Assembly (NCBI GenBank): GCA_003138365.1
Contig: PLFY01000084.1
Location: 33,274-93,485, forward strand
Source: Acidobacteriaceae bacterium
Lineage (GTDB): Bacteria; Acidobacteriota; Terriglobia; Terriglobales; Acidobacteriaceae
Direction of reading: 5' to 3'
DNA: 60,212 bases
Every line of letters starts with the position of its first letter. The stretch's first letter is position 1. Shown piece after piece: positions 1-60,212 of the stretch. The notes beneath the pieces are model-generated. The model had not been told where the DNA came from and did not search any database. It saw only the letters and a program-made list of their open reading frames with translations. Position numbers and translations under genes: made by a program.

Positions 1-20
1 ATGCTGATTCAGGAGGCGCA

Positions 21-437
21 GTGGCCACCCTTTCCGAGAAACTTCTTCTCAAGGATCACAGCGAGATCCTCGTTCTCAATGCACCTGAGAGCATCGAGCC
101 GGAACTAGCCCGCTTGCCCGTGGCCTCGATTCATCGCAGCCTCAAGGGACTCCGGGATGTCCGCTTCTCTCTCGCCTTCGTCACCCGCCAAGACGAAGTG
201 GATGCACTTGTCCCCCAGCTCGCCGCACGAGGCAAAGGCGACGCCGCACTCTGGTTCGCCTATCCCAAGGGAACATCGAAGAAATTCAAATGTGATTTCA
301 ATCGCGACACAGGCTGGAGCGCCTTGAAGGCCGCGGGATTTGAAACCGTGCGCTCAATAGCCATCGATGAGGACTGGACCGGGCTTCGCTTCCGCCGCAA
401 AGAGTACATCAAGGCGCGATCCAAACCAGCCGAATAG
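21..437 (+). CDS. Conserved hypothetical protein (DUF3052-like)
   Basis: Predicted 138-residue soluble protein with no signal peptide or membrane segment. The GTG start is chosen because a strong AGGAGG lies 4 nt upstream (11-16). The central part carries a 'LWFAYPKGTSKKFKCDFNRD' stretch followed by 'GWSALKAAGFETVRSIAIDEDWTGLRFRR', which resembles small bacterial DUF3052-like proteins. That family has no established function. It stands alone: the next gene (a Sir2 deacylase) converges on it 44 nt away. Gene reality is well supported by codon use and the ribosome binding site; family assignment is tentative. Confidence 0.75.
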   Translation: MATLSEKLLLKDHSEILVLNAPESIEPELARLPVASIHRSLKGLRDVRFSLAFVTRQDEVDALVPQLAARGKGDAALWFAYPKGTSKKFKCDFNRDTGWSALKAAGFETVRSIAIDEDWTGLRFRRKEYIKARSKPAE

Positions 438-481
438 ACGACCGGCTGACTCCGCTTACACCGCTAACTCCTCAAGCTCCG

Positions 482-1195
482 CTAGACCGCAAACAACCCC
501 GGCAAAACCTCCCCAGCCTTGCCTTCCACCACATGCGTAAAGGCCGAAGCATTCAACGGCGCCTCCGGTCCCACATACACCGTTCGCGCCCCACGCTGCC
601 GCGCCCAATGCACAAAATTGGCCGCCGGATAAACCGACCCTGAAGTTCCCACCACCACCATCAGCGTCGCCTTCTGGATCTCATCCTGAATCCGCTCCAT
701 CTCCAGCGGAATCTCGCCAAAGAAAACAATGTGCGGACGCAATCGTCCGCCGCAAGCGCACCGCCCCACCTCGTCCAGGCTCTTGTAAACCTTCCGATCC
801 TCAACCGGCGGCCGTCCGCACTCCCGCTCGCACCGCGCTTTGGTCAGTTCTCCATGCATGTGAACCAGCCGCACCGACCCCGCCCGCTCATGCAGGTCGT
901 CCACATTCTGCGTGCAAAGAAAAAAGCGCTCGCCCAGCCGCGCCTCCAACTCCGCCAGTGCAACGTGTGCCGGATTCGGCTCGGCCTTCGCGCCATCCGA
1001 CCGACGCCCCGAGTAGAACTCCCACACCAGCGCAGGATTCCGCTTCCACGCCTCCGGTGTGCAAACATCCTCGATCGAATGCCCCGCCCACAACCCGTCC
1101 GACGCGCGAAAGGTAGGCAGCCCGCTCTCCGCGCTGATCCCGGCGCCAGTTAGCACAAAGACCCGGTCATCCGGCGCAATAGAAATCTTGGTCAT
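482..1195 (-). CDS. cobB: Sir2-family NAD-dependent protein deacylase (CobB-type)
   Basis: Sirtuin of 237 residues that removes acyl groups from protein lysines using NAD. Visible motifs in order: GAGISAESGLPTFR (NAD binding), FYSGRR, TQNVDDLHERAG, HMHGE with the catalytic His, two Cys pairs (CEREC and CAC) for structural zinc, PHIVFFGE, and VVGTSGSVYPAANF. The Y-S-G-R within FYSGRR matches the YxxR motif that marks class III sirtuins (SIRT5, E. coli CobB), so desuccinylase/demalonylase activity is plausible. The reading frame extends 23 codons further upstream, but the ATG at 1195 fits family length. It is followed leftward by the converging gene at 21-437. Confidence 0.93.
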   Translation of the reverse strand: MTKISIAPDDRVFVLTGAGISAESGLPTFRASDGLWAGHSIEDVCTPEAWKRNPALVWEFYSGRRSDGAKAEPNPAHVALAELEARLGERFFLCTQNVDDLHERAGSVRLVHMHGELTKARCERECGRPPVEDRKVYKSLDEVGRCACGGRLRPHIVFFGEIPLEMERIQDEIQKATLMVVVGTSGSVYPAANFVHWARQRGARTVYVGPEAPLNASAFTHVVEGKAGEVLPGLFAV

Positions 1196-1290
1196 GTTCC
1201 AAGTCCCTTGAACTTCCCTTATGGGATTCGTCCAACCTCGGTGGGAGTGCCTTTTGCTGACCACTGATCACTGATCACTGACCGCTGCTT

Positions 1291-2259
1291 TCAGGGCTCC
1301 AGCAATACCTTTCCCGTCGTCTTGCGCGCCTCAAGATCGCTCTGCGCCTGCGCCGCATCGGCCAGCGAATAGATATGCTCAGTCCGCAGCTTCAGATCGC
1401 CCTTCGCCGCCCAACCCAGCACATCCCCGGCGCGAGCTTCCAGTTCCGCCCTTGTGGCGATGTAGTGCCACAACGTAGGCCGCGTCACGAACAGCGACCC
1501 CTTCCCGCTCAGTTGAATCAGGTCGAACGGCGGCACAGGTCCGCTCGACGCGCCAAACAGCGCCAGTAGCCCGCGCGGCCTCAGGCAGTTCAGGCTGCCT
1601 TGAAAGGTCGTCTTGCCCACCGAGTCGTACACCACGTCCACGCCTTTGCCGGCCGTGAGCCGCTTGACCTCCGCCGGAAAATCCTGCTCGGTATACAGAA
1701 TCACATCGGAAGCGCCCGCCTCGCGCGACAACTCCGCCTTGGCAGCCGTCGAAACAGTTGTAATCACCCGCGCGCCCAGCCGCACCGCCATCTGCGTCAG
1801 CAGCAGCCCCACGCCACCGGCTCCGGCATGAACCAGCGCCGTGTCCCCGGCCTTCAGCGGGAAGGTCGAGTGCGAAAGGTAATGCGCCGTCATTCCCTGC
1901 AGCATCGCGGCCGCAGCCTGTTCCGGGCTCAGCCCATCCGGCGTCTTCACCAGTTGCGTTGCGGGAACCAGCGCGTACTCGGCATAGCTGCCCAGCACGC
2001 TCACCGAGGCCACCGCATCCCCCGCAACAAATCCTGTTACGCCCGGACCCAGTTCCTCCACCGTGCCCGCAGCCTCGCTGCCTGGCGTCAGCGGAAGCGA
2101 GGCCTTGTATACGCCCTTGCGAAAATACACTTCAATGAAGTTGACCCCGGTAGCCTCAACGCGGATCAACACCTGCCCAGGTCCCGGCTCGGGAATGGGC
2201 AAATCGGCCAGCGTCAAGACCTCCGGCCCGCCTGTCTCGTGAATTTGGATAGCTTTCAT
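1291..2259 (-). CDS. Zinc-independent NADPH:quinone oxidoreductase (MDR superfamily)
   Basis: Medium-chain dehydrogenase/reductase of 322 residues starting MKAIQIHETGGPEVL, the usual start of quinone oxidoreductases. It has the GroES-like domain (residues about 1-120), then a Rossmann domain with VHAGAGGVGLLLTQMAVRLGA for NADPH, and lacks the Cys/His zinc ligands of alcohol dehydrogenases. The likely reaction is one-electron reduction of quinones or reduction of alpha,beta-unsaturated carbonyls; the substrate cannot be read from sequence. The ATG at 2259 is chosen over the upstream extension, which runs into repeat DNA. A CTGATCA-type heptamer array ends 4 nt after its stop codon. Confidence 0.9.
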   Translation of the reverse strand: MKAIQIHETGGPEVLTLADLPIPEPGPGQVLIRVEATGVNFIEVYFRKGVYKASLPLTPGSEAAGTVEELGPGVTGFVAGDAVASVSVLGSYAEYALVPATQLVKTPDGLSPEQAAAAMLQGMTAHYLSHSTFPLKAGDTALVHAGAGGVGLLLTQMAVRLGARVITTVSTAAKAELSREAGASDVILYTEQDFPAEVKRLTAGKGVDVVYDSVGKTTFQGSLNCLRPRGLLALFGASSGPVPPFDLIQLSGKGSLFVTRPTLWHYIATRAELEARAGDVLGWAAKGDLKLRTEHIYSLADAAQAQSDLEARKTTGKVLLEP

Positions 2260-2310
2260 GCCACGGCCAGAATGCACCCTCAGACCCGCCTGCTGCAAGG
2301 GGCAAGAATA

Positions 2311-2417
2311 GGGAACAGGGAACAGGGAACAGAGAGCCAAAACCCCGCCCAGGTATTGCCCAGGCGGGGATTCTATTTTCTTTCTGTTCCCTGTTCCCTA
2401 TTCCCTGTTCCCTGTTC
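2311..2417. repeat. Inverted arrays of the heptamer CTGTTCC / GGAACAG
   Basis: On the right arm five 7-nt units (CTGTTCC twice, CTATTCC, CTGTTCC, CTGTTC) occupy 2384-2417 and end next to the stop codon of the GT2 gene. On the left arm (2311-2332) the complementary GGGAACA unit is repeated three times. A perfect 17-nt inverted match pairs 2317-2333 with 2383-2399, so the whole region can fold into a long hairpin around the terminator at 2343-2369. Confidence 0.85.
2339..2369 (-). terminator. Rho-independent terminator after the GT2 gene
   Basis: Read leftward, CCCCGCC (2369-2363) pairs with GGCGGGG (2349-2343) and is followed by TTTT, a GC stem with a short U tract. It sits between the GT2 gene and the quinone oxidoreductase gene, both leftward, and would separate their transcripts. 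Confidence 0.6.
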
Positions 2418-2418
2418 T

Positions 2419-3411
2419 TCAGTCCCTGTCCGATATCATGCTCTGCTCTTCCGCAGAATTCAGACGCACGAGGCGTTGGACCGCATACGGGGTGCGCTGC
2501 TGGCCGGTGTGATAGTGACGCACAAGCAACTCGCCAAGAAGCCCGATGGCCAGCATCTGGATGCCGGCAACAATCAGCACCGCCCCGATCACGAAGAGCG
2601 GCCCATGCTGATCCATTACGTTCTGGTGGGGCTGCAGAACCTTCATCCCCAGCAATATTGCCGAGATGACGCTGCCCACCATGATGCCCAATGCGCCGAA
2701 GCCGCCGAAAAAGTGCAGCGGACGGCCCATGTACTTGAGCAGAAACCGGATGGTCAGCAAATCGAAGAAGACGCGGAATGTGCGCCCGATCCCGTAGTGG
2801 CTCTTGCCCCGCTCGCGGTTCATGTTCCTGATCGGGATCTCGCAGATCGACGCGCCATACCAACTGGCCAGCGCGGGAATGAAGCGGTGCATCTCCCCAT
2901 ACAGCGGAATATTCTGGATCACCTCACGGCGATAGGCTTTGAATGTCGTCCCGAAGTCGTGAATATCCACGCCTGACAGCTTGGCCATCAGCCAATTCGC
3001 GCAGTGCGAGGGAATGCGCCTCATCATCAGGTTGTCGATGCGAACCTTGCGCCAACCCGACACCACGTCATATCCCTCCTCGAGCTTCTCAATGAAGTTG
3101 GGTATATCGTTCGGGTCGTGCTGCAGGTCGCCATCCATGGCCAGGATAAACTCGCCCGAGGCATGGTCGAATCCGGCTGCCAGGGCCGAGGTCTGACCAA
3201 AATTCCGCCGCAGCTTCACCACCAGCACCCGGCTGTCCACCGCCGCAATCTCTTCCAGCAGCTTATACGTCCGGTCGCTGGACCCATCTTCCACCAGCAC
3301 CAGCTCGAAGCTATCGCCCACCTGCTCCATCGCCTGCTTCAGGCGCGCGTATAAGGCCGTTACGTTCTCCTCTTCATTGTGGAACGGAACGACAATGGAA
3401 TACTTGGCCAT
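2419..3411 (-). CDS. Family 2 glycosyltransferase (DPM1/ArnC-like) with membrane anchor
   Basis: 330-residue GT2 enzyme that probably transfers a sugar from a nucleotide sugar to a polyprenyl phosphate at the inner membrane. The N-terminal GT-A fold shows YSIVVPFHNEEENV, VEDGSSDRT, a RRNFGQTSALAAGF stretch and the metal-binding AMDGDLQHDP. Two transmembrane helices follow at about residues 228-255 and 268-295 (PLHFFGGFGALGIMVGSVIS and FVIGAVLIVAGIQMLAIGLL), the layout of DPM1/ArnC/GtrB proteins. No partner for sugar transfer is adjacent. The stop codon is immediately followed by a CTGTTCC heptamer array and then a terminator-like hairpin. Confidence 0.9.
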   Translation of the reverse strand: MAKYSIVVPFHNEEENVTALYARLKQAMEQVGDSFELVLVEDGSSDRTYKLLEEIAAVDSRVLVVKLRRNFGQTSALAAGFDHASGEFILAMDGDLQHDPNDIPNFIEKLEEGYDVVSGWRKVRIDNLMMRRIPSHCANWLMAKLSGVDIHDFGTTFKAYRREVIQNIPLYGEMHRFIPALASWYGASICEIPIRNMNRERGKSHYGIGRTFRVFFDLLTIRFLLKYMGRPLHFFGGFGALGIMVGSVISAILLGMKVLQPHQNVMDQHGPLFVIGAVLIVAGIQMLAIGLLGELLVRHYHTGQQRTPYAVQRLVRLNSAEEQSMISDRD

Positions 3412-3519
3412 ATCGTCAGTATAGATGCACTGTCAAGAAAAAAAGCTGGACTTCGTGACGGAATAAACGCCAAATCATGCCAGATCGGAATGCGCCATGT
3501 GCGCGGCAGCGAACAAGAC

Positions 3520-3840
3520 CTACCCCTCCAGCTCGTCGAGCATCGCCTGCATCTCACTGAGCGCATGGCTGTTCCCGCTGCGAACAGCGCTCGAAATTCC
3601 CGCCTTCAGCCGCTCGATTGCCTCCGCTGTCCGTGCTGCCTTGGCCAGCGTTTGTGCTGCCATAAAGTATCCGGCCGTATAGCCAGGATCATTCGCCAGC
3701 AGCGTGTCGAACTCGCCCACTGCCGCCGCCGTCTCACCACGATTGGCCAGCTCCATCGCCATGCCGTAGCGGGCAAAGCTATTCTTCGGGTCCAGTTCCA
3801 GAATTTCCCTGAGCCCCGCGATCTTGTCCACCTTGTCCAT
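3520..3840 (-). CDS. Tetratricopeptide-repeat protein
   Basis: Small 106-residue soluble protein built of TPR-like helical pairs: KIAGLREILELDPKNSFARYGMAMELANRGETAAAVGEFDTLLANDPGYTAGYFMAAQTLAKAARTAEAIERLKAGI. TPRs mediate protein-protein contacts; the partner is unknown. The start MDKVDKI (3840) is preferred because translation upstream of it loses the TPR pattern and crosses the divergent gene at 4037. Similar short TPR proteins are common orphan genes in Acidobacteria. Confidence 0.8.
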   Translation of the reverse strand: MDKVDKIAGLREILELDPKNSFARYGMAMELANRGETAAAVGEFDTLLANDPGYTAGYFMAAQTLAKAARTAEAIERLKAGISSAVRSGNSHALSEMQAMLDELEG

Positions 3841-4036
3841 CCTGTACCTGTCCGGCCCCGGTTTCCGCCGTTGCCGATTTGCGTAATTGGCCGCGATTGC
3901 CGAAACTGGAACTGTACGCCTCGTCCCTGGGCCTGTAAGGCCTGCCCAGCCCGGCCGCCGCCAGTTCCATTGTAGAGGCCGGCCTTCAAGACTCGGCAGC
4001 AAAGCCGAGGCGAACCCTGAATGGAGTAATCGCAGA

Positions 4037-4594
4037 ATGAGTTCCACCCAGACTCTCAACCAATCCAACCCGCCAGTGCGCACCGTCGCAAGCACCCAGT
4101 CGGAGATGACCGAGATCATCCTGCCCAACGACACCAACATACTGGGCAGCTTGCTCGGCGGACGCCTGATGCACTTTATCGATCTGACCGGCGCCATGGC
4201 CGCCTATCGCCACTCCCGCACCCACGTCGTCACCGCCGCCATGGACCACATCGACTTCATCCGTCCCGTGCACCTGGGCGATCTGCTCACCCTCAAGTCC
4301 AGCGTCAACCGCGCCTTTTCCACCTCGATGGAAGTGGGCGTGAAGGTCTGGGCAGAAAACACCCGCACCGCCGCGGTTGCCCACGTCGCCAGCGCTTACC
4401 TGGTCTTTGTAGCCATCGACCAGCAGGGCCGCCGCCAGCAAGTTCCTCAACTGCTGCCCGAGACCCCCAACGAACTCCGCCGCTACGAGGATGCCCTGCG
4501 CCGCCGTGAGCATCGCGAGGCGGAATCTGCTCGCCGCAAAGAGGCGCACATCGTAACCACCGCCCAGGAAGTTGCAGCAGACATCAAACCCTGA
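4037..4594 (+). CDS. Acyl-CoA thioesterase (hot-dog fold)
   Basis: 185-residue single hot-dog domain protein that should hydrolyse acyl-CoA thioesters. Diagnostic segments are ILPNDTNILGSLLGGRLMHFIDLTGAMAA (the N-x-x-G-x-L-x-G-G-x-L region with the catalytic Asp) and TAAMDHIDFIRPVHLGDLLTLKSSVNRAF, typical of the YciA/BFIT acyl-CoA hydrolase family. A charged C-terminal tail (RRYEDALRRREHREAESARRK) follows. The start MSSTQTLN at 4037 is the first ATG that gives family-like length. An Mrp ATPase gene follows 88 nt downstream on the same strand. Confidence 0.88.
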   Translation: MSSTQTLNQSNPPVRTVASTQSEMTEIILPNDTNILGSLLGGRLMHFIDLTGAMAAYRHSRTHVVTAAMDHIDFIRPVHLGDLLTLKSSVNRAFSTSMEVGVKVWAENTRTAAVAHVASAYLVFVAIDQQGRRQQVPQLLPETPNELRRYEDALRRREHREAESARRKEAHIVTTAQEVAADIKP

Positions 4595-4682
4595 GGAAAC
4601 AAAGCGACATTTCAATCTCAATTGGAACTGGGTTTCAACCCCCAGCCCCCAACCCGGCCCAACAAAGGAGCAACAAATCCAT

Positions 4683-5513
4683 ATGGCCCATTCACCTGCC
4701 ATGCCTTCCCCCGTGGCTTTGCCCGGCGTCTCCAAGATCGTAGCCATCGGTTCCGGCAAAGGCGGAGTCGGCAAAACCACAGTCGCTGTCAACCTGGCCA
4801 TCGCACTCTCGCGCCTCGGCCAGCGCGTAGGACTCATCGACGCCGACATCTACGGTCCCAACGTTCCGCTCATGATGGGCTCAACCCAACAGCCGAATGT
4901 CGGACCCGGCAATATCATCGAGCCCAACCTGACCCACGGCATCAAGACCATCTCGATCGGCTACATCTCGCCCGGCGACAAGCCTCTGGTCATGCGCGGC
5001 CCCATGCTCCACCAAATCATTCGCCAGTTTCTTCAACAAGTCGAATGGGGCCAGCTCGACTACCTCATCGTCGATCTCCCTCCAGGGACCGGCGACGTCG
5101 TCATCTCCCTCGTGCAGACCGTTCCTCTCACTGGCGCGATCGTGGTCTCAACTCCAAGCGATGTCAGCCTTCAGGATGCGCGCAAGGCCCTCGAGATGTT
5201 CGCCCAGGTCAACGTGGAAGTGCTCGGCATCGTTGAAAACATGAGCCACTTCACCTGCCCCCACTGCCACCAGGAGATCGACATCTTCTCCCGAGGCGGC
5301 GCCGAGCGCACCGCAAAGCAATTCAACATTCCTTTCCTCGGCTCCATCGAGCTGGTGCCCGCCATCCGTGAAGGCGGCGACCGCGGCCTGCCCGTCGCCC
5401 TGGCCGGCCCCAAGAGCCCCCAGGCGGCCGAGTTTTACGCCATCGCCGAGAAAATGATGCCTCTCGCCGAAGCCGCCGCTGCCGCCGCCACCGATGTCAT
5501 CGAGATCAGCTAG
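4683..5513 (+). CDS. mrp: Mrp/NBP35-family ATPase, iron-sulfur carrier
   Basis: 276-residue P-loop ATPase that carries and transfers Fe-S clusters to apoproteins. It shows the deviant Walker A GSGKGGVGKTTVAVNLA, IDADIYGPNVP, the Walker B region DYLIVDLPPGTGDVVISL, and the CPHC motif (in HFTCPHCHQE) that binds the bridging cluster in the homodimer. The N-terminal MIP18-like domain found in some Mrp proteins is absent. The start at 4683 is supported by AAAGGAG at 4664-4670; an in-frame upstream extension overlaps the thioesterase gene. Confidence 0.93.
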   Translation: MAHSPAMPSPVALPGVSKIVAIGSGKGGVGKTTVAVNLAIALSRLGQRVGLIDADIYGPNVPLMMGSTQQPNVGPGNIIEPNLTHGIKTISIGYISPGDKPLVMRGPMLHQIIRQFLQQVEWGQLDYLIVDLPPGTGDVVISLVQTVPLTGAIVVSTPSDVSLQDARKALEMFAQVNVEVLGIVENMSHFTCPHCHQEIDIFSRGGAERTAKQFNIPFLGSIELVPAIREGGDRGLPVALAGPKSPQAAEFYAIAEKMMPLAEAAAAAATDVIEIS

Positions 5514-5558
5514 ACGGGAACAAGCCGCAAGGGCCTTTTTTTAAGCTGAAACGCACAA

Positions 5559-5582
5559 AGAGCGAGGCGCAAGCCTCGCTCT
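5559..5582. terminator. Perfect 10-bp hairpin between convergent genes
   Basis: AGAGCGAGGC (5559-5568), loop GCAA, GCCTCGCTCT (5573-5582). It lies between mrp (ending 5513, rightward) and the YXWGXW gene (ending 5602, leftward). Neither side has a long T tract, though the leftward side is T-rich, so bidirectional termination is a reasonable but unproven role. Confidence 0.6.
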
Positions 5583-5601
5583 CTGCGTCCGCAGTTGCAA
5601 T

Positions 5602-5892
5602 CTACCGCCAGTGCCCTTCTACGAGCACCCAATGGTCGCCTTTGTGCACCCACTTGTGCGCAACCCAACGCCCGCCGGGATGTGGCGGACGGTCCCAGCG
5701 GCCGGGGGTCCAGATGTATTGGCCGCCTTCGTAGCGATGATAGCCGTCGATCCACACGTAGCCACGGTCCGGCGGCGGTGGCCGGCGCTCAACAATGGGA
5801 GCCGGTGGTGCTACGCGAATGACAACCTGCGCAAACGCTGCCGCAGGCACCAGTGTGAGAGCAAGCAAAATTGCCAGTGCAATCTTCTTCAT
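5602..5892 (-). CDS. Secreted YXWGXW-repeat protein
   Basis: 96-residue exported protein. MKKIALAILLALTLVPAAAFA is a classical Sec signal peptide. The mature part is short and aromatic-rich, with the repeats GYVWIDGYHRYEGGQYIWTPGRW and HKWVHKGDHWVLVEGHW, the pattern of the YXWGXW (BcpO/WXXGXW) repeat family of unknown function. The ATG at 5892 is chosen because it starts the signal peptide and has GGAGG about 12 nt upstream. Confidence 0.85.
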   Translation of the reverse strand: MKKIALAILLALTLVPAAAFAQVVIRVAPPAPIVERRPPPPDRGYVWIDGYHRYEGGQYIWTPGRWDRPPHPGGRWVAHKWVHKGDHWVLVEGHWR

Positions 5893-6058
5893 GGCGAATC
5901 CATTCCTCCAGGGGTTTAAGTGCCTGCCGGAATCTTGCGTGCGTTCCGGCGCGTTTCTCATATCAACGTCGAGCTGCGGGAATAGTTGCGCGTCACAGGT
6001 GACCCGCACTCACATCCTTTGTACAGCCCATGTCGTCATCCAAGGTGAGCCGGATTGC

Positions 6059-7087
6059 TCAGTCCCCGTCAATCTCTTCCCCCAGCGCCTCCGCAGCCGT
6101 AACGCAAGCCGCGCGATCCACATCCAGGTGCGTCACCAGCCGAATCGTATCCTTGCCTACGGCGCTCATCAGCACACCGCGCGCTTTCAGCCGATTCGCC
6201 AGCTCCGCTGCACTTCGCCCTCCCGTCAAGCTGAAGACCACGATGTTGGTCTCCACGGAATCCAGCTCGATCTCGACGCCTTCCATGTTCGACAATGCCT
6301 CAGCCAGCAGCCGCGCATTCGCGTGGTCCTCGTGCAGCCGCCCCGGCCCTTGCTCCAGCGCAATCAGTCCCGCCGCGGCCAGCACACCCGCCTGCCGCAT
6401 TCCCCCGCCCAATGCCTTGCGGAAGATGCGCGCCCGCTCCATCTGCTCCGCCGATCCCGTCAGCATCGACCCCACCGGCGCGCCCAGCCCCTTTGACAGG
6501 CAGAACATCACCGTATCGAATCCGCTCGTCAGCGTCTTCACATCCACACCCAACGCCACAGCCGCATTGAAAATCCGCGCTCCATCCAGGTGAACCGGGA
6601 GCTTCCGCTCCTTCGCGCCCATCCAAATCTCTTCCAGCACAGGCAGCGGCGTCACGGTTCCACCCGCGAGATTCGCCGTATTCTCAATCTCAATCAGCCC
6701 CGTCGCCGCACGAAACGCGCCACGCCCAGTGATCGCGGGCTCAATGTGCTTCCAGGTCAAGATTCCCCGCTCGGCAACAACCGCCCGCACCAGGCAGCCG
6801 GAAAACACCGCTGTCGTGGCCATCTCCCAGTCCAGAATGTGCGCGCGCGACTCCGCGATCACTTCCTGCCCCGGCTGTGTGTGCAGCCGAATCGCAATCT
6901 GGTTGCCCATGGTGCCGGTGGGCACAAACAGAGCGGCCTCGCGGCCAAACACCTCGGCAGCGCGCCGTTCCAGCAGGTTCACAGTGGGGTCTTCGCCATA
7001 GACGTCGTCGCCCACCTCGGCCGCCGCCATCGCCGCCCGCATCTCAAGCGTGGGCCGCGTAACCGTATCCGAACGCAGATCGATCAT
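6059..7087 (-). CDS. ltaE: Low-specificity L-threonine aldolase
   Basis: PLP enzyme of 342 residues cleaving L-threonine or allo-threonine to glycine and acetaldehyde. It starts [37 protein letters not shown], the canonical N-terminus of the family. The PLP-binding Lys is in [14 protein letters not shown], and the [15 protein letters not shown] segment holds the Asp that contacts the cofactor. Length and motifs match the family. The start at 7087 removes 19 unlikely upstream codons. No neighbour suggests a dedicated pathway. Confidence 0.93.
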
Positions 7088-7270
7088 TGCTGCCAATTCC
7101 CTCTTCCTTCCTCGTCTTTGGATCGTTCCTGAATGGATTTCCAATGAGCGTCTGCATTCGGTCCAATCAACAGAATCAAATCAGCCCGTTCGCCCGCCAA
7201 CCTGCTAATTCGCTAACGCCGCTTCAGCAGCTAACGGTCCGTGGTAAAACTCGCAAATCCTGAAAACCTT

Positions 7271-7332
7271 CCCTCAGGGGCTGAAGCCCATCCTTTAGTT
7301 TCAACGTCTTACGGCACGACTAAAGTCGTGCC
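7271..7332. repeat. Paired palindromic (REP-like) element
   Basis: CCCTCAGGGGCTGAAGCCC (7271-7289), a 23-nt spacer, then GGCACGAC-TAAA-GTCGTGCC (7313-7332) followed by CTTTCAAA. The same element, reverse-complemented and with a 22-nt spacer, is found inside uvrC at about 38656-38722, and a degenerate copy at 8612-8678. Confidence 0.85.
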
Positions 7333-7398
7333 CTTTCAAAACATGACTTTTACCACAGGCTGCTAACGTGCTCACACGGCTGACTCCGCAATGCCCCG

Positions 7399-7432
7399 CT
7401 GTTCCCTGTTCCCTACTCCCTGTTCCCTGCTC
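7399..7432. repeat. CTGTTCC heptamer array abutting a stop codon
   Basis: Units CTGTTCC, CTGTTCC, CTACTCC, CTGTTCC, CTGCTC directly touch the stop codon of the gene at 7433. The order of consensus and variant units is the same as in the array at 2384-2417. Confidence 0.85.
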
Positions 7433-8434
7433 TTACGGGATCTGCGCCATTGGCAGCTCGATCACCGGTGTTCGCTTGCCGTCCTTCATCGCGTAAGCCC
7501 ACAGCCCGTGAAAGTTCTCCCTCAGCCCCGAATGTGCCTTGAGCAGCGCGCTCAGCACGGCAACCGCCTCGGTGCGCAACGCAGCCGGATCGGTCACTCC
7601 CGTCGATTCGTAGGTCACGCCCAAATCCGCCTGGTGGAGCGAAGCGTCCAGCCGGATCGCGTCGATCTTCCACGTGCGCGGACCATCCGGAATCGTATAG
7701 GGAAAAGCATCCTGCGGAGAATCCTTGATCTGCGCTTGCTCCTGCCCCAGCTTTTCCAGGTTCGGCGAAGAGATGAAGTCCACCGGCATCAGCAGGAATC
7801 GCGCCGCCTCGTAACTGAACCACGCGCTCCATTGCTGGTCCGATCGCGCCAGATCGCGGGCGTGCGTCCAGTACCACACCCCATCGTGTCCATCGAAGAT
7901 TCCCTGCCGCACTGACAACCCGGCCAGCTTCCATGCCGCGGTTGCACCAGTCGGGTCCCAGGCCACAATGATTCCCATCTGCCCGCCCAGGGCAGCCCCC
8001 TCGGCATCGGCCAGCACCACCGCATACCGCCCCGGCGGCAATGCCCGCATCGTAATGGTCACCGTCAGCGAACCGCTTGAGTTCGAGCAGAAGAACTGGG
8101 TATCGGCCGGCGTCGCCAGGCTGCTCGCGTCCAGCAGGTACACGTTCCGCAGTTGCACCTGCCCGCCCTTCATCAGCGGAGCGGCAGCCTCGACAGCCCC
8201 GCGAATCCCATCCCACTCCGCCGCTTCGGCCGGAAACAACGCGGCTTGAAGCGAGGCATAATCCTGCTGCACCACGGCTTCAGACAGCCGTCCGCCGATC
8301 GCCATCAGCGCGCTGCGATCCTGCGCCGGCAACTCCGCCTGCGTCACGCAACTCGTGGCCTGACTCGCCACCGGCATCGCCAGCAGAACCGTGGCTGCCA
8401 AAACCTTCCAGCAGAGGCGCATCTCCCCAGGCAT
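7433..8434 (-). CDS. Secreted protein of unknown function
   Basis: 333 residues. The ATG at 8434 has AGAGGA about 8 nt upstream and opens a signal peptide (LCWKVLAATVLLAMPVASQA). The mature protein has a first part rich in Ala (two Cys, in TSCVTQ and FFCSNSSG), a beta-rich middle (LTVTITMRALPPGRYAVVLADAEG) and a C-terminal part with WYWTHARDLARSDQQWSAWFSYEAARFLLMPVDFISSPN. No catalytic motif or named domain is recognised; it looks like a conserved acidobacterial envelope protein. A second ATG lies 12 nt downstream. No operon partner. Confidence 0.75.
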   Translation of the reverse strand: MPGEMRLCWKVLAATVLLAMPVASQATSCVTQAELPAQDRSALMAIGGRLSEAVVQQDYASLQAALFPAEAAEWDGIRGAVEAAAPLMKGGQVQLRNVYLLDASSLATPADTQFFCSNSSGSLTVTITMRALPPGRYAVVLADAEGAALGGQMGIIVAWDPTGATAAWKLAGLSVRQGIFDGHDGVWYWTHARDLARSDQQWSAWFSYEAARFLLMPVDFISSPNLEKLGQEQAQIKDSPQDAFPYTIPDGPRTWKIDAIRLDASLHQADLGVTYESTGVTDPAALRTEAVAVLSALLKAHSGLRENFHGLWAYAMKDGKRTPVIELPMAQIP

Positions 8435-8577
8435 CCTAAGACATCCTCTCTGCCCAGCGAAACTCTTCTTCGAGCGTCTCCGGGCCACTGTTAGTCTAGT
8501 ACAGTGGAGCGGCATCGGATTTGCCGCATCCCATCGCTCAACCAAGTCAACCCGCCGCTGCCGTCCCTGGGGAACCG

Positions 8578-9426
8578 ATGCTCATGCGCTCAACCATCCC
8601 GCTGCAATCGCGAAAGGGGCCGGGCTCTAGCCCTTGCACAGGCAAAGGTGAATCCGCGCGGGCCTTATCCCTTGAGGGATTCGTTCGGCGGACCTCTCGC
8701 TTGTTTTGTCCTCTGTTGGTAGCCTTTGCAGCCGTCTCCGCGGCTCTTTTGCTGTTTGGATCCCACCCGCTTGCTGCGCAGGCGCCTGCCGCATCCCCCG
8801 CATCCGCCGCTTCGCAAAAGCCCGTTCACCACCACAACCGCCCCAGCGCCGCCCATCCGAAGATTGTCCCGGCTCAAGTTGCCCCTGCCCCCATCACTCC
8901 TCCACCGCCCGCACATCCCGATTGGCCTGTCAACGACCGCCCGGCCCAGGCCTCCGTCGTCTGGGACAGCCAAGGCCTCCGCATCAATGCCCAGAACTCC
9001 AGCCTCCAGCAGATCTTGAAAGATGTCTCCACCGTTACCGGCGCCAAGGTCGAGGGATTGGCTGCCGATGAGCGGATTTTTGGCGTCTACGGCCCCGGCC
9101 AGGCGCGCGACGTGCTCTCCCAGCTTCTGCAAGGCTCAAGCTACAACGTCATGATGATTGGGGACCAGGGCCAGGGAACGCCGCGACAGATCCTGCTCAG
9201 CGCCCGCCGCACGGGCGACACGCAGCCAGCCGCAAATAACAGTCCGGCAAGCGGCAGCGACGACGATAACGAAGCCGAAGAACCGCCCCAGCCTCAGGCT
9301 CAGCCCCCCGCGGCCATCCGCCCAGGCTTCGCGCCCGGCGGAGCGCCACGCACTCCCCAGCAGATCATGCAGGAGATGCAGCAGCGCCAGCAGCAAATTG
9401 AACAGCGCGCCAATCCGCCAAATTAA
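8578..9426 (+). CDS. Exported protein with STN (secretin/TonB N-terminal)-like domain
   Basis: About 282 residues. A hydrophobic signal segment (FCPLLVAFAAVSAALLLFGSHPLAAQA) is followed by a Pro/Ala/His-rich linker. Next comes a short STN/AMIN-like module (SVVWDSQGLRINAQNSSLQQILKDVSTVTGAKVEGLAADERIFGVYGPGQARDVLSQLLQGSSYNVMMIG), then a Pro/Gln-rich tail ending QQRQQQIEQRANPPN. STN modules normally sit at the N-terminus of secretins or TonB receptors; here no pore domain follows. The start is uncertain: ATG 8578 (GGGGA 5 nt upstream) places about 37 residues encoded by a REP-like element before the signal segment; a TTG at 8701 would remove it. Confidence 0.75.
   Translation: MLMRSTIPLQSRKGPGSSPCTGKGESARALSLEGFVRRTSRLFCPLLVAFAAVSAALLLFGSHPLAAQAPAASPASAASQKPVHHHNRPSAAHPKIVPAQVAPAPITPPPPAHPDWPVNDRPAQASVVWDSQGLRINAQNSSLQQILKDVSTVTGAKVEGLAADERIFGVYGPGQARDVLSQLLQGSSYNVMMIGDQGQGTPRQILLSARRTGDTQPAANNSPASGSDDDNEAEEPPQPQAQPPAAIRPGFAPGGAPRTPQQIMQEMQQRQQQIEQRANPPN
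8612..8678. repeat. Degenerate REP-like element overlapping the 5' end of a gene
   Basis: The reverse complement reads CCCTCAAGGGATAAGGCCCGCG, then a spacer, then the palindrome GGGCT-AG-AGCCC, then GGCCCCTTTC. This parallels the layout of the elements at 7271-7332 and in uvrC. It falls within the predicted N-terminal coding region of the gene at 8578. Confidence 0.6.
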
Positions 9427-9621
9427 GATGAGATGAATATCAATCCTGTTCCGGCAATCGGGGTGTGCGACGCCGATAATAACCGGGCAAACGGGCTGAA
9501 ATTCCCACATTGCGATACGGTGGTAGCGTTCCTCTGCATGGCCTTCCGGCGCAATCCATTGATTCTGCTTCTGTTATTCTCCAAGAAGCTCAGGGTTTCA
9601 GAGTTTTAAAGGTATACCCCC

Positions 9622-9660
9622 GGGGGGTTAGGGGGGGGTAGGGGGGGTATCTAAATGGGG
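9622..9660 (+). repeat. Four-run G tract (potential G-quadruplex)
   Basis: G runs of 6 (9622-9627), 8 (9631-9638), 7 (9641-9647) and 4 (9657-9660) nt, preceded by CCCCC at 9617-9621. Short TTA/TA loops separate the first three runs. Confidence 0.75.
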
Positions 9661-9961
9661 TACGGACCGGGCACATCCCTGACAGATTGGACCGGGGACA
9701 TATCGAGCAGATTTCGTGGTTCGGAATTGGCGTGGCTTCTCCATTTGTCCTCTATGAACCATTTTGCGCCGGGCGACCGTTAAATTCTGCAAGATGATTT
9801 CGAAATGCCTGTGGAAATGTGAATGGGGTTCTCAAAAGTTCTTCGCGCACTTCATCTTCGCGCACTTCAAATGATATGTAGCAGCCGGAGTCAATCATCA
9901 AGTTTAGCCAACCCGGAATCAAGAAAGCTCTTGACATGCTTCCCAGTCCCCATCATCTCAA

Positions 9962-9996
9962 CTGATCCCTGATCCCTGATCCCTGATCCCTGATCC
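9962..9996. repeat. CTGATCC heptamer array (five units)
   Basis: Five perfect tandem CTGATCC units followed by CTGCCGT and then the stop codon of the small membrane-protein gene at 10004. Confidence 0.9.
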
Positions 9997-10003
9997 CTGC
10001 CGT

Positions 10004-10171
10004 TCACGACACTCGCGCCGCTTCTGGCTGCGCCTTCATCGCCACGGTCCGAGCCCGCGGACGCATCAGCGCAAATCCCACGCGAAGAATGCCATAAGCC
10101 GCCAGAATCCCAAACGCCATCGAGCCCACCGACGCGCAAATCAACATCGCCAAATTCAACAAATCTTCCAT
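10004..10171 (-). CDS. Small single-pass or hairpin membrane protein
   Basis: 55-residue protein: MEDLLNLAMLICASVGSMAFGILAAYGILRVGFALMRPRARTV and a short polar tail. One long hydrophobic stretch (residues about 5-36) and a basic segment after it suggest an inner-membrane protein with the C-terminus inside. The ATG at 10171 has GGAG 8 nt upstream. Two adjacent hairpins lie in its leader. Function unknown. Confidence 0.7.
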   Translation of the reverse strand: MEDLLNLAMLICASVGSMAFGILAAYGILRVGFALMRPRARTVAMKAQPEAARVS

Positions 10172-10191
10172 TGTCCCCGCTCCAAAAGCAT

Positions 10192-10227
10192 TTCTGCGAT
10201 TGTCGCAGAATAACCCCTGCATTGGGG
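10192..10227 (-). promoter_or_regulatory. Double hairpin in the leader of the small membrane-protein gene
   Basis: TTCTGCGA-TTG-TCGCAGAA (10192-10210) is a perfect 8-bp stem; ACCCC-TGCATT-GGGGT (about 10212-10227) is a second stem. The first begins about 20 nt upstream of the ATG at 10171. They could be a structured leader, the end of an unrelated transcript, or a dispersed palindrome. Confidence 0.5.
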
Positions 10228-10341
10228 TCTATAGGTATTGCCAAATGGGATACCCTGGCCCAGATTGGCATGCAGCAGACGGATTGGCCCGCAATGGAAC
10301 GCTTTACGCAGGCAAGCTTAGGCCGAAGTCTTTCCACGCGG

Positions 10342-11097
10342 TTATCTGCCCAGCCAGCCGCCATCCACAGCCAGAATATGTCCGTTGATGTAGTTGCTGG
10401 CCGGCGAAGCCAGAAAGACCACCGCTCCGGCCACGTCTTCAGGTGCGCCCCAGCGGGCAGCCGGGATGCGCTCAAGGATCTGCCGCGAGCGAACCGGATC
10501 GTTGCGCAGGGCCTCGGTGTTGTCGGTGTCCATGTAGCCCGGCGCGATGGCGTTTACCTGCACGCCTCTTTCCGCCCATTCATTCGCCAGCGCCTTGGTC
10601 AGTTGTGCAACACCGCCTTTGGCGGCGGCATACGAAGGCACCCTCACGCCCCCTTGAAAGCTCAGCAGCGACGCGATGTTGACGATCTTGCCGGAGCCCT
10701 GCGCCAGCATGTGCCGGCCGGCGCTCTGGCTCAGGCGAAAGACGCTGGTCAGATCGGCCGCCAGCACCTCATCCCAGTCCGCTTCGCTGAAGTCCACAGC
10801 CGGTGCGCGCCGAATGATCCCTGCATTATTGACCAGGATGTCGATGGAGCCGAGCGCCGCGACGGTTTGCGCAATCAGCTCCGGACAGCGGCCGGGATAG
10901 CGCAGATCGGCGACCAGTTCAACGTGCCGCACGCCTGTCGCGGCAACGCTGTCCGCGTTCGGCGCCTCCTGCGAACCATGCAGCGCCACGTTCGCGCCCG
11001 CTTCGGCAAGGGCCAGGGCGATGGCCGCGCCCAACCCCCGCGATGAACCGGTGACGAGCGCGTTTTTGCCGGTGAGTTTAAATGAGTCGAGGATCAA
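10342..11097 (-). CDS. kduD: 2-dehydro-3-deoxy-D-gluconate 5-dehydrogenase
   Basis: Short-chain dehydrogenase of 251 residues. It reduces 3-deoxy-D-glycero-2,5-hexodiulosonate to 2-keto-3-deoxygluconate in the cytoplasm, the step after KduI in pectin-derived unsaturated uronate catabolism. It shows VTGSSRGLGAAIALALAEAGA (NAD binding), NNAG, IASLLSFQGG, the catalytic PSYAAAKGG and NAIAPGYMDTDNTEALR, all as in KduD. The start is taken as TTG at 11097: GGGAG lies 7 nt upstream and the length then matches KduD (about 251-253). No ATG gives a sensible length. The gene lies 73 nt downstream of kduI, same strand. Confidence 0.92.
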   Translation of the reverse strand: MILDSFKLTGKNALVTGSSRGLGAAIALALAEAGANVALHGSQEAPNADSVAATGVRHVELVADLRYPGRCPELIAQTVAALGSIDILVNNAGIIRRAPAVDFSEADWDEVLAADLTSVFRLSQSAGRHMLAQGSGKIVNIASLLSFQGGVRVPSYAAAKGGVAQLTKALANEWAERGVQVNAIAPGYMDTDNTEALRNDPVRSRQILERIPAARWGAPEDVAGAVVFLASPASNYINGHILAVDGGWLGR

Positions 11098-11170
11098 CCA
11101 GTTGCTCCCTTGGCTCTCGGAATGCTCTCTTGATTTCTGCTCGTGCTTATCTCCGGCGCCATCGCACCGA

Positions 11171-12001
11171 TTACAGCAGCTCCGCAATCCGCAGCGCGTC
11201 CATGTCTGAGTAGACCTGGTTCTCTCCGCCCATGCCCCAGCAGAAGGAGTAGCTGGCCGTGCCAACCCCGGCATGGATCGACCAGCCGGGCGAGATAGCC
11301 ACCTGTTTGTTGGCGACGATCAGATGCCGAGTCTCCTTGGCCGGTCCCATCATGTGAACCACCCGATGATCCTCCGGCAGGTCGAAGTACATATAAATCT
11401 CGGACCGCCGCATATGTGTGTGCGGGGGCATCGTGTTCCACACGCTGCCTGTCGCCAGTTCCGTAAAGCCCATCACCAGTTGGCAGCTCTTCGCGCCTTC
11501 CAGGTGGATGAGCTTGTTGATGGTGCGGCGGTTCGCCGTGGCGCCGTCGCCGAGCGTGAGAGGCGACCGCTGGTCGGCGCGCACGACTGCTGTGGGATGG
11601 ACGGCATGAGCCGGATAACTCAGCAGATAGAATTCAGCAGGCTTGTCCGCGCTCACGCTCGAAAATGAAATGCTGTGCTCGCCCTTGCCGATGTAGAGCG
11701 CATCCCTGTTTCCCAGCGCATGCTTCTCGCCATCCACATCCACGGCTCCATCGCCGCCAATGTTGAACACGCCCAGTTCGCGCCTTTCAGTAAACGAGGT
11801 CGCCCGCAGTTCCTTCGGGCAGGGCAGCGCCAGGGGCGAAGCCAGCGGCACCGCGGAGCCAATGACCGTGCGGTCCAGATCGACGTACACAAGCTGCACC
11901 TGGTCCGGAGTGAAGAGATCTTCGAGCAGAAACGTGGCGCGCAACTCCGCCGTAGACATGTGCGGATAGCGAACTACATCCGCCATTTGCAAAACTTTCA
12001 T
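11171..12001 (-). CDS. kduI: 5-dehydro-4-deoxy-D-glucuronate isomerase
   Basis: 276-residue cupin-fold isomerase that converts 5-keto-4-deoxyuronate, the product of oligogalacturonate lyase, to 3-deoxy-D-glycero-2,5-hexodiulosonate. Visible family features are the MKVLQMADVVRYPHMSTAELRATFLLEDLF N-terminus and the metal site NTMPPHTHMRRSEIYMYFD (His-x-His and Glu) with a later His in PGWSIHAGVGT. Start ATG 12001 has AGGTG 6 nt upstream. It lies between uxaE (73 nt upstream) and kduD, all leftward, consistent with one transcript. Confidence 0.95.
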   Translation of the reverse strand: MKVLQMADVVRYPHMSTAELRATFLLEDLFTPDQVQLVYVDLDRTVIGSAVPLASPLALPCPKELRATSFTERRELGVFNIGGDGAVDVDGEKHALGNRDALYIGKGEHSISFSSVSADKPAEFYLLSYPAHAVHPTAVVRADQRSPLTLGDGATANRRTINKLIHLEGAKSCQLVMGFTELATGSVWNTMPPHTHMRRSEIYMYFDLPEDHRVVHMMGPAKETRHLIVANKQVAISPGWSIHAGVGTASYSFCWGMGGENQVYSDMDALRIAELL

Positions 12002-12074
12002 ACCATCACCTGCGGTTACACCTAACACCAGTTTAAACGCATCCGCTCCGAATTTGTGGGACAGCACCGTGCCG

Positions 12075-13340
12075 CTACGAGTTTGGCGCTTGCCCAAGGA
12101 AGACCGGAGCGATGTGCCGGGCGTACAGGTTCTCCGTCACGTTCTTCGCGATCACAGCCTCATTGGCCTCGAGCAGGCCGAGATAGCGGGGACCCATCTT
12201 TGCCGCAACTTTGAATCCAACATGCAGCAACTGGCGAAGACTCGAGTTGTAAGCCGGTGAGCGAGGATCGTGACGCAAGGCAGAGGTAAACTGCGCGGAG
12301 GTCCACTGGTTCACTTCCGCGGGCGAGGGAAGTTTGGCCGGGTCGATGTCGATGACCGTTGCATAAGGCGCGCATAGCTCGGCGGAGTGGGCAAAGGCCT
12401 CGGCATAGATCTCCTTGGCCAAGGCAAGACCGTCGCCCCCAGCCTCGGCAAGGCCGATCAGTTCTTCCAGCCAGTTGGTGCCGGCAGTCTTCAGATGCAC
12501 GCCAGTCGAGAATTCCATCATCGAAGCGTAGATGGCGGGGTAAATTGAGAACTTGTCGCTGCCGGAGTGGACGCTCAGCTTGAGGTTCCGGGGCAATCCG
12601 TAGCTGGCCACGGCGTGGCGAATGGCGGCCATGTCCAGCGCCATCTCGCGGGCAAACTGGCTCGCATCCCCCACGTAATCCACGCCCTTGTTGAAGCGTC
12701 CGCTGAACTTGGGAGCGATCGTCTGGATCGGAATGCCTTCGTCGGCAATGGCTGCCAAAATAATCAGCAGCTCTGCCGGAGTCTGCGCGAAATCGGTCTC
12801 GTCCATCGACACTTCGGAGATGAATGTGCCCTTCCCCTTTGCCGTCTCGATAGTGCGGTAGATCTTGCCTGCCTCTTGAATCGCGAAAAGGAATTTGGCG
12901 GCGGTCTGCCCAAGGAGCTCAGCTGTAATTTCGATGCTCTCACCGGCCCCTTCCATCTGGGTGGTCCCGAGGAGCTCCGAGTGCTTCTTCACGAACGCAT
13001 CGATCGACGCCTGCTCGGCGGGTTTGCCAATGTAGTCGGCCACGTCCATGGTGTAGAAGTCGCAGGAAGCCAGAAAGCGGTCCACGGTGGAGAGGTTGAT
13101 ATGGTCGGCGTCGCAAAAGTAGGGGAGCTTCCAGCCAAGTTCCGCGACCGCGGCATCGGCTGCGGCGCGGACCTGAGACGGCTCCGAACCGATGATCGCA
13201 TGTTCCCGATTGGACTTGTTCCACACCGGAATTACATCCACGCCCGCCTTGGCAGCGAGGATGCACGCTTCGAGTTGAGCTTTAGCCTGGTGCGCAAATC
13301 GATCGCCCACGCCAATCGAGAATCTGTCAAGTATCGCCAT
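12075..13340 (-). CDS. uxaE: Tagaturonate/fructuronate epimerase
   Basis: 421-residue protein of the UxaE family, which interconverts D-tagaturonate and D-fructuronate and lets galacturonate join the glucuronate route. Segments read as family-like are MAILDRFSIGVGDRFAHQAKAQLEACILA, LPYFCDADHINLSTVDRFLASCDFYTMDVADYIG, KFSGRFNKGVDYVGDASQFAREMALDMA and KLSVHSGSDKFSIYPAI, where the acidic and His residues would hold a metal ion. The ATG at 13340 has GGAG 8 nt upstream. Location in a galacturonate locus beside kduI/kduD supports the call. Assignment rests on recognised family sequence, not on a search. Confidence 0.78.
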   Translation of the reverse strand: MAILDRFSIGVGDRFAHQAKAQLEACILAAKAGVDVIPVWNKSNREHAIIGSEPSQVRAAADAAVAELGWKLPYFCDADHINLSTVDRFLASCDFYTMDVADYIGKPAEQASIDAFVKKHSELLGTTQMEGAGESIEITAELLGQTAAKFLFAIQEAGKIYRTIETAKGKGTFISEVSMDETDFAQTPAELLIILAAIADEGIPIQTIAPKFSGRFNKGVDYVGDASQFAREMALDMAAIRHAVASYGLPRNLKLSVHSGSDKFSIYPAIYASMMEFSTGVHLKTAGTNWLEELIGLAEAGGDGLALAKEIYAEAFAHSAELCAPYATVIDIDPAKLPSPAEVNQWTSAQFTSALRHDPRSPAYNSSLRQLLHVGFKVAAKMGPRYLGLLEANEAVIAKNVTENLYARHIAPVFLGQAPNS

Positions 13341-13433
13341 GATTGTCTCCAGAACCCTTCCACGCCCAACCCCGCAAGAGGTCAGACCACCAGTAGAATA
13401 CACGCCCGCGCGGAATTGCGCTAGCGCTTGCCG

Positions 13434-13952
13434 CTATTCCCTGACCTTGATCACTACGTAGCTGTATGTGGTTCCCGAAGCAACAACCAACTGGTGCGGC
13501 GTCCCTGCCGGAATATGCACGATATCGCCAACCGAGATGGTTTGGACGATCCCATTTTGAATGCCGCTGCCCCTCGTTTCCCCATCGCTTCCGGTGTGCG
13601 GATCGATCACCGTTCCGCCTGTGATCAGAGTCGCTTTGCCCTCGGTCACCAGCATCACGTCATCGTAGTGGGCGTGAATCTCGCCTCCGCCACTCGTCGT
13701 TCTTGCGTTGAGCCGCAGCGCATGGCTTCCGTAATCGGCGAGCGTCGAACTCGTGCTGCCCTTGGCCTTGGCCTGATCGGCCAATTGCGCAAGCAGGCCG
13801 TGCACATCGGCGGCAGAGAACACCTGCGCCGCCGCCGGTCCCGGCGCCTGTCCCGGCCCCTGTGCTGCGCTGGCGGGAGTGAAAAAGATCGCCGGCGCTG
13901 CCAGCACCAGGCAGGCAAAGCCGGTCACAAACCACTTGAGCGAACTGCGCAT
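13434..13952 (-). CDS. Exported cupin-domain protein
   Basis: 172 residues. A signal peptide (residues about 1-29, MRSSLKWFVTGFACLVLAAPAIFFTPASA) precedes one cupin domain. Motif 1 is GGGEIHAHYDDVMLVTEG and motif 2 is GDIVHIPAGTPHQLVV, with the His/His/Glu/His set that binds a metal. AGGAGG lies 7 nt before the ATG. It is between GH28 and uxaE in the pectin cluster, all leftward. A sugar-binding or isomerase role outside the cytoplasm is possible, but no activity can be assigned. Confidence 0.85.
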   Translation of the reverse strand: MRSSLKWFVTGFACLVLAAPAIFFTPASAAQGPGQAPGPAAAQVFSAADVHGLLAQLADQAKAKGSTSSTLADYGSHALRLNARTTSGGGEIHAHYDDVMLVTEGKATLITGGTVIDPHTGSDGETRGSGIQNGIVQTISVGDIVHIPAGTPHQLVVASGTTYSYVVIKVRE

Positions 13953-14133
13953 TGGAAAGCCTCCTGTCGATGCGTCTTATCGCGACGTTTGCCGCGGCGT
14001 TTTGTCGCCATTTTGATCAATTTGTCCGCTGCCCCTCAAGCCTTGCGAAACGCGCGTCATCGTTGTCCGGGGATTCGCTGCTTCAAACTCCACGCGAAGA
14101 GCCATGCCAGCAGGAGGTCTCCCTCCGCGCCCT

Positions 14134-15789
14134 TCACAGCGTCTTGCTGTCAATGCTGCTCAGCGTTGCGTCCGCTGCCGCGCGGCTCCAGCCGATGCGA
14201 AGGTCCTTCACATCGTGCAAAGCGAATGCGCCGTCGGCCCCGCGAGGAGCGGTAACGGCGAAGAAATCCGCGCGCTCCACTCCCGTCAAATAGAACGCGG
14301 GACGCGCGTCCGGAGCGGTATTCGCAATCTCCACGTGGCTCATCTCCACATTGCGCATGTGCCGCATGAAGAACCCGGAAGCCGGCATGGGACCGAACAT
14401 CCCCGGCTCAGGGTACTTGTTCTCGAACTCCGGCGGCTGAACCTTGGCGTCCTCGGCCGTTCCGCCGCCCACCGTCTCGATATAAATGTTCGAAAGCTTT
14501 ACATCTTCGATCGGGAAGCCCGGAATTCCGCTCAAAACGGAGCTGACTTTCAACGGTGCGTTGTAGCATTCGAGATTGCTCACCAGGATGCGCTTGACAC
14601 TCCCCACCTTGGTGGTTTCTTTGGGGCCGCGCAGCCGCGATCCGAGGCGCATGAACAAGGGCCCTGAGACAAGGTCGCGCATGGTCGTGTTGGTGATGGT
14701 AATGTCCTCAAGCAATGCGCCATCTACCGATTCCAGAGCATAACCCTGGCAGCCTTCGAAGACGCAGTTCGAGATGGTGATGTTAATGAATCCGCCATTC
14801 GATTCTGTTCCGCATTTAATGCGTCCGGTGTGCCCAACCCGGATCGAAGGGTCATTCACAAACTTCTTATAGGTTCCATCCAGCACCGTCCCAAGCTCAT
14901 AAGTGCCAGTTACCCAGCAATTGGTGATAGTTACATTTCTCGTAGCGCGCGCATAGCCCAGCGCATAACTCGACTTAGGGCAGATCCCATCGTCCCATGG
15001 CGAGTTGACGGTGCAGTTGGAGACGCGCACGTTCTGGCAGCAATCGATGTCCATGCCGTCCCGATCGGTGTCGATCTTGAGGTTGTCGATGGTCAGATTG
15101 TCGACGCCGGTCAGCAGAAGGCCAAAGTGGCCGCCCTTCAGAATCGAGAAATCGCGCAGAATAACGTTGCGGCAATTCTTGAGCGCGATGGCCTTGTTGC
15201 CCACCCCAGACTGTTCGGCCCTGTAGATCGGGTAACTGCCGCGGGCGGCGCGGCCCGCGCCGAAGCTGAGGCCTTTCCCCCAGATCAGCCCTGATCCCGT
15301 GATGCTCAAGTCGTGAAGGTCTTCGCCCCATAGCAGCGAGTTATGCCAGTGGTTATGGCCGTAATCCTGATAAGCGTCCCAGGCGGTATTCGGCTCGGCA
15401 GCATCGTAGACACCACCGTTATAGCCCGTCTCCTGACCGGGGAGCGGCGAGTCGGCAGCCACGATTGTGCTGCCCTGCTCAAGGTGCAGGTGAACCTGGC
15501 TCTTGAGGCGAATCGAGAAACAGAGATAAGTTCCCGCGGGAAAGACCACCACTCCTCCGCCCACGGCCGCGGCAGCTTCGATGGCACTGTTGACGGCTTT
15601 CGTGTCCACCGTCTTGCCGTCCCCCGTCGCGCCATATTTGCGAACATCGAAAACAGCCTGGGGCGCCGCGGATGCCGTGACCGCTTCTTGCGCCGTAGCC
15701 GCAAACGAAACCGCGGGAATTGCGGCAGCCGCCATGCCGAAGCTGCCCGTGCGCAGAAAATCGCGGCGCATCGCATTGAATGTCTTCAT
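14134..15789 (-). CDS. GH28 polygalacturonase-type glycoside hydrolase, Tat-like signal
   Basis: 551-residue exported beta-helix hydrolase of family GH28, which cleaves alpha-1,4-galacturonosyl or rhamnogalacturonan linkages. The N-terminus has MRRDFLRTGSFGMAAAAIPAVSFA, with an RR motif suggesting Tat export. The beta-helix begins VFDVRKYGATGDGKTVDTKAVNSAIEAAAAVGGGVVVFPAGTY. Active-site Asp residues lie in DTDRDGMDID and SPWDDGICPKS, followed by the RIK motif in HTGRIKCGTESNGGF. AGGAGG is 8 nt upstream of the ATG. It is 182 nt downstream of rhaM and 181 nt upstream of the cupin gene. Confidence 0.9.
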   Translation of the reverse strand: MKTFNAMRRDFLRTGSFGMAAAAIPAVSFAATAQEAVTASAAPQAVFDVRKYGATGDGKTVDTKAVNSAIEAAAAVGGGVVVFPAGTYLCFSIRLKSQVHLHLEQGSTIVAADSPLPGQETGYNGGVYDAAEPNTAWDAYQDYGHNHWHNSLLWGEDLHDLSITGSGLIWGKGLSFGAGRAARGSYPIYRAEQSGVGNKAIALKNCRNVILRDFSILKGGHFGLLLTGVDNLTIDNLKIDTDRDGMDIDCCQNVRVSNCTVNSPWDDGICPKSSYALGYARATRNVTITNCWVTGTYELGTVLDGTYKKFVNDPSIRVGHTGRIKCGTESNGGFINITISNCVFEGCQGYALESVDGALLEDITITNTTMRDLVSGPLFMRLGSRLRGPKETTKVGSVKRILVSNLECYNAPLKVSSVLSGIPGFPIEDVKLSNIYIETVGGGTAEDAKVQPPEFENKYPEPGMFGPMPASGFFMRHMRNVEMSHVEIANTAPDARPAFYLTGVERADFFAVTAPRGADGAFALHDVKDLRIGWSRAAADATLSSIDSKTL

Positions 15790-15971
15790 CGAAATGTCCT
15801 CCTGGAACTGGATTGCGGGTCGTTGATGGCGATGGAAAGCCTTGTGCGCCCAACTCGGTGCGCCCAGCTCTGTGCGCCTCGCCGTGGCGTCGGAAAGGTG
15901 AACCGCTGAGGAACCCTATCCTCGATTGCCGGCGATTGCCGGCCAAAGTCAATCTGAGAACGAGGCCAATC

Positions 15972-16286
15972 TTAGTCCAGATGAAAGACCTCTTCAAGCG
16001 GGTGCATATTGTCATCCGCTTCACCGGGCATCCCCTCGAAAAAAGTAGACATCTCCGCCTGCCATCGCGCGTTGACCGCATAGGTCTTCATCGCGGCGCG
16101 GCATTTCTCAAAGTCGTCCGCCTCAAGATAGCCGACGAGCAGGCCGTCCGGCCCCAGAAAGATCGAGTAATTGCGCCACCCGCTGAGGCTGAGAGCTTCG
16201 AGCATCTCTGGCCATATCTGGGCGTGGCGCGCCTTGTACTCCTCTACCTTCTCCGGGCGGACCTTCAATAAGAAACAAATGCGCAT
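15972..16286 (-). CDS. rhaM: L-rhamnose mutarotase
   Basis: 104 residues, the usual RhaM length. It speeds interconversion of alpha- and beta-L-rhamnopyranose. It begins MRICFLLKVRPEKVEEYKARHAQIWPEM, containing the RHxxIWPE catalytic His region, then GWRNYSIFLGPDGLLVGYLEADDF and ARWQAEMSTFF. AAGGGAA precedes the ATG. It is the first gene of the leftward group and divergent from the GH2 gene. Rhamnose would come from the GH106 enzyme in the same locus. Confidence 0.93.
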   Translation of the reverse strand: MRICFLLKVRPEKVEEYKARHAQIWPEMLEALSLSGWRNYSIFLGPDGLLVGYLEADDFEKCRAAMKTYAVNARWQAEMSTFFEGMPGEADDNMHPLEEVFHLD

Positions 16287-16711
16287 CGGTTCCCTTTCAA
16301 CTCGGAATCCTCTCCTCGAGCATCTGGCCCTTCGACGAAGCACCAGACACCGTCTACCACAGCCTGAAGCGCCCACAATGGATGCCTCAGGTTGCCTGCC
16401 CAATCCCCTCAGCCAGCCGCCAACCTCCAGCATGTACCTGAAGCCGGGTTCGGCAGGTTTCTGGATAGAATTGCATTTCCTATCGAAATGATTCTAATAT
16501 CGGATTCTGATTTTATGGAACAGCAGCGACCAAAACGGCCAGATTGCGCATTCCCGCCGCCAATCCCAAAAAGCTCCCATACAGAGAGTCGAACCGAGTT
16601 GCAGTGTACAACGCATTCCAGACAGAGCACTTTTTCTGGACCGCGAGATGGTGAGTATGCCCTTTCTAACATGTTGCAGAATCAGTCACTTGCACAAGGA
16701 GCAATCGAAAC
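16287..16711. promoter_or_regulatory. Divergent promoter region, rhaM group / GH2 gene
   Basis: 425 nt between two divergently transcribed groups of the pectin locus, so promoters for both are expected here. The AT-rich core is at about 16465-16515, with two direct GATTCT units (16491-16496 and 16504-16509). No sigma-70 pair or operator could be chosen with confidence. Confidence 0.4.
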
Positions 16712-19147
16712 ATGACGGCTTTCAAGCAGTCTCTTCTGGTTGCAGCGCTCGCGTTCTCGGCACTGGCGCCGTTTGCCTCCCCCGCCCAGACTCCCGTCCG
16801 CACTGTCGTCGATTTCAATCCTCAATGGAAGTTTCTCCAAGGCGATGAGGCCAACGCGGCAGAGATCGCCTTCGACGATTCCGCCTGGCGCAGTGTCTCC
16901 CTGCCGCATGACTGGAGCATCGCCGGCCCCGTTGACCAAAACAACCTCAGCGGCCCGGCTGGAGCCTTTTTCCCAACCGGGATCGCCTGGTATCGCAAGA
17001 CCTTTTCTCTGCCCGCGAAAGATACCCATCGCCGCGTCTATATCGTGTTCGACGGAATCATGGCCAATAGCGACGTTTGGATCAACGGCTTTCACCTCGG
17101 CCATCGCCCCAACGGCTTTGTAAGCTTCTTCTACGACCTGACGGGCCATGTGCAGTTCGGGTCCTCGGCGCACAACGTAATCTCTGTCCGCTGCGATACA
17201 TCCCAGCAGCCGGCCTCGCGCTGGTACGAGGGTGGCGGCATCTATCGCCCGGTCCGGCTCGTTCTTATGCGGGATGTGCATCTGGAGCCGTGGAGCACGT
17301 TTGTGACAACGCCAGCGGCCACCGCAGGCAAGGCCACGGTCCACGTTGAAACCACGGTGGCGAATGAATCCAGGCTAGCTCGGCAGGCTGAGATCGAAGT
17401 CGATTTGATTGCACCCGATGGGAGTGCGGCTGGAAGCTTTGTCACTCCCGGCCAGACCATTGCCCCCGGCGCAAAATCTCACTTCTTCGGAGACTGCCCC
17501 GTTCCAAACCCGCAACTCTGGGACATCGATCATCCCTCGCTCTATCGGGTTCTCGTTCGCCTCAAATCCAGCGCCAATCTGGCTCAAGCTGACCCGGTAA
17601 CCGACGATGAGGAGACTCCCATCGGCATCCGCGAGTTTCATTTCAGCCCCGACACCGGCTTCTGGCTCAATGGCCGCAACCTCAAAATCAAGGGAGTCGC
17701 CATCCATGCCGACGGTGGTGCGTTCGGAATCGCCGTGCCCACCGCAATCTGGGAGCGCCGGCTGATTGCGCTGCGCGCCTTGGGCGTCAATGCCATTCGC
17801 ACCGCCCACAATCCGCCGTCGCCCGAGTTTCTCGACCTGTGCGACCGCATGGGCTTCCTGGTTATGGACGAGATGTTCGATTGCTGGACGGTCGGCAAGA
17901 ACCCCTACGACTATCACCTTTACTTCGATCAATGGTCGTCGATCGACACGCGCGATACCGTCCGCCGCGACCGCAATCATCCCAGCATCATCCTCTGGAG
18001 CGCAGGAAACGAGATTCACGATACGCCCCACGCCGAACTTGCCCACGGAATCCTCGCCCGGCTGATCTCTGTGTTTCACGAAAACGACCCCTCCCGTCCC
18101 GTTACGCAGGCCCTGTTCCGCCCCAACGTGAGCCACGACTACGACAATGGGCTGGCCGACATGCTTGACGTGGTGGGTCAGAACTATCGTGAAAACGAGA
18201 TCCTCGCCGCCCACGATCAAAAGCCGTCGCGCAGCATCATCGGGACGGAAAACACCCTGGATCGCGCGCCTTGGCTGGCTCTGCGCGATCATGCGCCCTA
18301 CTCCGGCCAGTTCTTGTGGTCCGGCCTCGATTACCTGGGAGAAGCCGGCAAGTGGCCGCTGATCAGCCGCCCCTTTGGCCTGCTGGATCGAACTGCCCTG
18401 CCTCACCCGCGCGCCTTCGAACGGCAGAGTTGGTGGGCCGCTGCGCCCAATGTCCACATTGCCCGGCGCGTTGCCGCCGCTGAGCGCTCCGCCATTGATC
18501 CCGGTTACGAATCGGTACCGCCGGCCATGCAGGAAACTCTGCTGCTTGACTGGACACCCCGCAACACCGCACCGCACGCTGAATCCGTCGAGGTCTACAC
18601 CAATTGCGAAGAGGTCGACCTGCTCCTGAACGGCCAATCTCTCGGACGGCAAAAGCTGCATCCGGACGCCTCTCCGCTCACCTGGACTGTGCCCTACGCC
18701 CCCGGCTCCCTGAAAGCCGTGGCCTATAACCAGGGCCATCCGGTGGCCGAGGACGAACTCCGCACCGCGGGCAAGGCGGCGCGCATCGTTCTCTCGGCGG
18801 ACCGCTCCACCGTCTCCTTCGGCGACGATGGGGACGATGTTGTCACCGTCACCGCGACCGCGGTGGACGATGCCGGCGTCAGGGTGCCGGATGCGTCAGA
18901 TGAAGTCCAGTTCACCGTTTCGGGTCCGGCCCGGGTCGTCGCCACAGACAATGGCGCCATTGTGGACCACGAGTCTTTCCTGTTGCCGCACCACCATCTC
19001 TACGCGGGGCGGGCCATCGCCATCCTTCGCGCAACAGGCTCCTCCGGCGCCATCCACGTTGATGCTTCTGCGTCCGGCCTTGCCGGCGGCGATGCCCAGT
19101 TCAAGGCAGTTTTCAGACGCCCTGTGGGCTTTGTGCGCGCATTCTAA
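16712..19147 (+). CDS. Exported GH2 beta-galactosidase-type hydrolase
   Basis: 811 residues. A signal peptide (to about residue 25) is followed by a GH2 sugar-binding domain (NPQWKFLQGDE... to about 195), an Ig-like domain, the TIM barrel (about 310-590), a DUF4982-type module (VYTNCEEVDLLLNGQSLG) and a C-terminal Ig-like module. The acid/base is Glu434 in SAGNEIHD and the likely nucleophile Glu513 in IIGTENT. Placed in a pectin locus, it probably removes galactose from rhamnogalacturonan side chains; the exact glycoside is not certain. AAGGAG sits 10 nt before the ATG. The TonB-dependent receptor follows on the same strand after 351 nt. Confidence 0.92.
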   Translation: MTAFKQSLLVAALAFSALAPFASPAQTPVRTVVDFNPQWKFLQGDEANAAEIAFDDSAWRSVSLPHDWSIAGPVDQNNLSGPAGAFFPTGIAWYRKTFSLPAKDTHRRVYIVFDGIMANSDVWINGFHLGHRPNGFVSFFYDLTGHVQFGSSAHNVISVRCDTSQQPASRWYEGGGIYRPVRLVLMRDVHLEPWSTFVTTPAATAGKATVHVETTVANESRLARQAEIEVDLIAPDGSAAGSFVTPGQTIAPGAKSHFFGDCPVPNPQLWDIDHPSLYRVLVRLKSSANLAQADPVTDDEETPIGIREFHFSPDTGFWLNGRNLKIKGVAIHADGGAFGIAVPTAIWERRLIALRALGVNAIRTAHNPPSPEFLDLCDRMGFLVMDEMFDCWTVGKNPYDYHLYFDQWSSIDTRDTVRRDRNHPSIILWSAGNEIHDTPHAELAHGILARLISVFHENDPSRPVTQALFRPNVSHDYDNGLADMLDVVGQNYRENEILAAHDQKPSRSIIGTENTLDRAPWLALRDHAPYSGQFLWSGLDYLGEAGKWPLISRPFGLLDRTALPHPRAFERQSWWAAAPNVHIARRVAAAERSAIDPGYESVPPAMQETLLLDWTPRNTAPHAESVEVYTNCEEVDLLLNGQSLGRQKLHPDASPLTWTVPYAPGSLKAVAYNQGHPVAEDELRTAGKAARIVLSADRSTVSFGDDGDDVVTVTATAVDDAGVRVPDASDEVQFTVSGPARVVATDNGAIVDHESFLLPHHHLYAGRAIAILRATGSSGAIHVDASASGLAGGDAQFKAVFRRPVGFVRAF

Positions 19148-19498
19148 ATGCAGACTTCCCGGGCCCGATTCAACGTTGCCTCCGGCGCCTGACCGGGCAC
19201 GGCTCTTTTCCAGTCCGCATGACAGAAATATTTTCTTATGAGGAACTTGCAAGCCACTGCCTAAGCCCTGTGCCCGTTAAGCAGATCACAGGCAACGGTA
19301 CGCCGATGGGTCGTCTGCTGAAGGATTTTCTGGTTCAGTGGTTTTGAGAACCGTCCGGCAGAATGGAGAAATAATTTTTCTATTGACATCCATCCTATAA
19401 ATGGCTTAACTTTCCGCCGAGGTCAATCTGGACGATTCGGTCCATGCAAAAGACCCTCGCCACGCAAAATCACTCTCGGAGGCTCCCAAGGCGGACGC
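19148..19498 (+). promoter_or_regulatory. Intergenic leader of the TonB-dependent receptor
   Basis: 351 nt with no supported ORF. TTGACA at 19383-19388 could be a -35 box; with a 17-nt spacer the -10 would be TTAACT (19406-19411), a weak match. TATAAA at 19396-19401 is an alternative -10 without a good -35. This region would give the receptor its own transcript with a leader of about 80-90 nt. Confidence 0.4.
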
Positions 19499-22400
19499 AT
19501 GAAAACAAGAAATCCTGCTGATAAAATGAATGTCCGGCGCCAGCGCAGCGCAGGCTGGGCAAGCGTTGCAACAGTCTTACTCGGGCTGGCAATCTGCCTG
19601 GGATGGGCGGCTGTGCAAGCCGCGGCACAAACCGGTGGCGACGGCGCCATCGAGGGTACGGTCACGGATGCCACCGGCGCTATGGTTCCCGGCGCCAATG
19701 TAACCGCGACAAACGTTGGCACCGGTGTCGCAACGTCGCGACTGGCTTCGGCCGCGGGCTACTACAACATTTCGCCGCTGCAGCCCGGCGCCTACACGGT
19801 CACGGTCACAGCCAAGGGATTTGAGATTTTTACGCAGGAAAACATGGCGATCGACGCCTTGCATGTTACTGGTCTCAATATTGCGCTGAAGCCTGGTTCT
19901 GAAGCAGTGACGGTCACCGTGAGTGCCGCTCCACCCGCACTGGAGACGACCAACGCCGTCCTTGGCGGAAGCATGGAGAGCGACGTCTACATGGAGCTTC
20001 CCCTCCTGGTGAGTGGCAACCAGCAGCGTGATATCACGCAGTTCTCAAACCTGCTGCCAGGCGCGCAGTTGAACCCTGGTGGCCGCTCCTCGGTCGTCAG
20101 CGGTACTGCACAACGACTCGGTGAAGAGTATCTCGATGGAATTCCGCTCACCACCATCAGCCAGCAGGGCGACAATCGCCCCATCTTCAATTTGGTGCCC
20201 ATGGAGTCCATCGACCAGATCCAGGTCATCACCAGCAGCGCTCCCGCCGAGTATCAGGGCGCTGGACTGGAAAACTACAACCTCAAGTCCGGTACCAACA
20301 AATATCACGGCACGGTTGCCGATTTCCTCCGCAACACAGTCTTCGATACGTGGGGATACTCCGCGCCTTGGGCCACGGTCACCAATTCAGCCGGCGTGAA
20401 AGGCTACCAAAGCGTCGTCGGCACCAAGCCTCCCGATCACCAGAATGAGTTGACAGTCAGCGTCGGCGGCCCCATCAGCATTCCCCATCTGTTTAGTGGG
20501 CATGACAAGCTCTTTTTCTATGGAACCTACGACAAGGTCCATACCCGGTCTGCTCCCGCCTATGGCTATGACACCCTTCCCACCACGCTCATGCAGAAAG
20601 GCAACTTCCAGGAATTGCTTTCAGTTGCGAACGGTGGACTGGGCAATTCATCCAGCGTCAACTATCCGATCTATGACCCAACATCGTTGGCCTCTTGCAC
20701 GGCACACAATACGGCAGGCGCGCCTTGCCGCTATCAATACGGTTACGGACCGGGCATTGGCATAGGCGCCAACGGCAATCCGGTGGCTCTCGGCTCAGGT
20801 GCGCCCATCAACGTGATTCCGGCTTCACAGATCTCTCCAATTTCACAGAAGATGCAGTCTTTCTTGCCGGCGTTGACCAATCCCACAACCGGCGTCATCA
20901 CCAACAACTACATTGGCGGCATTCCCAGCGGCTATGACAACTGGCTTTATGCGGGCCACATCGATTACGACATCTCGCCCAAACAGAGACTGTCGATGAG
21001 CCTGACCGGTGGAAATCGCCACGCCGTGCCTTATACCTCGGGTACTGCGAACTTGCCCGTGCCATACCTGGCTGCAACCATCTCGACCGTTGCGGGCCAC
21101 TATGCCGACATCGAGCACACCTATACCATCACTCCCCATCTCGTAAACCAGCTCAAATACGGCTACTCGAATTTTGGCGGGCCGCCGGTGCTGAATAACA
21201 CAGAGGGGAACTCAATCTATGAGGCGACCACATTCGGCATCACAGGTCTTCCTGCCGGACAAGCCTCGACTGAATTTCCAGGTTCCACTTTCTCTGGCAG
21301 TAACAACCAGACCAGCTGGCAGCAGCCTGACGTCACCGCAACCACTGTCAGCAATGCACTTACTCTGGTTGACAACCTGCAATGGGTAAAAGGGAAGCAC
21401 GCCATTACCGCCGGCATTCAAATCCAATGGCTAGAGGACCAGGCAAGCACCGCCGACGGTCCCTCCACCCCCATTACCCTGGCCTGGAATACCAACGATA
21501 CGGCCGCTGTAAATGGCACAGCCTATACGGCAAGCACAGGCTACTCCTATGCAAGCTATATGGTCGGCGCGGTGGACAGCAGCGGCGATACCTTGCAGGC
21601 TGTTTCGGAGTATGGAGGCCGCTATCATCCCATTGCCCCTTACTTCCAGGACGACTACAAGATCACTAAGAAACTGACCTTGAATCTTGGGCTCCGCTGG
21701 GATTACCTTCCCACCTACAACGAAGTCAAGGACCGTTGGGGCTTCCTGGCCCCATACGCGACTAACCCCTATACCCTCAATGCGGGCGTGTTCGAGTACG
21801 CTGGCAGCACTGGCGGCTCTGCCATCAGCATCGGCAAGCGCTCACCCGTCAACACCTATTGGAAGAACTGGGGCCCGCGTCTCGGCTTTGCATATTCCTT
21901 CAACGACAAGACTGTAATCCGCGGCGGCTTCGGCACTCTTTACTCCCATGCCGGAGGCACTGGCGGAGCGGGCGGGGCCGCTACAGGTACAAGCAATACC
22001 GGATTCACAACCCCGGTCACTTTGCCGGCTGCCGGCACCGGTGCCACCGCCGGGCCCAGCTTCTACCTCAACAACAATTCGGCCTTCAGCGCGCAGAATA
22101 CTAACTACGGCGGCCCTACTTATGTGCTGCCTACTCCAACCGGCCCAACCGCCGCGGCCCAGTCGGCAAATGTGGGCTTCTACGTGAACAGTGCAGGCGG
22201 CTTTGTCACGGCAGGCGCTGCCCCCGGCTACCCCGATCCGTATCTTTCGGATCGCGCACCGGAATTCAACTTCTGGAACTTCGGTGTCCAGCGGGAGCTT
22301 ACCAAGGACATTACGGTCACGGCGAGCTACGCCGGCTCGCAGAGTCACTTCATCGCTGGCGCAGCTACCATGCGCGGCCTGCAGTCAGGTGGCATCAACC

Positions 22401-23527
22401 CCAAATATTTCGCGCTGGGAGCGGGAACCTATGGAGCGGGTTTGCTCTCAAAGGCGGCTACTGCGGCAAACATCGCGTTGGCGCAGGCCATTATGCCTGG
22501 ATGTTGCATTTCGCCGTATCCAGGATTTGTCTCGGCAGCAGGCACCACGGCTGGTGCAGCGACAACAACCATTGCTCAGGGTTTGAAGTGGATGCCGCAG
22601 TACTCAAGCACCGCCGACACCTGGGGCAACATCGCGAATGCAAACTATAATGCGTTCCAGCTTTCGCTCACCAAGCGCCTGTCTCAAGGGTTGCAATTCA
22701 CCGTCAACTATACCTACTCCAAGGAAATTGACGATGCCGGCACCAATCGCAGCGGCTGGGCCATTCCATCCAACCTCACTCTCAACGGAAAGGCATGGAG
22801 CCAGAACCGCATCGACCGTGCGTTGAGCACCCTGGACGAACCGCAGCAGTTGGCAGCGTACGGTGTCTACAAACTCCCCTTCGGCAAAGGTGGAATTGGC
22901 GCGGACAACTTCCTTGTGCGTGCTTTGTTCGGCGGCTGGGAGACTTCGCACATCATGCAGTATGTTTCCGGAATGCCATTGACGCTCAGCTCCTCGGCCT
23001 GCACCAGCACCAGCCTTGTAGGCCAGGGCACGTGCATGCCGGACATCAATCCGGCTTACACTGGCGGGAAAAGCGGTGTCCGTATCAATGGGAAATGGGG
23101 CGCAAACGCCAACGCGCTGACCATTGGAACCACTAAGTATGTGAATGGGTACATCTCCAGCGCGTCTCCAGGGTACGGAGCGGGCGGCGTTCTCTGCGCC
23201 AGCAGCACCGGGCCGTTCTGCGACGCTGGCACCCCCTCCCCCGGCCCGATGATGATCGGCGACGCGCCGCGCACCGGGGCATTCGGACTGCGGGCTCCAA
23301 ACACATTCCGCCTTACCAGCGGCGTGCGTCGGAGTTTCGACATCACCGAGAGGGTAAAGTTCATCTTCGCCGTGGATTGCCAGAACGTCACCAACGCCGT
23401 CACCTTCGGAGTTAACGCGGGCAATTTGGAGATTGGAACCGGCGTCGATTCTTCCAGCTTTGGAGAAATCAGCTATGAGAGCACGGATAGCCGAGACTTC
23501 CAGTTCTCCGGGAGGCTCAGCTTCTAG
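19499..23527 (+). CDS. TonB-dependent receptor with carboxypeptidase-regulatory-like domain
   Basis: 1342-residue outer-membrane protein of the Oar-like type expanded in Acidobacteria. Signal segment to about residue 43 (WASVATVLLGLAICLGWAAVQAAAQ), then a CarboxypepD_reg-like beta-sandwich (GAIEGTVTDATGAMVPGANVTATN... GYYNISPLQPGAYTVTV), a plug region starting near LETTNAVLGG, and a long beta-barrel ending in the aromatic FQFSGRLSF. Such receptors import oligosaccharides with TonB/ExbBD energy. Position between pectin hydrolase genes points to pectic oligosaccharides as ligand (inference). A strong terminator follows. Confidence 0.93.
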   Translation: MKTRNPADKMNVRRQRSAGWASVATVLLGLAICLGWAAVQAAAQTGGDGAIEGTVTDATGAMVPGANVTATNVGTGVATSRLASAAGYYNISPLQPGAYTVTVTAKGFEIFTQENMAIDALHVTGLNIALKPGSEAVTVTVSAAPPALETTNAVLGGSMESDVYMELPLLVSGNQQRDITQFSNLLPGAQLNPGGRSSVVSGTAQRLGEEYLDGIPLTTISQQGDNRPIFNLVPMESIDQIQVITSSAPAEYQGAGLENYNLKSGTNKYHGTVADFLRNTVFDTWGYSAPWATVTNSAGVKGYQSVVGTKPPDHQNELTVSVGGPISIPHLFSGHDKLFFYGTYDKVHTRSAPAYGYDTLPTTLMQKGNFQELLSVANGGLGNSSSVNYPIYDPTSLASCTAHNTAGAPCRYQYGYGPGIGIGANGNPVALGSGAPINVIPASQISPISQKMQSFLPALTNPTTGVITNNYIGGIPSGYDNWLYAGHIDYDISPKQRLSMSLTGGNRHAVPYTSGTANLPVPYLAATISTVAGHYADIEHTYTITPHLVNQLKYGYSNFGGPPVLNNTEGNSIYEATTFGITGLPAGQASTEFPGSTFSGSNNQTSWQQPDVTATTVSNALTLVDNLQWVKGKHAITAGIQIQWLEDQASTADGPSTPITLAWNTNDTAAVNGTAYTASTGYSYASYMVGAVDSSGDTLQAVSEYGGRYHPIAPYFQDDYKITKKLTLNLGLRWDYLPTYNEVKDRWGFLAPYATNPYTLNAGVFEYAGSTGGSAISIGKRSPVNTYWKNWGPRLGFAYSFNDKTVIRGGFGTLYSHAGGTGGAGGAATGTSNTGFTTPVTLPAAGTGATAGPSFYLNNNSAFSAQNTNYGGPTYVLPTPTGPTAAAQSANVGFYVNSAGGFVTAGAAPGYPDPYLSDRAPEFNFWNFGVQRELTKDITVTASYAGSQSHFIAGAATMRGLQSGGINPKYFALGAGTYGAGLLSKAATAANIALAQAIMPGCCISPYPGFVSAAGTTAGAATTTIAQGLKWMPQYSSTADTWGNIANANYNAFQLSLTKRLSQGLQFTVNYTYSKEIDDAGTNRSGWAIPSNLTLNGKAWSQNRIDRALSTLDEPQQLAAYGVYKLPFGKGGIGADNFLVRALFGGWETSHIMQYVSGMPLTLSSSACTSTSLVGQGTCMPDINPAYTGGKSGVRINGKWGANANALTIGTTKYVNGYISSASPGYGAGGVLCASSTGPFCDAGTPSPGPMMIGDAPRTGAFGLRAPNTFRLTSGVRRSFDITERVKFIFAVDCQNVTNAVTFGVNAGNLEIGTGVDSSSFGEISYESTDSRDFQFSGRLSF

Positions 23528-23555
23528 CATTTCATTGTTCGATCGCTCACTTACA

Positions 23556-23597
23556 CCGGAGCCGTATGGCGCACAGTATCGCGCCATACGGCTCCGG
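23556..23597. terminator. Bidirectional 17-bp terminator hairpin
   Basis: CCGGAGCCGTATGGCGC (23556-23572), 8-nt loop, and its perfect complement (23581-23597), followed by CCTTATTT. It lies between the convergent receptor gene (ends 23527) and the GH28 gene (ends 23626). Confidence 0.85.
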
Positions 23598-23625
23598 CCT
23601 TATTTAGACCAACTCTATATTTGCC

Positions 23626-25020
23626 CTACTTGGGCTCTCCGAAAGGTACATCCTTCGCATCCTTGAAACTCGAGTCGGTAAATACCGGCTTGCTCCCGTC
23701 GGCTGTCTTGATGCTGCTGTCAGTGATCGTCCAATTCTTGGCGTTCGCAATCGTACCCGCGGTCGCTGCCTCTATGTCCAGGTGGTCCAGGCGGAAGTCG
23801 TCCAGCGTTGCATTGGGATAAGCAGCCACGTTGAATGCGCTCTGTGCGCCTGTGGCCTTGATATTCCATATGTGGACGCCGCTGAAGTGAGGCAGTCCTT
23901 GCTGTTCCGGCACTGGCGTTGTCAGCGTAACCCAGTAGGAAGGTATATCTTTGGCGCCGGCCGGCAGAGTGGCGTAACTAAAGCTTGGATTCCAGTTCAT
24001 CGTGATATGAATCGGAATGGCGACGCCTTCGAGCGTCAGGTCATGGATGCGGATATCCCGGCCATAGCCGCCGCGCGTGTGTGCGGATTTGAAGAGAATG
24101 CCCGAGGGCACGCCGCTGAGTGCCGTAATGTTATAGGCCTCGATATTGCGGAAGCCGCCCGAAGTCTCGCTGCCGAAGGTAATGGCAGCGGCGCCGCGAC
24201 GTATGATCGAATCGCGCACGACAACATCCTCGGTCGGCCGGTTGACGCGAAGGCCGTCCGAGTCGCGGCCGGCCTTGAGACAAAGCGCATCGTCGTTCAC
24301 GTCAATGTCGGCGTGTTCCACCAGAATCTTCCGCGAAGAATCGATGTCGATTCCGTCCGTGCTCGGCCCCTTCCCTCCCTCGTTGTTTCGGATCGTGACT
24401 CCGTCCACATCAACATCGTGCGAGTAAAGAATCTGCACCGTCCAAAAGCCTGACCGCTTCAGCACAATGCCGCCGCCAAGTTGGATATCCGACGAGTTTT
24501 GAATCAGGATCAGGCGCGGCCGGCGGGCGTCGTAGTCCGATGCCCAACGCAGCCCCTTGGGTTCATATGCGGCCCTGAGATCCCAATAGGACTTCCACCA
24601 GATCGGCCCATCGCCATCAATGGTCCCCTTCCCGGTGATCCTGACATCATGCTGGTCGCGAACATTGATCAGAGCCGCGGGCCAGGTCATCTCAATGCCG
24701 GCGATTCGGGTCGGAAGCATCGGGTAGTCTTCCACCTTCTCGGACCCAATAAGTGTTACGCCTTCCGGCACATCGAGAGTTACACCCGACTTCAGGAACA
24801 AAGACCCGGTCAAGTAAGTCCCGGCCTTCATCGTGATCGTGCCCCCAACGGCAGCGGCTGCATCGATAGCCTTCTGGATGGAAACTGTTTCCAGGATTGT
24901 GCCGTCTCCCTTGGCCCCATAGTCGTTGGCCACAAATGTTTTTGGCGCTGCGAAAGCTGCGCCACCGGCAAGCAGACAAAGAAGAGCGGCGCCTGCAATC
25001 CATCGAGTCACTTTAATCAT
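23626..25020 (-). CDS. GH28 exo-polygalacturonase/rhamnogalacturonan hydrolase-type enzyme
   Basis: 464 residues with a Sec signal peptide (WIAGAALLCLLAGGAAFA). GH28 beta-helix: YGAKGDGTILETVSIQKAIDAAAAVGG, STDGIDIDSS, NDDALCLKAGRD with the catalytic Asp pair, GSETSGGF and FKSAHTRGGYGRDIRIHD. The GSE-S-GG and FKS...RGG pattern is typical of the exo-acting or rhamnogalacturonan-type bacterial GH28 branch, unlike the paralogue at 14134. Its ATG overlaps the stop codon of the GH106 gene (ATGA, 25017-25020), so the two are translationally coupled. Confidence 0.92.
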   Translation of the reverse strand: MIKVTRWIAGAALLCLLAGGAAFAAPKTFVANDYGAKGDGTILETVSIQKAIDAAAAVGGTITMKAGTYLTGSLFLKSGVTLDVPEGVTLIGSEKVEDYPMLPTRIAGIEMTWPAALINVRDQHDVRITGKGTIDGDGPIWWKSYWDLRAAYEPKGLRWASDYDARRPRLILIQNSSDIQLGGGIVLKRSGFWTVQILYSHDVDVDGVTIRNNEGGKGPSTDGIDIDSSRKILVEHADIDVNDDALCLKAGRDSDGLRVNRPTEDVVVRDSIIRRGAAAITFGSETSGGFRNIEAYNITALSGVPSGILFKSAHTRGGYGRDIRIHDLTLEGVAIPIHITMNWNPSFSYATLPAGAKDIPSYWVTLTTPVPEQQGLPHFSGVHIWNIKATGAQSAFNVAAYPNATLDDFRLDHLDIEAATAGTIANAKNWTITDSSIKTADGSKPVFTDSSFKDAKDVPFGEPK

Positions 25021-27764
25021 TTGCTCCTCTGTTCTTCCAAATAGATTGGCCCAAAAAGCCCGGAAGGAATTGGTTGCAGATGGTCCATATCCTGAGGATC
25101 GAAGCGTCTGCCGTACTTTGCCCTCAACGCCGTGTAGTCGCGAGGGGGCTGGCCGGCCAGCAGGTTGATCGCGGTGTTATACACGTGGACTTCAATTTGA
25201 TTCTCGCCCTTGTGAACCAGCTTTGTAATGTCGATCCTGTACGGCGGATGCCAGAGCGACCCGGCCCGCTGCCCATTGATAAAAACAATCGCTGCTTCAC
25301 GGACCGGTGGATCCAGCAATGCGTGCATGCCGGAAGCATTCGGCCGGCGATCGTCGATGATCGCAGTTCCCTCGCCAAAATCAATGAAGATATGCTCACC
25401 TGCTCGCGCCGCATTGTTGATCGAAACTTGCCGCGAATAGACCGCTTCGCCGGAATAGTTCTGCTTCCCCGGAATGTCGGTCCATGAGGTCAATTTGTTG
25501 AGAGTCTGCGACGCTGAGCCATCCGCAAACCGCACCTGCCAATCGGTGCTCAGGTCAGCAAGCTGCTCCTGGCTCGTATTGGAAGACTCCAACTCCGCGG
25601 TCCCAGCCTTGTCTCTGAGCACGAAGACCCGTGACTCGTAAGGCGCAAGCTTTAACGGGATGCGGGCGCCATCGCCAAGTATGAAAGCCTCAAGAACCCT
25701 GCCGCTATCCGGGTCCCACGATTCAACTGCAGTTCGGTTGGATCGGAATCGAATGCTCCCATCGACTACCTGATTGCTGCTGTTGACCACAAAGTAGATG
25801 TCGCAGTCTGCAAGCTTGCGATGGATAAACCCCAGGTTGGATATCTGGCCCTTGGCATCCATGTCCGGCTCCAGTGCGCGATGAAGCGCATCGGGAAGAT
25901 CTCCAGTCGAACTGATAAAGATGCCCTTGTGATCCGTGTCCCGGAACACGCGGCCCGAAAGAGCAGCGATCTCGGCGGAAGTGTCCTGTTCCTTGAGTCC
26001 CGACCCAAGCGTCGGAAGTTTCTCAAGCGCAATCACCTTGCTTGTGGCCGCCGCATAGCTCTCAATCTTCTTGTAAGTCGCCAGCGGAATGCGATCTGTC
26101 GGCGGGATAATCAAGACCGGATAAGGAATCGTTCCGAGTTTATCGATCGTAGCCGCGTCGATGTAATCGATGTTATAGCCCGCATCCAGAATGGCGGACA
26201 TCAGAGCTGGAGTAATTCGCTTCCTCATCTCGTCGGTCACCGAAACGTGGCCGGGACTAAATGCGGCCTGGGCGTCGTCTTCCGGCAGAAGAATCGCAAT
26301 GTCGTTGGCCGGTTTCCCTTGACGAAGCAGCCAGCTAACCCGCTGTAAATACTTCATTACATCGGGCATTACCGGGAACCAGGGGTTGTGAGAGTTGAAC
26401 ACCGCCGCGGCGTATAGCGACCACCCCGGCTCACCAGCCCCCGGAGGGGAATATGGATAGCCGTGCCCGACAAACTGGTTCACGCCGAGAAGAAACATGC
26501 GGTCGGCTTCAACCTTCATGTCCAGCGGAGTGGCGCGGAATGCCGGTGAGTGAAGCCACGTCCATGTCTCCGCGGACATGATGTTGCGCCCATAGAGGTG
26601 GGTTGCGGAGCTTGCCCAGCGCGTGAATGAAAATGCGCGCCATTGCGGCCCCTCGCCTTCCGGCAAGTTCGGAACCGCCTCGTCCGCCAGAGTAACTGCC
26701 GGCTCCCCGTAAGTCTGTGACCGGAACTTGGTCTGATGGGCCTCGGCAAATTTCGTGAGTGGAGAAAGGTAGTTATCGCGAATAAGATCCGAGAGTGTCT
26801 CGCCCCAATCGTGACGAATAGCTTCCGCCTCCGGCGTGCCTCCAGCCAAGAGTTCCGGCAGGTAAGGAATCAGGTCATAGCCGCGGCGCTTCTGAAACTC
26901 TGCCGGTAAGTCCGAAGTCCAGTCGGCAGCATACACTTCCAGGGAATCGGAGAAAACGGAATAGGGCGGCTGGTTGCCGAATGCGTTCAGCAGCGGAGTG
27001 GCCACATCTGCCAGATGTTCGTCGATGGCAGCGAGAGAGAAGTGGTCGAGCACATAGCCCTCAGCCCCCGCGGCCGGCCGCTTAACCATCATTCCTGTAT
27101 GGCTCGCGAGAAAAAAGAGCGCAGTTTGAGCGCCCGTCCCTGAGGGTACCGAACCGCTTGCAAGGTCTATCCGCTTGGCAGAGGCGGGATCGAAGAGCTT
27201 TTCCGTTCCGCTGACTGCAAATGCAGCGATCAAGCTGTCCCCTTCCGTGAGCGAAGGAGGAGTTACAGTTGCTCCGCTAATCGGGACTGCGACAACTTTA
27301 AGCCGGCCCGCGGCAAGAGCGAGCGTGGTTTTGGGGCCGCCATACGGCCATCCGCTGCCTAGCGTGATATCGACGCGCAGGCCCAGCGATCGGGCGGTCC
27401 GGTTGGCGAAACTTACATCGTCAAGAAACTCCGGCGATAAGTACTGCAGGTTCTTGATGCCTTTAGCTTCGTCGTCGAGCATCAAAGGATAGACGGGTTG
27501 AATCTCAACGCCGCCGATCCCTGCGCCACTCATGGTATTCAACTCTTTTTCAAGTTCCGGCCTGGTTACGGCTGGACCAAACCACCACCAGCGCATCATG
27601 GGCCTTGCATCGGCCGGCGGATCCTGAAAAGTCCTATGCAAATCCTTGCTGGAATCCTGGGCCAACAGCACACTTGAAAGAGAGAACATGAGCGCCAATC
27701 CTCTCAATGCATGCCGCACCCGGTGCTGGGTTGGTCTTGAACATATGTTTTGCTGAAAGGTCAT
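25017..27764 (-). CDS. GH106 alpha-L-rhamnosidase
   Basis: 915-residue exported enzyme releasing alpha-linked L-rhamnose. After a signal region (ALRGLALMFSLSSVLLAQ) the GH106 hallmark RPMMRWWWFGPAVTRPELEKELNTMSGAGIGGVEIQPVYPL appears, then DITLGSGWPYGG, SDSLEVYAADWTSDLPAEFQKRRGYDL, SQTYGEP and MSAETWTWLHSP, where catalytic acids lie. The C-terminal part includes a jelly-roll domain (IFINGQRAGSLWHPPYRIDITKLVHKGENQIEV region). ATG 27764 has GAGGAG 7 nt upstream. It is coupled to the downstream GH28 gene and probably acts on the rhamnogalacturonan I backbone ends. Confidence 0.92.
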   Translation of the reverse strand: MTFQQNICSRPTQHRVRHALRGLALMFSLSSVLLAQDSSKDLHRTFQDPPADARPMMRWWWFGPAVTRPELEKELNTMSGAGIGGVEIQPVYPLMLDDEAKGIKNLQYLSPEFLDDVSFANRTARSLGLRVDITLGSGWPYGGPKTTLALAAGRLKVVAVPISGATVTPPSLTEGDSLIAAFAVSGTEKLFDPASAKRIDLASGSVPSGTGAQTALFFLASHTGMMVKRPAAGAEGYVLDHFSLAAIDEHLADVATPLLNAFGNQPPYSVFSDSLEVYAADWTSDLPAEFQKRRGYDLIPYLPELLAGGTPEAEAIRHDWGETLSDLIRDNYLSPLTKFAEAHQTKFRSQTYGEPAVTLADEAVPNLPEGEGPQWRAFSFTRWASSATHLYGRNIMSAETWTWLHSPAFRATPLDMKVEADRMFLLGVNQFVGHGYPYSPPGAGEPGWSLYAAAVFNSHNPWFPVMPDVMKYLQRVSWLLRQGKPANDIAILLPEDDAQAAFSPGHVSVTDEMRKRITPALMSAILDAGYNIDYIDAATIDKLGTIPYPVLIIPPTDRIPLATYKKIESYAAATSKVIALEKLPTLGSGLKEQDTSAEIAALSGRVFRDTDHKGIFISSTGDLPDALHRALEPDMDAKGQISNLGFIHRKLADCDIYFVVNSSNQVVDGSIRFRSNRTAVESWDPDSGRVLEAFILGDGARIPLKLAPYESRVFVLRDKAGTAELESSNTSQEQLADLSTDWQVRFADGSASQTLNKLTSWTDIPGKQNYSGEAVYSRQVSINNAARAGEHIFIDFGEGTAIIDDRRPNASGMHALLDPPVREAAIVFINGQRAGSLWHPPYRIDITKLVHKGENQIEVHVYNTAINLLAGQPPRDYTALRAKYGRRFDPQDMDHLQPIPSGLFGPIYLEEQRSK

Positions 27765-27848
27765 CGAGTTACTCCTCTTTGCCGGTCCCATAAGAAGCCG
27801 CAGCCACTCTGGCGTGAGGCTTGCCACAAGACTTTACCATTACCCGCT

Positions 27849-29120
27849 CTAAACCTGCGGGACCTTCATTACATTCGCGGTCATGGGTGGAATGGGGGTT
27901 GCAGGCAAGTTGAAGGTTGCCTGTGGGTCTGGCTTGGATGGATCGAAGCCGGGAGTGTCTTTGCTCAGAAACTTTCGCAGAGGAAGTTTGTCTTCGCGGA
28001 TGCCCTGCACGATGCAGCGCGCCAATTCATAGGCTCCATATTTGTTGAAGTGAGTATCGTCGCTGATTGCAGTGGCCTGATTCGGAAAGGCGTTGGCCGG
28101 GAAATGCATGAATGCCTTCATGGAACCATCGGGGCCCATCGCTTCAAACAGTGTCTTGCTCATTGCGTTGAGGTCGATGAGCGCAACGTGCTGAGCTGCC
28201 GCAACCTCTCGGGCAGCATCGGGATAGCCTGCGAGAGAATTCGTGATCTTTCCGTCCGCGTCGAAGGTCCGGCGGTTCATGCTCGTAACCAATACGGGTG
28301 TCGCCCCTTTGGCGCGGGTTTGTGCAATGTAATCGGCGAGCAAGCCTTTGTACTCGTCGATGGATACAGCATTGAGCTTCTGGTCGTTGTGGCCGAACTG
28401 CATGAAGAGATAGTCGCCGGGTTGCATCATCGACATCACCTTGGCAAATCGCTGCTCTCCCACAAAACTCTTGATCGTTTCACCCGACTCCGCATGGTTG
28501 GCAACCACGATGCCGGGCCGAAAGAAACGCGGCAGAATCTGGCCCCAGGCGGCCCACGGTTCCACGTCCTGATCCACCACGGTGGAGTCGCCTGCAAGGT
28601 AGACAGTCGGCTCTTTGACAGGTTCTATTGAAATCGATCGGAAGCTGGGATGATCCCCGTTGAATTCGAGAGTTAGTTTGTTGTCCCAGTCAAGGTTGCC
28701 TATCTCGCGGGGTTTGCGTTTCACTACGTGATTTGCGTCGCCCGCGATCTCCGGCACGCGCACATTTGTGTCAAAGGAGCGCCTGGCGGAGCCATTGGGA
28801 TTGGTAGTCACCTTGTCCAGCATCAACCTTCGCGCCTCCGCCCATACGGTCGTAGTGGAAGCCTGATTTCCACCCAGCACCACTGTGACTCGATAACTCC
28901 CTTCAGGAAGCGCCACAGAAAAGAAGAAAGGCTTGTCGCTGGAGCAGGACTTTGACCCAACCCCAGGGGCCGTATTCAGATCGAATCCTGGCGTGGCTGC
29001 GCTGTAAACAGAGGTTGCGGTCAGCTCCACTGAACCGGAGTGGGCCTGGCCGCAAACAAATCTCTGCGCATGACCCGTGAGCGTGCTTGTGAAGAGAACA
29101 AGAAGAAGGACGTGCTTCAT
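27849..29120 (-). CDS. Rhamnogalacturonan acetylesterase (CE12, SGNH hydrolase)
   Basis: 423 residues. The signal peptide MKHVLLLVLFTSTLTGHA is followed by an N-terminal beta domain of about 120 residues (FVCGQAHSGSVELTATSVYSAATPGFDLNT..., FFFSVALPEGSYRVTVVLGG). The SGNH esterase domain then shows TVYLAGDSTVVD (nucleophile Ser), GETIKSF, MQFGHNDQ and DDTHFNKYGAYELA (Asp-His pair). This order is that of RgaE-type esterases that deacetylate rhamnogalacturonan I. GGAG precedes the ATG by 5 nt. It lies 88 nt after the PL22 gene and 84 nt before GH106, all leftward. Confidence 0.92.
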   Translation of the reverse strand: MKHVLLLVLFTSTLTGHAQRFVCGQAHSGSVELTATSVYSAATPGFDLNTAPGVGSKSCSSDKPFFFSVALPEGSYRVTVVLGGNQASTTTVWAEARRLMLDKVTTNPNGSARRSFDTNVRVPEIAGDANHVVKRKPREIGNLDWDNKLTLEFNGDHPSFRSISIEPVKEPTVYLAGDSTVVDQDVEPWAAWGQILPRFFRPGIVVANHAESGETIKSFVGEQRFAKVMSMMQPGDYLFMQFGHNDQKLNAVSIDEYKGLLADYIAQTRAKGATPVLVTSMNRRTFDADGKITNSLAGYPDAAREVAAAQHVALIDLNAMSKTLFEAMGPDGSMKAFMHFPANAFPNQATAISDDTHFNKYGAYELARCIVQGIREDKLPLRKFLSKDTPGFDPSKPDPQATFNLPATPIPPMTANVMKVPQV

Positions 29121-29208
29121 GACGGCTCCATAACACAGTCCAGCCCAATGCATACCCAAGGTCCGTGCGGCCAGGTTGAATAGACCTTTGCCGCCGGCGC
29201 GGGATCCT

Positions 29209-30639
29209 TCATTGCACCTGATGAACGGACGTCGGGCTAGTCGGGTTAAACTGGCTCGCCAGTTCCGGTGTCGAGTGAACGTCCGAAGCAGCGGGATTTT
29301 CGGCTTTTGCAACCTCGACGCCGAAGACATAACTTGCGCCAAACATGTTACTCGTGAAGACAACGAGCTTCTTGTCGGGAGAAAAGCGAACGTTTGGTTC
29401 GAGCCGGTAATTGTGGTGCGCCATGTTCACAAGATGTTCTGAGTGGAAGACTCCCGGCTGCCAGAAGTCGGGACGATTGATGGCCCCTGGCCCAACGGCG
29501 AGCATCTGCGGATGAAAGAGTTCTATCCACTCGCCATCGGGAGCTTTCGCCACTTGGCCGGGATCGCCGCCATCCCCGGTAAAAAGATCCTCTCCCAGGG
29601 TAAGGTTGAAGTGGATCGACCATTCGTTCCGTTGCATATGATAAGCAACGCGCTTGTGTGTGTTCAGGTTGTAGCCGGCCAGGAAAAAGTCCTCGCCTTT
29701 GGGATACTGCCAGTCGTACCAGATCGTCTGGCCATCGAGGCCCCAGAATTCGTGGCCGGCAATCTCCATGGCCATGGTCCGCTTGTGGATCAATTCATTG
29801 TGCGTGCCATCGGTATGGATCATCCAGATCCGGTCCACCTTTTGCCAGGGGCCTTCGTGGCAATACATCAACAGAGTGGGATCGACAGGCGAGAACAGCA
29901 TGTGGCCGATCCAATCGGTGGAGTGCAGCAGAACGGTGACCTTCCCCGTTTGCAGATCGACCGTATAGAGGACCACGGGGATGCGCGCTGCCAGGCGGCG
30001 CTCCATCATCTCACCCTTGCCCTCGGGCTGCACAAGATTCCCGGCTTGCTGTGTCTGGCTTCCGCTTGGTGCGGCCGCCGCGGCCTGCGGACGGTTACGC
30101 CCATACTCCTGCTCGGTAGGCGTCTCGTTTTCGTTATAGGTGCCCACGCCAAGCGTCTCATCGGCATTGACGGTGGCCACGCTGGCTCGCGGAGGCAATG
30201 TCGCGAGCTTTGTCACTTCGCCGGTATCGATATTGGCCTTGTAGATCGTGCTCAGGTTCGTGGCTGAATCCATCTTCGAGAAGAAGACGGAGTTCGTCTT
30301 TCTGCCCACGACGATGGTATGCACGCCGCCGCGGAAGAAGCCTGGAGTTCCAGGAGCGGCGTCCGCGGGTCGCGGCGGATTGGGTACAAGCAGCCGGGTC
30401 TTGTAGCTGGCCAGGTCAAGAACGCGAATGCCGTCGGGCGAGTTATAGACCATCGCCTTGCCATCCGGCGTGAAGGCGTTCACGTTGAAGTAAAAGCCAG
30501 AAGAGCCCGGCTCGTCTGTAAGGCGATGAATACGATGGCCGGTATCCTTGTCGACCCATGAGGTCGGCAGGTTCTGCGCGGAGGCCATCGGCAACAGCGC
30601 GGCGGAGACAGCAACAATCGAGACGAAGATCCTTTTCAT
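29209..30639 (-). CDS. Oligogalacturonate lyase-like protein (PL22) with signal peptide
   Basis: 476-residue seven-bladed beta-propeller protein of the PL22 type. Oligogalacturonate lyase splits unsaturated digalacturonate into 5-keto-4-deoxyuronate, the KduI substrate. Family segments are WVDKDTGHRIHRLTDEPGSSGFYFNVNAFTPDGK, MIHTDGTHNELIHKRT, GHEFWGLDGQTIWYDWQYP and FHSEHLVNMAHHNYRLEPNVRFSPDKK; conserved His residues there would bind the metal. The protein starts MKRIFVSIVAVSAALLPMASAQ, a clear signal peptide, unlike cytoplasmic Ogl of enterobacteria. First gene of the second leftward group; a tandem 14-mer lies upstream. Confidence 0.82.
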   Translation of the reverse strand: MKRIFVSIVAVSAALLPMASAQNLPTSWVDKDTGHRIHRLTDEPGSSGFYFNVNAFTPDGKAMVYNSPDGIRVLDLASYKTRLLVPNPPRPADAAPGTPGFFRGGVHTIVVGRKTNSVFFSKMDSATNLSTIYKANIDTGEVTKLATLPPRASVATVNADETLGVGTYNENETPTEQEYGRNRPQAAAAAPSGSQTQQAGNLVQPEGKGEMMERRLAARIPVVLYTVDLQTGKVTVLLHSTDWIGHMLFSPVDPTLLMYCHEGPWQKVDRIWMIHTDGTHNELIHKRTMAMEIAGHEFWGLDGQTIWYDWQYPKGEDFFLAGYNLNTHKRVAYHMQRNEWSIHFNLTLGEDLFTGDGGDPGQVAKAPDGEWIELFHPQMLAVGPGAINRPDFWQPGVFHSEHLVNMAHHNYRLEPNVRFSPDKKLVVFTSNMFGASYVFGVEVAKAENPAASDVHSTPELASQFNPTSPTSVHQVQ

Positions 30640-31104
30640 TGGATTGGTCGCACTCCTTCGCTTGGGGATCGGGGCGATGATCCCGGCACAGTCGAGGCGA
30701 AATTCGCCATAAACCACCGCATCGATTTATACATCTCGACTTATACATCTCGACGTCTCACATTGGCAAATTGTTTCCTATTGAATGCGCAGGCCTCTGA
30801 ATTGGCCTCGACAAGGCATTTAAAAGCTCCTTGAGAAGGCCGCGGTCCCCACGTGCCTGGGAACAGCCGCCATCATTCCCCATTCTGCTTGTCAAGCATT
30901 CATCCGGGTTTGTCATCGAGGCGGATAGACCATTCCCACTCGGCTAGCCTCTCGTTCTCCCCGGTGAGCATTCGATGTATTCTGGTGGTTGGACGCAGAG
31001 TTCCTTCTCGAGCTGCACCGCCTCTCTGTCCGTCTTGAGCGGTTTTCAGCAATCTGCATCTCATCCAACATGAGGTGCTTGTTTTCAGGCTTCAGAATCT
31101 CATC
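30640..31104. promoter_or_regulatory. Divergent intergenic region, PL22 group / uvrA
   Basis: 465 nt between divergent genes. Two direct copies of TTATACATCTCGAC (30727-30740 and 30741-30754) lie about 90-115 nt upstream of the PL22 start; read leftward each gives GTCGAGATGTATAA, so the TATAA part could also serve as a -10. The rest, toward uvrA, shows no clear promoter. No small gene is supported. Confidence 0.5.
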
Positions 31105-34100
31105 ATGCCTATCACTCACATCTCGGTGCGGGGGGCGCGCCAGCATAACTTGCGCGACATCAGCGTGCGCATCCCCCGCAACACCCTCACAGTAGTCACC
31201 GGCCTCTCCGGCTCGGGCAAGAGTTCGCTCGCCTTTGACACCATCTATGCCGAGGGCCAGCGCCGGTACGTCGAAACGCTCTCCGCCTACGCGCGCCAGT
31301 TCCTCGATCAGATCGAGCGGCCCGACGTCGACTCCATTGAAGGCCTCAGTCCGGCCATTTCCATCGAGCAAAAGACTACGAGCCGCAGCCCCCGCTCCAC
31401 CGTCGGCACCATCACTGAGATCTACGATTACCTGCGCCTGCTCTACGCCTCGATCGGCACTCCCCACTGCCCCAACTGCGGCCGCCCCATCTCCCGCCAA
31501 ACCGCCGAACAAATCGTCCAGCGCATTCTTCAGCTTGGCATGGGCGAGCGTGTCACCGTCATGGCGCCGATCGTGCGCGGCCGCAAGGGCGAATTCAAAG
31601 ACCTGCTCGATCAACTGGACCAGCAGGGCTTTCGTGCCCGCATCGATGGTGAGCTCCGCGACCTCTCCGAGCCGCTGCTTCTCGACCGCCGCAAGAACCA
31701 CACCATTGAAGCCGTCATTGACCGCATCCTGCTCAAGCCCCCCGCACCCGACGGACCGCCATTGCCACCAGGCAAGCCTTCGGTCGAAAAGCGCCTCGAT
31801 ACTGCCATTGCCAAAGCGCTCCAGTTGGCCAACGGCCTCGCGCTGGTCGCGGTCACTGGCAGCGAGGAGCAGTTGTTCTCCGCCTCCATGGCCTGCCCCG
31901 ACTGCGGCCTTGACGTGCCCAAACTCGAGCCGCGCAGCTTCTCCTTCAACTCCGCCTTCGGCGCCTGCCCCGAGTGCCACGGCCTCGGCTCGCTCTACGA
32001 CCTGGACCCGGCCAAAGTCATCACCGACTGGTCCAAGCCCCTGCTGGATGGCGGCCTCGGTCCCGGTTCCTCGTCGCAATACCTTCTCAAGCTCGTCCAC
32101 CTGGCCGCCGACCGCTACAAGATCGACCTCAAACTCCCTTTTGAAGACCTGCCTCCGCGCCAGCAGCACATCCTGGTCTACGGCCCGCCCAAGAACGAAG
32201 CCCCGCGCACCGGCTTCCACGGCATTCTCTCGTTCCTGCGCGACTCCGTCGATGAGGCCCGCAGCGACGGCTATCGCGAGTACATGATGAATTACATGTC
32301 CGCCACGCCCTGTCCGGTCTGCCGTGGCAAGCGCCTGCGTCCTGAGTCCCTCGCCGTTAAAATCGGCGGCCTCTCCATCGCCGACTTTACCGCCCTCCCG
32401 CTCAACCGCGCCCTCTCGGCCGCCATCAACCTCAGCTTTTCGGTTCGTGAGGCGTTGGTCGCCGAGCGCATCCGCCGCGAGATTGTCGAGCGCCTCGAAT
32501 TCCTCTGCGCCGTCGGCCTCAACTACCTCGCCCTGGACCGCAACGCCACCACGCTCTCCGGCGGCGAGGGCCAGCGCATCCGGCTCGCCACCCAGATCGG
32601 CTCCCGGCTGCGCGGCGTCCTCTACGTCCTCGACGAGCCCTCGATCGGCCTCCACCAGCGCGATAATATGCGCCTCATCAAAGCCCTCGAGCAGTTGCGC
32701 GACCTGGGCAACACCGTCCTCGTCGTCGAGCACGACGAAGACACCATCCGCCACGCCGACTACGTCCTCGATCTCGGCCCCGGCGCAGGCCGCCTCGGCG
32801 GTTGCGTCGTCGCCCAGGGCACTCCCGCCGAAATCATGGCCTGCCCAGAATCCCTCACCGGACGCTATCTCTCTGGAGCCGCAACCATGCTCCATCGCGC
32901 CCGCCCGCGCACCCTCACCGGCAAATGGCTTACCGTCACCGGCGCACGCGAGCACAACCTCCAGGACATCTCCATTCGCATTCCACTCGGCGTCATGACC
33001 GTAGTCACCGGCGTCAGCGGCAGCGGCAAAAGCACGCTCATCAACGACATCCTTTACCGCTCGCTCGCCCAGACCATCTACGGCTCTCGCGAAGAGCCTG
33101 GCGCGCACGAATCTCTCACCGGCGCCGAACAAATCGACAAAGTCGTCCGCATCGACCAGTCCCCCATCGGACGCACCCCACGCTCCAACCCAGCTACCTA
33201 TACCCAGGTCTTTTCGCCCATCCGCGATCTCTTTGCCATGCTGCCCGAGTCCCGCGAGCGCGGCTACAAGCCGGGGCGTTTCAGCTTCAACGTGACAGGT
33301 GGAAGGTGCGAGACCTGCCAGGGCGACGGTCAGCGCCGTATCGAGATGAATTTCATGCCCGATGTCTACGTTCAGTGCGAAATCTGCAACGGCCGCCGCT
33401 ACAACCAGGAAACCCTGGCAGTAAAGTTCAAGGGCCACTCCATCGCCGACGTTCTCGACCTCACCATTGAAGACGCGCTCTCTGTACTCGCCGACGTGCC
33501 CCTGGTCCGCCAGAAGCTGCAAACCCTGGTCGATGTCGGCCTCGGCTACGTTCACCTCGGCCAGAGCGCCACCACGCTCTCCGGCGGCGAAGCCCAGCGC
33601 ATGAAACTGGCCCGCGAGCTATCCAAGCGCCAGACCGGCCGAACCCTTTATCTGCTCGACGAGCCCACCACCGGCCTCCACTTCGACGACGTCCGCAAGC
33701 TCCTTGAGGTCCTCCATCGCCTTGCCGACCTCGGCAACTCGGTCATCATCATCGAACACAACCTCGACGTCATCCGCAACGCCGACTGGATCATCGATCT
33801 GGGCCCCGAAGGCGGAGAAGACGGCGGCCGCATTGTAGGCCAGGGTCGCCCCGCCAAGATTGCCGCCACTCCCGGCTCCTACACCGGCCAGTTCCTCACC
33901 CGCTACTACGCCTCCACCAACGGGCGCCTCGTCCCCGCCGACCTCGACGATGAATCCGGCAACGGTGAGCCAACCACCCGCCATGGCGACAATTTGGGCG
34001 CCCCAGAGCCTGCCCTGAGCTTGCCGAAAGCCTGCCCTGAGCTTGCCGAAGGGGATCTCGCTTCTGAGACCTGGGATTCAACTTCACTCCCAAAAATCTC

Positions 34101-34239
34101 AAAACCAAAGCGCACCAGTCGAGCCACCCCCGCCGAACAAGACCTTGCATCCACGCGCGCAAGAACCAACAGCCCCGCTCAAGACAAGACCGCTGCAAAA
34201 ACCTCCGGACCCCGCAAGAAGAAAACGGGGCTCGCATGA
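31105..34239 (+). CDS. uvrA: Excinuclease ABC subunit A with repeat-bearing C-terminal tail
   Basis: 1044-residue DNA-damage recognition ATPase of nucleotide excision repair. Features: [37 protein letters not shown], zinc modules CPNC, CPDC...CPEC and CETC...CEIC, two ABC signatures ([10 protein letters not shown] and [10 protein letters not shown]), [15 protein letters not shown] and [15 protein letters not shown]. After the usual end (RYYAS, about residue 937) there is an extra tail of about 108 residues, low in complexity and basic at the end, whose middle is encoded by a 22-nt-period repeat. The start [17 protein letters not shown] is family-like. The stop overlaps the next gene by ATGA. 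Confidence 0.95.
34008..34050. repeat. Two-copy 22-nt repeat inside the uvrA tail
   Basis: A 21-nt unit (beginning GCCTGCCCTGAGC, ending TTGCCGAA) occurs at 34008-34028 and 34030-34050. Because the period is 22 nt, the copies are read in different frames and give LSLPK and CPELAEG. It belongs to a CTTCGGCAAGCTCAGG-type dispersed repeat seen in many genomes. Confidence 0.8.
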
Positions 34240-35249
34240 CCACCCCTCCGGAACAGGACCCCGCGATCCCGGAACCCTCTACCCCCAGCGGAGATGACTC
34301 CCTCACGCCGGATGAGATTTTGTCGTCGGTGATTGACTATTTTCCGAATACTGTCCAGGGGCTCATCCAAACCCAAGACGGCGAGCCCATCGCCGAACGC
34401 CCCCTCTTCCAGTCCTGGTATCAACTCGAGATTCCCCCTCCAACCCGCATCCCCAACTTCGGTCATCTCTCCATCCTGTGCCTTCTTGTCATCGTGGGAT
34501 GGCTTGGCGCGGTTGCTCTCACCTTCTCCGCCCTCCATTTCCACCTTTTCGGCGTCTCCAACATCCAGCAGGCCGCTACCGACATCCATTACACCCTCGC
34601 CAGCATGGTTGTCCTTTATCTGCTCGCCTTCGGCCTCTGCCTCCTCGTCTTTCCGCTTGTCTGGCACAAGGGCTACTTCGCCGGTTTGCAATGGAACGCC
34701 GCCACCGCTTTTCGCCTCTGGCGGTGGCTCTTTGCCGCGGCTGGCCTATGCTTTGCGCTCGCCATAATCGATGAACTCGTGCTCCCCAGCCCCTCCAATG
34801 CTCCCATTGACAAGCTCTTCCAGACTCGCCTGGCGGCCTGGCTGCTCTTCGCCTTCGGCGTCACGATCGCGCCCTTTTTTGAGGAGATGTTCTTCCGCGG
34901 CTTTCTGCTTCCCGCCCTCTGCACCGCCTGCGACTGGACCGCTGAACGCTTCACCCACAACCGTCCCCGCCCGCTGTTGGAAAACGGCCATCCGCAATGG
35001 TCCGTCCCCGCCATGCTCATCGCCTCCATCCTCACCAGCATTCCGTTTGCCTGGATGCACGCCGAGCAAACCGCCCATGCTCTTGGCCCATTCCTCCTGC
35101 TGGTCTCCGTCAGCCTTGTCCTCTGCGCGGCGCGCCTCGCTTCCCGTTCCCTCGCCGCCAGCGTCCTGGTGCACGCTTCCTACAACTTCCTCCTGTTCAC
35201 CCTCATGCTCCTCGGCACCGGCGGCTTCCAGCACCTGGACAAGATGTAA
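34236..35249 (+). CDS. CPBP-family intramembrane glutamic protease
   Basis: 337 residues with an N-terminal soluble part of about 75 residues and then six to eight transmembrane helices. The CPBP (Abi) motifs are present: [12 protein letters not shown] (the EE and R), [11 protein letters not shown] (F-x3-H) and VHASYNF (H-x3-N). These membrane proteases process prenylated or signal substrates in known cases; the bacterial substrate here is unknown. It is translationally coupled to uvrA through an ATGA overlap. Confidence 0.9.
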
Positions 35250-35284
35250 TCAGCAGCAAGTCCGCCACTTTACAATGAAGACCA

Positions 35285-35902
35285 ATGGCTACCCAGACCT
35301 ACACCCAACAACTGCTTCGGTTACTGGCGATAAAAAGCTTCTCCCTTGGTGAGTTCAAGCTCTCCTCCGGCGGCACAAGCGACTACTATATCGACTGTCG
35401 CATCACCACTCTGGACGCCGAGGGCGGATGCTTCGTCGGGCAAGCAATACTTGAGTTGCTGGATGAACACCATGTTGATGCCGAAGCCGTCGGCGGACTC
35501 ACTATGGGCGCGGATCCCATCGTCTCGGCGGTCGCAATCGCCACCGGATGGCGCGCAATCGAGGCGGTCCAGCAGGGCAAGCCTCAGCCGCAGGTGCTCC
35601 ACGGCTTCCTGGTCCGCAAAGCCGAAAAGGCGCACGGCACCGGCCGCCGCATTGAAGGCTTCTGCCGCCCCGGAGCCCGCGTGGTCATTGTGGACGACGT
35701 CTGCACCACCGGCGCTTCCACCATCAACGCCATCGAAGCCGCCCGCGAAGCAGGAATGACCGTCGCTGCCGTAGTCTGCATCGTCGAACGCGAAGAAGCC
35801 AACGGCCGCCCCGCGGTCGAAGCCGCCGCCGCCGCGGCCCCATTCCTCCGCCTCTTCACCGCAAACCAAGTCCGCGCCGAACACATCCGCCAGCAACAAT
35901 AA
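35285..35902 (+). CDS. pyrE: Orotate phosphoribosyltransferase
   Basis: 205-residue type I phosphoribosyltransferase that joins orotate and PRPP to make OMP in pyrimidine synthesis. Seen: FKLSSGGTSDYYIDCRITTLDAEGG (orotate site), VGGLTMGADPIVSAVAI, and the PRPP loop ARVVIVDDVCTTGASTINAIEAAREAG. It is 35 nt downstream of the CPBP gene and may share its transcript. No strong ribosome binding site is seen before the ATG. Confidence 0.94.
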   Translation: MATQTYTQQLLRLLAIKSFSLGEFKLSSGGTSDYYIDCRITTLDAEGGCFVGQAILELLDEHHVDAEAVGGLTMGADPIVSAVAIATGWRAIEAVQQGKPQPQVLHGFLVRKAEKAHGTGRRIEGFCRPGARVVIVDDVCTTGASTINAIEAAREAGMTVAAVVCIVEREEANGRPAVEAAAAAAPFLRLFTANQVRAEHIRQQQ

Positions 35903-35979
35903 TTCTTCATTCATGCAAGCAAAAGGGCCGACCCCAACTCGGATCGGCCCATTCGTTCACCTGCCAACTCGTCAACTTG

Positions 35980-36011
35980 CTGACTCGCTGACTCGCTGAC
36001 TCGCTGACTCG
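35980..36011. repeat. CTGACTCG octamer array near a stop codon
   Basis: Four perfect CTGACTCG units, then CTGC, ending 9 nt from the stop codon of the OmpA-like gene at 36021. Confidence 0.9.
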
Positions 36012-36020
36012 CTGCTTTTC

Positions 36021-36755
36021 CTACAGTTCCCCGCCCCCATTCGATGCAGTCTGCGCACCGCCCTGATCGCTCATATTCGAGAGCAACTGTATCTCCACGC
36101 GCCTGTTCTGTTTCCGCCCCTCCGCGGTTGTATTCGGCGCAACTGCGTTGTCCTTGCCGATGCCGATTAGATAGAACCGGTGTGCGGCAATCCCGTATTT
36201 CGACGCCAGGTACTGCACCACAGCATCTGCTCTCCGCTGGCTCAGCTCATAGTTGTACTCTGCCGGCCCCGTCGAATCCGTCCCGCCTGTCACTTCCAGA
36301 ATGTAGCTCTTTGCCGTCCCAAGCTGCGCGGCAAAGGTATCCAGTTGATCGCGGTCATCCTTGGTCAGCACGGTCTTGTCGAAGCCAAAGGTCACAGAAA
36401 CATTGGCCATGGCTTTGTAGTTATCCAGCCCCTTCACCACGCTGTCCAGCGAATCGGCGCGATGCACCGCGTTGTCGGCCGACGTCTGCGCATCTCCTGC
36501 GGACTTGCTCGCGTTCTGCGCATTCTGTGTAGCGCTGTCCGCCGCGCCCTGCGCCTGTTTCACGCCCGCCTGCGACCGGTCGTCCACATCGCGAATATTC
36601 CGGTTGTTCTCTGCCGTCTGCGTATCCAGTTGGTCGGTATGTGTCACCAGCGGCGCTGTCTGCGTATGCACATAGTTCTTGGTTGCGCAACCCGTCGCGC
36701 CCGCTACCACCAAACCCACCGCCAATCCCAAAGCTCCAAATCGATGCATGATCAT
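36021..36755 (-). CDS. OmpA-family lipoprotein
   Basis: 244 residues. A lipoprotein signal (GALGLAVGLVVAGATGC) leads to an Ala/Gln/Asp-rich helical stretch (residues about 35-110, AADSATQNAQNASKSAGDAQTSADNAVHRADS) likely to be a coiled coil. The C-terminal OmpA domain holds VSVTFGFDKTVLTKDDRDQLDTFA and YNYELSQRRADAVVQYLASKYGI...GRKQNRRVEIQLL, the peptidoglycan-binding pattern (Asp and Arg). The ATG at 36755 follows AAGGAG by 6 nt. Probable role: anchoring the outer membrane to peptidoglycan. Confidence 0.9.
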   Translation of the reverse strand: MIMHRFGALGLAVGLVVAGATGCATKNYVHTQTAPLVTHTDQLDTQTAENNRNIRDVDDRSQAGVKQAQGAADSATQNAQNASKSAGDAQTSADNAVHRADSLDSVVKGLDNYKAMANVSVTFGFDKTVLTKDDRDQLDTFAAQLGTAKSYILEVTGGTDSTGPAEYNYELSQRRADAVVQYLASKYGIAAHRFYLIGIGKDNAVAPNTTAEGRKQNRRVEIQLLSNMSDQGGAQTASNGGGEL

Positions 36756-37124
36756 CTTCCGCTCCTTCTTCCCGCCGACAAACCGGCATTGCTTTCGCCT
36801 TACCATGTTGCATCTGCGCCGCCAAACCAAGGCAAGCTCCTAACCATTTGATCCTAAATCACTTACAAAGCTTCGACCCAAACACTCCAACCCCATCTCC
36901 CATGTACTTTTTACCCAACTCGGTAAGGATTGCCAACAGGGATCAGCCGTCAGCGGTCAGTTTTCAGCCTCCGGGCGCCCGCCCATTGCAACGCTTGACG
37001 AGTGCCAAAGAGTCGAATCCCGCCCACCGCCCCACGTCGCTACTGATCACTGACCACTGATCACTGACCACTGATCACTGACCACTTGTGCCGGATGCCG
37101 CTATCCTAAGTACTGGCCCCGCCC
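36756..37124. other. Intergenic region upstream of uvrC with alternating heptamers
   Basis: 369 nt between the divergent OmpA-like and uvrC genes. Six units alternating CTGATCA and CTGACCA occupy 37043-37084. A degenerate stretch of the same character lies at about 36943-36968. No gene or clear promoter was recognised. Confidence 0.7.
37043..37084. repeat. CTGATCA/CTGACCA heptamer array
   Basis: Six tandem heptamers in strict alternation (CTGATCA, CTGACCA, three times). The same two units occur at 1257-1284 after the quinone oxidoreductase gene. Unlike the other arrays, this one is upstream of a start codon. Confidence 0.9.
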
Positions 37125-39194
37125 ATGGACTTCTACGAGAAAATCCGCACCCTCCCCACCCAGCCCGGCGTGTACCTCTACAAGAACGCCGAGGGCGAGG
37201 TGATCTACGTCGGCAAGGCCAAGAACCTGCGCAGCCGCGTCCGCTCCTATCTACTGGAAGCGGCCCAGGCCAACGCCAAGACCGGCTCCCTCATGCGCGA
37301 GGCCGTCGATCTGGACTACATCCTGGTGGCCAACGAGCATGAAGCCCTGGCTCTCGAAAACAATCTCATCAAGCAGCGCAAGCCCCGCTTCAATATCCTG
37401 CTGCGCGACGACAAGACCTACCCTTACGTCAAGCTAACCCTGGCCGACCGCTTCCCCAAGGTCTTCGTCACCCGCCGCCTGCGCAAGGACGGTGCTGCCT
37501 ACTACGGCCCATACTTCCCCGGCAATCTTGCCTATCGAATCGTTGAGATCATCCACCGCAGCTTTCTAATTCCCAGTTGCAAGGTCGATCTCTCCCGCTA
37601 CCATCCCCGAGCCTGTCTCCAGTACTACATCCATCGCTGCCTCGGCCCTTGCGTGGAAAGCTTCACCACTCCCGAGCTCTATGCGAACGCCGTCCGCGAC
37701 GCCCAGCTTTTTCTGGAAGGCCGCTCGGCCGAACTCGAACGCACCCTCACCGCCCGCATGTCCGCCGCCGCCCAAGCCGAACAGTTTGAAGCCGCCGCAC
37801 GCCTTCGCGATCAGCTCTCCACCGTCCACCAGCTCCACGAAAAGCAGCGCATCGCCACCGCCGAGCAGGACGACGACGCCGACGTCTTCGGCTACCACTT
37901 CGAGGCCGGCAGCCTCGCCGTAAATCTCTTCCACGTCCGCGCCGGAAAAATAGTCGACCGCCGCGAATTCTTCTGGGACGACCTGCCCGACCTCCTCGAG
38001 CCGGGTAACGCTGATCAGCCCGAAGAACTGGGTGCCCCATCCATTCGCCAGCCTTTGGGCGAATGGGTGGGAAGCCAGACCGATCGCACTGACACATTCA
38101 AGCCCCCCGCCGGCCTTGAAGCGCCCTTCCACGCAGGCCCAGTCTTCAGCGCCCTCCTCAAGCAGCTCTACATCGACCAGCACTACGTCCCACGCACCAT
38201 CCTCGTCCCCGTCGACTTCGACGACCGCGACACCCTCGCCGCCCTGCTCACCGAGCGCACCGGCCACCGCATCGAAATCGCCGTTCCTCAGCGCGGAGAC
38301 AAAAAATCACTCACCGACCTCGCCGGTCAGAACGCCCGTCAGTCTTACATTCAGCGCTTCCGCGTTCTCGAGCCCTCCCGCAAGGCCATTCAAGAAGCCC
38401 TGGCCGACGCCCTCATGCTCCCCGAACTCCCTCGCCGCATCGAGTGCTTCGACATCTCCCACATCCAGGGCACTGAAACCGTAGCCTCCCTCGTCGTCTG
38501 GGAAGACGGCAAGATGAACAAGCAGGCCTATCGCAAATTCAAGGTCATGACCGTCCTCGGCGTCGACGATTTCGCCTCCATGCGCGAAGTCGTCCACCGC
38601 CGTTACCGCCGCCTGCTCGATGAGAACCGCGATTCCGATGCTTTGAAAGAGGCTTTGAAAGGGCACGACTTTAGTCGTGCCGAAAACGCACCAAAAATGT
38701 CGCGGGCTTTAGCCCCTGAGGGTCCGTCTTCGAAATCCAAAGAACCCCAAACCCTCCCCTCCCTGATCCTCATCGACGGCGGCCTGGGCCAGCTCCACGC
38801 CGCCGCCGAAGCCCTGGAATCCCTCGGCATCACCAGCCAACCGCTCGCATCTATCGCAAAAAAAGAAGAAGTCATCTACCTCTACGGCAACGAAGAGGAG
38901 CCCATCGTCCTCGACCGCCGCTCCCCCGTCCTTCATCTCATCCAGCTCATCCGCGACGAGAGCCACCGCTTCGCTGTCGGCTATCATCGCCAGCGCCGGG
39001 CTATGCGAGATAGACACTCCGAGTTACTGAACATCCCCGGCGTAGGCCCCCAAACCCGCCAGCGATTGCTCTCCCATTTCGGCAGCCTCCGCGACATCCA
39101 GCAAGCCACCGCCGAATCCCTGGCCTCGGTCGTCCCAAGAAAAACCGCCGAAACCATCTGGCGGCATTTCCACCCGCCACAACCTCCAAGCTGA
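37125..39194 (+). CDS. uvrC: Excinuclease ABC subunit C with two in-frame repeat insertions
   Basis: 689-residue dual nuclease of nucleotide excision repair; E. coli UvrC is 610. Domains: GIY-YIG (TQPGVYLYKNAEGEVIYVGKAKNLRSRVRSYL, about 10-90), UVR motif (about 205-240), RNase H-like nuclease (IECFDISHIQGTETVAS, LILIDGGLGQLHAA, RDESHRFAVGYHR) and C-terminal helix-hairpin-helix (LLNIPGVGPQTRQRLLSHFGSL). Two stretches absent from typical UvrC, about residues 300-318 and 508-540, coincide with palindromic repeats in the DNA. Both fall in loops outside catalytic motifs and keep the frame, so the protein is probably functional. Confidence 0.95.
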   Translation: MDFYEKIRTLPTQPGVYLYKNAEGEVIYVGKAKNLRSRVRSYLLEAAQANAKTGSLMREAVDLDYILVANEHEALALENNLIKQRKPRFNILLRDDKTYPYVKLTLADRFPKVFVTRRLRKDGAAYYGPYFPGNLAYRIVEIIHRSFLIPSCKVDLSRYHPRACLQYYIHRCLGPCVESFTTPELYANAVRDAQLFLEGRSAELERTLTARMSAAAQAEQFEAAARLRDQLSTVHQLHEKQRIATAEQDDDADVFGYHFEAGSLAVNLFHVRAGKIVDRREFFWDDLPDLLEPGNADQPEELGAPSIRQPLGEWVGSQTDRTDTFKPPAGLEAPFHAGPVFSALLKQLYIDQHYVPRTILVPVDFDDRDTLAALLTERTGHRIEIAVPQRGDKKSLTDLAGQNARQSYIQRFRVLEPSRKAIQEALADALMLPELPRRIECFDISHIQGTETVASLVVWEDGKMNKQAYRKFKVMTVLGVDDFASMREVVHRRYRRLLDENRDSDALKEALKGHDFSRAENAPKMSRALAPEGPSSKSKEPQTLPSLILIDGGLGQLHAAAEALESLGITSQPLASIAKKEEVIYLYGNEEEPIVLDRRSPVLHLIQLIRDESHRFAVGYHRQRRAMRDRHSELLNIPGVGPQTRQRLLSHFGSLRDIQQATAESLASVVPRKTAETIWRHFHPPQPPS
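38031..38072. repeat. Palindromic repeat inside uvrC, copy type GGGTGCCCCAT
   Basis: GGGTGCCCCAT, then CCATTCGCC (38041-38049), 8-nt loop, GGCGAATGG (38058-38066), then GTGGGAAG. It is in frame and encodes roughly ELGAPSIRQPLGEWVGS. The CTGGGTGCCCCA part recurs at about 47297. Confidence 0.75.
38656..38722. repeat. REP-like element inside uvrC, same family as 7271-7332
   Basis: TTTGAAAGGGCACGAC-TTTA-GTCGTGCC (hairpin 38662-38681), 22-nt spacer, GGGCTTTAGCCCCTGAGGG (38704-38722). Reverse-complemented, it matches the intergenic element at 7271-7332 in both hairpin sequences and spacing. It is read in frame. Confidence 0.88.
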
Positions 39195-39466
39195 ACGAGC
39201 GACAACGGAAAGCTCCGGCGCTCCACCCGTTTTACACCCCCTCCCCAACGCCCTGGGGGGATACTGCGAGGCTTCGCCCTGATCAAGGCCCTCGGCCTCA
39301 AGCTCACCCCCCACGCCGCTTGAAGCCCCGGCGAATCGCGATTCCTCGCAGGGTGAGCGGTTCTGCACAGCACGGCCCAAGCAACTGATTGAATCTAGCA
39401 TTGGCCCACGACGCTGGGATTGCTCGTACTCCCAGACTCGGGCCTGGCGTAAGTCAAAGGACAAAT

Positions 39467-40015
39467 ATGAAAACGGCTAAATTGCTCGTGGCCCTGCTGA
39501 CACTCCTCACAATTGGGACGATGGCCGGCTGCAAGGGCGCCTCCACGAAGTCGCCCGATGTTGCCGACAGCATCCACAAGTCGCTCGATCAAGCAGGCCT
39601 CAAGGGTGTCTCCGTCAGTCAGGATCGCGACAAGGGCGTCGTCACCCTCGGCGGACAAGTCTCCAGCGACGCCGAAAAGGCCCAGGCCGAATCCCTGGCA
39701 AATTCCCTCGCCGGCGGCCAGGTCGTCGCAGACCAGATTGCCGTGATTCCCGCGGGGCAAGGCAGCGAAATTAATGCCATGAACTCCGACCTGGACCAGG
39801 GCATCGAGAAGAATCTGGACGCTGCGCTGATCCAGAACAAGATGCACGACAATGTGTCTTATGCCGTGAAGAACGGCGTAGTCACACTGACGGGCGAAGT
39901 GGTCTCCGACGATCAGCGAACGAGTGCTGGGACGGTGGCAATCGGGGTGCCGAACGTGCGGCAAGTGGTGAACGATCTACAGATCAAAAATCGAAAAGCA
40001 AGTTCATCCCACTAA
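39467..40015 (+). CDS. BON-domain lipoprotein
   Basis: 182 residues. Lipoprotein signal MKTAKLLVALLTLLTIGTMAGC with a clear lipobox. Two BON domains follow: SIHKSLDQAGLKGVSVSQDRDKGVVTLGGQVSSDAEKAQAESLANSLAGG and LDAALIQNKMHDNVSYAVKNGVVTLTGEVVSDDQRTSAGTVAIGVPNVRQVVNDLQI. BON proteins bind phospholipid or the cell envelope under stress (OsmY, DolP). AAAGG lies 6 nt before the ATG at 39467. Flanked on both sides by a related 38-nt sequence. Confidence 0.88.
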   Translation: MKTAKLLVALLTLLTIGTMAGCKGASTKSPDVADSIHKSLDQAGLKGVSVSQDRDKGVVTLGGQVSSDAEKAQAESLANSLAGGQVVADQIAVIPAGQGSEINAMNSDLDQGIEKNLDAALIQNKMHDNVSYAVKNGVVTLTGEVVSDDQRTSAGTVAIGVPNVRQVVNDLQIKNRKASSSH

Positions 40016-40377
40016 AAATTCTGGAGTCGATCGATGCCAGGCCGGCGTCCGGCGCGAGGCTCTCTGTAAAGCCCTGCCGCCCACCGGCGATCCCAGGCTT
40101 TCCACGTTCCTCGGCGTCATGAAGGCGCTCGCCATCAAGCTCACCGCCAGCGCCGCCTTGACCCCCAAGCAACCGCAACCCGCAATCGCGCCTCTATACA
40201 CATGGAACGCGTTGGGCCATCTGCAAAGGCCACTCGTTTCTCAGCGGGTCAGGGGCGTCGGGTTTTCGCGATTTCCCTCACCTTGCCGGCGACGAAGGAG
40301 AATCGCAACTCAGTCGCTGGACCCTGCCCGCATATCCCCCAAACCTTTCCACAACCGCACCCCGGAGAAAAGCCGAC
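40016..40377. other. Intergenic region between BON and DUF2383 genes
   Basis: 362 nt. It contains 40119-40156, which is 31/38 identical to 39282-39319 on the other side of the BON gene. A frame starting at 40119 runs into the next gene but has no ribosome binding site and no recognisable protein. No promoter was identified. Confidence 0.5.
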
Positions 40378-40836
40378 ATGCCGAGCCCAACCGAAACACT
40401 GAAGGAAGTCGAAGAAACGTTGCACTCCGTCATTGAAAGCCTGATTGACGGCCAGAAGGGACTTCAGAAGTTAGGCGACGAGTTGAACGACCCAACCCTC
40501 AAGCTCTATTTCCTTGAGGAGTCGTTGCGCCGCGCCGAATTTCGCGGCGATCTCGAAACCATCCTCCATCAAGAGGGCGTTCATGACATTAAAGAAAGCG
40601 GCACTGCAAGCGGCGCCGTTCATCGCGTATGGGGTGAACTGAAAGCGTCGTTGGGCGGCAGCGATCACACCCTTCTTGAAACCGCCGAGCAAGCCGAGGA
40701 TGCCGCCAAGAAGGCCTACAAAGAGGCGCTTCAGACCCGCCTCCCCTTCCCCGTGCGCCAGCTCTTGTCCGCTCAATCCGCACACATTCAACTCTTCCAC
40801 GACTATGTGAAGACGGTGCGCGACATCAGCAAATAG
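40378..40836 (+). CDS. DUF2383 (PA2169-type) four-helix-bundle protein
   Basis: 152 residues, wholly helical and soluble. ETLHSVIESLIDGQKGLQKLGDELNDPTLKLYFLEESLRRAEFRGDLETILHQEG and SGTASGAVHRVWGELKASLGGSDHTLLETAEQAEDAAKKAYKEAL are typical of the ferritin-like PA2169 family. Members are often expressed in stress or stationary phase; no reaction is known. It follows a BON lipoprotein, a pairing consistent with an envelope or desiccation stress group (inference). A perfect 13-bp hairpin lies just after the stop. Confidence 0.88.
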   Translation: MPSPTETLKEVEETLHSVIESLIDGQKGLQKLGDELNDPTLKLYFLEESLRRAEFRGDLETILHQEGVHDIKESGTASGAVHRVWGELKASLGGSDHTLLETAEQAEDAAKKAYKEALQTRLPFPVRQLLSAQSAHIQLFHDYVKTVRDISK

Positions 40837-40843
40837 TTCGTCC

Positions 40844-40881
40844 GGCGCCCACCTTTCATCCATGGATCAAAGGTGGGCGCC
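40844..40881. terminator. Perfect 13-bp hairpin after the DUF2383 gene
   Basis: GGCGCCCACCTTT (40844-40856), 12-nt loop containing the palindrome ATCCATGGAT, AAAGGTGGGCGCC (40869-40881), then CCAT. No T tract follows, so this may be a dispersed palindrome related to the GGGTGCCCCAT repeat in uvrC and not a dedicated terminator. Confidence 0.6.
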
Positions 40882-41040
40882 CCATGCTATCGCTTGCTTC
40901 CCGCGGAAGAAACTGGCGAGGGGTAGGCAATACAACCATCCGCCCCGGCAAATTCAGGAAGCAGCTAAGAGCAGTCGAAACGACTTTCCTCGGCCATCCG
41001 ACGTACAATCACGTAGACGGCCGCCGAGGAGCCAACCGCC

Positions 41041-42603
41041 TTGTCGCAATCCCCTTCGCCCATCCCCGCGCGAACCTCTCTGCGCACCGCCCTCCTGCTC
41101 GCTTCCCTCTTTGCCGCACTGACCTTCCTCGTCCATTTTCTGACCTCGCTTTGGGGCTCCCATCTCGGCTACGGCTTCTTCCGCGACGAGCTTTATTTCC
41201 TCGTCTGCGGCCATCACCTAGCCTGGGGTTACGTCGATCAGCCTCCGCTCGTAGCCCTGCAGGCCCGCCTTGCCGAAACCCTCTTTGGCCTCTCGCCCAC
41301 CGGCATTCGCATCTTCAGCTTTTTGGCTGGCAGCGTAACCGTCGGCCTCACCGGTCTGCTCGCGTGGCAGCTTGGCGGCCGCCGTGCGGCACAGGTGTTG
41401 GCGATGACCGCCATCCTCGCTGCTCCAGTCTTACTCGGCACCGCCAACTACCTCTCCATGAACGCCTTCGAGCCCTGCTTCTGGATGGGCGCGCTCCTGG
41501 TTGTCCTTCGCCTTGCCGATGGCGCCGCCTCGCCCCGCGCCTGGCTGCTCTTCGGCCTGCTGGCCGGCCTGGGCATTGAAAACAAACACTCCACAGTCTT
41601 CTTCCTGGTCGCGCTTGTGTTCGGCCTCATCCTCAGCCCTCAGCGCCGCATCCTTTGGACGCGTTGGTGTGTCGCTGGTGTCGCCCTGCTGATGCTGATC
41701 GCATTGCCCAATCTCATTTGGCAGTGGGTCCATCACTTCCCCACCTATGAGCTGCTCAACGGCGTCGCCCACTCCGACAAAAACATCAAGCTGCCGCCCC
41801 TGGCGTTCCTCTGGGAACAAGTCAGGATCCTCCTCTGGGAGACTGCCCCGCTCTGGATCGGCGGCCTTGCCTGGCTCGCATTTGCGCGCGCCGCCCGTGC
41901 CTGGCGATTCGTCGCATTCACCTACTTGATCTTCCTGGCCATGATGATGCTCATGCACGCCAAGGACTACTACGTCTCGCCCATCTATCCCGTGCTCTTC
42001 GCCGCCGGATCGGTAGCCTTCGGCCGGCTCACACGGCGCAGATGGCCTCTCATCGCCGCCTCCGTCAATTTCTTCCTCATTCTCTGTTTCGCCACCGGGC
42101 CCGTCGTACTCACCATTCTGCCGCCAGACAGGTACGACGCCTATACCGCCCCCTTTGCTCCCAACAACGCCCGATCGGAAAAGTTCACCAGCCCCCTGCC
42201 GCAGATCCTCTCCGACCGCTTCGGCTGGCCGCAGATGGTCGAGGGCTTCGCCACGCGTTACTATGCGCTTCCACCCGACGTGCGTGCCCGCACCGCCATC
42301 TTCTGCGGCAACTACGGCGAAGCCAGCGCCGTGAACATCCTCGGACCCAAGTACGGCCTGCCCACCGCCATCAGCGGCCATCAAAACTACTTTTACTGGG
42401 GATGGAACGGCTACACCGGCGAATCAGTCCTCACCCTGGGCAATGACCCCAAGGACTACGCGGACACCTACGCGGAAGTCATCGATCTGGGCCCCTTCGA
42501 CGCGCCCTGGATCATGGACCACGAGCATCATCACTACTTCTGGCTGCGCCACCGGAAGCGCACCTTCGCCGCCGACTGGCCCGAGCTCAAGTACTGGTAT
42601 TGA
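41041..42603 (+). CDS. Family 39 (ArnT/PMT-like) membrane glycosyltransferase
   Basis: 520 residues with about ten transmembrane helices. The first periplasmic loop holds FFRDELYFLVCGHHLAWGYVDQPPLVAL, with the DE pair typical of GT39/PMT_2 proteins that use polyprenyl-phosphate sugars. After the helices there is a C-terminal periplasmic domain (from about residue 365) ending FAADWPELKYWY. The TTG start at 41041 follows GAGGAG by 9 nt and gives a family-like N-terminus. Acceptor unknown (lipid, glycan or protein). Confidence 0.85.
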   Translation: MSQSPSPIPARTSLRTALLLASLFAALTFLVHFLTSLWGSHLGYGFFRDELYFLVCGHHLAWGYVDQPPLVALQARLAETLFGLSPTGIRIFSFLAGSVTVGLTGLLAWQLGGRRAAQVLAMTAILAAPVLLGTANYLSMNAFEPCFWMGALLVVLRLADGAASPRAWLLFGLLAGLGIENKHSTVFFLVALVFGLILSPQRRILWTRWCVAGVALLMLIALPNLIWQWVHHFPTYELLNGVAHSDKNIKLPPLAFLWEQVRILLWETAPLWIGGLAWLAFARAARAWRFVAFTYLIFLAMMMLMHAKDYYVSPIYPVLFAAGSVAFGRLTRRRWPLIAASVNFFLILCFATGPVVLTILPPDRYDAYTAPFAPNNARSEKFTSPLPQILSDRFGWPQMVEGFATRYYALPPDVRARTAIFCGNYGEASAVNILGPKYGLPTAISGHQNYFYWGWNGYTGESVLTLGNDPKDYADTYAEVIDLGPFDAPWIMDHEHHHYFWLRHRKRTFAADWPELKYWY

Positions 42604-42701
42604 TCCGCTGGGCGCCCCGCCCTCGCCGCAACTTTGTCTTTGCGGCTAGCGTAGAGTCTCACCTGTCTATAGCTTTTTATAGTTCTTCGTCAGCCCGGTT
42701 C

Positions 42702-43382
42702 TTAGACACCGATTTCGGCAAACATCGCCGCAACCCATTCGCGCCAACGCTGCAGCTCGATGCGATCGCCCAGTTTGAACTGGGTCGACGCTTCACTCAG
42801 TGTGACCCGCTTGCTATAGAGGTCGTCGGTCACCCGGTCGGAAAGATCCGGCAGAAACAGGCTCTTGCCCCCCTGCGTCATCACCGCCTGCCGAATCGTG
42901 CTTTTTTCGTAAAGCTCGAACTTCTTCGCCTCGCCAAAATACCCATTGCACACCACGTGAATCACTCCGCCACTCACGTGACTCATGTATTCGTTGAGCA
43001 GCTCCAGGCTGTCCCGCTGCCGGTTGATCACCCACAGCGTAATCAGCGGACGAGCCAACTCCCGCAGTGAGTTCAGCAGGATCGCCGCGTGCTTGACCAC
43101 CGCCACGTTGCTCTGCGCCGGCGTGTTCACCACCACCGCCTTGAACGGCGCCGCGTCGCAGACGTTCACCAGATGAATCCAGCCCTCCACGTCGTCCAGA
43201 TCGAGTACCTCGCCGTTGCTGGTCCGGCCATAGCAGCGAAATACGTCCGGATTGTTCACATCGGCGTCGATCAGCTTGACATACTTGTGGTTGGTCGAGA
43301 AATAGTCCATCAAGGCCATCGCCGTCAGCGATTTCCCGACGCCGCCCTTGCTCCCGTTCACTAGAATGATCGGCTGATTCAT
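42702..43382 (-). CDS. Orphan MinD/ParA-like P-loop ATPase
   Basis: 226 residues. Deviant Walker A NGSKGGVGKSLTAMALMDYF with the two Lys typical of MinD/ParA, then LIDADVNNPDVFRCYG. At the Walker B position it has AVVVNTPAQSN, with Asn where most relatives have Asp. C-terminal FLPDLSDRVTDDLYSKRVTLSEAS resembles MobD/mobilisation-type ATPases. No ParB, MinE or relaxase is near. It lies in a small accessory block between the GT39 gene and glgA. Possible plasmid or conjugative-element leftover; function unknown. Confidence 0.8.
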   Translation of the reverse strand: MNQPIILVNGSKGGVGKSLTAMALMDYFSTNHKYVKLIDADVNNPDVFRCYGRTSNGEVLDLDDVEGWIHLVNVCDAAPFKAVVVNTPAQSNVAVVKHAAILLNSLRELARPLITLWVINRQRDSLELLNEYMSHVSGGVIHVVCNGYFGEAKKFELYEKSTIRQAVMTQGGKSLFLPDLSDRVTDDLYSKRVTLSEASTQFKLGDRIELQRWREWVAAMFAEIGV

Positions 43383-43518
43383 ACCAGCATCCTAGCAAAC
43401 GATCCCATGGTTGGGAACTCATTTAAAAAGCTGAAGCCATCCCGGATTTCCATCTTTCCAATCCACCGTCGCCCGTTCCTGCCGTCAAATTTGGCCGGGG
43501 CCAAATAATTCTGATCGC

Positions 43519-43944
43519 TTAAATCGGCGCTCGCTCCATCGAGACAATGAACTGTATGCCCGGCACATGCGCAGTCGTCAATCGGTCGTCATTCGTGATG
43601 AAGAGATCGCAGCCGGCACTTGCAGCCGTCGCCAATTGAATGGCGTCGGGGGCCTTGATGGTTCGGTCCTGACGAACCCTGGCAAATATCTCACCAGCTG
43701 CCCGATCGAATGCAAGGACCCTCACCTGCGGCTCTCGCAGCAGTTCCCTGTATTTCGCTTCCAACGCGCGGTTACCCGTTCGAATAGGCTTCACGAGGAC
43801 CTCCCCAACCGTAAGCGTAGAGGTGAGAACCGTGTCCTTTCGAAGCGAGAGCCGTTCGAAGATGAAGTTGGCGCGATTCCCACGCGGCCCCAGGTCCTCT
43901 AGTTGGTAAATGAATAGATTTGAATCGAGAAAAACCCTGCTCAT
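43519..43944 (-). CDS. PIN-domain ribonuclease (VapC-like toxin)
   Basis: 141 residues starting MSRVFLDSNLFIYQLED. Conserved PIN acids: Asp7 (FLDSN), Glu48 (VGEVL), Asp100 (APDAIQLA) and Asp119/120 (ITNDDRL), forming a complete Mg2+ site, so it should be an active RNase. The start at 43944 is chosen because GAGGG lies 6 nt upstream and it forms an ATGA overlap with the stop codon of the upstream gene; an alternative ATG two codons earlier has its SD too close. It is the last gene of a three-gene operon. Confidence 0.88.
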   Translation of the reverse strand: MSRVFLDSNLFIYQLEDLGPRGNRANFIFERLSLRKDTVLTSTLTVGEVLVKPIRTGNRALEAKYRELLREPQVRVLAFDRAAGEIFARVRQDRTIKAPDAIQLATAASAGCDLFITNDDRLTTAHVPGIQFIVSMERAPI

Positions 43945-44543
43945 TCCCATCCCTCGCGCAACTCCCGGATGTAGTCGTCAGGGTCGATCCCAGCAGCCAT
44001 CTCCGCACCGATCCCGCGGGCCTGCAACAATCCTTCCAGGTGCCTTGGACGCTTCTCTGGCATGTTGTCGGGAGAAACGTATCCCGCGGGAAGAATAGGA
44101 TCGCTCCGCAACTCGCGAATCCTCTCGTCGGGATCAAGAGGCCAATTGCCGGCTCCTGCAAGTCCCTGTTCGTAGCGCTCCTTTGCCCACTCCAACACTG
44201 GCAGATACTTCTCCGGAACCTCATCGGCTTCGGGGAACATGTTCCCCGTCCTCCCGGGATCGACCTCATCACCTGGAAGGAGCAACCGCCGCGTGCTTCT
44301 CCCCGTGGCGAACAGCATCCGATGTTTGGCCGGGTTTGGCGCCTTGTTGGCCACGCAATGCTGGGAAGCATGAACGTTTACCCCAGAACGCATCTCGCCA
44401 GTAATATTCTCCCTTGCCGCCCGGTTCACAATTTCCTGAATTGTAAAGTCGTTTCGTCCTGTCTGCTCCTGATGAAGGAGCGCAGTTGCCAAGAAAACCT
44501 CGACGGCGCACGAAACATCAACCAAAACCGCTTGCGAAGTCAT
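43941..44543 (-). CDS. Antitoxin-like protein with N-terminal helical domain and duplicated C-terminal motif
   Basis: 200 residues, paired by ATGA overlap with the PIN gene. The N-terminal part (about 8-115) contains VEVFLATALLHQEQTGRNDFTIQEIVNRAARENITGEMRSGVNVHASQHCVANKAPNPAKHRMLFATG and looks like a winged-helix/DUF7669-type module. The C-terminal part has two copies of DPDxxIRELR (about 137-146 and 187-196), the second at the very end where antitoxins usually enter the PIN active site. Start ATG 44543 follows AGGGAG. Role as antitoxin and autoregulator is inferred from position. Confidence 0.75.
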   Translation of the reverse strand: MTSQAVLVDVSCAVEVFLATALLHQEQTGRNDFTIQEIVNRAARENITGEMRSGVNVHASQHCVANKAPNPAKHRMLFATGRSTRRLLLPGDEVDPGRTGNMFPEADEVPEKYLPVLEWAKERYEQGLAGAGNWPLDPDERIRELRSDPILPAGYVSPDNMPEKRPRHLEGLLQARGIGAEMAAGIDPDDYIRELREGWE

Positions 44544-44764
44544 AATTCTCCCTCCCATTGGTTATGCGCTTGCTGGTTGCACCTTGCATTCCCTATGTGG
44601 AAGCCAAGACAAAAATTGCAGCGATAGGCAGCCAGAGTGTCCACGGCAAAACCGATTCCCGAATCCAGGATGCGCCGAAGGCGCTTCTGCGCATGAGCGG
44701 CACGGCTGAATCTGACCTTTCTCCCGCAGGAGGAGTCCCATTTACAATAATCAACCTCGGTCAT
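44540..44764 (-). CDS. Small Cys-rich, zinc-finger-like protein heading the PIN operon
   Basis: 74 residues. MTEVDYCKWDSSCGRKVRFSRAAHAQKRLRR provides two Cys and a basic helix; the C-terminal YRCNFCLGFHIGNARC resembles the C-x2-C...H finger found in many small bacterial proteins (YRCPxCxxWHxG type). AAAGGAG lies 7 nt before ATG 44764, a much better site than any upstream start. Its stop overlaps the antitoxin-like start (ATGA, 44540-44543), so all three genes are coupled. A zinc-binding nucleic-acid or ribosome contact is plausible; no function is established. Confidence 0.75.
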   Translation of the reverse strand: MTEVDYCKWDSSCGRKVRFSRAAHAQKRLRRILDSGIGFAVDTLAAYRCNFCLGFHIGNARCNQQAHNQWEGEL

Positions 44765-44870
44765 GCAAATTCTCCTTTCGGGGCGAATGAACGCCCACAC
44801 AAGGAATATACTTGACTCCTTTTTAAAATGCAATGTTTCAAAAGTATTCTGATTTATGTTTTTAAAATAC
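44765..44870 (-). promoter_or_regulatory. AT-rich promoter and possible operator of the three-gene PIN operon
   Basis: Read leftward there is TTGCAT, 17 nt, then TATATT, a fair sigma-70 pair ending about 45 nt before the ATG at 44764. Just upstream, AGTATT (44843-44848) and AATACT (44866-44871) form an inverted repeat 17 nt apart that could be an operator. This is the most AT-rich stretch in the area. Confidence 0.5.
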
Positions 44871-46340
44871 TCAACCTCGCCGCCTGACCGCTTCCTCATA
44901 AACCCCGGCGTACTCCCGCGCCGGCCCCGCCCATCCGTAATCCCTCGCCATACCATTCAGCATCAGCTTCTTCCATCCCTTCTTATCCTTGAACGCCGCC
45001 AGCGCACGGTCGATCGCCTCCAGCAACCCCACGGCCTTCAGACCCTCAAACTTGAACCCCGTCCCCGTGCCCAGCTCCGGATTCCACTCCTCGATCGTGT
45101 CGTCCAGTCCGCCCGTCGCCCGCACCACCGGCGCCGTCCCGTACTTGAGCGAGTAAATCTGGTTCAGCCCGCAAGGCTCATACCGCGAAGGCATCAGAAA
45201 CATATCCGCCCCAGCCTCGACCTTATGCGCCAGCGCGTCGTCGTAGCGGATCTGCACCGCGACCTGCCCCGGGTGCCGGAATGCCCAATCGCGGAAGAAT
45301 CTCTCGTAGATCGGCTCGCCCGTCCCCAGGGCCACCACAACCAGGTCCCGCTCCACCAACTTATCCGCAATCTCCGCCACAAAACCGAAGCCCTTCATCG
45401 CCGCAAACCGCGAAACAATCCCGATCACCGCCGTCTTATCCGCCACCTTCTCCAACCCAAACGCATCAAGCAGGTCAGCGCGGCACTGCTGCTTGCCCGC
45501 CAAATCTTCCGGGCTGAAATGCGCCGCCAGGTTGCCGTCCGTCGCCGGGTCCCACTGCGTATAGTCCACGCCGTTCAAAATTCCGCGCAGGTCCGCCGCC
45601 CGCCCTCGCAGCACGCCGTCCAGTTTCTCTCCAAACTCCGCCGTCTGAATCTCCTCCGCATATTTCCGGCTCACCGTCGTCAGCATGTCGGCGAAGACCA
45701 GTCCGCCCTTCAGAAAATTGAAGTTGTCGAACTGCTCCAACTTATCCATCGTGAAAATCTCCCACGGAAACAGCAGTCGCTCCGTCGTGTCAGGCGGAAA
45801 CCACCCCTGATAGCCCGCGTTATGAATGGTCAGCACCACCCCGGCCCGCTTCAGCATTGGATCCAGGGAATAAACCGTCCGCAGATAAACCGGAATCAGC
45901 GCCGCCTGCCAGTCGTGGACATGAAAAACATCCGGCACGCCCAGCAGCTTGGTCGCCTCCAGCACAGCCCGGCAAAATAACCCAAACCGCTCCCAATTAT
46001 TGGGATAATCGCCGGCCTTGGTCCCGTAGAGTCCCGGCCGGTCAAAAAGCTCCGGGCAATCCACAAAGTAGTACTGAACGCCGCCCCGAGTGCCCCCGTC
46101 CACAATCCCCACAAAACGGTTGTACGACTCAAAGGGAATGGTGATCGACCGCACCGCATACGTCCATTCGCCCTTGATCTGCGTCCTGAGGTGCGCCTTC
46201 ACTCCCGCATATAGCGGCAGGTAGACCGTAACCTCGTGCCCCAGCTTCTTGAGCTCAGGCGGCAGCGCACCCACCACATCGGCCAACCCGCCGGTCTTTG
46301 CAAACGGTACGCACTCCGAAGCAGCAAAAACAATATGCAT
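44871..46340 (-). CDS. glgA: Glycogen (starch) synthase
   Basis: 489-residue GT5 enzyme that extends alpha-1,4-glucan using ADP-glucose. MHIVFAASECVPFAKTGGLADVVGALP includes the KTGGL substrate loop; HDWQAALIPVYLRT, TIHNAGYQGWF, NGVDYTQWDPATD and MPSRYEPCGLNQIYSLKYGTAPVVRATGGLDD (catalytic Glu) follow as in GlgA. Start ATG 46340 has GGGAG 9 nt upstream. It is divergent from rsmA (141 nt apart) and lies upstream of the PIN operon on the same strand. Confidence 0.95.
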   Translation of the reverse strand: MHIVFAASECVPFAKTGGLADVVGALPPELKKLGHEVTVYLPLYAGVKAHLRTQIKGEWTYAVRSITIPFESYNRFVGIVDGGTRGGVQYYFVDCPELFDRPGLYGTKAGDYPNNWERFGLFCRAVLEATKLLGVPDVFHVHDWQAALIPVYLRTVYSLDPMLKRAGVVLTIHNAGYQGWFPPDTTERLLFPWEIFTMDKLEQFDNFNFLKGGLVFADMLTTVSRKYAEEIQTAEFGEKLDGVLRGRAADLRGILNGVDYTQWDPATDGNLAAHFSPEDLAGKQQCRADLLDAFGLEKVADKTAVIGIVSRFAAMKGFGFVAEIADKLVERDLVVVALGTGEPIYERFFRDWAFRHPGQVAVQIRYDDALAHKVEAGADMFLMPSRYEPCGLNQIYSLKYGTAPVVRATGGLDDTIEEWNPELGTGTGFKFEGLKAVGLLEAIDRALAAFKDKKGWKKLMLNGMARDYGWAGPAREYAGVYEEAVRRRG

Positions 46341-46481
46341 TCGAGCAATCTCCCATTCCAGCGCAAAGAAACATACCCGCGCCAGCCAAGACATCCGGCC
46401 AAAGCGCCAGTCTACTACGCCCATGTTTGCGAACGCTCTCCCGCCGCACAACCGCCTCTTCATCTACCATCAAAGCAGTCC

Positions 46482-47294
46482 ATGCCCGCCAAACCCAAGC
46501 TCGGCCAAAACTTCCTCGACGATGCCCAGGCTGTCCAGCGCATTGCCGCCTCACTGGGCGATCTCTCCGGCCGAACTGTCATTGAAATCGGCCCCGGCGC
46601 CGGGGCCATCACCGGAGCCCTTGCCGCCCGCGCCGCTCATGTCCTGGCCATTGAGCTTGACCACGACCTCGCCGCCCATCTCCGCACCCAGTTCCCACCC
46701 GACCGAGTCACCGTCCTGTCGCAGGACGTGCTCAACTTCGACTTCGCAACCGCATCCACGGCAGCCGGCGAACGGCTCTGCGTAATCGGCAACCTGCCCT
46801 ACGGCATCACCTCGCAAATCCTCCTCAAACTCGCCGCCAGCCACGCCGCTCTCGACCGCGCCATCCTGATGGTCCAGCGCGAAGTGGCCGACCGCATCAC
46901 CGCCAGCCCAGGCTCACGCGATTACGGCCTGCTCTCCGTTACCGTGCAGATGGTCGGCCCCGCCGAAACCCTCTTCACCCTTCCGCCTTCATCCTTCTCG
47001 CCCCCTCCCGACGTCCACTCCGCCGTCTTCCGCTGGCGCTTTGCCCCGCGCTTCGCCGAACTCGGTCTCGATCAGTCCACCTTCCTTCCCTTCGTCCGCA
47101 AAGCCTTTGCCCAAAAGCGCAAGACTCTCGCCAACAACCTCCGCGCCGCCGGCTTTTCTCCGGCCGTCTCCGCCGCCGCCTTGGCACAGGCAGGGATCGA
47201 CCCCCACGCCCGCGCCGAAGCTCTCCCTATCGAAGCCCTTGCCGCTCTCTGGCACGCCGTCCAGATCCCTTCGCCTGTTGGCTTACCTGAATAG
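46482..47294 (+). CDS. rsmA: 16S rRNA (adenine1518/1519-N6)-dimethyltransferase
   Basis: 270-residue RsmA/KsgA that dimethylates two adjacent adenines in the 3' end of 16S rRNA during 30S assembly. It has the KPKLGQNFLDDAQAVQRI N-terminus, SAM motif I VIEIGPGAGAITGAL, the acidic AIELDHDLA, and catalytic motif IV IGNLPYGITSQIL. The C-terminal helical domain includes FVRKAFAQKRKTLANNLR. Start ATG 46482 gives family length; the frame extends upstream antisense to glgA but is not coding there. Confidence 0.95.
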   Translation: MPAKPKLGQNFLDDAQAVQRIAASLGDLSGRTVIEIGPGAGAITGALAARAAHVLAIELDHDLAAHLRTQFPPDRVTVLSQDVLNFDFATASTAAGERLCVIGNLPYGITSQILLKLAASHAALDRAILMVQREVADRITASPGSRDYGLLSVTVQMVGPAETLFTLPPSSFSPPPDVHSAVFRWRFAPRFAELGLDQSTFLPFVRKAFAQKRKTLANNLRAAGFSPAVSAAALAQAGIDPHARAEALPIEALAALWHAVQIPSPVGLPE

Positions 47295-47354
47295 CTGGGT
47301 GCCCCAGGAAGAACGTGTTCAGAGATTCCCTGGATCTTGTCCTGCAAATAGTTC

Positions 47355-47399
47355 GGCCGCATGGTTGCGGTTTCATATGGAAACTGCAATCATGCGGCC
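47355..47399. terminator. 20-bp hairpin between convergent rsmA and FecR genes
   Basis: Left arm 47355-47374 (starts GGCCGCATGG), loop ATATG, right arm 47380-47399. 18 of 20 positions are Watson-Crick and the two others would be G-U in RNA of the + strand. No T tract. It may terminate both genes or be a dispersed palindrome. Confidence 0.55.
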
Positions 47400-47447
47400 G
47401 ACAGCCGATTGATAGATCAAAAGCACGAAGTTCGCAGTGCGCCATTT

Positions 47448-49019
47448 CTAGCGATGCGATCCACCGCCACCGCCGCCATGAGAAGCTCCGCCGCCACCGC
47501 CAGAGAATCCACCCCCACTCGAAGAATGGCCAGCCGGCGATCCTCCACCGGAAGCCGCTGGTCTCGCTGTCGACGCCCGTGAGCCGCTGCCGCTGCCAAC
47601 CGATGTCCTTGCCGGCGTTCTTGCCCCCGGCGAATTGACCGAAGAACCTTGCCGGATGCCGCCGAAACTCGGCTCCGTCGCCGTTGTCGTCCTCGCTCCC
47701 GCGGAGGTTCCTCCCGCCCGGTTCACGAAGCCCGAGGCCGAGCGCTCATACTGCGGCCGTGGCGACAGCGGACGAAACGCCTGCACCGTATGCCCGGCAA
47801 TCACAACTGTTCCCGACCTGTTCCTCGCAGGCATACCGCTGCTCCCGTTAGAGGGCCGCCGGTTCACAGCTACGATCGGATTCGCCTCAACCAGCCCCCT
47901 TCGCCCGATGGGACGAATGGGCCGCGGGTGGGGACGAACCGGGGGAAGATATCCGGCATAGCCAAACCCGATATTCGGGCCATGATAACCGCCGCCCCAC
48001 CAGGGCGCGCAGCCCCCCAGCCCAGGCGCCCAACCCCACCCAAAGCTGGCGTAGTAGTTCCAGTTTCCACATTGGTAAGGCAGGTAACCCCACGAATAAC
48101 CCGACACCCACGAGTAGCCGAACCGCGGCGTCCACATCCAGTCCCCGCTCCCGTACGGATCCCATCCCGATCCGCTTGCCGCATAGGGCGACCAGATATT
48201 CCCCTGCCCCGGTACGTCATACCAGTTGCCGTTCGCGTCCAGGTCATTCCACGCAGGGTTGCTGCTGTCGGCAAATCCCTTCGTCGCCCCTGTTTTGGAC
48301 GACGCTTCGGACGTCAGCATCTGGTCGCGGTCGGAGTTCCACGTGTCCCATGAGTCCGGTTCGATCGATTCATTCAGCTCATACTTGGTTGCATCCGCGC
48401 CATTCAGCGCCAGACTCTCGCCCCCGTGCAGGTCCACCGCCAGCCCGCTGCCCCGCTCCAGATGCGCATTGCCTGAGAAGACGGCAAGCTCCCCCGGTGG
48501 GTTATCCAGGTTGATCCGGAACACGCTGAATCCGCCAGCCGTCACCACGCTGTCGCCAAATCGTATGCGAATCGATCCGCCTTGCCCTGGTTGTCCTGCT
48601 TGTCCAGCGCCCTGCACCTCAAAGTAGCCGAGCCCGGTTTCAAGCACAATCTCCGCATCGCCAACTCCGCCCTGCCCGCGCAACACCGTCAGCGTCAGTG
48701 AACTGTTCGGCGAAAGCCGCGCCACGCTCCCGTCTTCCAACTGAATCTCCGCCCGGCCGTTGTCTGCGGTCGCCACACGGGTTTCCTCAAACAGCGGCAT
48801 ATTTGCCACCGCCTGATCGGCAAGCACCTGGTTGCCCTGCGAGACTTGCACCTGCCCTTCCACGCTGCTCAGCCGCGCCGCGCTCACCGCCTGCGCCGCA
48901 TCGTCAGCCCACGCGGCGGGCAACACGAACACAGTTGCCACGGCAAGCGCCGCCAGCCCCAGAACTCCTGCGCCCAACCTACTCCCTGCCAGCCCCGTGC
49001 GATTCCCGCTCCGCTTCAT
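47448..49019 (-). CDS. Exported FecR-domain/DUF6600 protein with Gly-His-rich tail
   Basis: 523 residues. Signal segment LGAGVLGLAALAVATVFVLPAAWA; FecR-like domain (SSVEGQVQVSQGNQVLADQAVANMPLFEETRVATADNGRAEIQLEDGSVARL). Then an aromatic DUF6600-type region (WYDVPGQGNIWSPYAASGSGWDPYGSGDWMWTPRFGYSWVSGYSWGYLPY), basic Arg-Pro segment, and a C-terminus of Gly, Ser and His repeats. FecR domains here probably bind carbohydrate or envelope ligands; there is no sigma factor next to it. Start ATG 49019 follows GGAAGG by 9 nt; ATG 49037 is an alternative. Confidence 0.85.
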   Translation of the reverse strand: MKRSGNRTGLAGSRLGAGVLGLAALAVATVFVLPAAWADDAAQAVSAARLSSVEGQVQVSQGNQVLADQAVANMPLFEETRVATADNGRAEIQLEDGSVARLSPNSSLTLTVLRGQGGVGDAEIVLETGLGYFEVQGAGQAGQPGQGGSIRIRFGDSVVTAGGFSVFRINLDNPPGELAVFSGNAHLERGSGLAVDLHGGESLALNGADATKYELNESIEPDSWDTWNSDRDQMLTSEASSKTGATKGFADSSNPAWNDLDANGNWYDVPGQGNIWSPYAASGSGWDPYGSGDWMWTPRFGYSWVSGYSWGYLPYQCGNWNYYASFGWGWAPGLGGCAPWWGGGYHGPNIGFGYAGYLPPVRPHPRPIRPIGRRGLVEANPIVAVNRRPSNGSSGMPARNRSGTVVIAGHTVQAFRPLSPRPQYERSASGFVNRAGGTSAGARTTTATEPSFGGIRQGSSVNSPGARTPARTSVGSGSGSRASTARPAASGGGSPAGHSSSGGGFSGGGGGASHGGGGGGSHR

Positions 49020-49219
49020 GGCGTTTCGCCTTCCCATTGCCCGCCCGAGTTTGAACGCTATCCACCCTACCCGGCCGGCCAACACTACTTTGGACACCCT
49101 CCCGCCCGTAAAAGTCGCGCTAAAAACCCCACCGGCAAAAGGTTTTTTCCCACTCTGTTCCCGCTTCATCGCGTTCTGATCGTTCCGTTGCGCTCGAGCC
49201 CCAACAATGCGCCAACCGC

Positions 49220-49253
49220 CTGATCTCTGACCCCTGACCCCTGACCCCTGTTC
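49220..49253. repeat. CTGACCC heptamer array near a stop codon
   Basis: Units CTGATCT, CTGACCC three times, CTGTTC. The array ends 4 nt before the stop codon at 49258. Confidence 0.9.
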
Positions 49254-49257
49254 TTTT

Positions 49258-49980
49258 TCACTTCCCTGCCTTCGCCAGCAGCACCCTGGCCCGTCTCCGT
49301 ACCCGCGCCATCACTTCAGGATCATTCGCCAACCGGTCCAGAATCCCCCGAATCGTACTCATCTCCTGCACGCGCCCATCCTTCGAGGCCTCCAACAGGA
49401 ACTCCATCTCACTGTCCAGACCCAGCCGGTCATGCTGCAACAGCATCTCCAGCCGCGCGCCCTCCAGGATCGTTCCCGCCACCGACACCAGCGAGTCCCC
49501 CAGCGCCTGAATCTCCTTGTCCTTCGAGTAATTGAACGCGCAGCTTCCCACGCCCTCAGGCCCGCTGTAACTCAGCTTTTTCCACCCCTGGAATGCCACC
49601 TTCAGGTGGCTCTCGCAATCCGAGTTGAACAAATTGTGTTGTCGCACCGTCTGAAAGACGCGCTCCGCATATTCCGCGCTCACCCTCACATCTCGATCCA
49701 CATCGGGCGCTTCGATCCGCGCGCTATTCTCCAGCGCACTCCCCTGAGTTCCAACGGCCATCACGCGGCTCCGGTCAGAACGGAAATGCCCGCTCCCATC
49801 CGGGTGCAGCGTCAGCGTCCAGTGCGACGGCGAAAGCCCCGGATTCGAGTAATCCACTTCGAGTTGCGGCGCTGCGGCGTTCCCATCCTCGCCCCGCCCC
49901 GGCAACGACCCCGCGGCCAAAGCCAACAGAGCAGTAGCCGCACATGCAACAGAAAGCCACGCCCGCCGCCCGCTCTTCAT
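49258..49980 (-). CDS. Exported protein of unknown function, coupled to ruvC
   Basis: 240 residues. Signal peptide AWLSVACAATALLALAAGSLPGRG, then a beta-rich part (LEVDYSNPGLSPSHWTLTLHPDGSGHFRSDRSR) with two Cys (SDCESHLK and GSCAFNYSKD) that could form a disulfide, and a helical C-terminus ending DPEVMARVRRRARVLLAKAGK. No domain recognised. Its ATG overlaps the ruvC stop codon (ATGA, 49977-49980), so it is in the ruvC operon, though export makes a joint function unlikely. Confidence 0.78.
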   Translation of the reverse strand: MKSGRRAWLSVACAATALLALAAGSLPGRGEDGNAAAPQLEVDYSNPGLSPSHWTLTLHPDGSGHFRSDRSRVMAVGTQGSALENSARIEAPDVDRDVRVSAEYAERVFQTVRQHNLFNSDCESHLKVAFQGWKKLSYSGPEGVGSCAFNYSKDKEIQALGDSLVSVAGTILEGARLEMLLQHDRLGLDSEMEFLLEASKDGRVQEMSTIRGILDRLANDPEVMARVRRRARVLLAKAGK

Positions 49981-50486
49981 CGTCCTGCCCCTTGCAGCGC
50001 AAGCGTCTGCGCCGTATGAATGTGGCAAATCGCAATCGCCAGCGCATCCGCCGCATCCGCCGGCTCCGGCACTTCGGCCAGTTCCAGCAGCCTCGCCACC
50101 ATAAACTGCACCTGTTCCTTCTTCGCCAGCCCGTACCCCACCACGCTCGACTTGATCGTCAACGGCGCATACTCGGCCACAGGCAGCCCCTGCGTAGCCG
50201 CCGCCAGCAGCGCCACTCCCCTCACTTGCCCCAGCTTCAGCGCCGACTTGGCGTTCACTGAGTAGAAAACCTCCTCGATCGCCACCGCGTCCGGCTTCCA
50301 CCGCTCCATCTCCGCGCCCAGCTCCTGAAACACCTGCAATAGCCGCTCCGCCGTACTCAGCTTCTTCTTCAGCCGGATCGCCCCCATCGCCTTGCACACC
50401 AGCCGGGGCGCCCGTCCGGTGTCGTCCGATTCCACGACTCCAAACCCCGTAATCTCAGTCCCGCAGTCGATTCCAAACACTCGCAT
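49977..50486 (-). CDS. ruvC: Holliday junction resolvase
   Basis: 169-residue RuvC endonuclease that cuts Holliday junctions with RuvAB. Catalytic acids are in MRVFGIDCGTEITGFGVVE (Asp7), AVAIEEVFYSVNAKSALKLGQVRG (Glu) and PADAADALAIAICHIH (Asp pair). The start MRVFGIDCG at 50486 matches the family; the frame continues 24 codons upstream without support. No ruvA or ruvB in the window. Confidence 0.94.
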   Translation of the reverse strand: MRVFGIDCGTEITGFGVVESDDTGRAPRLVCKAMGAIRLKKKLSTAERLLQVFQELGAEMERWKPDAVAIEEVFYSVNAKSALKLGQVRGVALLAAATQGLPVAEYAPLTIKSSVVGYGLAKKEQVQFMVARLLELAEVPEPADAADALAIAICHIHTAQTLALQGAGR

Positions 50487-50634
50487 CGGGTCCAAGTTTA
50501 CCGCACCCCCAGCCCCACGCACCGCCAAAACAACGCCGGCCCGCGCGCTTTCATTCACACTCTGTTGTCAAAACATGAACTGCCGTTCAGAAAAACACAT
50601 CGAGGGGCTGAGCATGGCCGCAGGGACCTGAGGC

Positions 50635-50640
50635 TATAAT
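50635..50640 (+). promoter_or_regulatory. Possible -10 box before the TldD-like gene
   Basis: A perfect TATAAT 23 nt before the ATG at 50664, without a convincing -35 at 16-18 nt. Transcription from it would give a leader of only about 15-20 nt. Confidence 0.35.
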
Positions 50641-50663
50641 GGCGACGGGGTTGATAGCCGCCA

Positions 50664-52403
50664 ATGCCTTCATGCAAATCGCTTTTCCTTGTCTTGGCAC
50701 TTTGCTTTTTATTTCCAAAAGCCTTCGTCGTCGCCGCGCAATCGACTCCAGTCACAGCTCCAGCCTCCAGCGCGCCATCGCCGCTGATGGATGCCATGAC
50801 CGCGGAGCTTGACCGCGCCATGACATCGCTCAGCAAAGCGGCGCAGCCCAATCAGCAGCCACCCTACTACATCGGCTACGACGCGCACGATCTGACCCGG
50901 CTTAACATCCTTGCCCAGCAGGGAGCCATTGTTTCGTCGGACGAGAGCCACCAGCGCACGGCGGATATTACTGTGCGCATCGGCGATTGGAAGGTTGATA
51001 ACACGCACGGCACACACCGCACCAGTGCCCTTCATTCCATCGAGCTCCCGCTTACCGAAAATCGCCTCGCTATTGCGCGGACCCTTTGGTGGGGCACAAA
51101 CGCGTGCTACGGGAACGCCTTGCAGTCCTACCTCAAGGTCAAGTCGGAACTGGCCGTGCAGGCCAAAGAGGAAGATAACTCGCCCGACTTTTCCCGCCAG
51201 GATGCCGTGCACGCCCAACTGCCGCTGATCCCCACCCCAACGCTCGACCGCAAAGCATGGGAACAGCGCATCCGTGCACTCTCCGCCATCTTTCGCGCCC
51301 ATCCCCAAATCATCACCAATATGGTCGTGCTCACCGTCTCCAGTGTGAATAACTACTTCGTGTCCTCCGAGGGATCGCGCCTCGTCTATCCGCATCAGCT
51401 CATCCGCATCGTGGTCGTGGCCAGCACCCGCGCCGAGGACGGCATGGATATCTCGCTGGCGCGCACATTCGAGAGCCGCACGGACCACGATCTGCCTTCG
51501 CAGACAGAGTTGGAGCGGCAGATCCAGCTTCTTGCCGGCCAACTCGATGCGCTGCGCACCGCCCCTGTAGCTGAGCCCTACAATGGACCGGCGCTGCTGT
51601 CGGGACGCGCCTCCGCAGTCTTTTTTCATGAAGTCCTGGGCCACCGCCTTGAGGGCCAGCGCCAGCGTGGCACCCAGGAAGGCCAGACTTTTACCAAGGA
51701 TGTAGGCAAGCCCATCCTTCCAGCTTTCATTTCTGTAGCCGACGACCCTACCATTGCGGTCTTTGATGGAACCTACTTGAGCGGCTATTACACCTATGAC
51801 GAGGAAGGCCAACCGGCGCAAAGGGTCGAACTGGTCCAGAAAGGCATCTTGCAGCAGTTCCTCATGTCGCGGATGCCCATCGCGAACTTCGATTCCTCGA
51901 ACGGCCACGGCCGCGCACAGATCGGCAGAATGCCCACCGGCCGCCAGGGCACTCTCATCGTTACCTCCACCAACATCACCCCGGAAAAGAAGCTGCGGAA
52001 GTTGTTGATTGACGAAATCAAGAAGCAGAACAAACCCTACGGCCTCTACTTTGAAGACATCGCTTCCGGCTACACCCTTACCCAGCGTGTAACTCCGCAA
52101 GCATTTCAAGTGATCCCTCAGCTCGTCTATCGGGTCTATGCGGACGGTCGGCCGGACGAACTGGTGCGCGGCGTCCAAATTGTCGGCACTCCCCAGACCG
52201 CGCTCACGCAAATTCTCGCCACCGGCGATAAGCAGGGCGTCTTCAATGGAGAGTGCGGCGCGGAGTCGGGCAGCGTGCCAGTTTCGGCCATCGCGCCGGC
52301 CATGCTTTTCGGTGAGATTGAAACCCAAAAAGCGCCGCAGGGCAAGGCGCGCCCACCCATTCTTCCGTCACCTGGCGCGGACACGGCGCAGGAGGTTCAA
52401 TAA
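50664..52403 (+). CDS. Exported TldD-like metallopeptidase
   Basis: 579 residues with a signal peptide (SLFLVLALCFLFPKAFVVAAQ). TldD/PmbA fold: the metalloprotease motif is FFHEVLGHRLEGQRQ (His322, Glu323, His327), followed by the family segments YLSGYYTYDEEGQPAQRVELVQKGILQQFLMSR and NGHGRAQIGRMP and by Cys in FNGECGAESGSVPV. Cytoplasmic TldD/TldE cleave small unfolded peptides such as microcin B17 leader and CcdA; this version should act outside the cytoplasm. Its TAA stop abuts the ATG of a paralogue that lacks the metal motif. Confidence 0.87.
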   Translation: MPSCKSLFLVLALCFLFPKAFVVAAQSTPVTAPASSAPSPLMDAMTAELDRAMTSLSKAAQPNQQPPYYIGYDAHDLTRLNILAQQGAIVSSDESHQRTADITVRIGDWKVDNTHGTHRTSALHSIELPLTENRLAIARTLWWGTNACYGNALQSYLKVKSELAVQAKEEDNSPDFSRQDAVHAQLPLIPTPTLDRKAWEQRIRALSAIFRAHPQIITNMVVLTVSSVNNYFVSSEGSRLVYPHQLIRIVVVASTRAEDGMDISLARTFESRTDHDLPSQTELERQIQLLAGQLDALRTAPVAEPYNGPALLSGRASAVFFHEVLGHRLEGQRQRGTQEGQTFTKDVGKPILPAFISVADDPTIAVFDGTYLSGYYTYDEEGQPAQRVELVQKGILQQFLMSRMPIANFDSSNGHGRAQIGRMPTGRQGTLIVTSTNITPEKKLRKLLIDEIKKQNKPYGLYFEDIASGYTLTQRVTPQAFQVIPQLVYRVYADGRPDELVRGVQIVGTPQTALTQILATGDKQGVFNGECGAESGSVPVSAIAPAMLFGEIETQKAPQGKARPPILPSPGADTAQEVQ

Positions 52404-54134
52404 ATGCGCACCCTTGCATGGATTCCGCGCACCATCGTGCTGGCGGCTGCTTCTTTTATCCTGTTCGCGTTTGGCCCGGCTGCGGCCTCTGCGCAACAGC
52501 CCGCTACGCGTGCGCAGGCTGAGCAGGACCCCATTTTGAAAGCGATGCTCGTCGAGCTTGGGCGCAATCAGAAGCGCCTGCAATTGCAGGATTCCGAGAA
52601 GCCGTACTTTATCGAGTTCCGCATCGACGATGTCGTCGAATACAACGCCAAAGCTGAATACGGCGCCCTGACCGCGGAGCATGAGTCGCACAGCCGCGTT
52701 GCCCGCGTGCGGGTTCGTGTCGGCGATTACAAGTTCGATAATTCGCACGCCAAGGTAGACAACCAATTCCTATTGCTGCTGCAGCGCTTCGGCTTGGGTG
52801 GAGACGGCATGATCGCGATCGAAGTCATCGACGACGACCCCATCGCGCTCCGCTTCAGCCTCTGGACTGCCGCCGACACGGCATACAAATTAGCCCTCGA
52901 TGACTTCGCCAAGAAACAAGCGGAGCTCAAGACCGTGCAGACCCCTCCGCAGGCAAACAGCTTCGCCCAGGAAAAGCCTGTGATCGTGCTTGAGCCGGTA
53001 CTACATCTCGCGCTTGATCGCGAAGCCTGGAAGCGGAACATCGTGGAGAGTTCGGGGATCGTGCTTACCGATCCCACGGTCAAGACTTTTGCCGCGGAGA
53101 TTGAAGGGTCGAACGGCGAGGTCAAAGGCCGGGTTCGCACCGAGTACCTGGTTAATACTGAAGGCGCCATCGTGCGCAAGAGTTACTCCGAATATCATGC
53201 CGAGACCGCATTCACCGCTCAGGCCGCGGACGGCATGCGCCTCGAGCGCTCGTCCCCCGTCAGCGCTGCCACGGCCGAAGAGATGGGCTCTGCGGATCAC
53301 TTTCACGCCGGCGCGCTGCACGCTCTAACCGGCCTGGACGAACTGTGCAAGGCCCCGGTCGTCTCCGAGGAGTACCACGGCCCGGTGCTGCTGGCCGGCA
53401 ATGCCAGCGCCCGCAGCTTCGACGATCTCTTTGCCCATGCGGTCGAGGCGCGCGCACCGGCTCTCGGTTCCACCGCCCGTACCACCGGCGCGTATAACTC
53501 CAGCTATCAAACGCGCGTGTTGCCTGACTTCCTCACGGTCGTCGACGATCCCACCCTGACGGCTTTCTCCGGCAAGGAACTTACAGGAGCCTACAGCGTC
53601 GATGACGAAGGCGTACCGGCTCAAAAAGTTACGCTGGTCCAGGATGGAAAACTCGTGAGTTATCTGCTTGGCCGCGAACCTATCCGCGATTTCCCCGAGT
53701 CGAACGGGCATGGTCGCGCTGCGGCTGGCCAGGCGCCCACTCCCAGGATCGGCGTGCTCGAGGTAGAGGCCGCAAATCCCGTAAGCGAAGACGACCTTGT
53801 CAAGAAGCTCATCGCCATGGGAAAGGATCAGGGCCTGCCCAATGTGTACATGGTAGCGACGCTCGGAGGCCCCGCGCAGCCGCGCACCATGTACCGCATC
53901 AAGGTTGCCGACGGCGTCCGTGAAGTGGTTCGCGGGGGCCAGCTTGGCGACTTCAACCTGCACAGTTTCCGCTCCGGCATTGTGAGCGCGGGAAACCAGC
54001 CCTATGTCTACAACATCTCCGGAGATGTGCCCCAGACCGTGATCGCACCTCCCCTGCTCTTCGATGATTTGACCGTAAAGCAAGCCCAGGAGAAAGACGC
54101 CCGGTTGCCCTTCTATCCTCCGCCAAGCGAATAG
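52404..54134 (+). CDS. Exported TldE-like partner lacking the metal-binding motif
   Basis: 576 residues, paralogous to the upstream gene, with its own signal peptide (TIVLAAASFILFAFGPAAASA). The aligned region reads ASARSFDDLFAHAVEARAP in place of HEVLGH, and the Cys near the C-terminus is replaced (FRSGIVSAGNQPYVYN). Conserved scaffold segments remain: ELTGAYSVDDEGVPAQKVTLVQDGKLVSYLLGREP and ESNGHGRAAAGQ. This is the TldD/TldE arrangement, active plus inactive subunit of a heterodimer. The start codon directly follows the TldD-like stop, so both are made in step. Confidence 0.85.
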   Translation: MRTLAWIPRTIVLAAASFILFAFGPAAASAQQPATRAQAEQDPILKAMLVELGRNQKRLQLQDSEKPYFIEFRIDDVVEYNAKAEYGALTAEHESHSRVARVRVRVGDYKFDNSHAKVDNQFLLLLQRFGLGGDGMIAIEVIDDDPIALRFSLWTAADTAYKLALDDFAKKQAELKTVQTPPQANSFAQEKPVIVLEPVLHLALDREAWKRNIVESSGIVLTDPTVKTFAAEIEGSNGEVKGRVRTEYLVNTEGAIVRKSYSEYHAETAFTAQAADGMRLERSSPVSAATAEEMGSADHFHAGALHALTGLDELCKAPVVSEEYHGPVLLAGNASARSFDDLFAHAVEARAPALGSTARTTGAYNSSYQTRVLPDFLTVVDDPTLTAFSGKELTGAYSVDDEGVPAQKVTLVQDGKLVSYLLGREPIRDFPESNGHGRAAAGQAPTPRIGVLEVEAANPVSEDDLVKKLIAMGKDQGLPNVYMVATLGGPAQPRTMYRIKVADGVREVVRGGQLGDFNLHSFRSGIVSAGNQPYVYNISGDVPQTVIAPPLLFDDLTVKQAQEKDARLPFYPPPSE

Positions 54135-54272
54135 TGAGATGTCTTCAATCCTTTCCCTTGCGAACGGGACGCGATGGAGTGCTCCTGGCGCTGAGGCCCT
54201 TCCGCCTTCCTCAGTTACATTCCATGTCGAACACAGTCTTTCAACCTGACTCAAAGACACTGAGCACGCAAA

Positions 54273-55952
54273 TCAGATCACGCGGATCCAATATGCAAAC
54301 ACCAGCACTTCCAGCCCGACGAGCGTAGCCAGAATGATGCTGTGTTTCAGGGTGAAACGTAGCAACTGCGATTGCTCCTTGACTGTGATTCCAGTAGCAG
54401 CGGCCGCAACCGCGATGGATTGAAGGCTAATCATCTTGCCCATCACACCTCCCGACGAGTTTGCGGAGGCAATCAAGACGCGGCTGAACCCCAGCTTGCC
54501 TGCGGTGATGACCTGTAAGCTTCCGAAGAGTGCATTGGAAGACGTATCGGATCCCGTGAGGAAGACGCCGAGCCAGCCGAGGAAGGGGCTAAAGAATGGA
54601 AAGGCAGCGCCGGTAGTGGCAAACGCGAGGCCCAGAGTTCCGGTTGCGCCGGAGTAATTCATCACAAAGGCCATCGAAAGAACAGATGCAATCGTCACGA
54701 TTGGCAGTGCCAGTTGCCGTGCCGATGCCAGGATAACCCTGACGAACCTGCGAAACGACATCCTCAGAAATATGGCCGAGAGAATGCAAGCAAACATACA
54801 AGACGTTCCGCCTGCGGATAACAGGTTCAAGTTAAATATCGCCGGGTAGGGCGACGAAACTGGCATAACTGGGGAAGTGCGAAGAATCAAATTGTGAAGC
54901 CCAGGCCACGGAACGGCATAGGTCGCCATGTTCAGAATGGACTGAAAAGGCTTGAATCCCCAGAGAAGAACCAGGATGACGAGAAAGATATAAGGCATCC
55001 AGCCGGCCAGGACCTGCCATGTTGTGTGGGTGGGTGTTACCGCCCCCCGTGCTGACGCTGAAGTGGCAAGCTCAAAAGGGCCCGGCTGCAAAATGCCGGT
55101 GCCTTCCTTCGGCTTTCTATGAGTATGGGACCGTGGACGCCAGACCCGCAGGAGAATGACCAGGGCGCCCATCGCGGAGATCGAACTCAGAATGACGGTG
55201 AGCTGAACGCCAATGTAATTGGAAACAAAGTATTCAACTCCTCCAAACGTCAGTCCTGCCACCAGCACGGCAGGCCAAACCTCCATCACAGAGGCGCCAC
55301 CCTCCATGGCGAGGATCATGTAAGCGGGCAAGATCACTGCGATCGGTGAACACAGTGTTCCAACCGCGCCACTCAGTTTGTCGAGGGGAAGCCCGGTAAC
55401 TCCCGCCAATGTGATCACGGGAACGCCAATGGCTCCAAAAGCGACAGGCGCGGTATTCGTGAGTAAACAGATGGCGGCAGCATAATAGGGCGAAAACCCC
55501 AACCCCACCATCATGGCGCCGGCCACGGCGACAGGCGTCCCAAAGCCAGAGGCGCCCTCGATGAACGCGCTAAAGCCGAAAGCGATGAAGATCGCCTGAA
55601 TTCGTAAATCGGAAGTCAGAGACCCGATGGAATCCTTGACGATGGCAAACTTCCCCGTCTCAACAGTCATGTTGTAGAGCACGATTGCCCAGAAAACGAT
55701 CCAGGAAATTGGAAACAGGCCAAACGCCGCCCCATGGGCTGCCGAACTCAGAGTGAGCATCAGCGGCATGTGGTATCCAAACAGGGCGATGACGCATGTG
55801 GCGCCAAGACCAGCCAGCCCGGCAACCCACGCTGGCTTACGCTTTACCCCCAGCAGGAAAAGCAGCACCAGCGTCGGTATGGCGGCGATGGCCGCGGAAA
55901 CCGCCAGCCCTTGCCCCCAGATGAAATAGCCCTGCTCCCAAACTGTCTTCAT
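54273..55952 (-). CDS. lldP: L-lactate permease family transporter
   Basis: 559 residues with 12 or more transmembrane helices. LctP-family segments are IEGASGFGTPVAVAGAMMVGLGFSPYYAAAICLLTNTAPVAFGAIGVPVITLAG, FLTGSDTSSNALFGSLQVITAGKLG and ANSSGGVMGKMISLQSIAVAAAATG. These proton symporters take up L-lactate, D-lactate or glycolate. No lactate dehydrogenase or lut genes are adjacent, so the substrate is inferred from family only. Confidence 0.92.
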   Translation of the reverse strand: MKTVWEQGYFIWGQGLAVSAAIAAIPTLVLLFLLGVKRKPAWVAGLAGLGATCVIALFGYHMPLMLTLSSAAHGAAFGLFPISWIVFWAIVLYNMTVETGKFAIVKDSIGSLTSDLRIQAIFIAFGFSAFIEGASGFGTPVAVAGAMMVGLGFSPYYAAAICLLTNTAPVAFGAIGVPVITLAGVTGLPLDKLSGAVGTLCSPIAVILPAYMILAMEGGASVMEVWPAVLVAGLTFGGVEYFVSNYIGVQLTVILSSISAMGALVILLRVWRPRSHTHRKPKEGTGILQPGPFELATSASARGAVTPTHTTWQVLAGWMPYIFLVILVLLWGFKPFQSILNMATYAVPWPGLHNLILRTSPVMPVSSPYPAIFNLNLLSAGGTSCMFACILSAIFLRMSFRRFVRVILASARQLALPIVTIASVLSMAFVMNYSGATGTLGLAFATTGAAFPFFSPFLGWLGVFLTGSDTSSNALFGSLQVITAGKLGFSRVLIASANSSGGVMGKMISLQSIAVAAAATGITVKEQSQLLRFTLKHSIILATLVGLEVLVFAYWIRVI

Positions 55953-56442
55953 CTCTAGCTCGTCCCCGGTCCATTCCTTCCCATAGAGCAGTTCACGTCG
56001 CTCTCGTCCGAGCGGGCGGCCGCGTCCGCTGAGCGTACCGTCTAACCAGAAACAAGGTTTCGATTGTGCTGCAAGTTCAACAATTCAAACGGAAAAAGCG
56101 TATTCGGGCAAAAGCAGCGATTTAGCCCCCGCTGAAGCGGGGACAGCAAGTTAGCGGGTTAGCGGCGGCATCGCTGGATGCAGTTTCATCCCTCCGTGGG
56201 TCGGCAAAGCCGGTGGACGATGCAGGAGATAAAGCCCGGATTGATTCTGTTGATCTTATACCAGGGATAAATCCCTCGCCTACCGCCCGAACGAGTTTTT
56301 CCGCAGCCTGTATAGGCGGACGAACGCCTGGGTTATTGGCGTTGAATCGTTGCTGGCGGCAGTAGACTCAAACTGAATGGAAGCTCGGGACTCGACGGGT
56401 CGCCATGAGCTGGACGATCCGCACAGCCCCCAAGGAGAAGCA
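55953..56442. other. Intergenic region with palindromic repeats
   Basis: 490 nt between the divergent lldP and aldo/keto reductase genes. Perfect small hairpins CCCCGCT-GA-AGCGGGG (56127-56142) and AGGGAT-AA-ATCCCT (56263-56276) are present, similar in type to the REP-like elements elsewhere. A gene here is not supported; promoters for both neighbours must lie here but were not identified. Confidence 0.6.
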
Positions 56443-57441
56443 ATGAACTACGTGAATCTTGGCAAGACCGGACTCAAAGTCTCACGCATCTGTCTCGGCT
56501 GCATGACCTACGGAGAGCCGGCCACTGGCGAACTGAAAGCCGGCAGACAGGCCTGGGCCCTGAACGAAGAAGAGAGCCAGCCCTTCCTTCGCCAGGCTCT
56601 CGATCTCGGGATCAATTTCTTCGACACGGCCAATGTTTATTCAAGCGGCGCCAGCGAGGAGGTGCTGGGCCGGTTCCTGAAGGACAACACCCGGCGTGAA
56701 GCCGTCGTGATCGCCACCAAGGTTCACGGCGAGATGCGCAACGAACCCAACGGCCGTGGTCTTTCGCGCAAGGCCATCCTTCACGAACTCGACCAGAGCC
56801 TGCGCCGTCTGCGGACCGACTATGTGGATCTCTACCAGATTCATCGCTGGGACTACGAAACGCCGATCGAGGAAACTCTGGAGGCGTTGCACGATGTGGT
56901 GAAGTCCGGCAAGGCGCGCTATATCGGCGCCTCGTCCATGTACGCATGGCAATTCAGCAAAGCGCTCTATCTTGCCGATCTTCATGGCTGGACTCGATTC
57001 GTTTCCATGCAGAATCATCTGAACCTGCTCTATCGGGAAGAGGAGCGGGAGATGATCGGCCTCTGCCAGTCGGAAGGGATCGGCGTCATTCCCTGGAGCC
57101 CCCTGGCGCGTGGCCGCCTGGCGCGCCCCTGGCAAAGTGAAAGCACCAAACGCTACGAGACCGACCAATTCGGGAAGAAGATGTACTCGCAAACCGAAGA
57201 AGCCGATCACAAAGTTGTGGACCGGCTGGGGCAGGTTGCGGGAGATCGTGGCGTTCCACCAGCGCAGGTTGCACTCGCCTGGCTGCTGGGCAAGCCGGGC
57301 ATCACCGCGCCTATTGTTGGCGCAACCAAGCCGCGTCATCTTGAGGATGCCGTGGCGGCGCTCTCGTTGCATTTGACGCATGAGGAGATTGCTTCTCTTG
57401 AGGAGCCGTACACGCCTCATCCGGTGCTCGGCTACAGTTGA
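56443..57441 (+). CDS. Aldo/keto reductase
   Basis: 332-residue NADPH-dependent TIM-barrel oxidoreductase. It starts MNYVNLGKTGLKVSRICLGCMTYG; catalytic tetrad positions are visible as FFDTANVYSSGASEEVLG (Asp, Tyr), IATKVHG (Lys) and YQIHRWD (His). NADPH-binding C-terminal segment: GKPGITAPIVGATKPRHLEDAV. The ATG at 56443 has AAGGAG 5 nt upstream. Closest in character to the YajO/Gcy-like branch; the substrate is unknown. A flavin reductase gene follows 62 nt downstream. Confidence 0.92.
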   Translation: MNYVNLGKTGLKVSRICLGCMTYGEPATGELKAGRQAWALNEEESQPFLRQALDLGINFFDTANVYSSGASEEVLGRFLKDNTRREAVVIATKVHGEMRNEPNGRGLSRKAILHELDQSLRRLRTDYVDLYQIHRWDYETPIEETLEALHDVVKSGKARYIGASSMYAWQFSKALYLADLHGWTRFVSMQNHLNLLYREEEREMIGLCQSEGIGVIPWSPLARGRLARPWQSESTKRYETDQFGKKMYSQTEEADHKVVDRLGQVAGDRGVPPAQVALAWLLGKPGITAPIVGATKPRHLEDAVAALSLHLTHEEIASLEEPYTPHPVLGYS

Positions 57442-57442
57442 C

Positions 57443-57484
57443 TCGAGGCCCTTGCAGGCCGTGTCGAAGCCCTTGCAGGCCGTT
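57443..57484. repeat. Two-copy 21-nt tandem repeat between genes
   Basis: A 21-nt unit (TCGAGGCCCTTGCAGGCCGT plus G) at 57443-57463 repeats at 57464-57484 with two differences, then TCAAGG which contains the ribosome binding site of the next gene. Confidence 0.85.
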
Positions 57485-57503
57485 TCAAGGAGCGGCAAAC
57501 GCC

Positions 57504-58034
57504 ATGAAGGATCTGCCTCTATCGAAGGTGTACCAGTTGCTCGAACCCGGCCCGGTGGTTCTGCTGACGACCGCCTGCAAGGGCCGCGCCAACGTCATGA
57601 CGATGTCTTGGCATACGATGGTCGAGTTTGAGCCGCCGTTGGTAGCCTGTGTGGTCAGCAACGCCGATCACAGCTTTGCCGCACTGCGGGCCACAAAAGA
57701 GTGCGTGATTGCCGTTCCAGGGCTGGAAATGGCGCCGATCGTGGTGGGAATCGGCAACTGCTCGGGCCGCGATGTGGACAAGTTCGAGAGATTCGGACTG
57801 ACGCAGGCGCCGGCCGAGTGTGTTGCGCCGCCTCTGGTGGCCGGGTGTTTCGCCAACCTCGAATGCAAGGTGATCGATACCCGTCTCGTCAACAAGTTCA
57901 ATCTCTTCGTTCTGGAGGTCCTGAAGGCGTGGATCGACCCAACGCAAAAGAATCCGAAGACCATTCACCACCACGGATACGGCAGGTTCACCGTGGATGG
58001 CGAGACGATCAAGCTGAAGTCGAGAATGCCCTGA
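57504..58034 (+). CDS. Flavin reductase-like (FMN-binding split barrel) protein
   Basis: 176 residues. MKDLPLSKVYQLLEPGPVVLLTTACKGRANVMTMSWHTMVEFEPPLVACVVSNADHSF is the usual N-terminal half of flavin reductase-domain proteins that bind FMN; CFANLECKVIDTRLVNKFNLFVLEVLKAWID is the second half. It would reduce FMN with NAD(P)H or use FMN on a small substrate. ATG 57504 follows AAGGAG by 11 nt. Likely cotranscribed with the aldo/keto reductase. Confidence 0.9.
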   Translation: MKDLPLSKVYQLLEPGPVVLLTTACKGRANVMTMSWHTMVEFEPPLVACVVSNADHSFAALRATKECVIAVPGLEMAPIVVGIGNCSGRDVDKFERFGLTQAPAECVAPPLVAGCFANLECKVIDTRLVNKFNLFVLEVLKAWIDPTQKNPKTIHHHGYGRFTVDGETIKLKSRMP

Positions 58035-58268
58035 TCGGCACATCGGGACGTGGTGCATGTCCCCAGGCATTTGGCGCTTTCTGCTGGGCTCAGTTTCTTC
58101 ACTTTCCGCAAAGCGGCTCGCGAGGATCCAGCCGTTGCCAGGTTGCTTCTTCACCAACCGCCCGCGGTGTCCAGTTTTCAGAAAAAGCGCGCTGAATGAT
58201 CAGAATGCCGCTGCGGCGAATCCGGCGTAGCCGCAACCAAACTGGGCCAGCACGGTACTCTGGAAGAG

Positions 58269-60167
58269 ATGCCTCCGATTCTCAATGCGCAGTCGGTGAC
58301 CAAACAGTTTGGCGCCAAACCCCTGTTTCAAAACATCTCCTTCACCGTCGATGACGGTGCTCGCATCGGCCTGATCGGTCCCAATGGCGCGGGCAAGTCA
58401 ACGTTGCTTGCGATTCTGGCCGGGCAGGTCGAGCCGGATTCGGGCGAACTGGCAGTGCGCAAGCGTGCTCGCGCCGCCTACGTGCCCCAGGACTCGCGCT
58501 TCAGCCCCGGCCTGACCATCCGGCAAGTTTTGGAGCAGGCGCTGGCCGCGGCGCATGTCAATGAGGCCGAACGCGAAGGCCGGCTGCGCGAATTGACGGG
58601 GCGCGCGGGATTTGCCGACCTCAACGCCGAGGCAGCCTCGCTCTCCGGCGGCTGGCGCAAGCGGCTGGCCATCACCCAGGCCATGGTCATCGAGCCGGAA
58701 GTGATGCTGCTGGACGAGCCCACCAACCACCTCGATCTGGCCGGCATCGAATGGCTTGAGGAGCTGCTGACCCACTCCTCCTTCGCCGCCGTCACCGTCA
58801 GCCACGATCGCTATTTCCTCGAATCCACTTCCAGCGAGATCATCGAACTGAATCGCATCTTTGCTGACGGCCTGCTTCGCGTAAAAGGTACTTTCAGCCG
58901 CTTTCTTGAGGAAAAGCAGGCTTACCTCGAATCGCAGAACCGCCAGCAGGAGAGCCTGCGCAATCGCGTCAAGACTGAGATCGAATGGCTCAGGCGCGGC
59001 CCCAAGGCGCGGGCAACAAAGTCCAAGGCGCGCATCGACACAGCCAACGCGATGATCGGCCAACTGGCGGTGATGGACTCGCGCACGTCCATCAACACGG
59101 CGGGCATCGACTTTGAAGCTAGCCAGCGCAAGACCAAGCGCCTGGTCGAGTTCAAGGGCGTAGCTTGCGATGTGCCAAGCGGCGGAGAGAACGAGGTGGA
59201 GAACAGGGTGGAGAACAGGCGCCGCCTCTTCACCGGCCTCAACTTTATCCTCACCGCGGGCATGAAAGTGGGCCTGGTAGGCCCGAACGGCAGCGGTAAA
59301 ACCACTTTCCTGCGCTTGTTGCGCGGCGAAATCGAGCAGGCCGAGGGCAGCATTCGCCGGGCCGAGGCGCTGCGGATGGTCTACTTCAGCCAGATGCGGG
59401 AGTTGGACGAGAGTCTCACCCTCCGCCGCGCCCTGGCTCCTGAAGGCGACGGCGTCATCCACCAGGGGCGCACCGTCCATGTGGCCAGTTGGGCCGCGCG
59501 GTTCCTGTTCACAGGCGAGCAGCTCAATCAGCCGGTCCGCAACCTCTCCGGCGGCGAAAGGGCGCGCGTGCTGATTGCGCGGCTCATGCTGGAACCGGCC
59601 GACGTTCTGCTGCTCGACGAGCCCACCAACGATCTCGACATTCCTACGCTGGAAATCCTCGAAGAGAATCTGCTCGACTTCCCCGGAGCGCTGGTCCTGG
59701 TTACCCACGACCGCTATCTGCTGAACCGCGTCTCCTCAACCGTTCTGGGCCTCGATGGCAGAGGCCACACGGGACGTTTTGCCGACTATGCGCAATGGGA
59801 AGACTGGATCGAAGAACAGGACCAGCTCGAACAGGGCGGGCTGGAAAAGGGCGGACAAGATCAGAGCAAATCCGCGCGCCGGGCAGACGGATCAAGCCCC
59901 GCACAGCGGACAGGTGCTGCATCGGCGTCCAATTCGGGCGCCAAGAAGAAGCTCTCCTACCTCGAAGCTCGCGAATTTGCCGCCATCGAGCATCGCGTCG
60001 AAGAGTCCGACGCCCGCCTGGCCGCGGCACGCGACCGCGTCGAGCACCCCGAGATTGCAACCAACGCCAAAGCTCTCCAGGAGGCGCTGGCCGAGTTGGA
60101 TCGAGCGCAGCATGAGATCGACGCCCTTTATGCCCGTTGGGCGGAACTGACGGAGAAGGCAGGCTAA
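58269..60167 (+). CDS. uup: ABC-F ATPase, Uup type
   Basis: 632-residue soluble protein with two ATP-binding cassettes and no membrane domain. Cassette 1: GLIGPNGAGKSTLL, LSGGWRKR, MLLDEPTNHLD; cassette 2: GLVGPNGSGKTTFL, LSGGERARVL, LLLDEPTNDLD. The linker is rich in basic and Gln residues (KAYLESQNRQQESLRNRVKTEIEWLRRGPKARATKSKARID), and a C-terminal coiled coil (about 560-632) is typical of Uup. Uup acts on ribosomes and branched DNA intermediates. A 12-nt unit GGTGGAGAACAG is repeated in frame at 59195-59218 just before cassette 2. Confidence 0.93.
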   Translation: MPPILNAQSVTKQFGAKPLFQNISFTVDDGARIGLIGPNGAGKSTLLAILAGQVEPDSGELAVRKRARAAYVPQDSRFSPGLTIRQVLEQALAAAHVNEAEREGRLRELTGRAGFADLNAEAASLSGGWRKRLAITQAMVIEPEVMLLDEPTNHLDLAGIEWLEELLTHSSFAAVTVSHDRYFLESTSSEIIELNRIFADGLLRVKGTFSRFLEEKQAYLESQNRQQESLRNRVKTEIEWLRRGPKARATKSKARIDTANAMIGQLAVMDSRTSINTAGIDFEASQRKTKRLVEFKGVACDVPSGGENEVENRVENRRRLFTGLNFILTAGMKVGLVGPNGSGKTTFLRLLRGEIEQAEGSIRRAEALRMVYFSQMRELDESLTLRRALAPEGDGVIHQGRTVHVASWAARFLFTGEQLNQPVRNLSGGERARVLIARLMLEPADVLLLDEPTNDLDIPTLEILEENLLDFPGALVLVTHDRYLLNRVSSTVLGLDGRGHTGRFADYAQWEDWIEEQDQLEQGGLEKGGQDQSKSARRADGSSPAQRTGAASASNSGAKKKLSYLEAREFAAIEHRVEESDARLAAARDRVEHPEIATNAKALQEALAELDRAQHEIDALYARWAELTEKAG

Positions 60168-60212
60168 GCAAACGGCCGTGCCTTGGTTTCCCAGGGCAAT
60201 CGCATTTGAAAT

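Follow-up and report, generated by a model that had tools for sequence, protein, structure and literature searches.

An optional finger-protein gene in front of a predicted PIN toxin–antitoxin pair in Acidobacteriaceae

Gene organization of the locus

The window, a stretch of 60,212 nt from a soil-type Acidobacteriaceae bacterium (assembly GCA_003138365.1, contig PLFY01000084.1), contains three minus-strand genes that run head to tail from 44764 to 43519 and encode, in this order, a 74-aa finger protein, a 200-aa putative antitoxin (AT) and a 141-aa PIN-domain protein. The two ATGA overlaps that join these leftward genes were found in the open reading frames and in the sequence exactly where the preliminary description had placed them. 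The features of the locus, in window positions, are the following.

44540..44764, minus strand: finger gene, 74 aa, basic, with a putative zinc site C13-C49-C52-H56 (open reading frame and 41-row family alignment)
43941..44543, minus strand: AT gene, 200 aa, with a predicted winged-helix N-domain, a linker and a toxin-matched C-terminal tail
44274..44516, minus strand: AT residues 10–90, predicted winged-helix domain
43944..44051, minus strand: AT residues 165–200, C-terminal tail, putative PIN-binding segment
44106..44135, minus strand: AT residues 137–146, DPDERIRELR, inner copy of the tail motif
43956..43985, minus strand: AT residues 187–196, DPDDYIRELR, tail motif
43519..43944, minus strand: predicted PIN toxin gene (PF01850), 141 aa, with acidic residues D7, E48, D100 and D119/D120
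44540..44543, minus strand: ATGA overlap of the finger and AT genes
43941..43944, minus strand: ATGA overlap of the AT and PIN genes
44765..44870, minus strand: A+T-rich upstream region that separates the finger gene from glgA
44781..44796, minus strand: hairpin GGGCG-TTCATT-CGCCC, just before the finger ribosome binding site
42702..43382, minus strand: ParA/MinD-like ATPase with a KGGVGK motif, downstream of the PIN gene
41041..42603: PMT-type glycosyltransferase gene (PF13231), downstream
Stop at 44871: starch/glycogen synthase gene glgA (PF08323), upstream of the finger gene

An alternative ATG located 6 nt upstream would extend the PIN protein to 143 aa. By eye, Shine–Dalgarno-like sequences precede the starts of the finger (AAGGAG) and AT (GGGAGGGAG) genes and a weaker one (GAGGG) precedes the PIN gene, so the earlier statement that each gene has a good ribosome binding site holds for the first two. 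The proposal of an A+T-rich promoter with an AGTATT/AATACT inverted repeat was likewise borne out in part. The region is A+T-rich and the repeat is present, with arms at 44866–44871 and 44843–44848, the first of which includes the final base of the glgA stop codon, but the repeat is not notable by itself, because 62% of base shuffles of the 44765–44870 stretch contain one or more perfect 6-bp inverted repeats. No sigma-70-like promoter passed in a scan of 43300–45000. The same stretch holds five perfect 6-bp inverted-repeat pairs (shuffle mean 1.28; five or more in 4% of shuffles), and the remaining pairs are TTTTAAAA-like or ATACTT/AAGTAT. The RNA fold of the leader (44740–44870) has a z-score of -2.0, and 8 of 200 shuffles fold equally well.

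The PIN protein and its putative antitoxin

The 141-aa protein matches Pfam family PF01850 well above the cut-off (E 1.8e-15; 58 bits against 23.6), and its acidic motif positions D7, E48, D100 and D119/D120 are conserved, as in the toxins of VapBC-like systems. As in other PIN domains, these positions are probably the catalytic residues, and the protein is predicted to be a metal-dependent RNase toxin.

The N-terminal domain of the AT was modelled as a winged helix. The AT matches no Pfam family (60 members of the AT family searched); DUF7669 was listed for none of these 60 at E values up to 1, which leaves the label 'DUF7669-like', given earlier to the 200-aa protein, unsupported. A COG2442/DUF433 domain was also considered and had no match in the AT family. 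The C-terminal tail follows the toxin: tail and PIN distances are strongly correlated across 16 loci (Mantel r=0.87, p=0.0002, partial 0.86), whereas the correlation between the N-domain and PIN is much lower in the same number of loci (r=0.35). Similar tails are also found on short proteins that lack the winged helix and adjoin PIN genes. Five such tail-only places were detected among 396 genomes of the phylum, with an adjoining PIN gene in four of them, and four in the genus, where a PIN gene lies next door in the three that were read. The winged-helix model, the tail–PIN correlation and the recurrence of the tail thus describe an upstream partner with a DNA-binding-like domain and a toxin-specific C-terminus. 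AT-type matches, some of them of the tail only, occur in 28 of 150 family genomes and in 26 of 80 genus genomes, a patchy distribution of the accessory kind seen in VapBC-like toxin–antitoxin systems, and the nearest named AT relatives in GTDB contigs are mostly titled Acidobacteriaceae.

Judged from their sequences, the PIN protein and the 200-aa protein look like a VapC-type PIN toxin–antitoxin pair. The usual VapB is smaller than 200 aa. With VapBC-type type II systems the locus shares overlapping genes and a PIN toxin downstream of an antitoxin that combines an N-terminal DNA-binding-like domain with a C-terminal toxin-matched tail. It differs from them in that the N-domain is a predicted winged helix outside all Pfam families, that an extra finger gene stands in front of the AT, and that the tail motif is often duplicated in antitoxins with the window type of tail. 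Of 80 ATs with this type, 47 have the inner copy, against none of 38 ATs of the two other types and one of two unassigned ATs; shuffled linkers contained none. The two copies in the AT are 50 residues apart, and together they might grip the two subunits of a PIN dimer.

The finger protein family

A first protein search returned 4 homologues of the finger protein, and a profile of 11 rows returned 37. In the 41-row alignment of the family, C13 (40 rows), C49 (40), C52 (39) and H56 (41) form the putative zinc site, while K16, S20, H24 and G54 are invariant (41/41); the window copy deviates at N59, where 39 rows have a histidine. The family is basic, with pI values of 8.5–11.4 (n=41). The predicted structure (mean pLDDT 70.5, with block means of 76–91 over residues 11–60) has a helix at residues 22–35 and a hairpin at 44–48/55–59 with the CxxC between the strands. 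This arrangement fits a zinc knuckle, and on the model the protein would bind zinc; a comparison of the fold with solved structures gave nothing informative. All pairs with a finite dS had a dN/dS ratio below 1 (0.12–0.31; six of eight pairs, most of them saturated), and the only unsaturated close pair, L046–L051, gave 0.26 at a dS of 0.24. By these substitution patterns, the finger gene is a real gene under purifying selection.

A basic, zinc-knuckle-like protein could act as a specificity factor, guiding the PIN nuclease to its target through binding to RNA or the ribosome. Eukaryotic RNA decay enzymes in which PIN-type domains are joined to zinc fingers are known, as far as the available part of the source goes, and a ribosomal link would agree with the JGI name 'ribosomal protein L32' carried by two finger homologues (P0127 and P0128). 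The L32 identity itself found no support, in that searches with 11 members against Pfam (E up to 10) and with 41 against NCBIfam (E up to 1) matched no ribosomal protein family. The PIN proteins of finger-less relatives also look alike by eye, and a targeting-factor gene upstream of an antitoxin would, to our knowledge, be an unusual order. With these points against it, we consider such a targeting role quite unlikely.

Association of the finger gene with AT and PIN genes

The clade set comprises 16 different loci, drawn from the family and class genomes and from 20 loci of GTDB contigs. The finger gene lies directly upstream of AT and PIN in nine of them (L001, which is the window, L002, L003, L005, L042, L045, L046, L048 and L051) and is absent from six (L004, L044, L049, L050, L052 and L053); L047 is cut by the contig end, leaving 15 loci with readable upstream DNA. 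AT and PIN adjoin the finger in all nine readable loci of close finger homologues. The other eight copies are 39–58% identical to that of the window, and pairwise identity across the nine is 37–58%, bar one pair at 87%. The finger and AT genes share a 4-nt overlap in five of the nine loci as annotated here, and in a further locus, L045, a GTGA overlap is possible. The recurrence of this gene order in nine different loci exceeds chance, and the idea that the Cys-rich protein is a third component holds in that it is a recurrent third gene of the PIN–AT pair.

Finger matches were detected in 11 of 300 family genomes. Four were strong (E 4.5e-32 or better), with AT and PIN immediately downstream in each case, and seven were weak (E 1.3e-7 to 5.7e-4), with no AT or window-type PIN in the flanking DNA (up to 1.5 kb each way). 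The class gave a similar picture, with matches in 11 of 399 genomes, three strong with AT–PIN and eight weak without. The expected co-occurrence of the three genes is therefore true of close finger homologues (4/4 strong matches, 9/9 readable loci) and not of weak, remote relatives (7 of 11 and 8 of 11 matching genomes). Among the 120 ATs listed of 689, some match 7 of the 37 finger homologues in the length of their longest contig, an indirect hint that more linked pairs may exist. The neighbour check of the weak loci covered AT and window-type PIN; on individual checking, a PIN_3-type gene (800–1252, plus strand; E 5.6e-16) emerged in L036, convergent and on the opposite strand beside a remote finger-like gene, and this neighbourhood may reflect either chance or a second finger–PIN association.

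Within the genus, clade-type AT–PIN pairs were found in 13 of 80 genomes (seven with the finger, five without and one cut), with PIN in all 13. The 14 more distant genus AT loci that were read (L144–L153 and L157–L160) all have PIN, and none showed a finger next to it. Because it stands directly before the antitoxin–toxin pair in relatives yet is often missing, the finger looks like a clade-specific, optional accessory of a known kind of system.

The 16 clade loci form one group (100/99) in the tree, which has 28 AT+PIN rows. All fingers fall inside this group; none of the 12 other, non-clade rows has one. The presence and absence of the finger requires at least five changes on this tree (shuffled mean 7.7; 14 of 500 shuffles as low), which is compatible with one gain and several losses as well as with several gains. 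The six finger-less clade loci showed no leftover finger DNA. The site is variable as well. A glgA match was found in 28 of 40 genus genomes, and among 29 loci downstream of glgA, finger–AT–PIN was present in the window and in L077 (same contig as L048), and AT–PIN without the finger in L078 (same contig as L050), giving AT–PIN in 3 of 29. The other 26 lack the pair, a count that includes L089, with only 2 downstream bases, and some other partial loci. In the close relatives L092 and L093, glgA is separated from the glycosyltransferase gene by other genes (737 and 286 aa). By this comparison of sequences, the glgA–glycosyltransferase interval (41041–44871) is a variable islet. The ParA-like ATPase in it had zero tblastn matches in 25 other loci tested.

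The phage family phrog_14788, whose function is unknown, was matched by 39 of the 41 finger members at E values up to 0.01 (window member, 9.9e-6). By eye, the surroundings of the weak finger relatives are prophage-like (L035 and L037), beside a TniQ-like transposition gene (L106, in which the finger-like protein lies directly 3' of that gene) or elsewhere. Relatives of the prophage-type finger (L131 and L132) occur in phages of Serratia, Pectobacterium, Pseudomonas and Bordetella; in the two phage stretches read, the neighbours are mostly of unknown function, and, in contrast to the close homologues, the phage and prophage-type relatives read do not adjoin AT–PIN. The finger might be a passenger. 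On this reading, a small gene of phage origin settled between promoter and antitoxin in a single lineage and was retained because it does something unrelated; the phage-family match, these surroundings and the several changes on the tree all favour it. Its exact position is nevertheless kept in all nine readable close loci despite the sequence divergence among them, five of the nine retain the translational overlap with AT, and the gene is under apparent purifying selection, which makes a passenger improbable in our estimation.

Proposed function of the third gene

In the scheme that we propose, the C-terminal tail of AT would bind the PIN RNase and hold it inactive, the winged helix would bind operator DNA, and AT together with PIN would repress the operon. 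The finger, translated first and coupled to AT, would add a nucleic-acid- or partner-binding function to the AT–PIN complex; small, basic, probably zinc-binding and homologous to a phage family, it may help the complex to repress or to sense, while being dispensable for neutralisation. By analogy with paaR and omega, it is most likely a basic accessory regulator of a co-repressor-like kind, a role we prefer because tripartite toxin–antitoxin loci with the regulator first are known and loss of the finger is tolerated. For the explanation as a whole, a chromosomal type II PIN toxin–antitoxin operon with a dispensable co-repressor-like finger, our confidence is evenly poised.

The finger had also been suggested to be a second neutralising protein. 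An obligate function of this kind is improbable, since the finger is repeatedly absent from AT–PIN loci (6 of 15 in the clade) and AT has its own toxin-matched tail. It could still be a helper, that is, a second antitoxin or chaperone that binds AT or PIN to improve or back up neutralisation, for which PasC and SpoIISC are precedents in the available part of PMC4803016. Its place at the front of the operon, translated first and coupled to AT, would suit such a helper, and so would the opposite charges in the window, +3.7 for the basic finger against -9.0 for the acidic AT, although AT charge ranges from only -4.8 to +2.3 in the eight other loci. Finger distances correlate best with those of PIN (r 0.50–0.52, n=9). 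A helper sits less well with the six readable clade loci that keep AT and PIN without it and with the occurrence of the finger alongside three different tail/PIN subtypes, and we regard it as rather unlikely. The co-evolution figures (0.36 with the AT N-domain, 0.40 with the AT tail and 0.50 with PIN; n=9) are correlations of finger distances that fail to decide the role of the finger.

A further idea, which we rate as very unlikely, is that the finger was taken over from a phage and serves as a decoy sensor in the AT–PIN repressor complex; the finger homologue made by an infecting phage would compete for AT, disturb the complex and free PIN, giving an infection-triggered toxin. If true, this would have implications for the triggering of chromosomal PIN toxins. 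PIN nucleases serve in phage defence without being toxin–antitoxin toxins, as in DS-3 and DS-5 according to the part of PMC13092281 at hand, and a defence role is therefore possible for the operon.

Relation to described systems

The co-repressor-like reading has its closest parallels among tripartite type II loci. Those described in the accessible portion of PMC4803016 include the regulator-first paaR-paaA-parE and omega-epsilon-zeta, and loci with the regulator gene first also appear in the section of PMC8630535 available to us. Both paaR-paaA-parE and omega-epsilon-zeta have the order extra gene, antitoxin, toxin, with the main promoter before the extra gene (PMC4803016, same portion); in the window, a third gene likewise stands in front of antitoxin and toxin, as read from gene order and overlaps. 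The differences are that the extra gene here is finger-like rather than a CI-like or RHH regulator, that the toxin is a PIN protein, that the AT keeps its own predicted DNA-binding domain and that the finger is absent from related loci. In this last respect the locus resembles pasABC, in which a third small protein is present in one toxin–antitoxin locus (pTF-FC2) and absent from a related one (pTC-F14); PasC is described there as not regulatory, and the likeness to the finger is one of description (PMC4803016, in the part available). A winged-helix protein beside a PIN gene is also seen in Rv2018/Rv2019, COG2442 fusions with a winged HTH, but a COG2442/DUF433 domain is fused there, in the excerpt of PMC2701414 consulted, and none was matched in the AT family here.

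No finger–AT–PIN operon was found in the open-licence PMC literature among the matches listed. The claim of an undescribed system survives in the sense of a variant, with a finger as third gene and a winged-helix AT, since tripartite type II loci have already been described (PMC4803016, as available). PIN toxin–antitoxin pairs and tripartite loci are known kinds; the novelty lies in a finger as the extra gene and in a predicted winged-helix antitoxin outside Pfam. A finger-like third component, apparently of phage kinship, has been added to PIN toxin–antitoxin operons, and finger-bearing and finger-less natural loci within one genus offer a ready comparison for the function of third genes in such systems.

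The putative winged-helix antitoxin lies outside Pfam families and its toxin-matched tail recurs on other proteins. In L122, an agmatine deiminase-like frame (445–1635, plus strand; identified by eye) runs into an AT tail and is followed by a PIN gene, which may be either a fusion or an assembly effect. In L023, the N-domain of an AT relative is joined to a C-terminus that is AbrB-like by eye and is followed by a different PIN gene.
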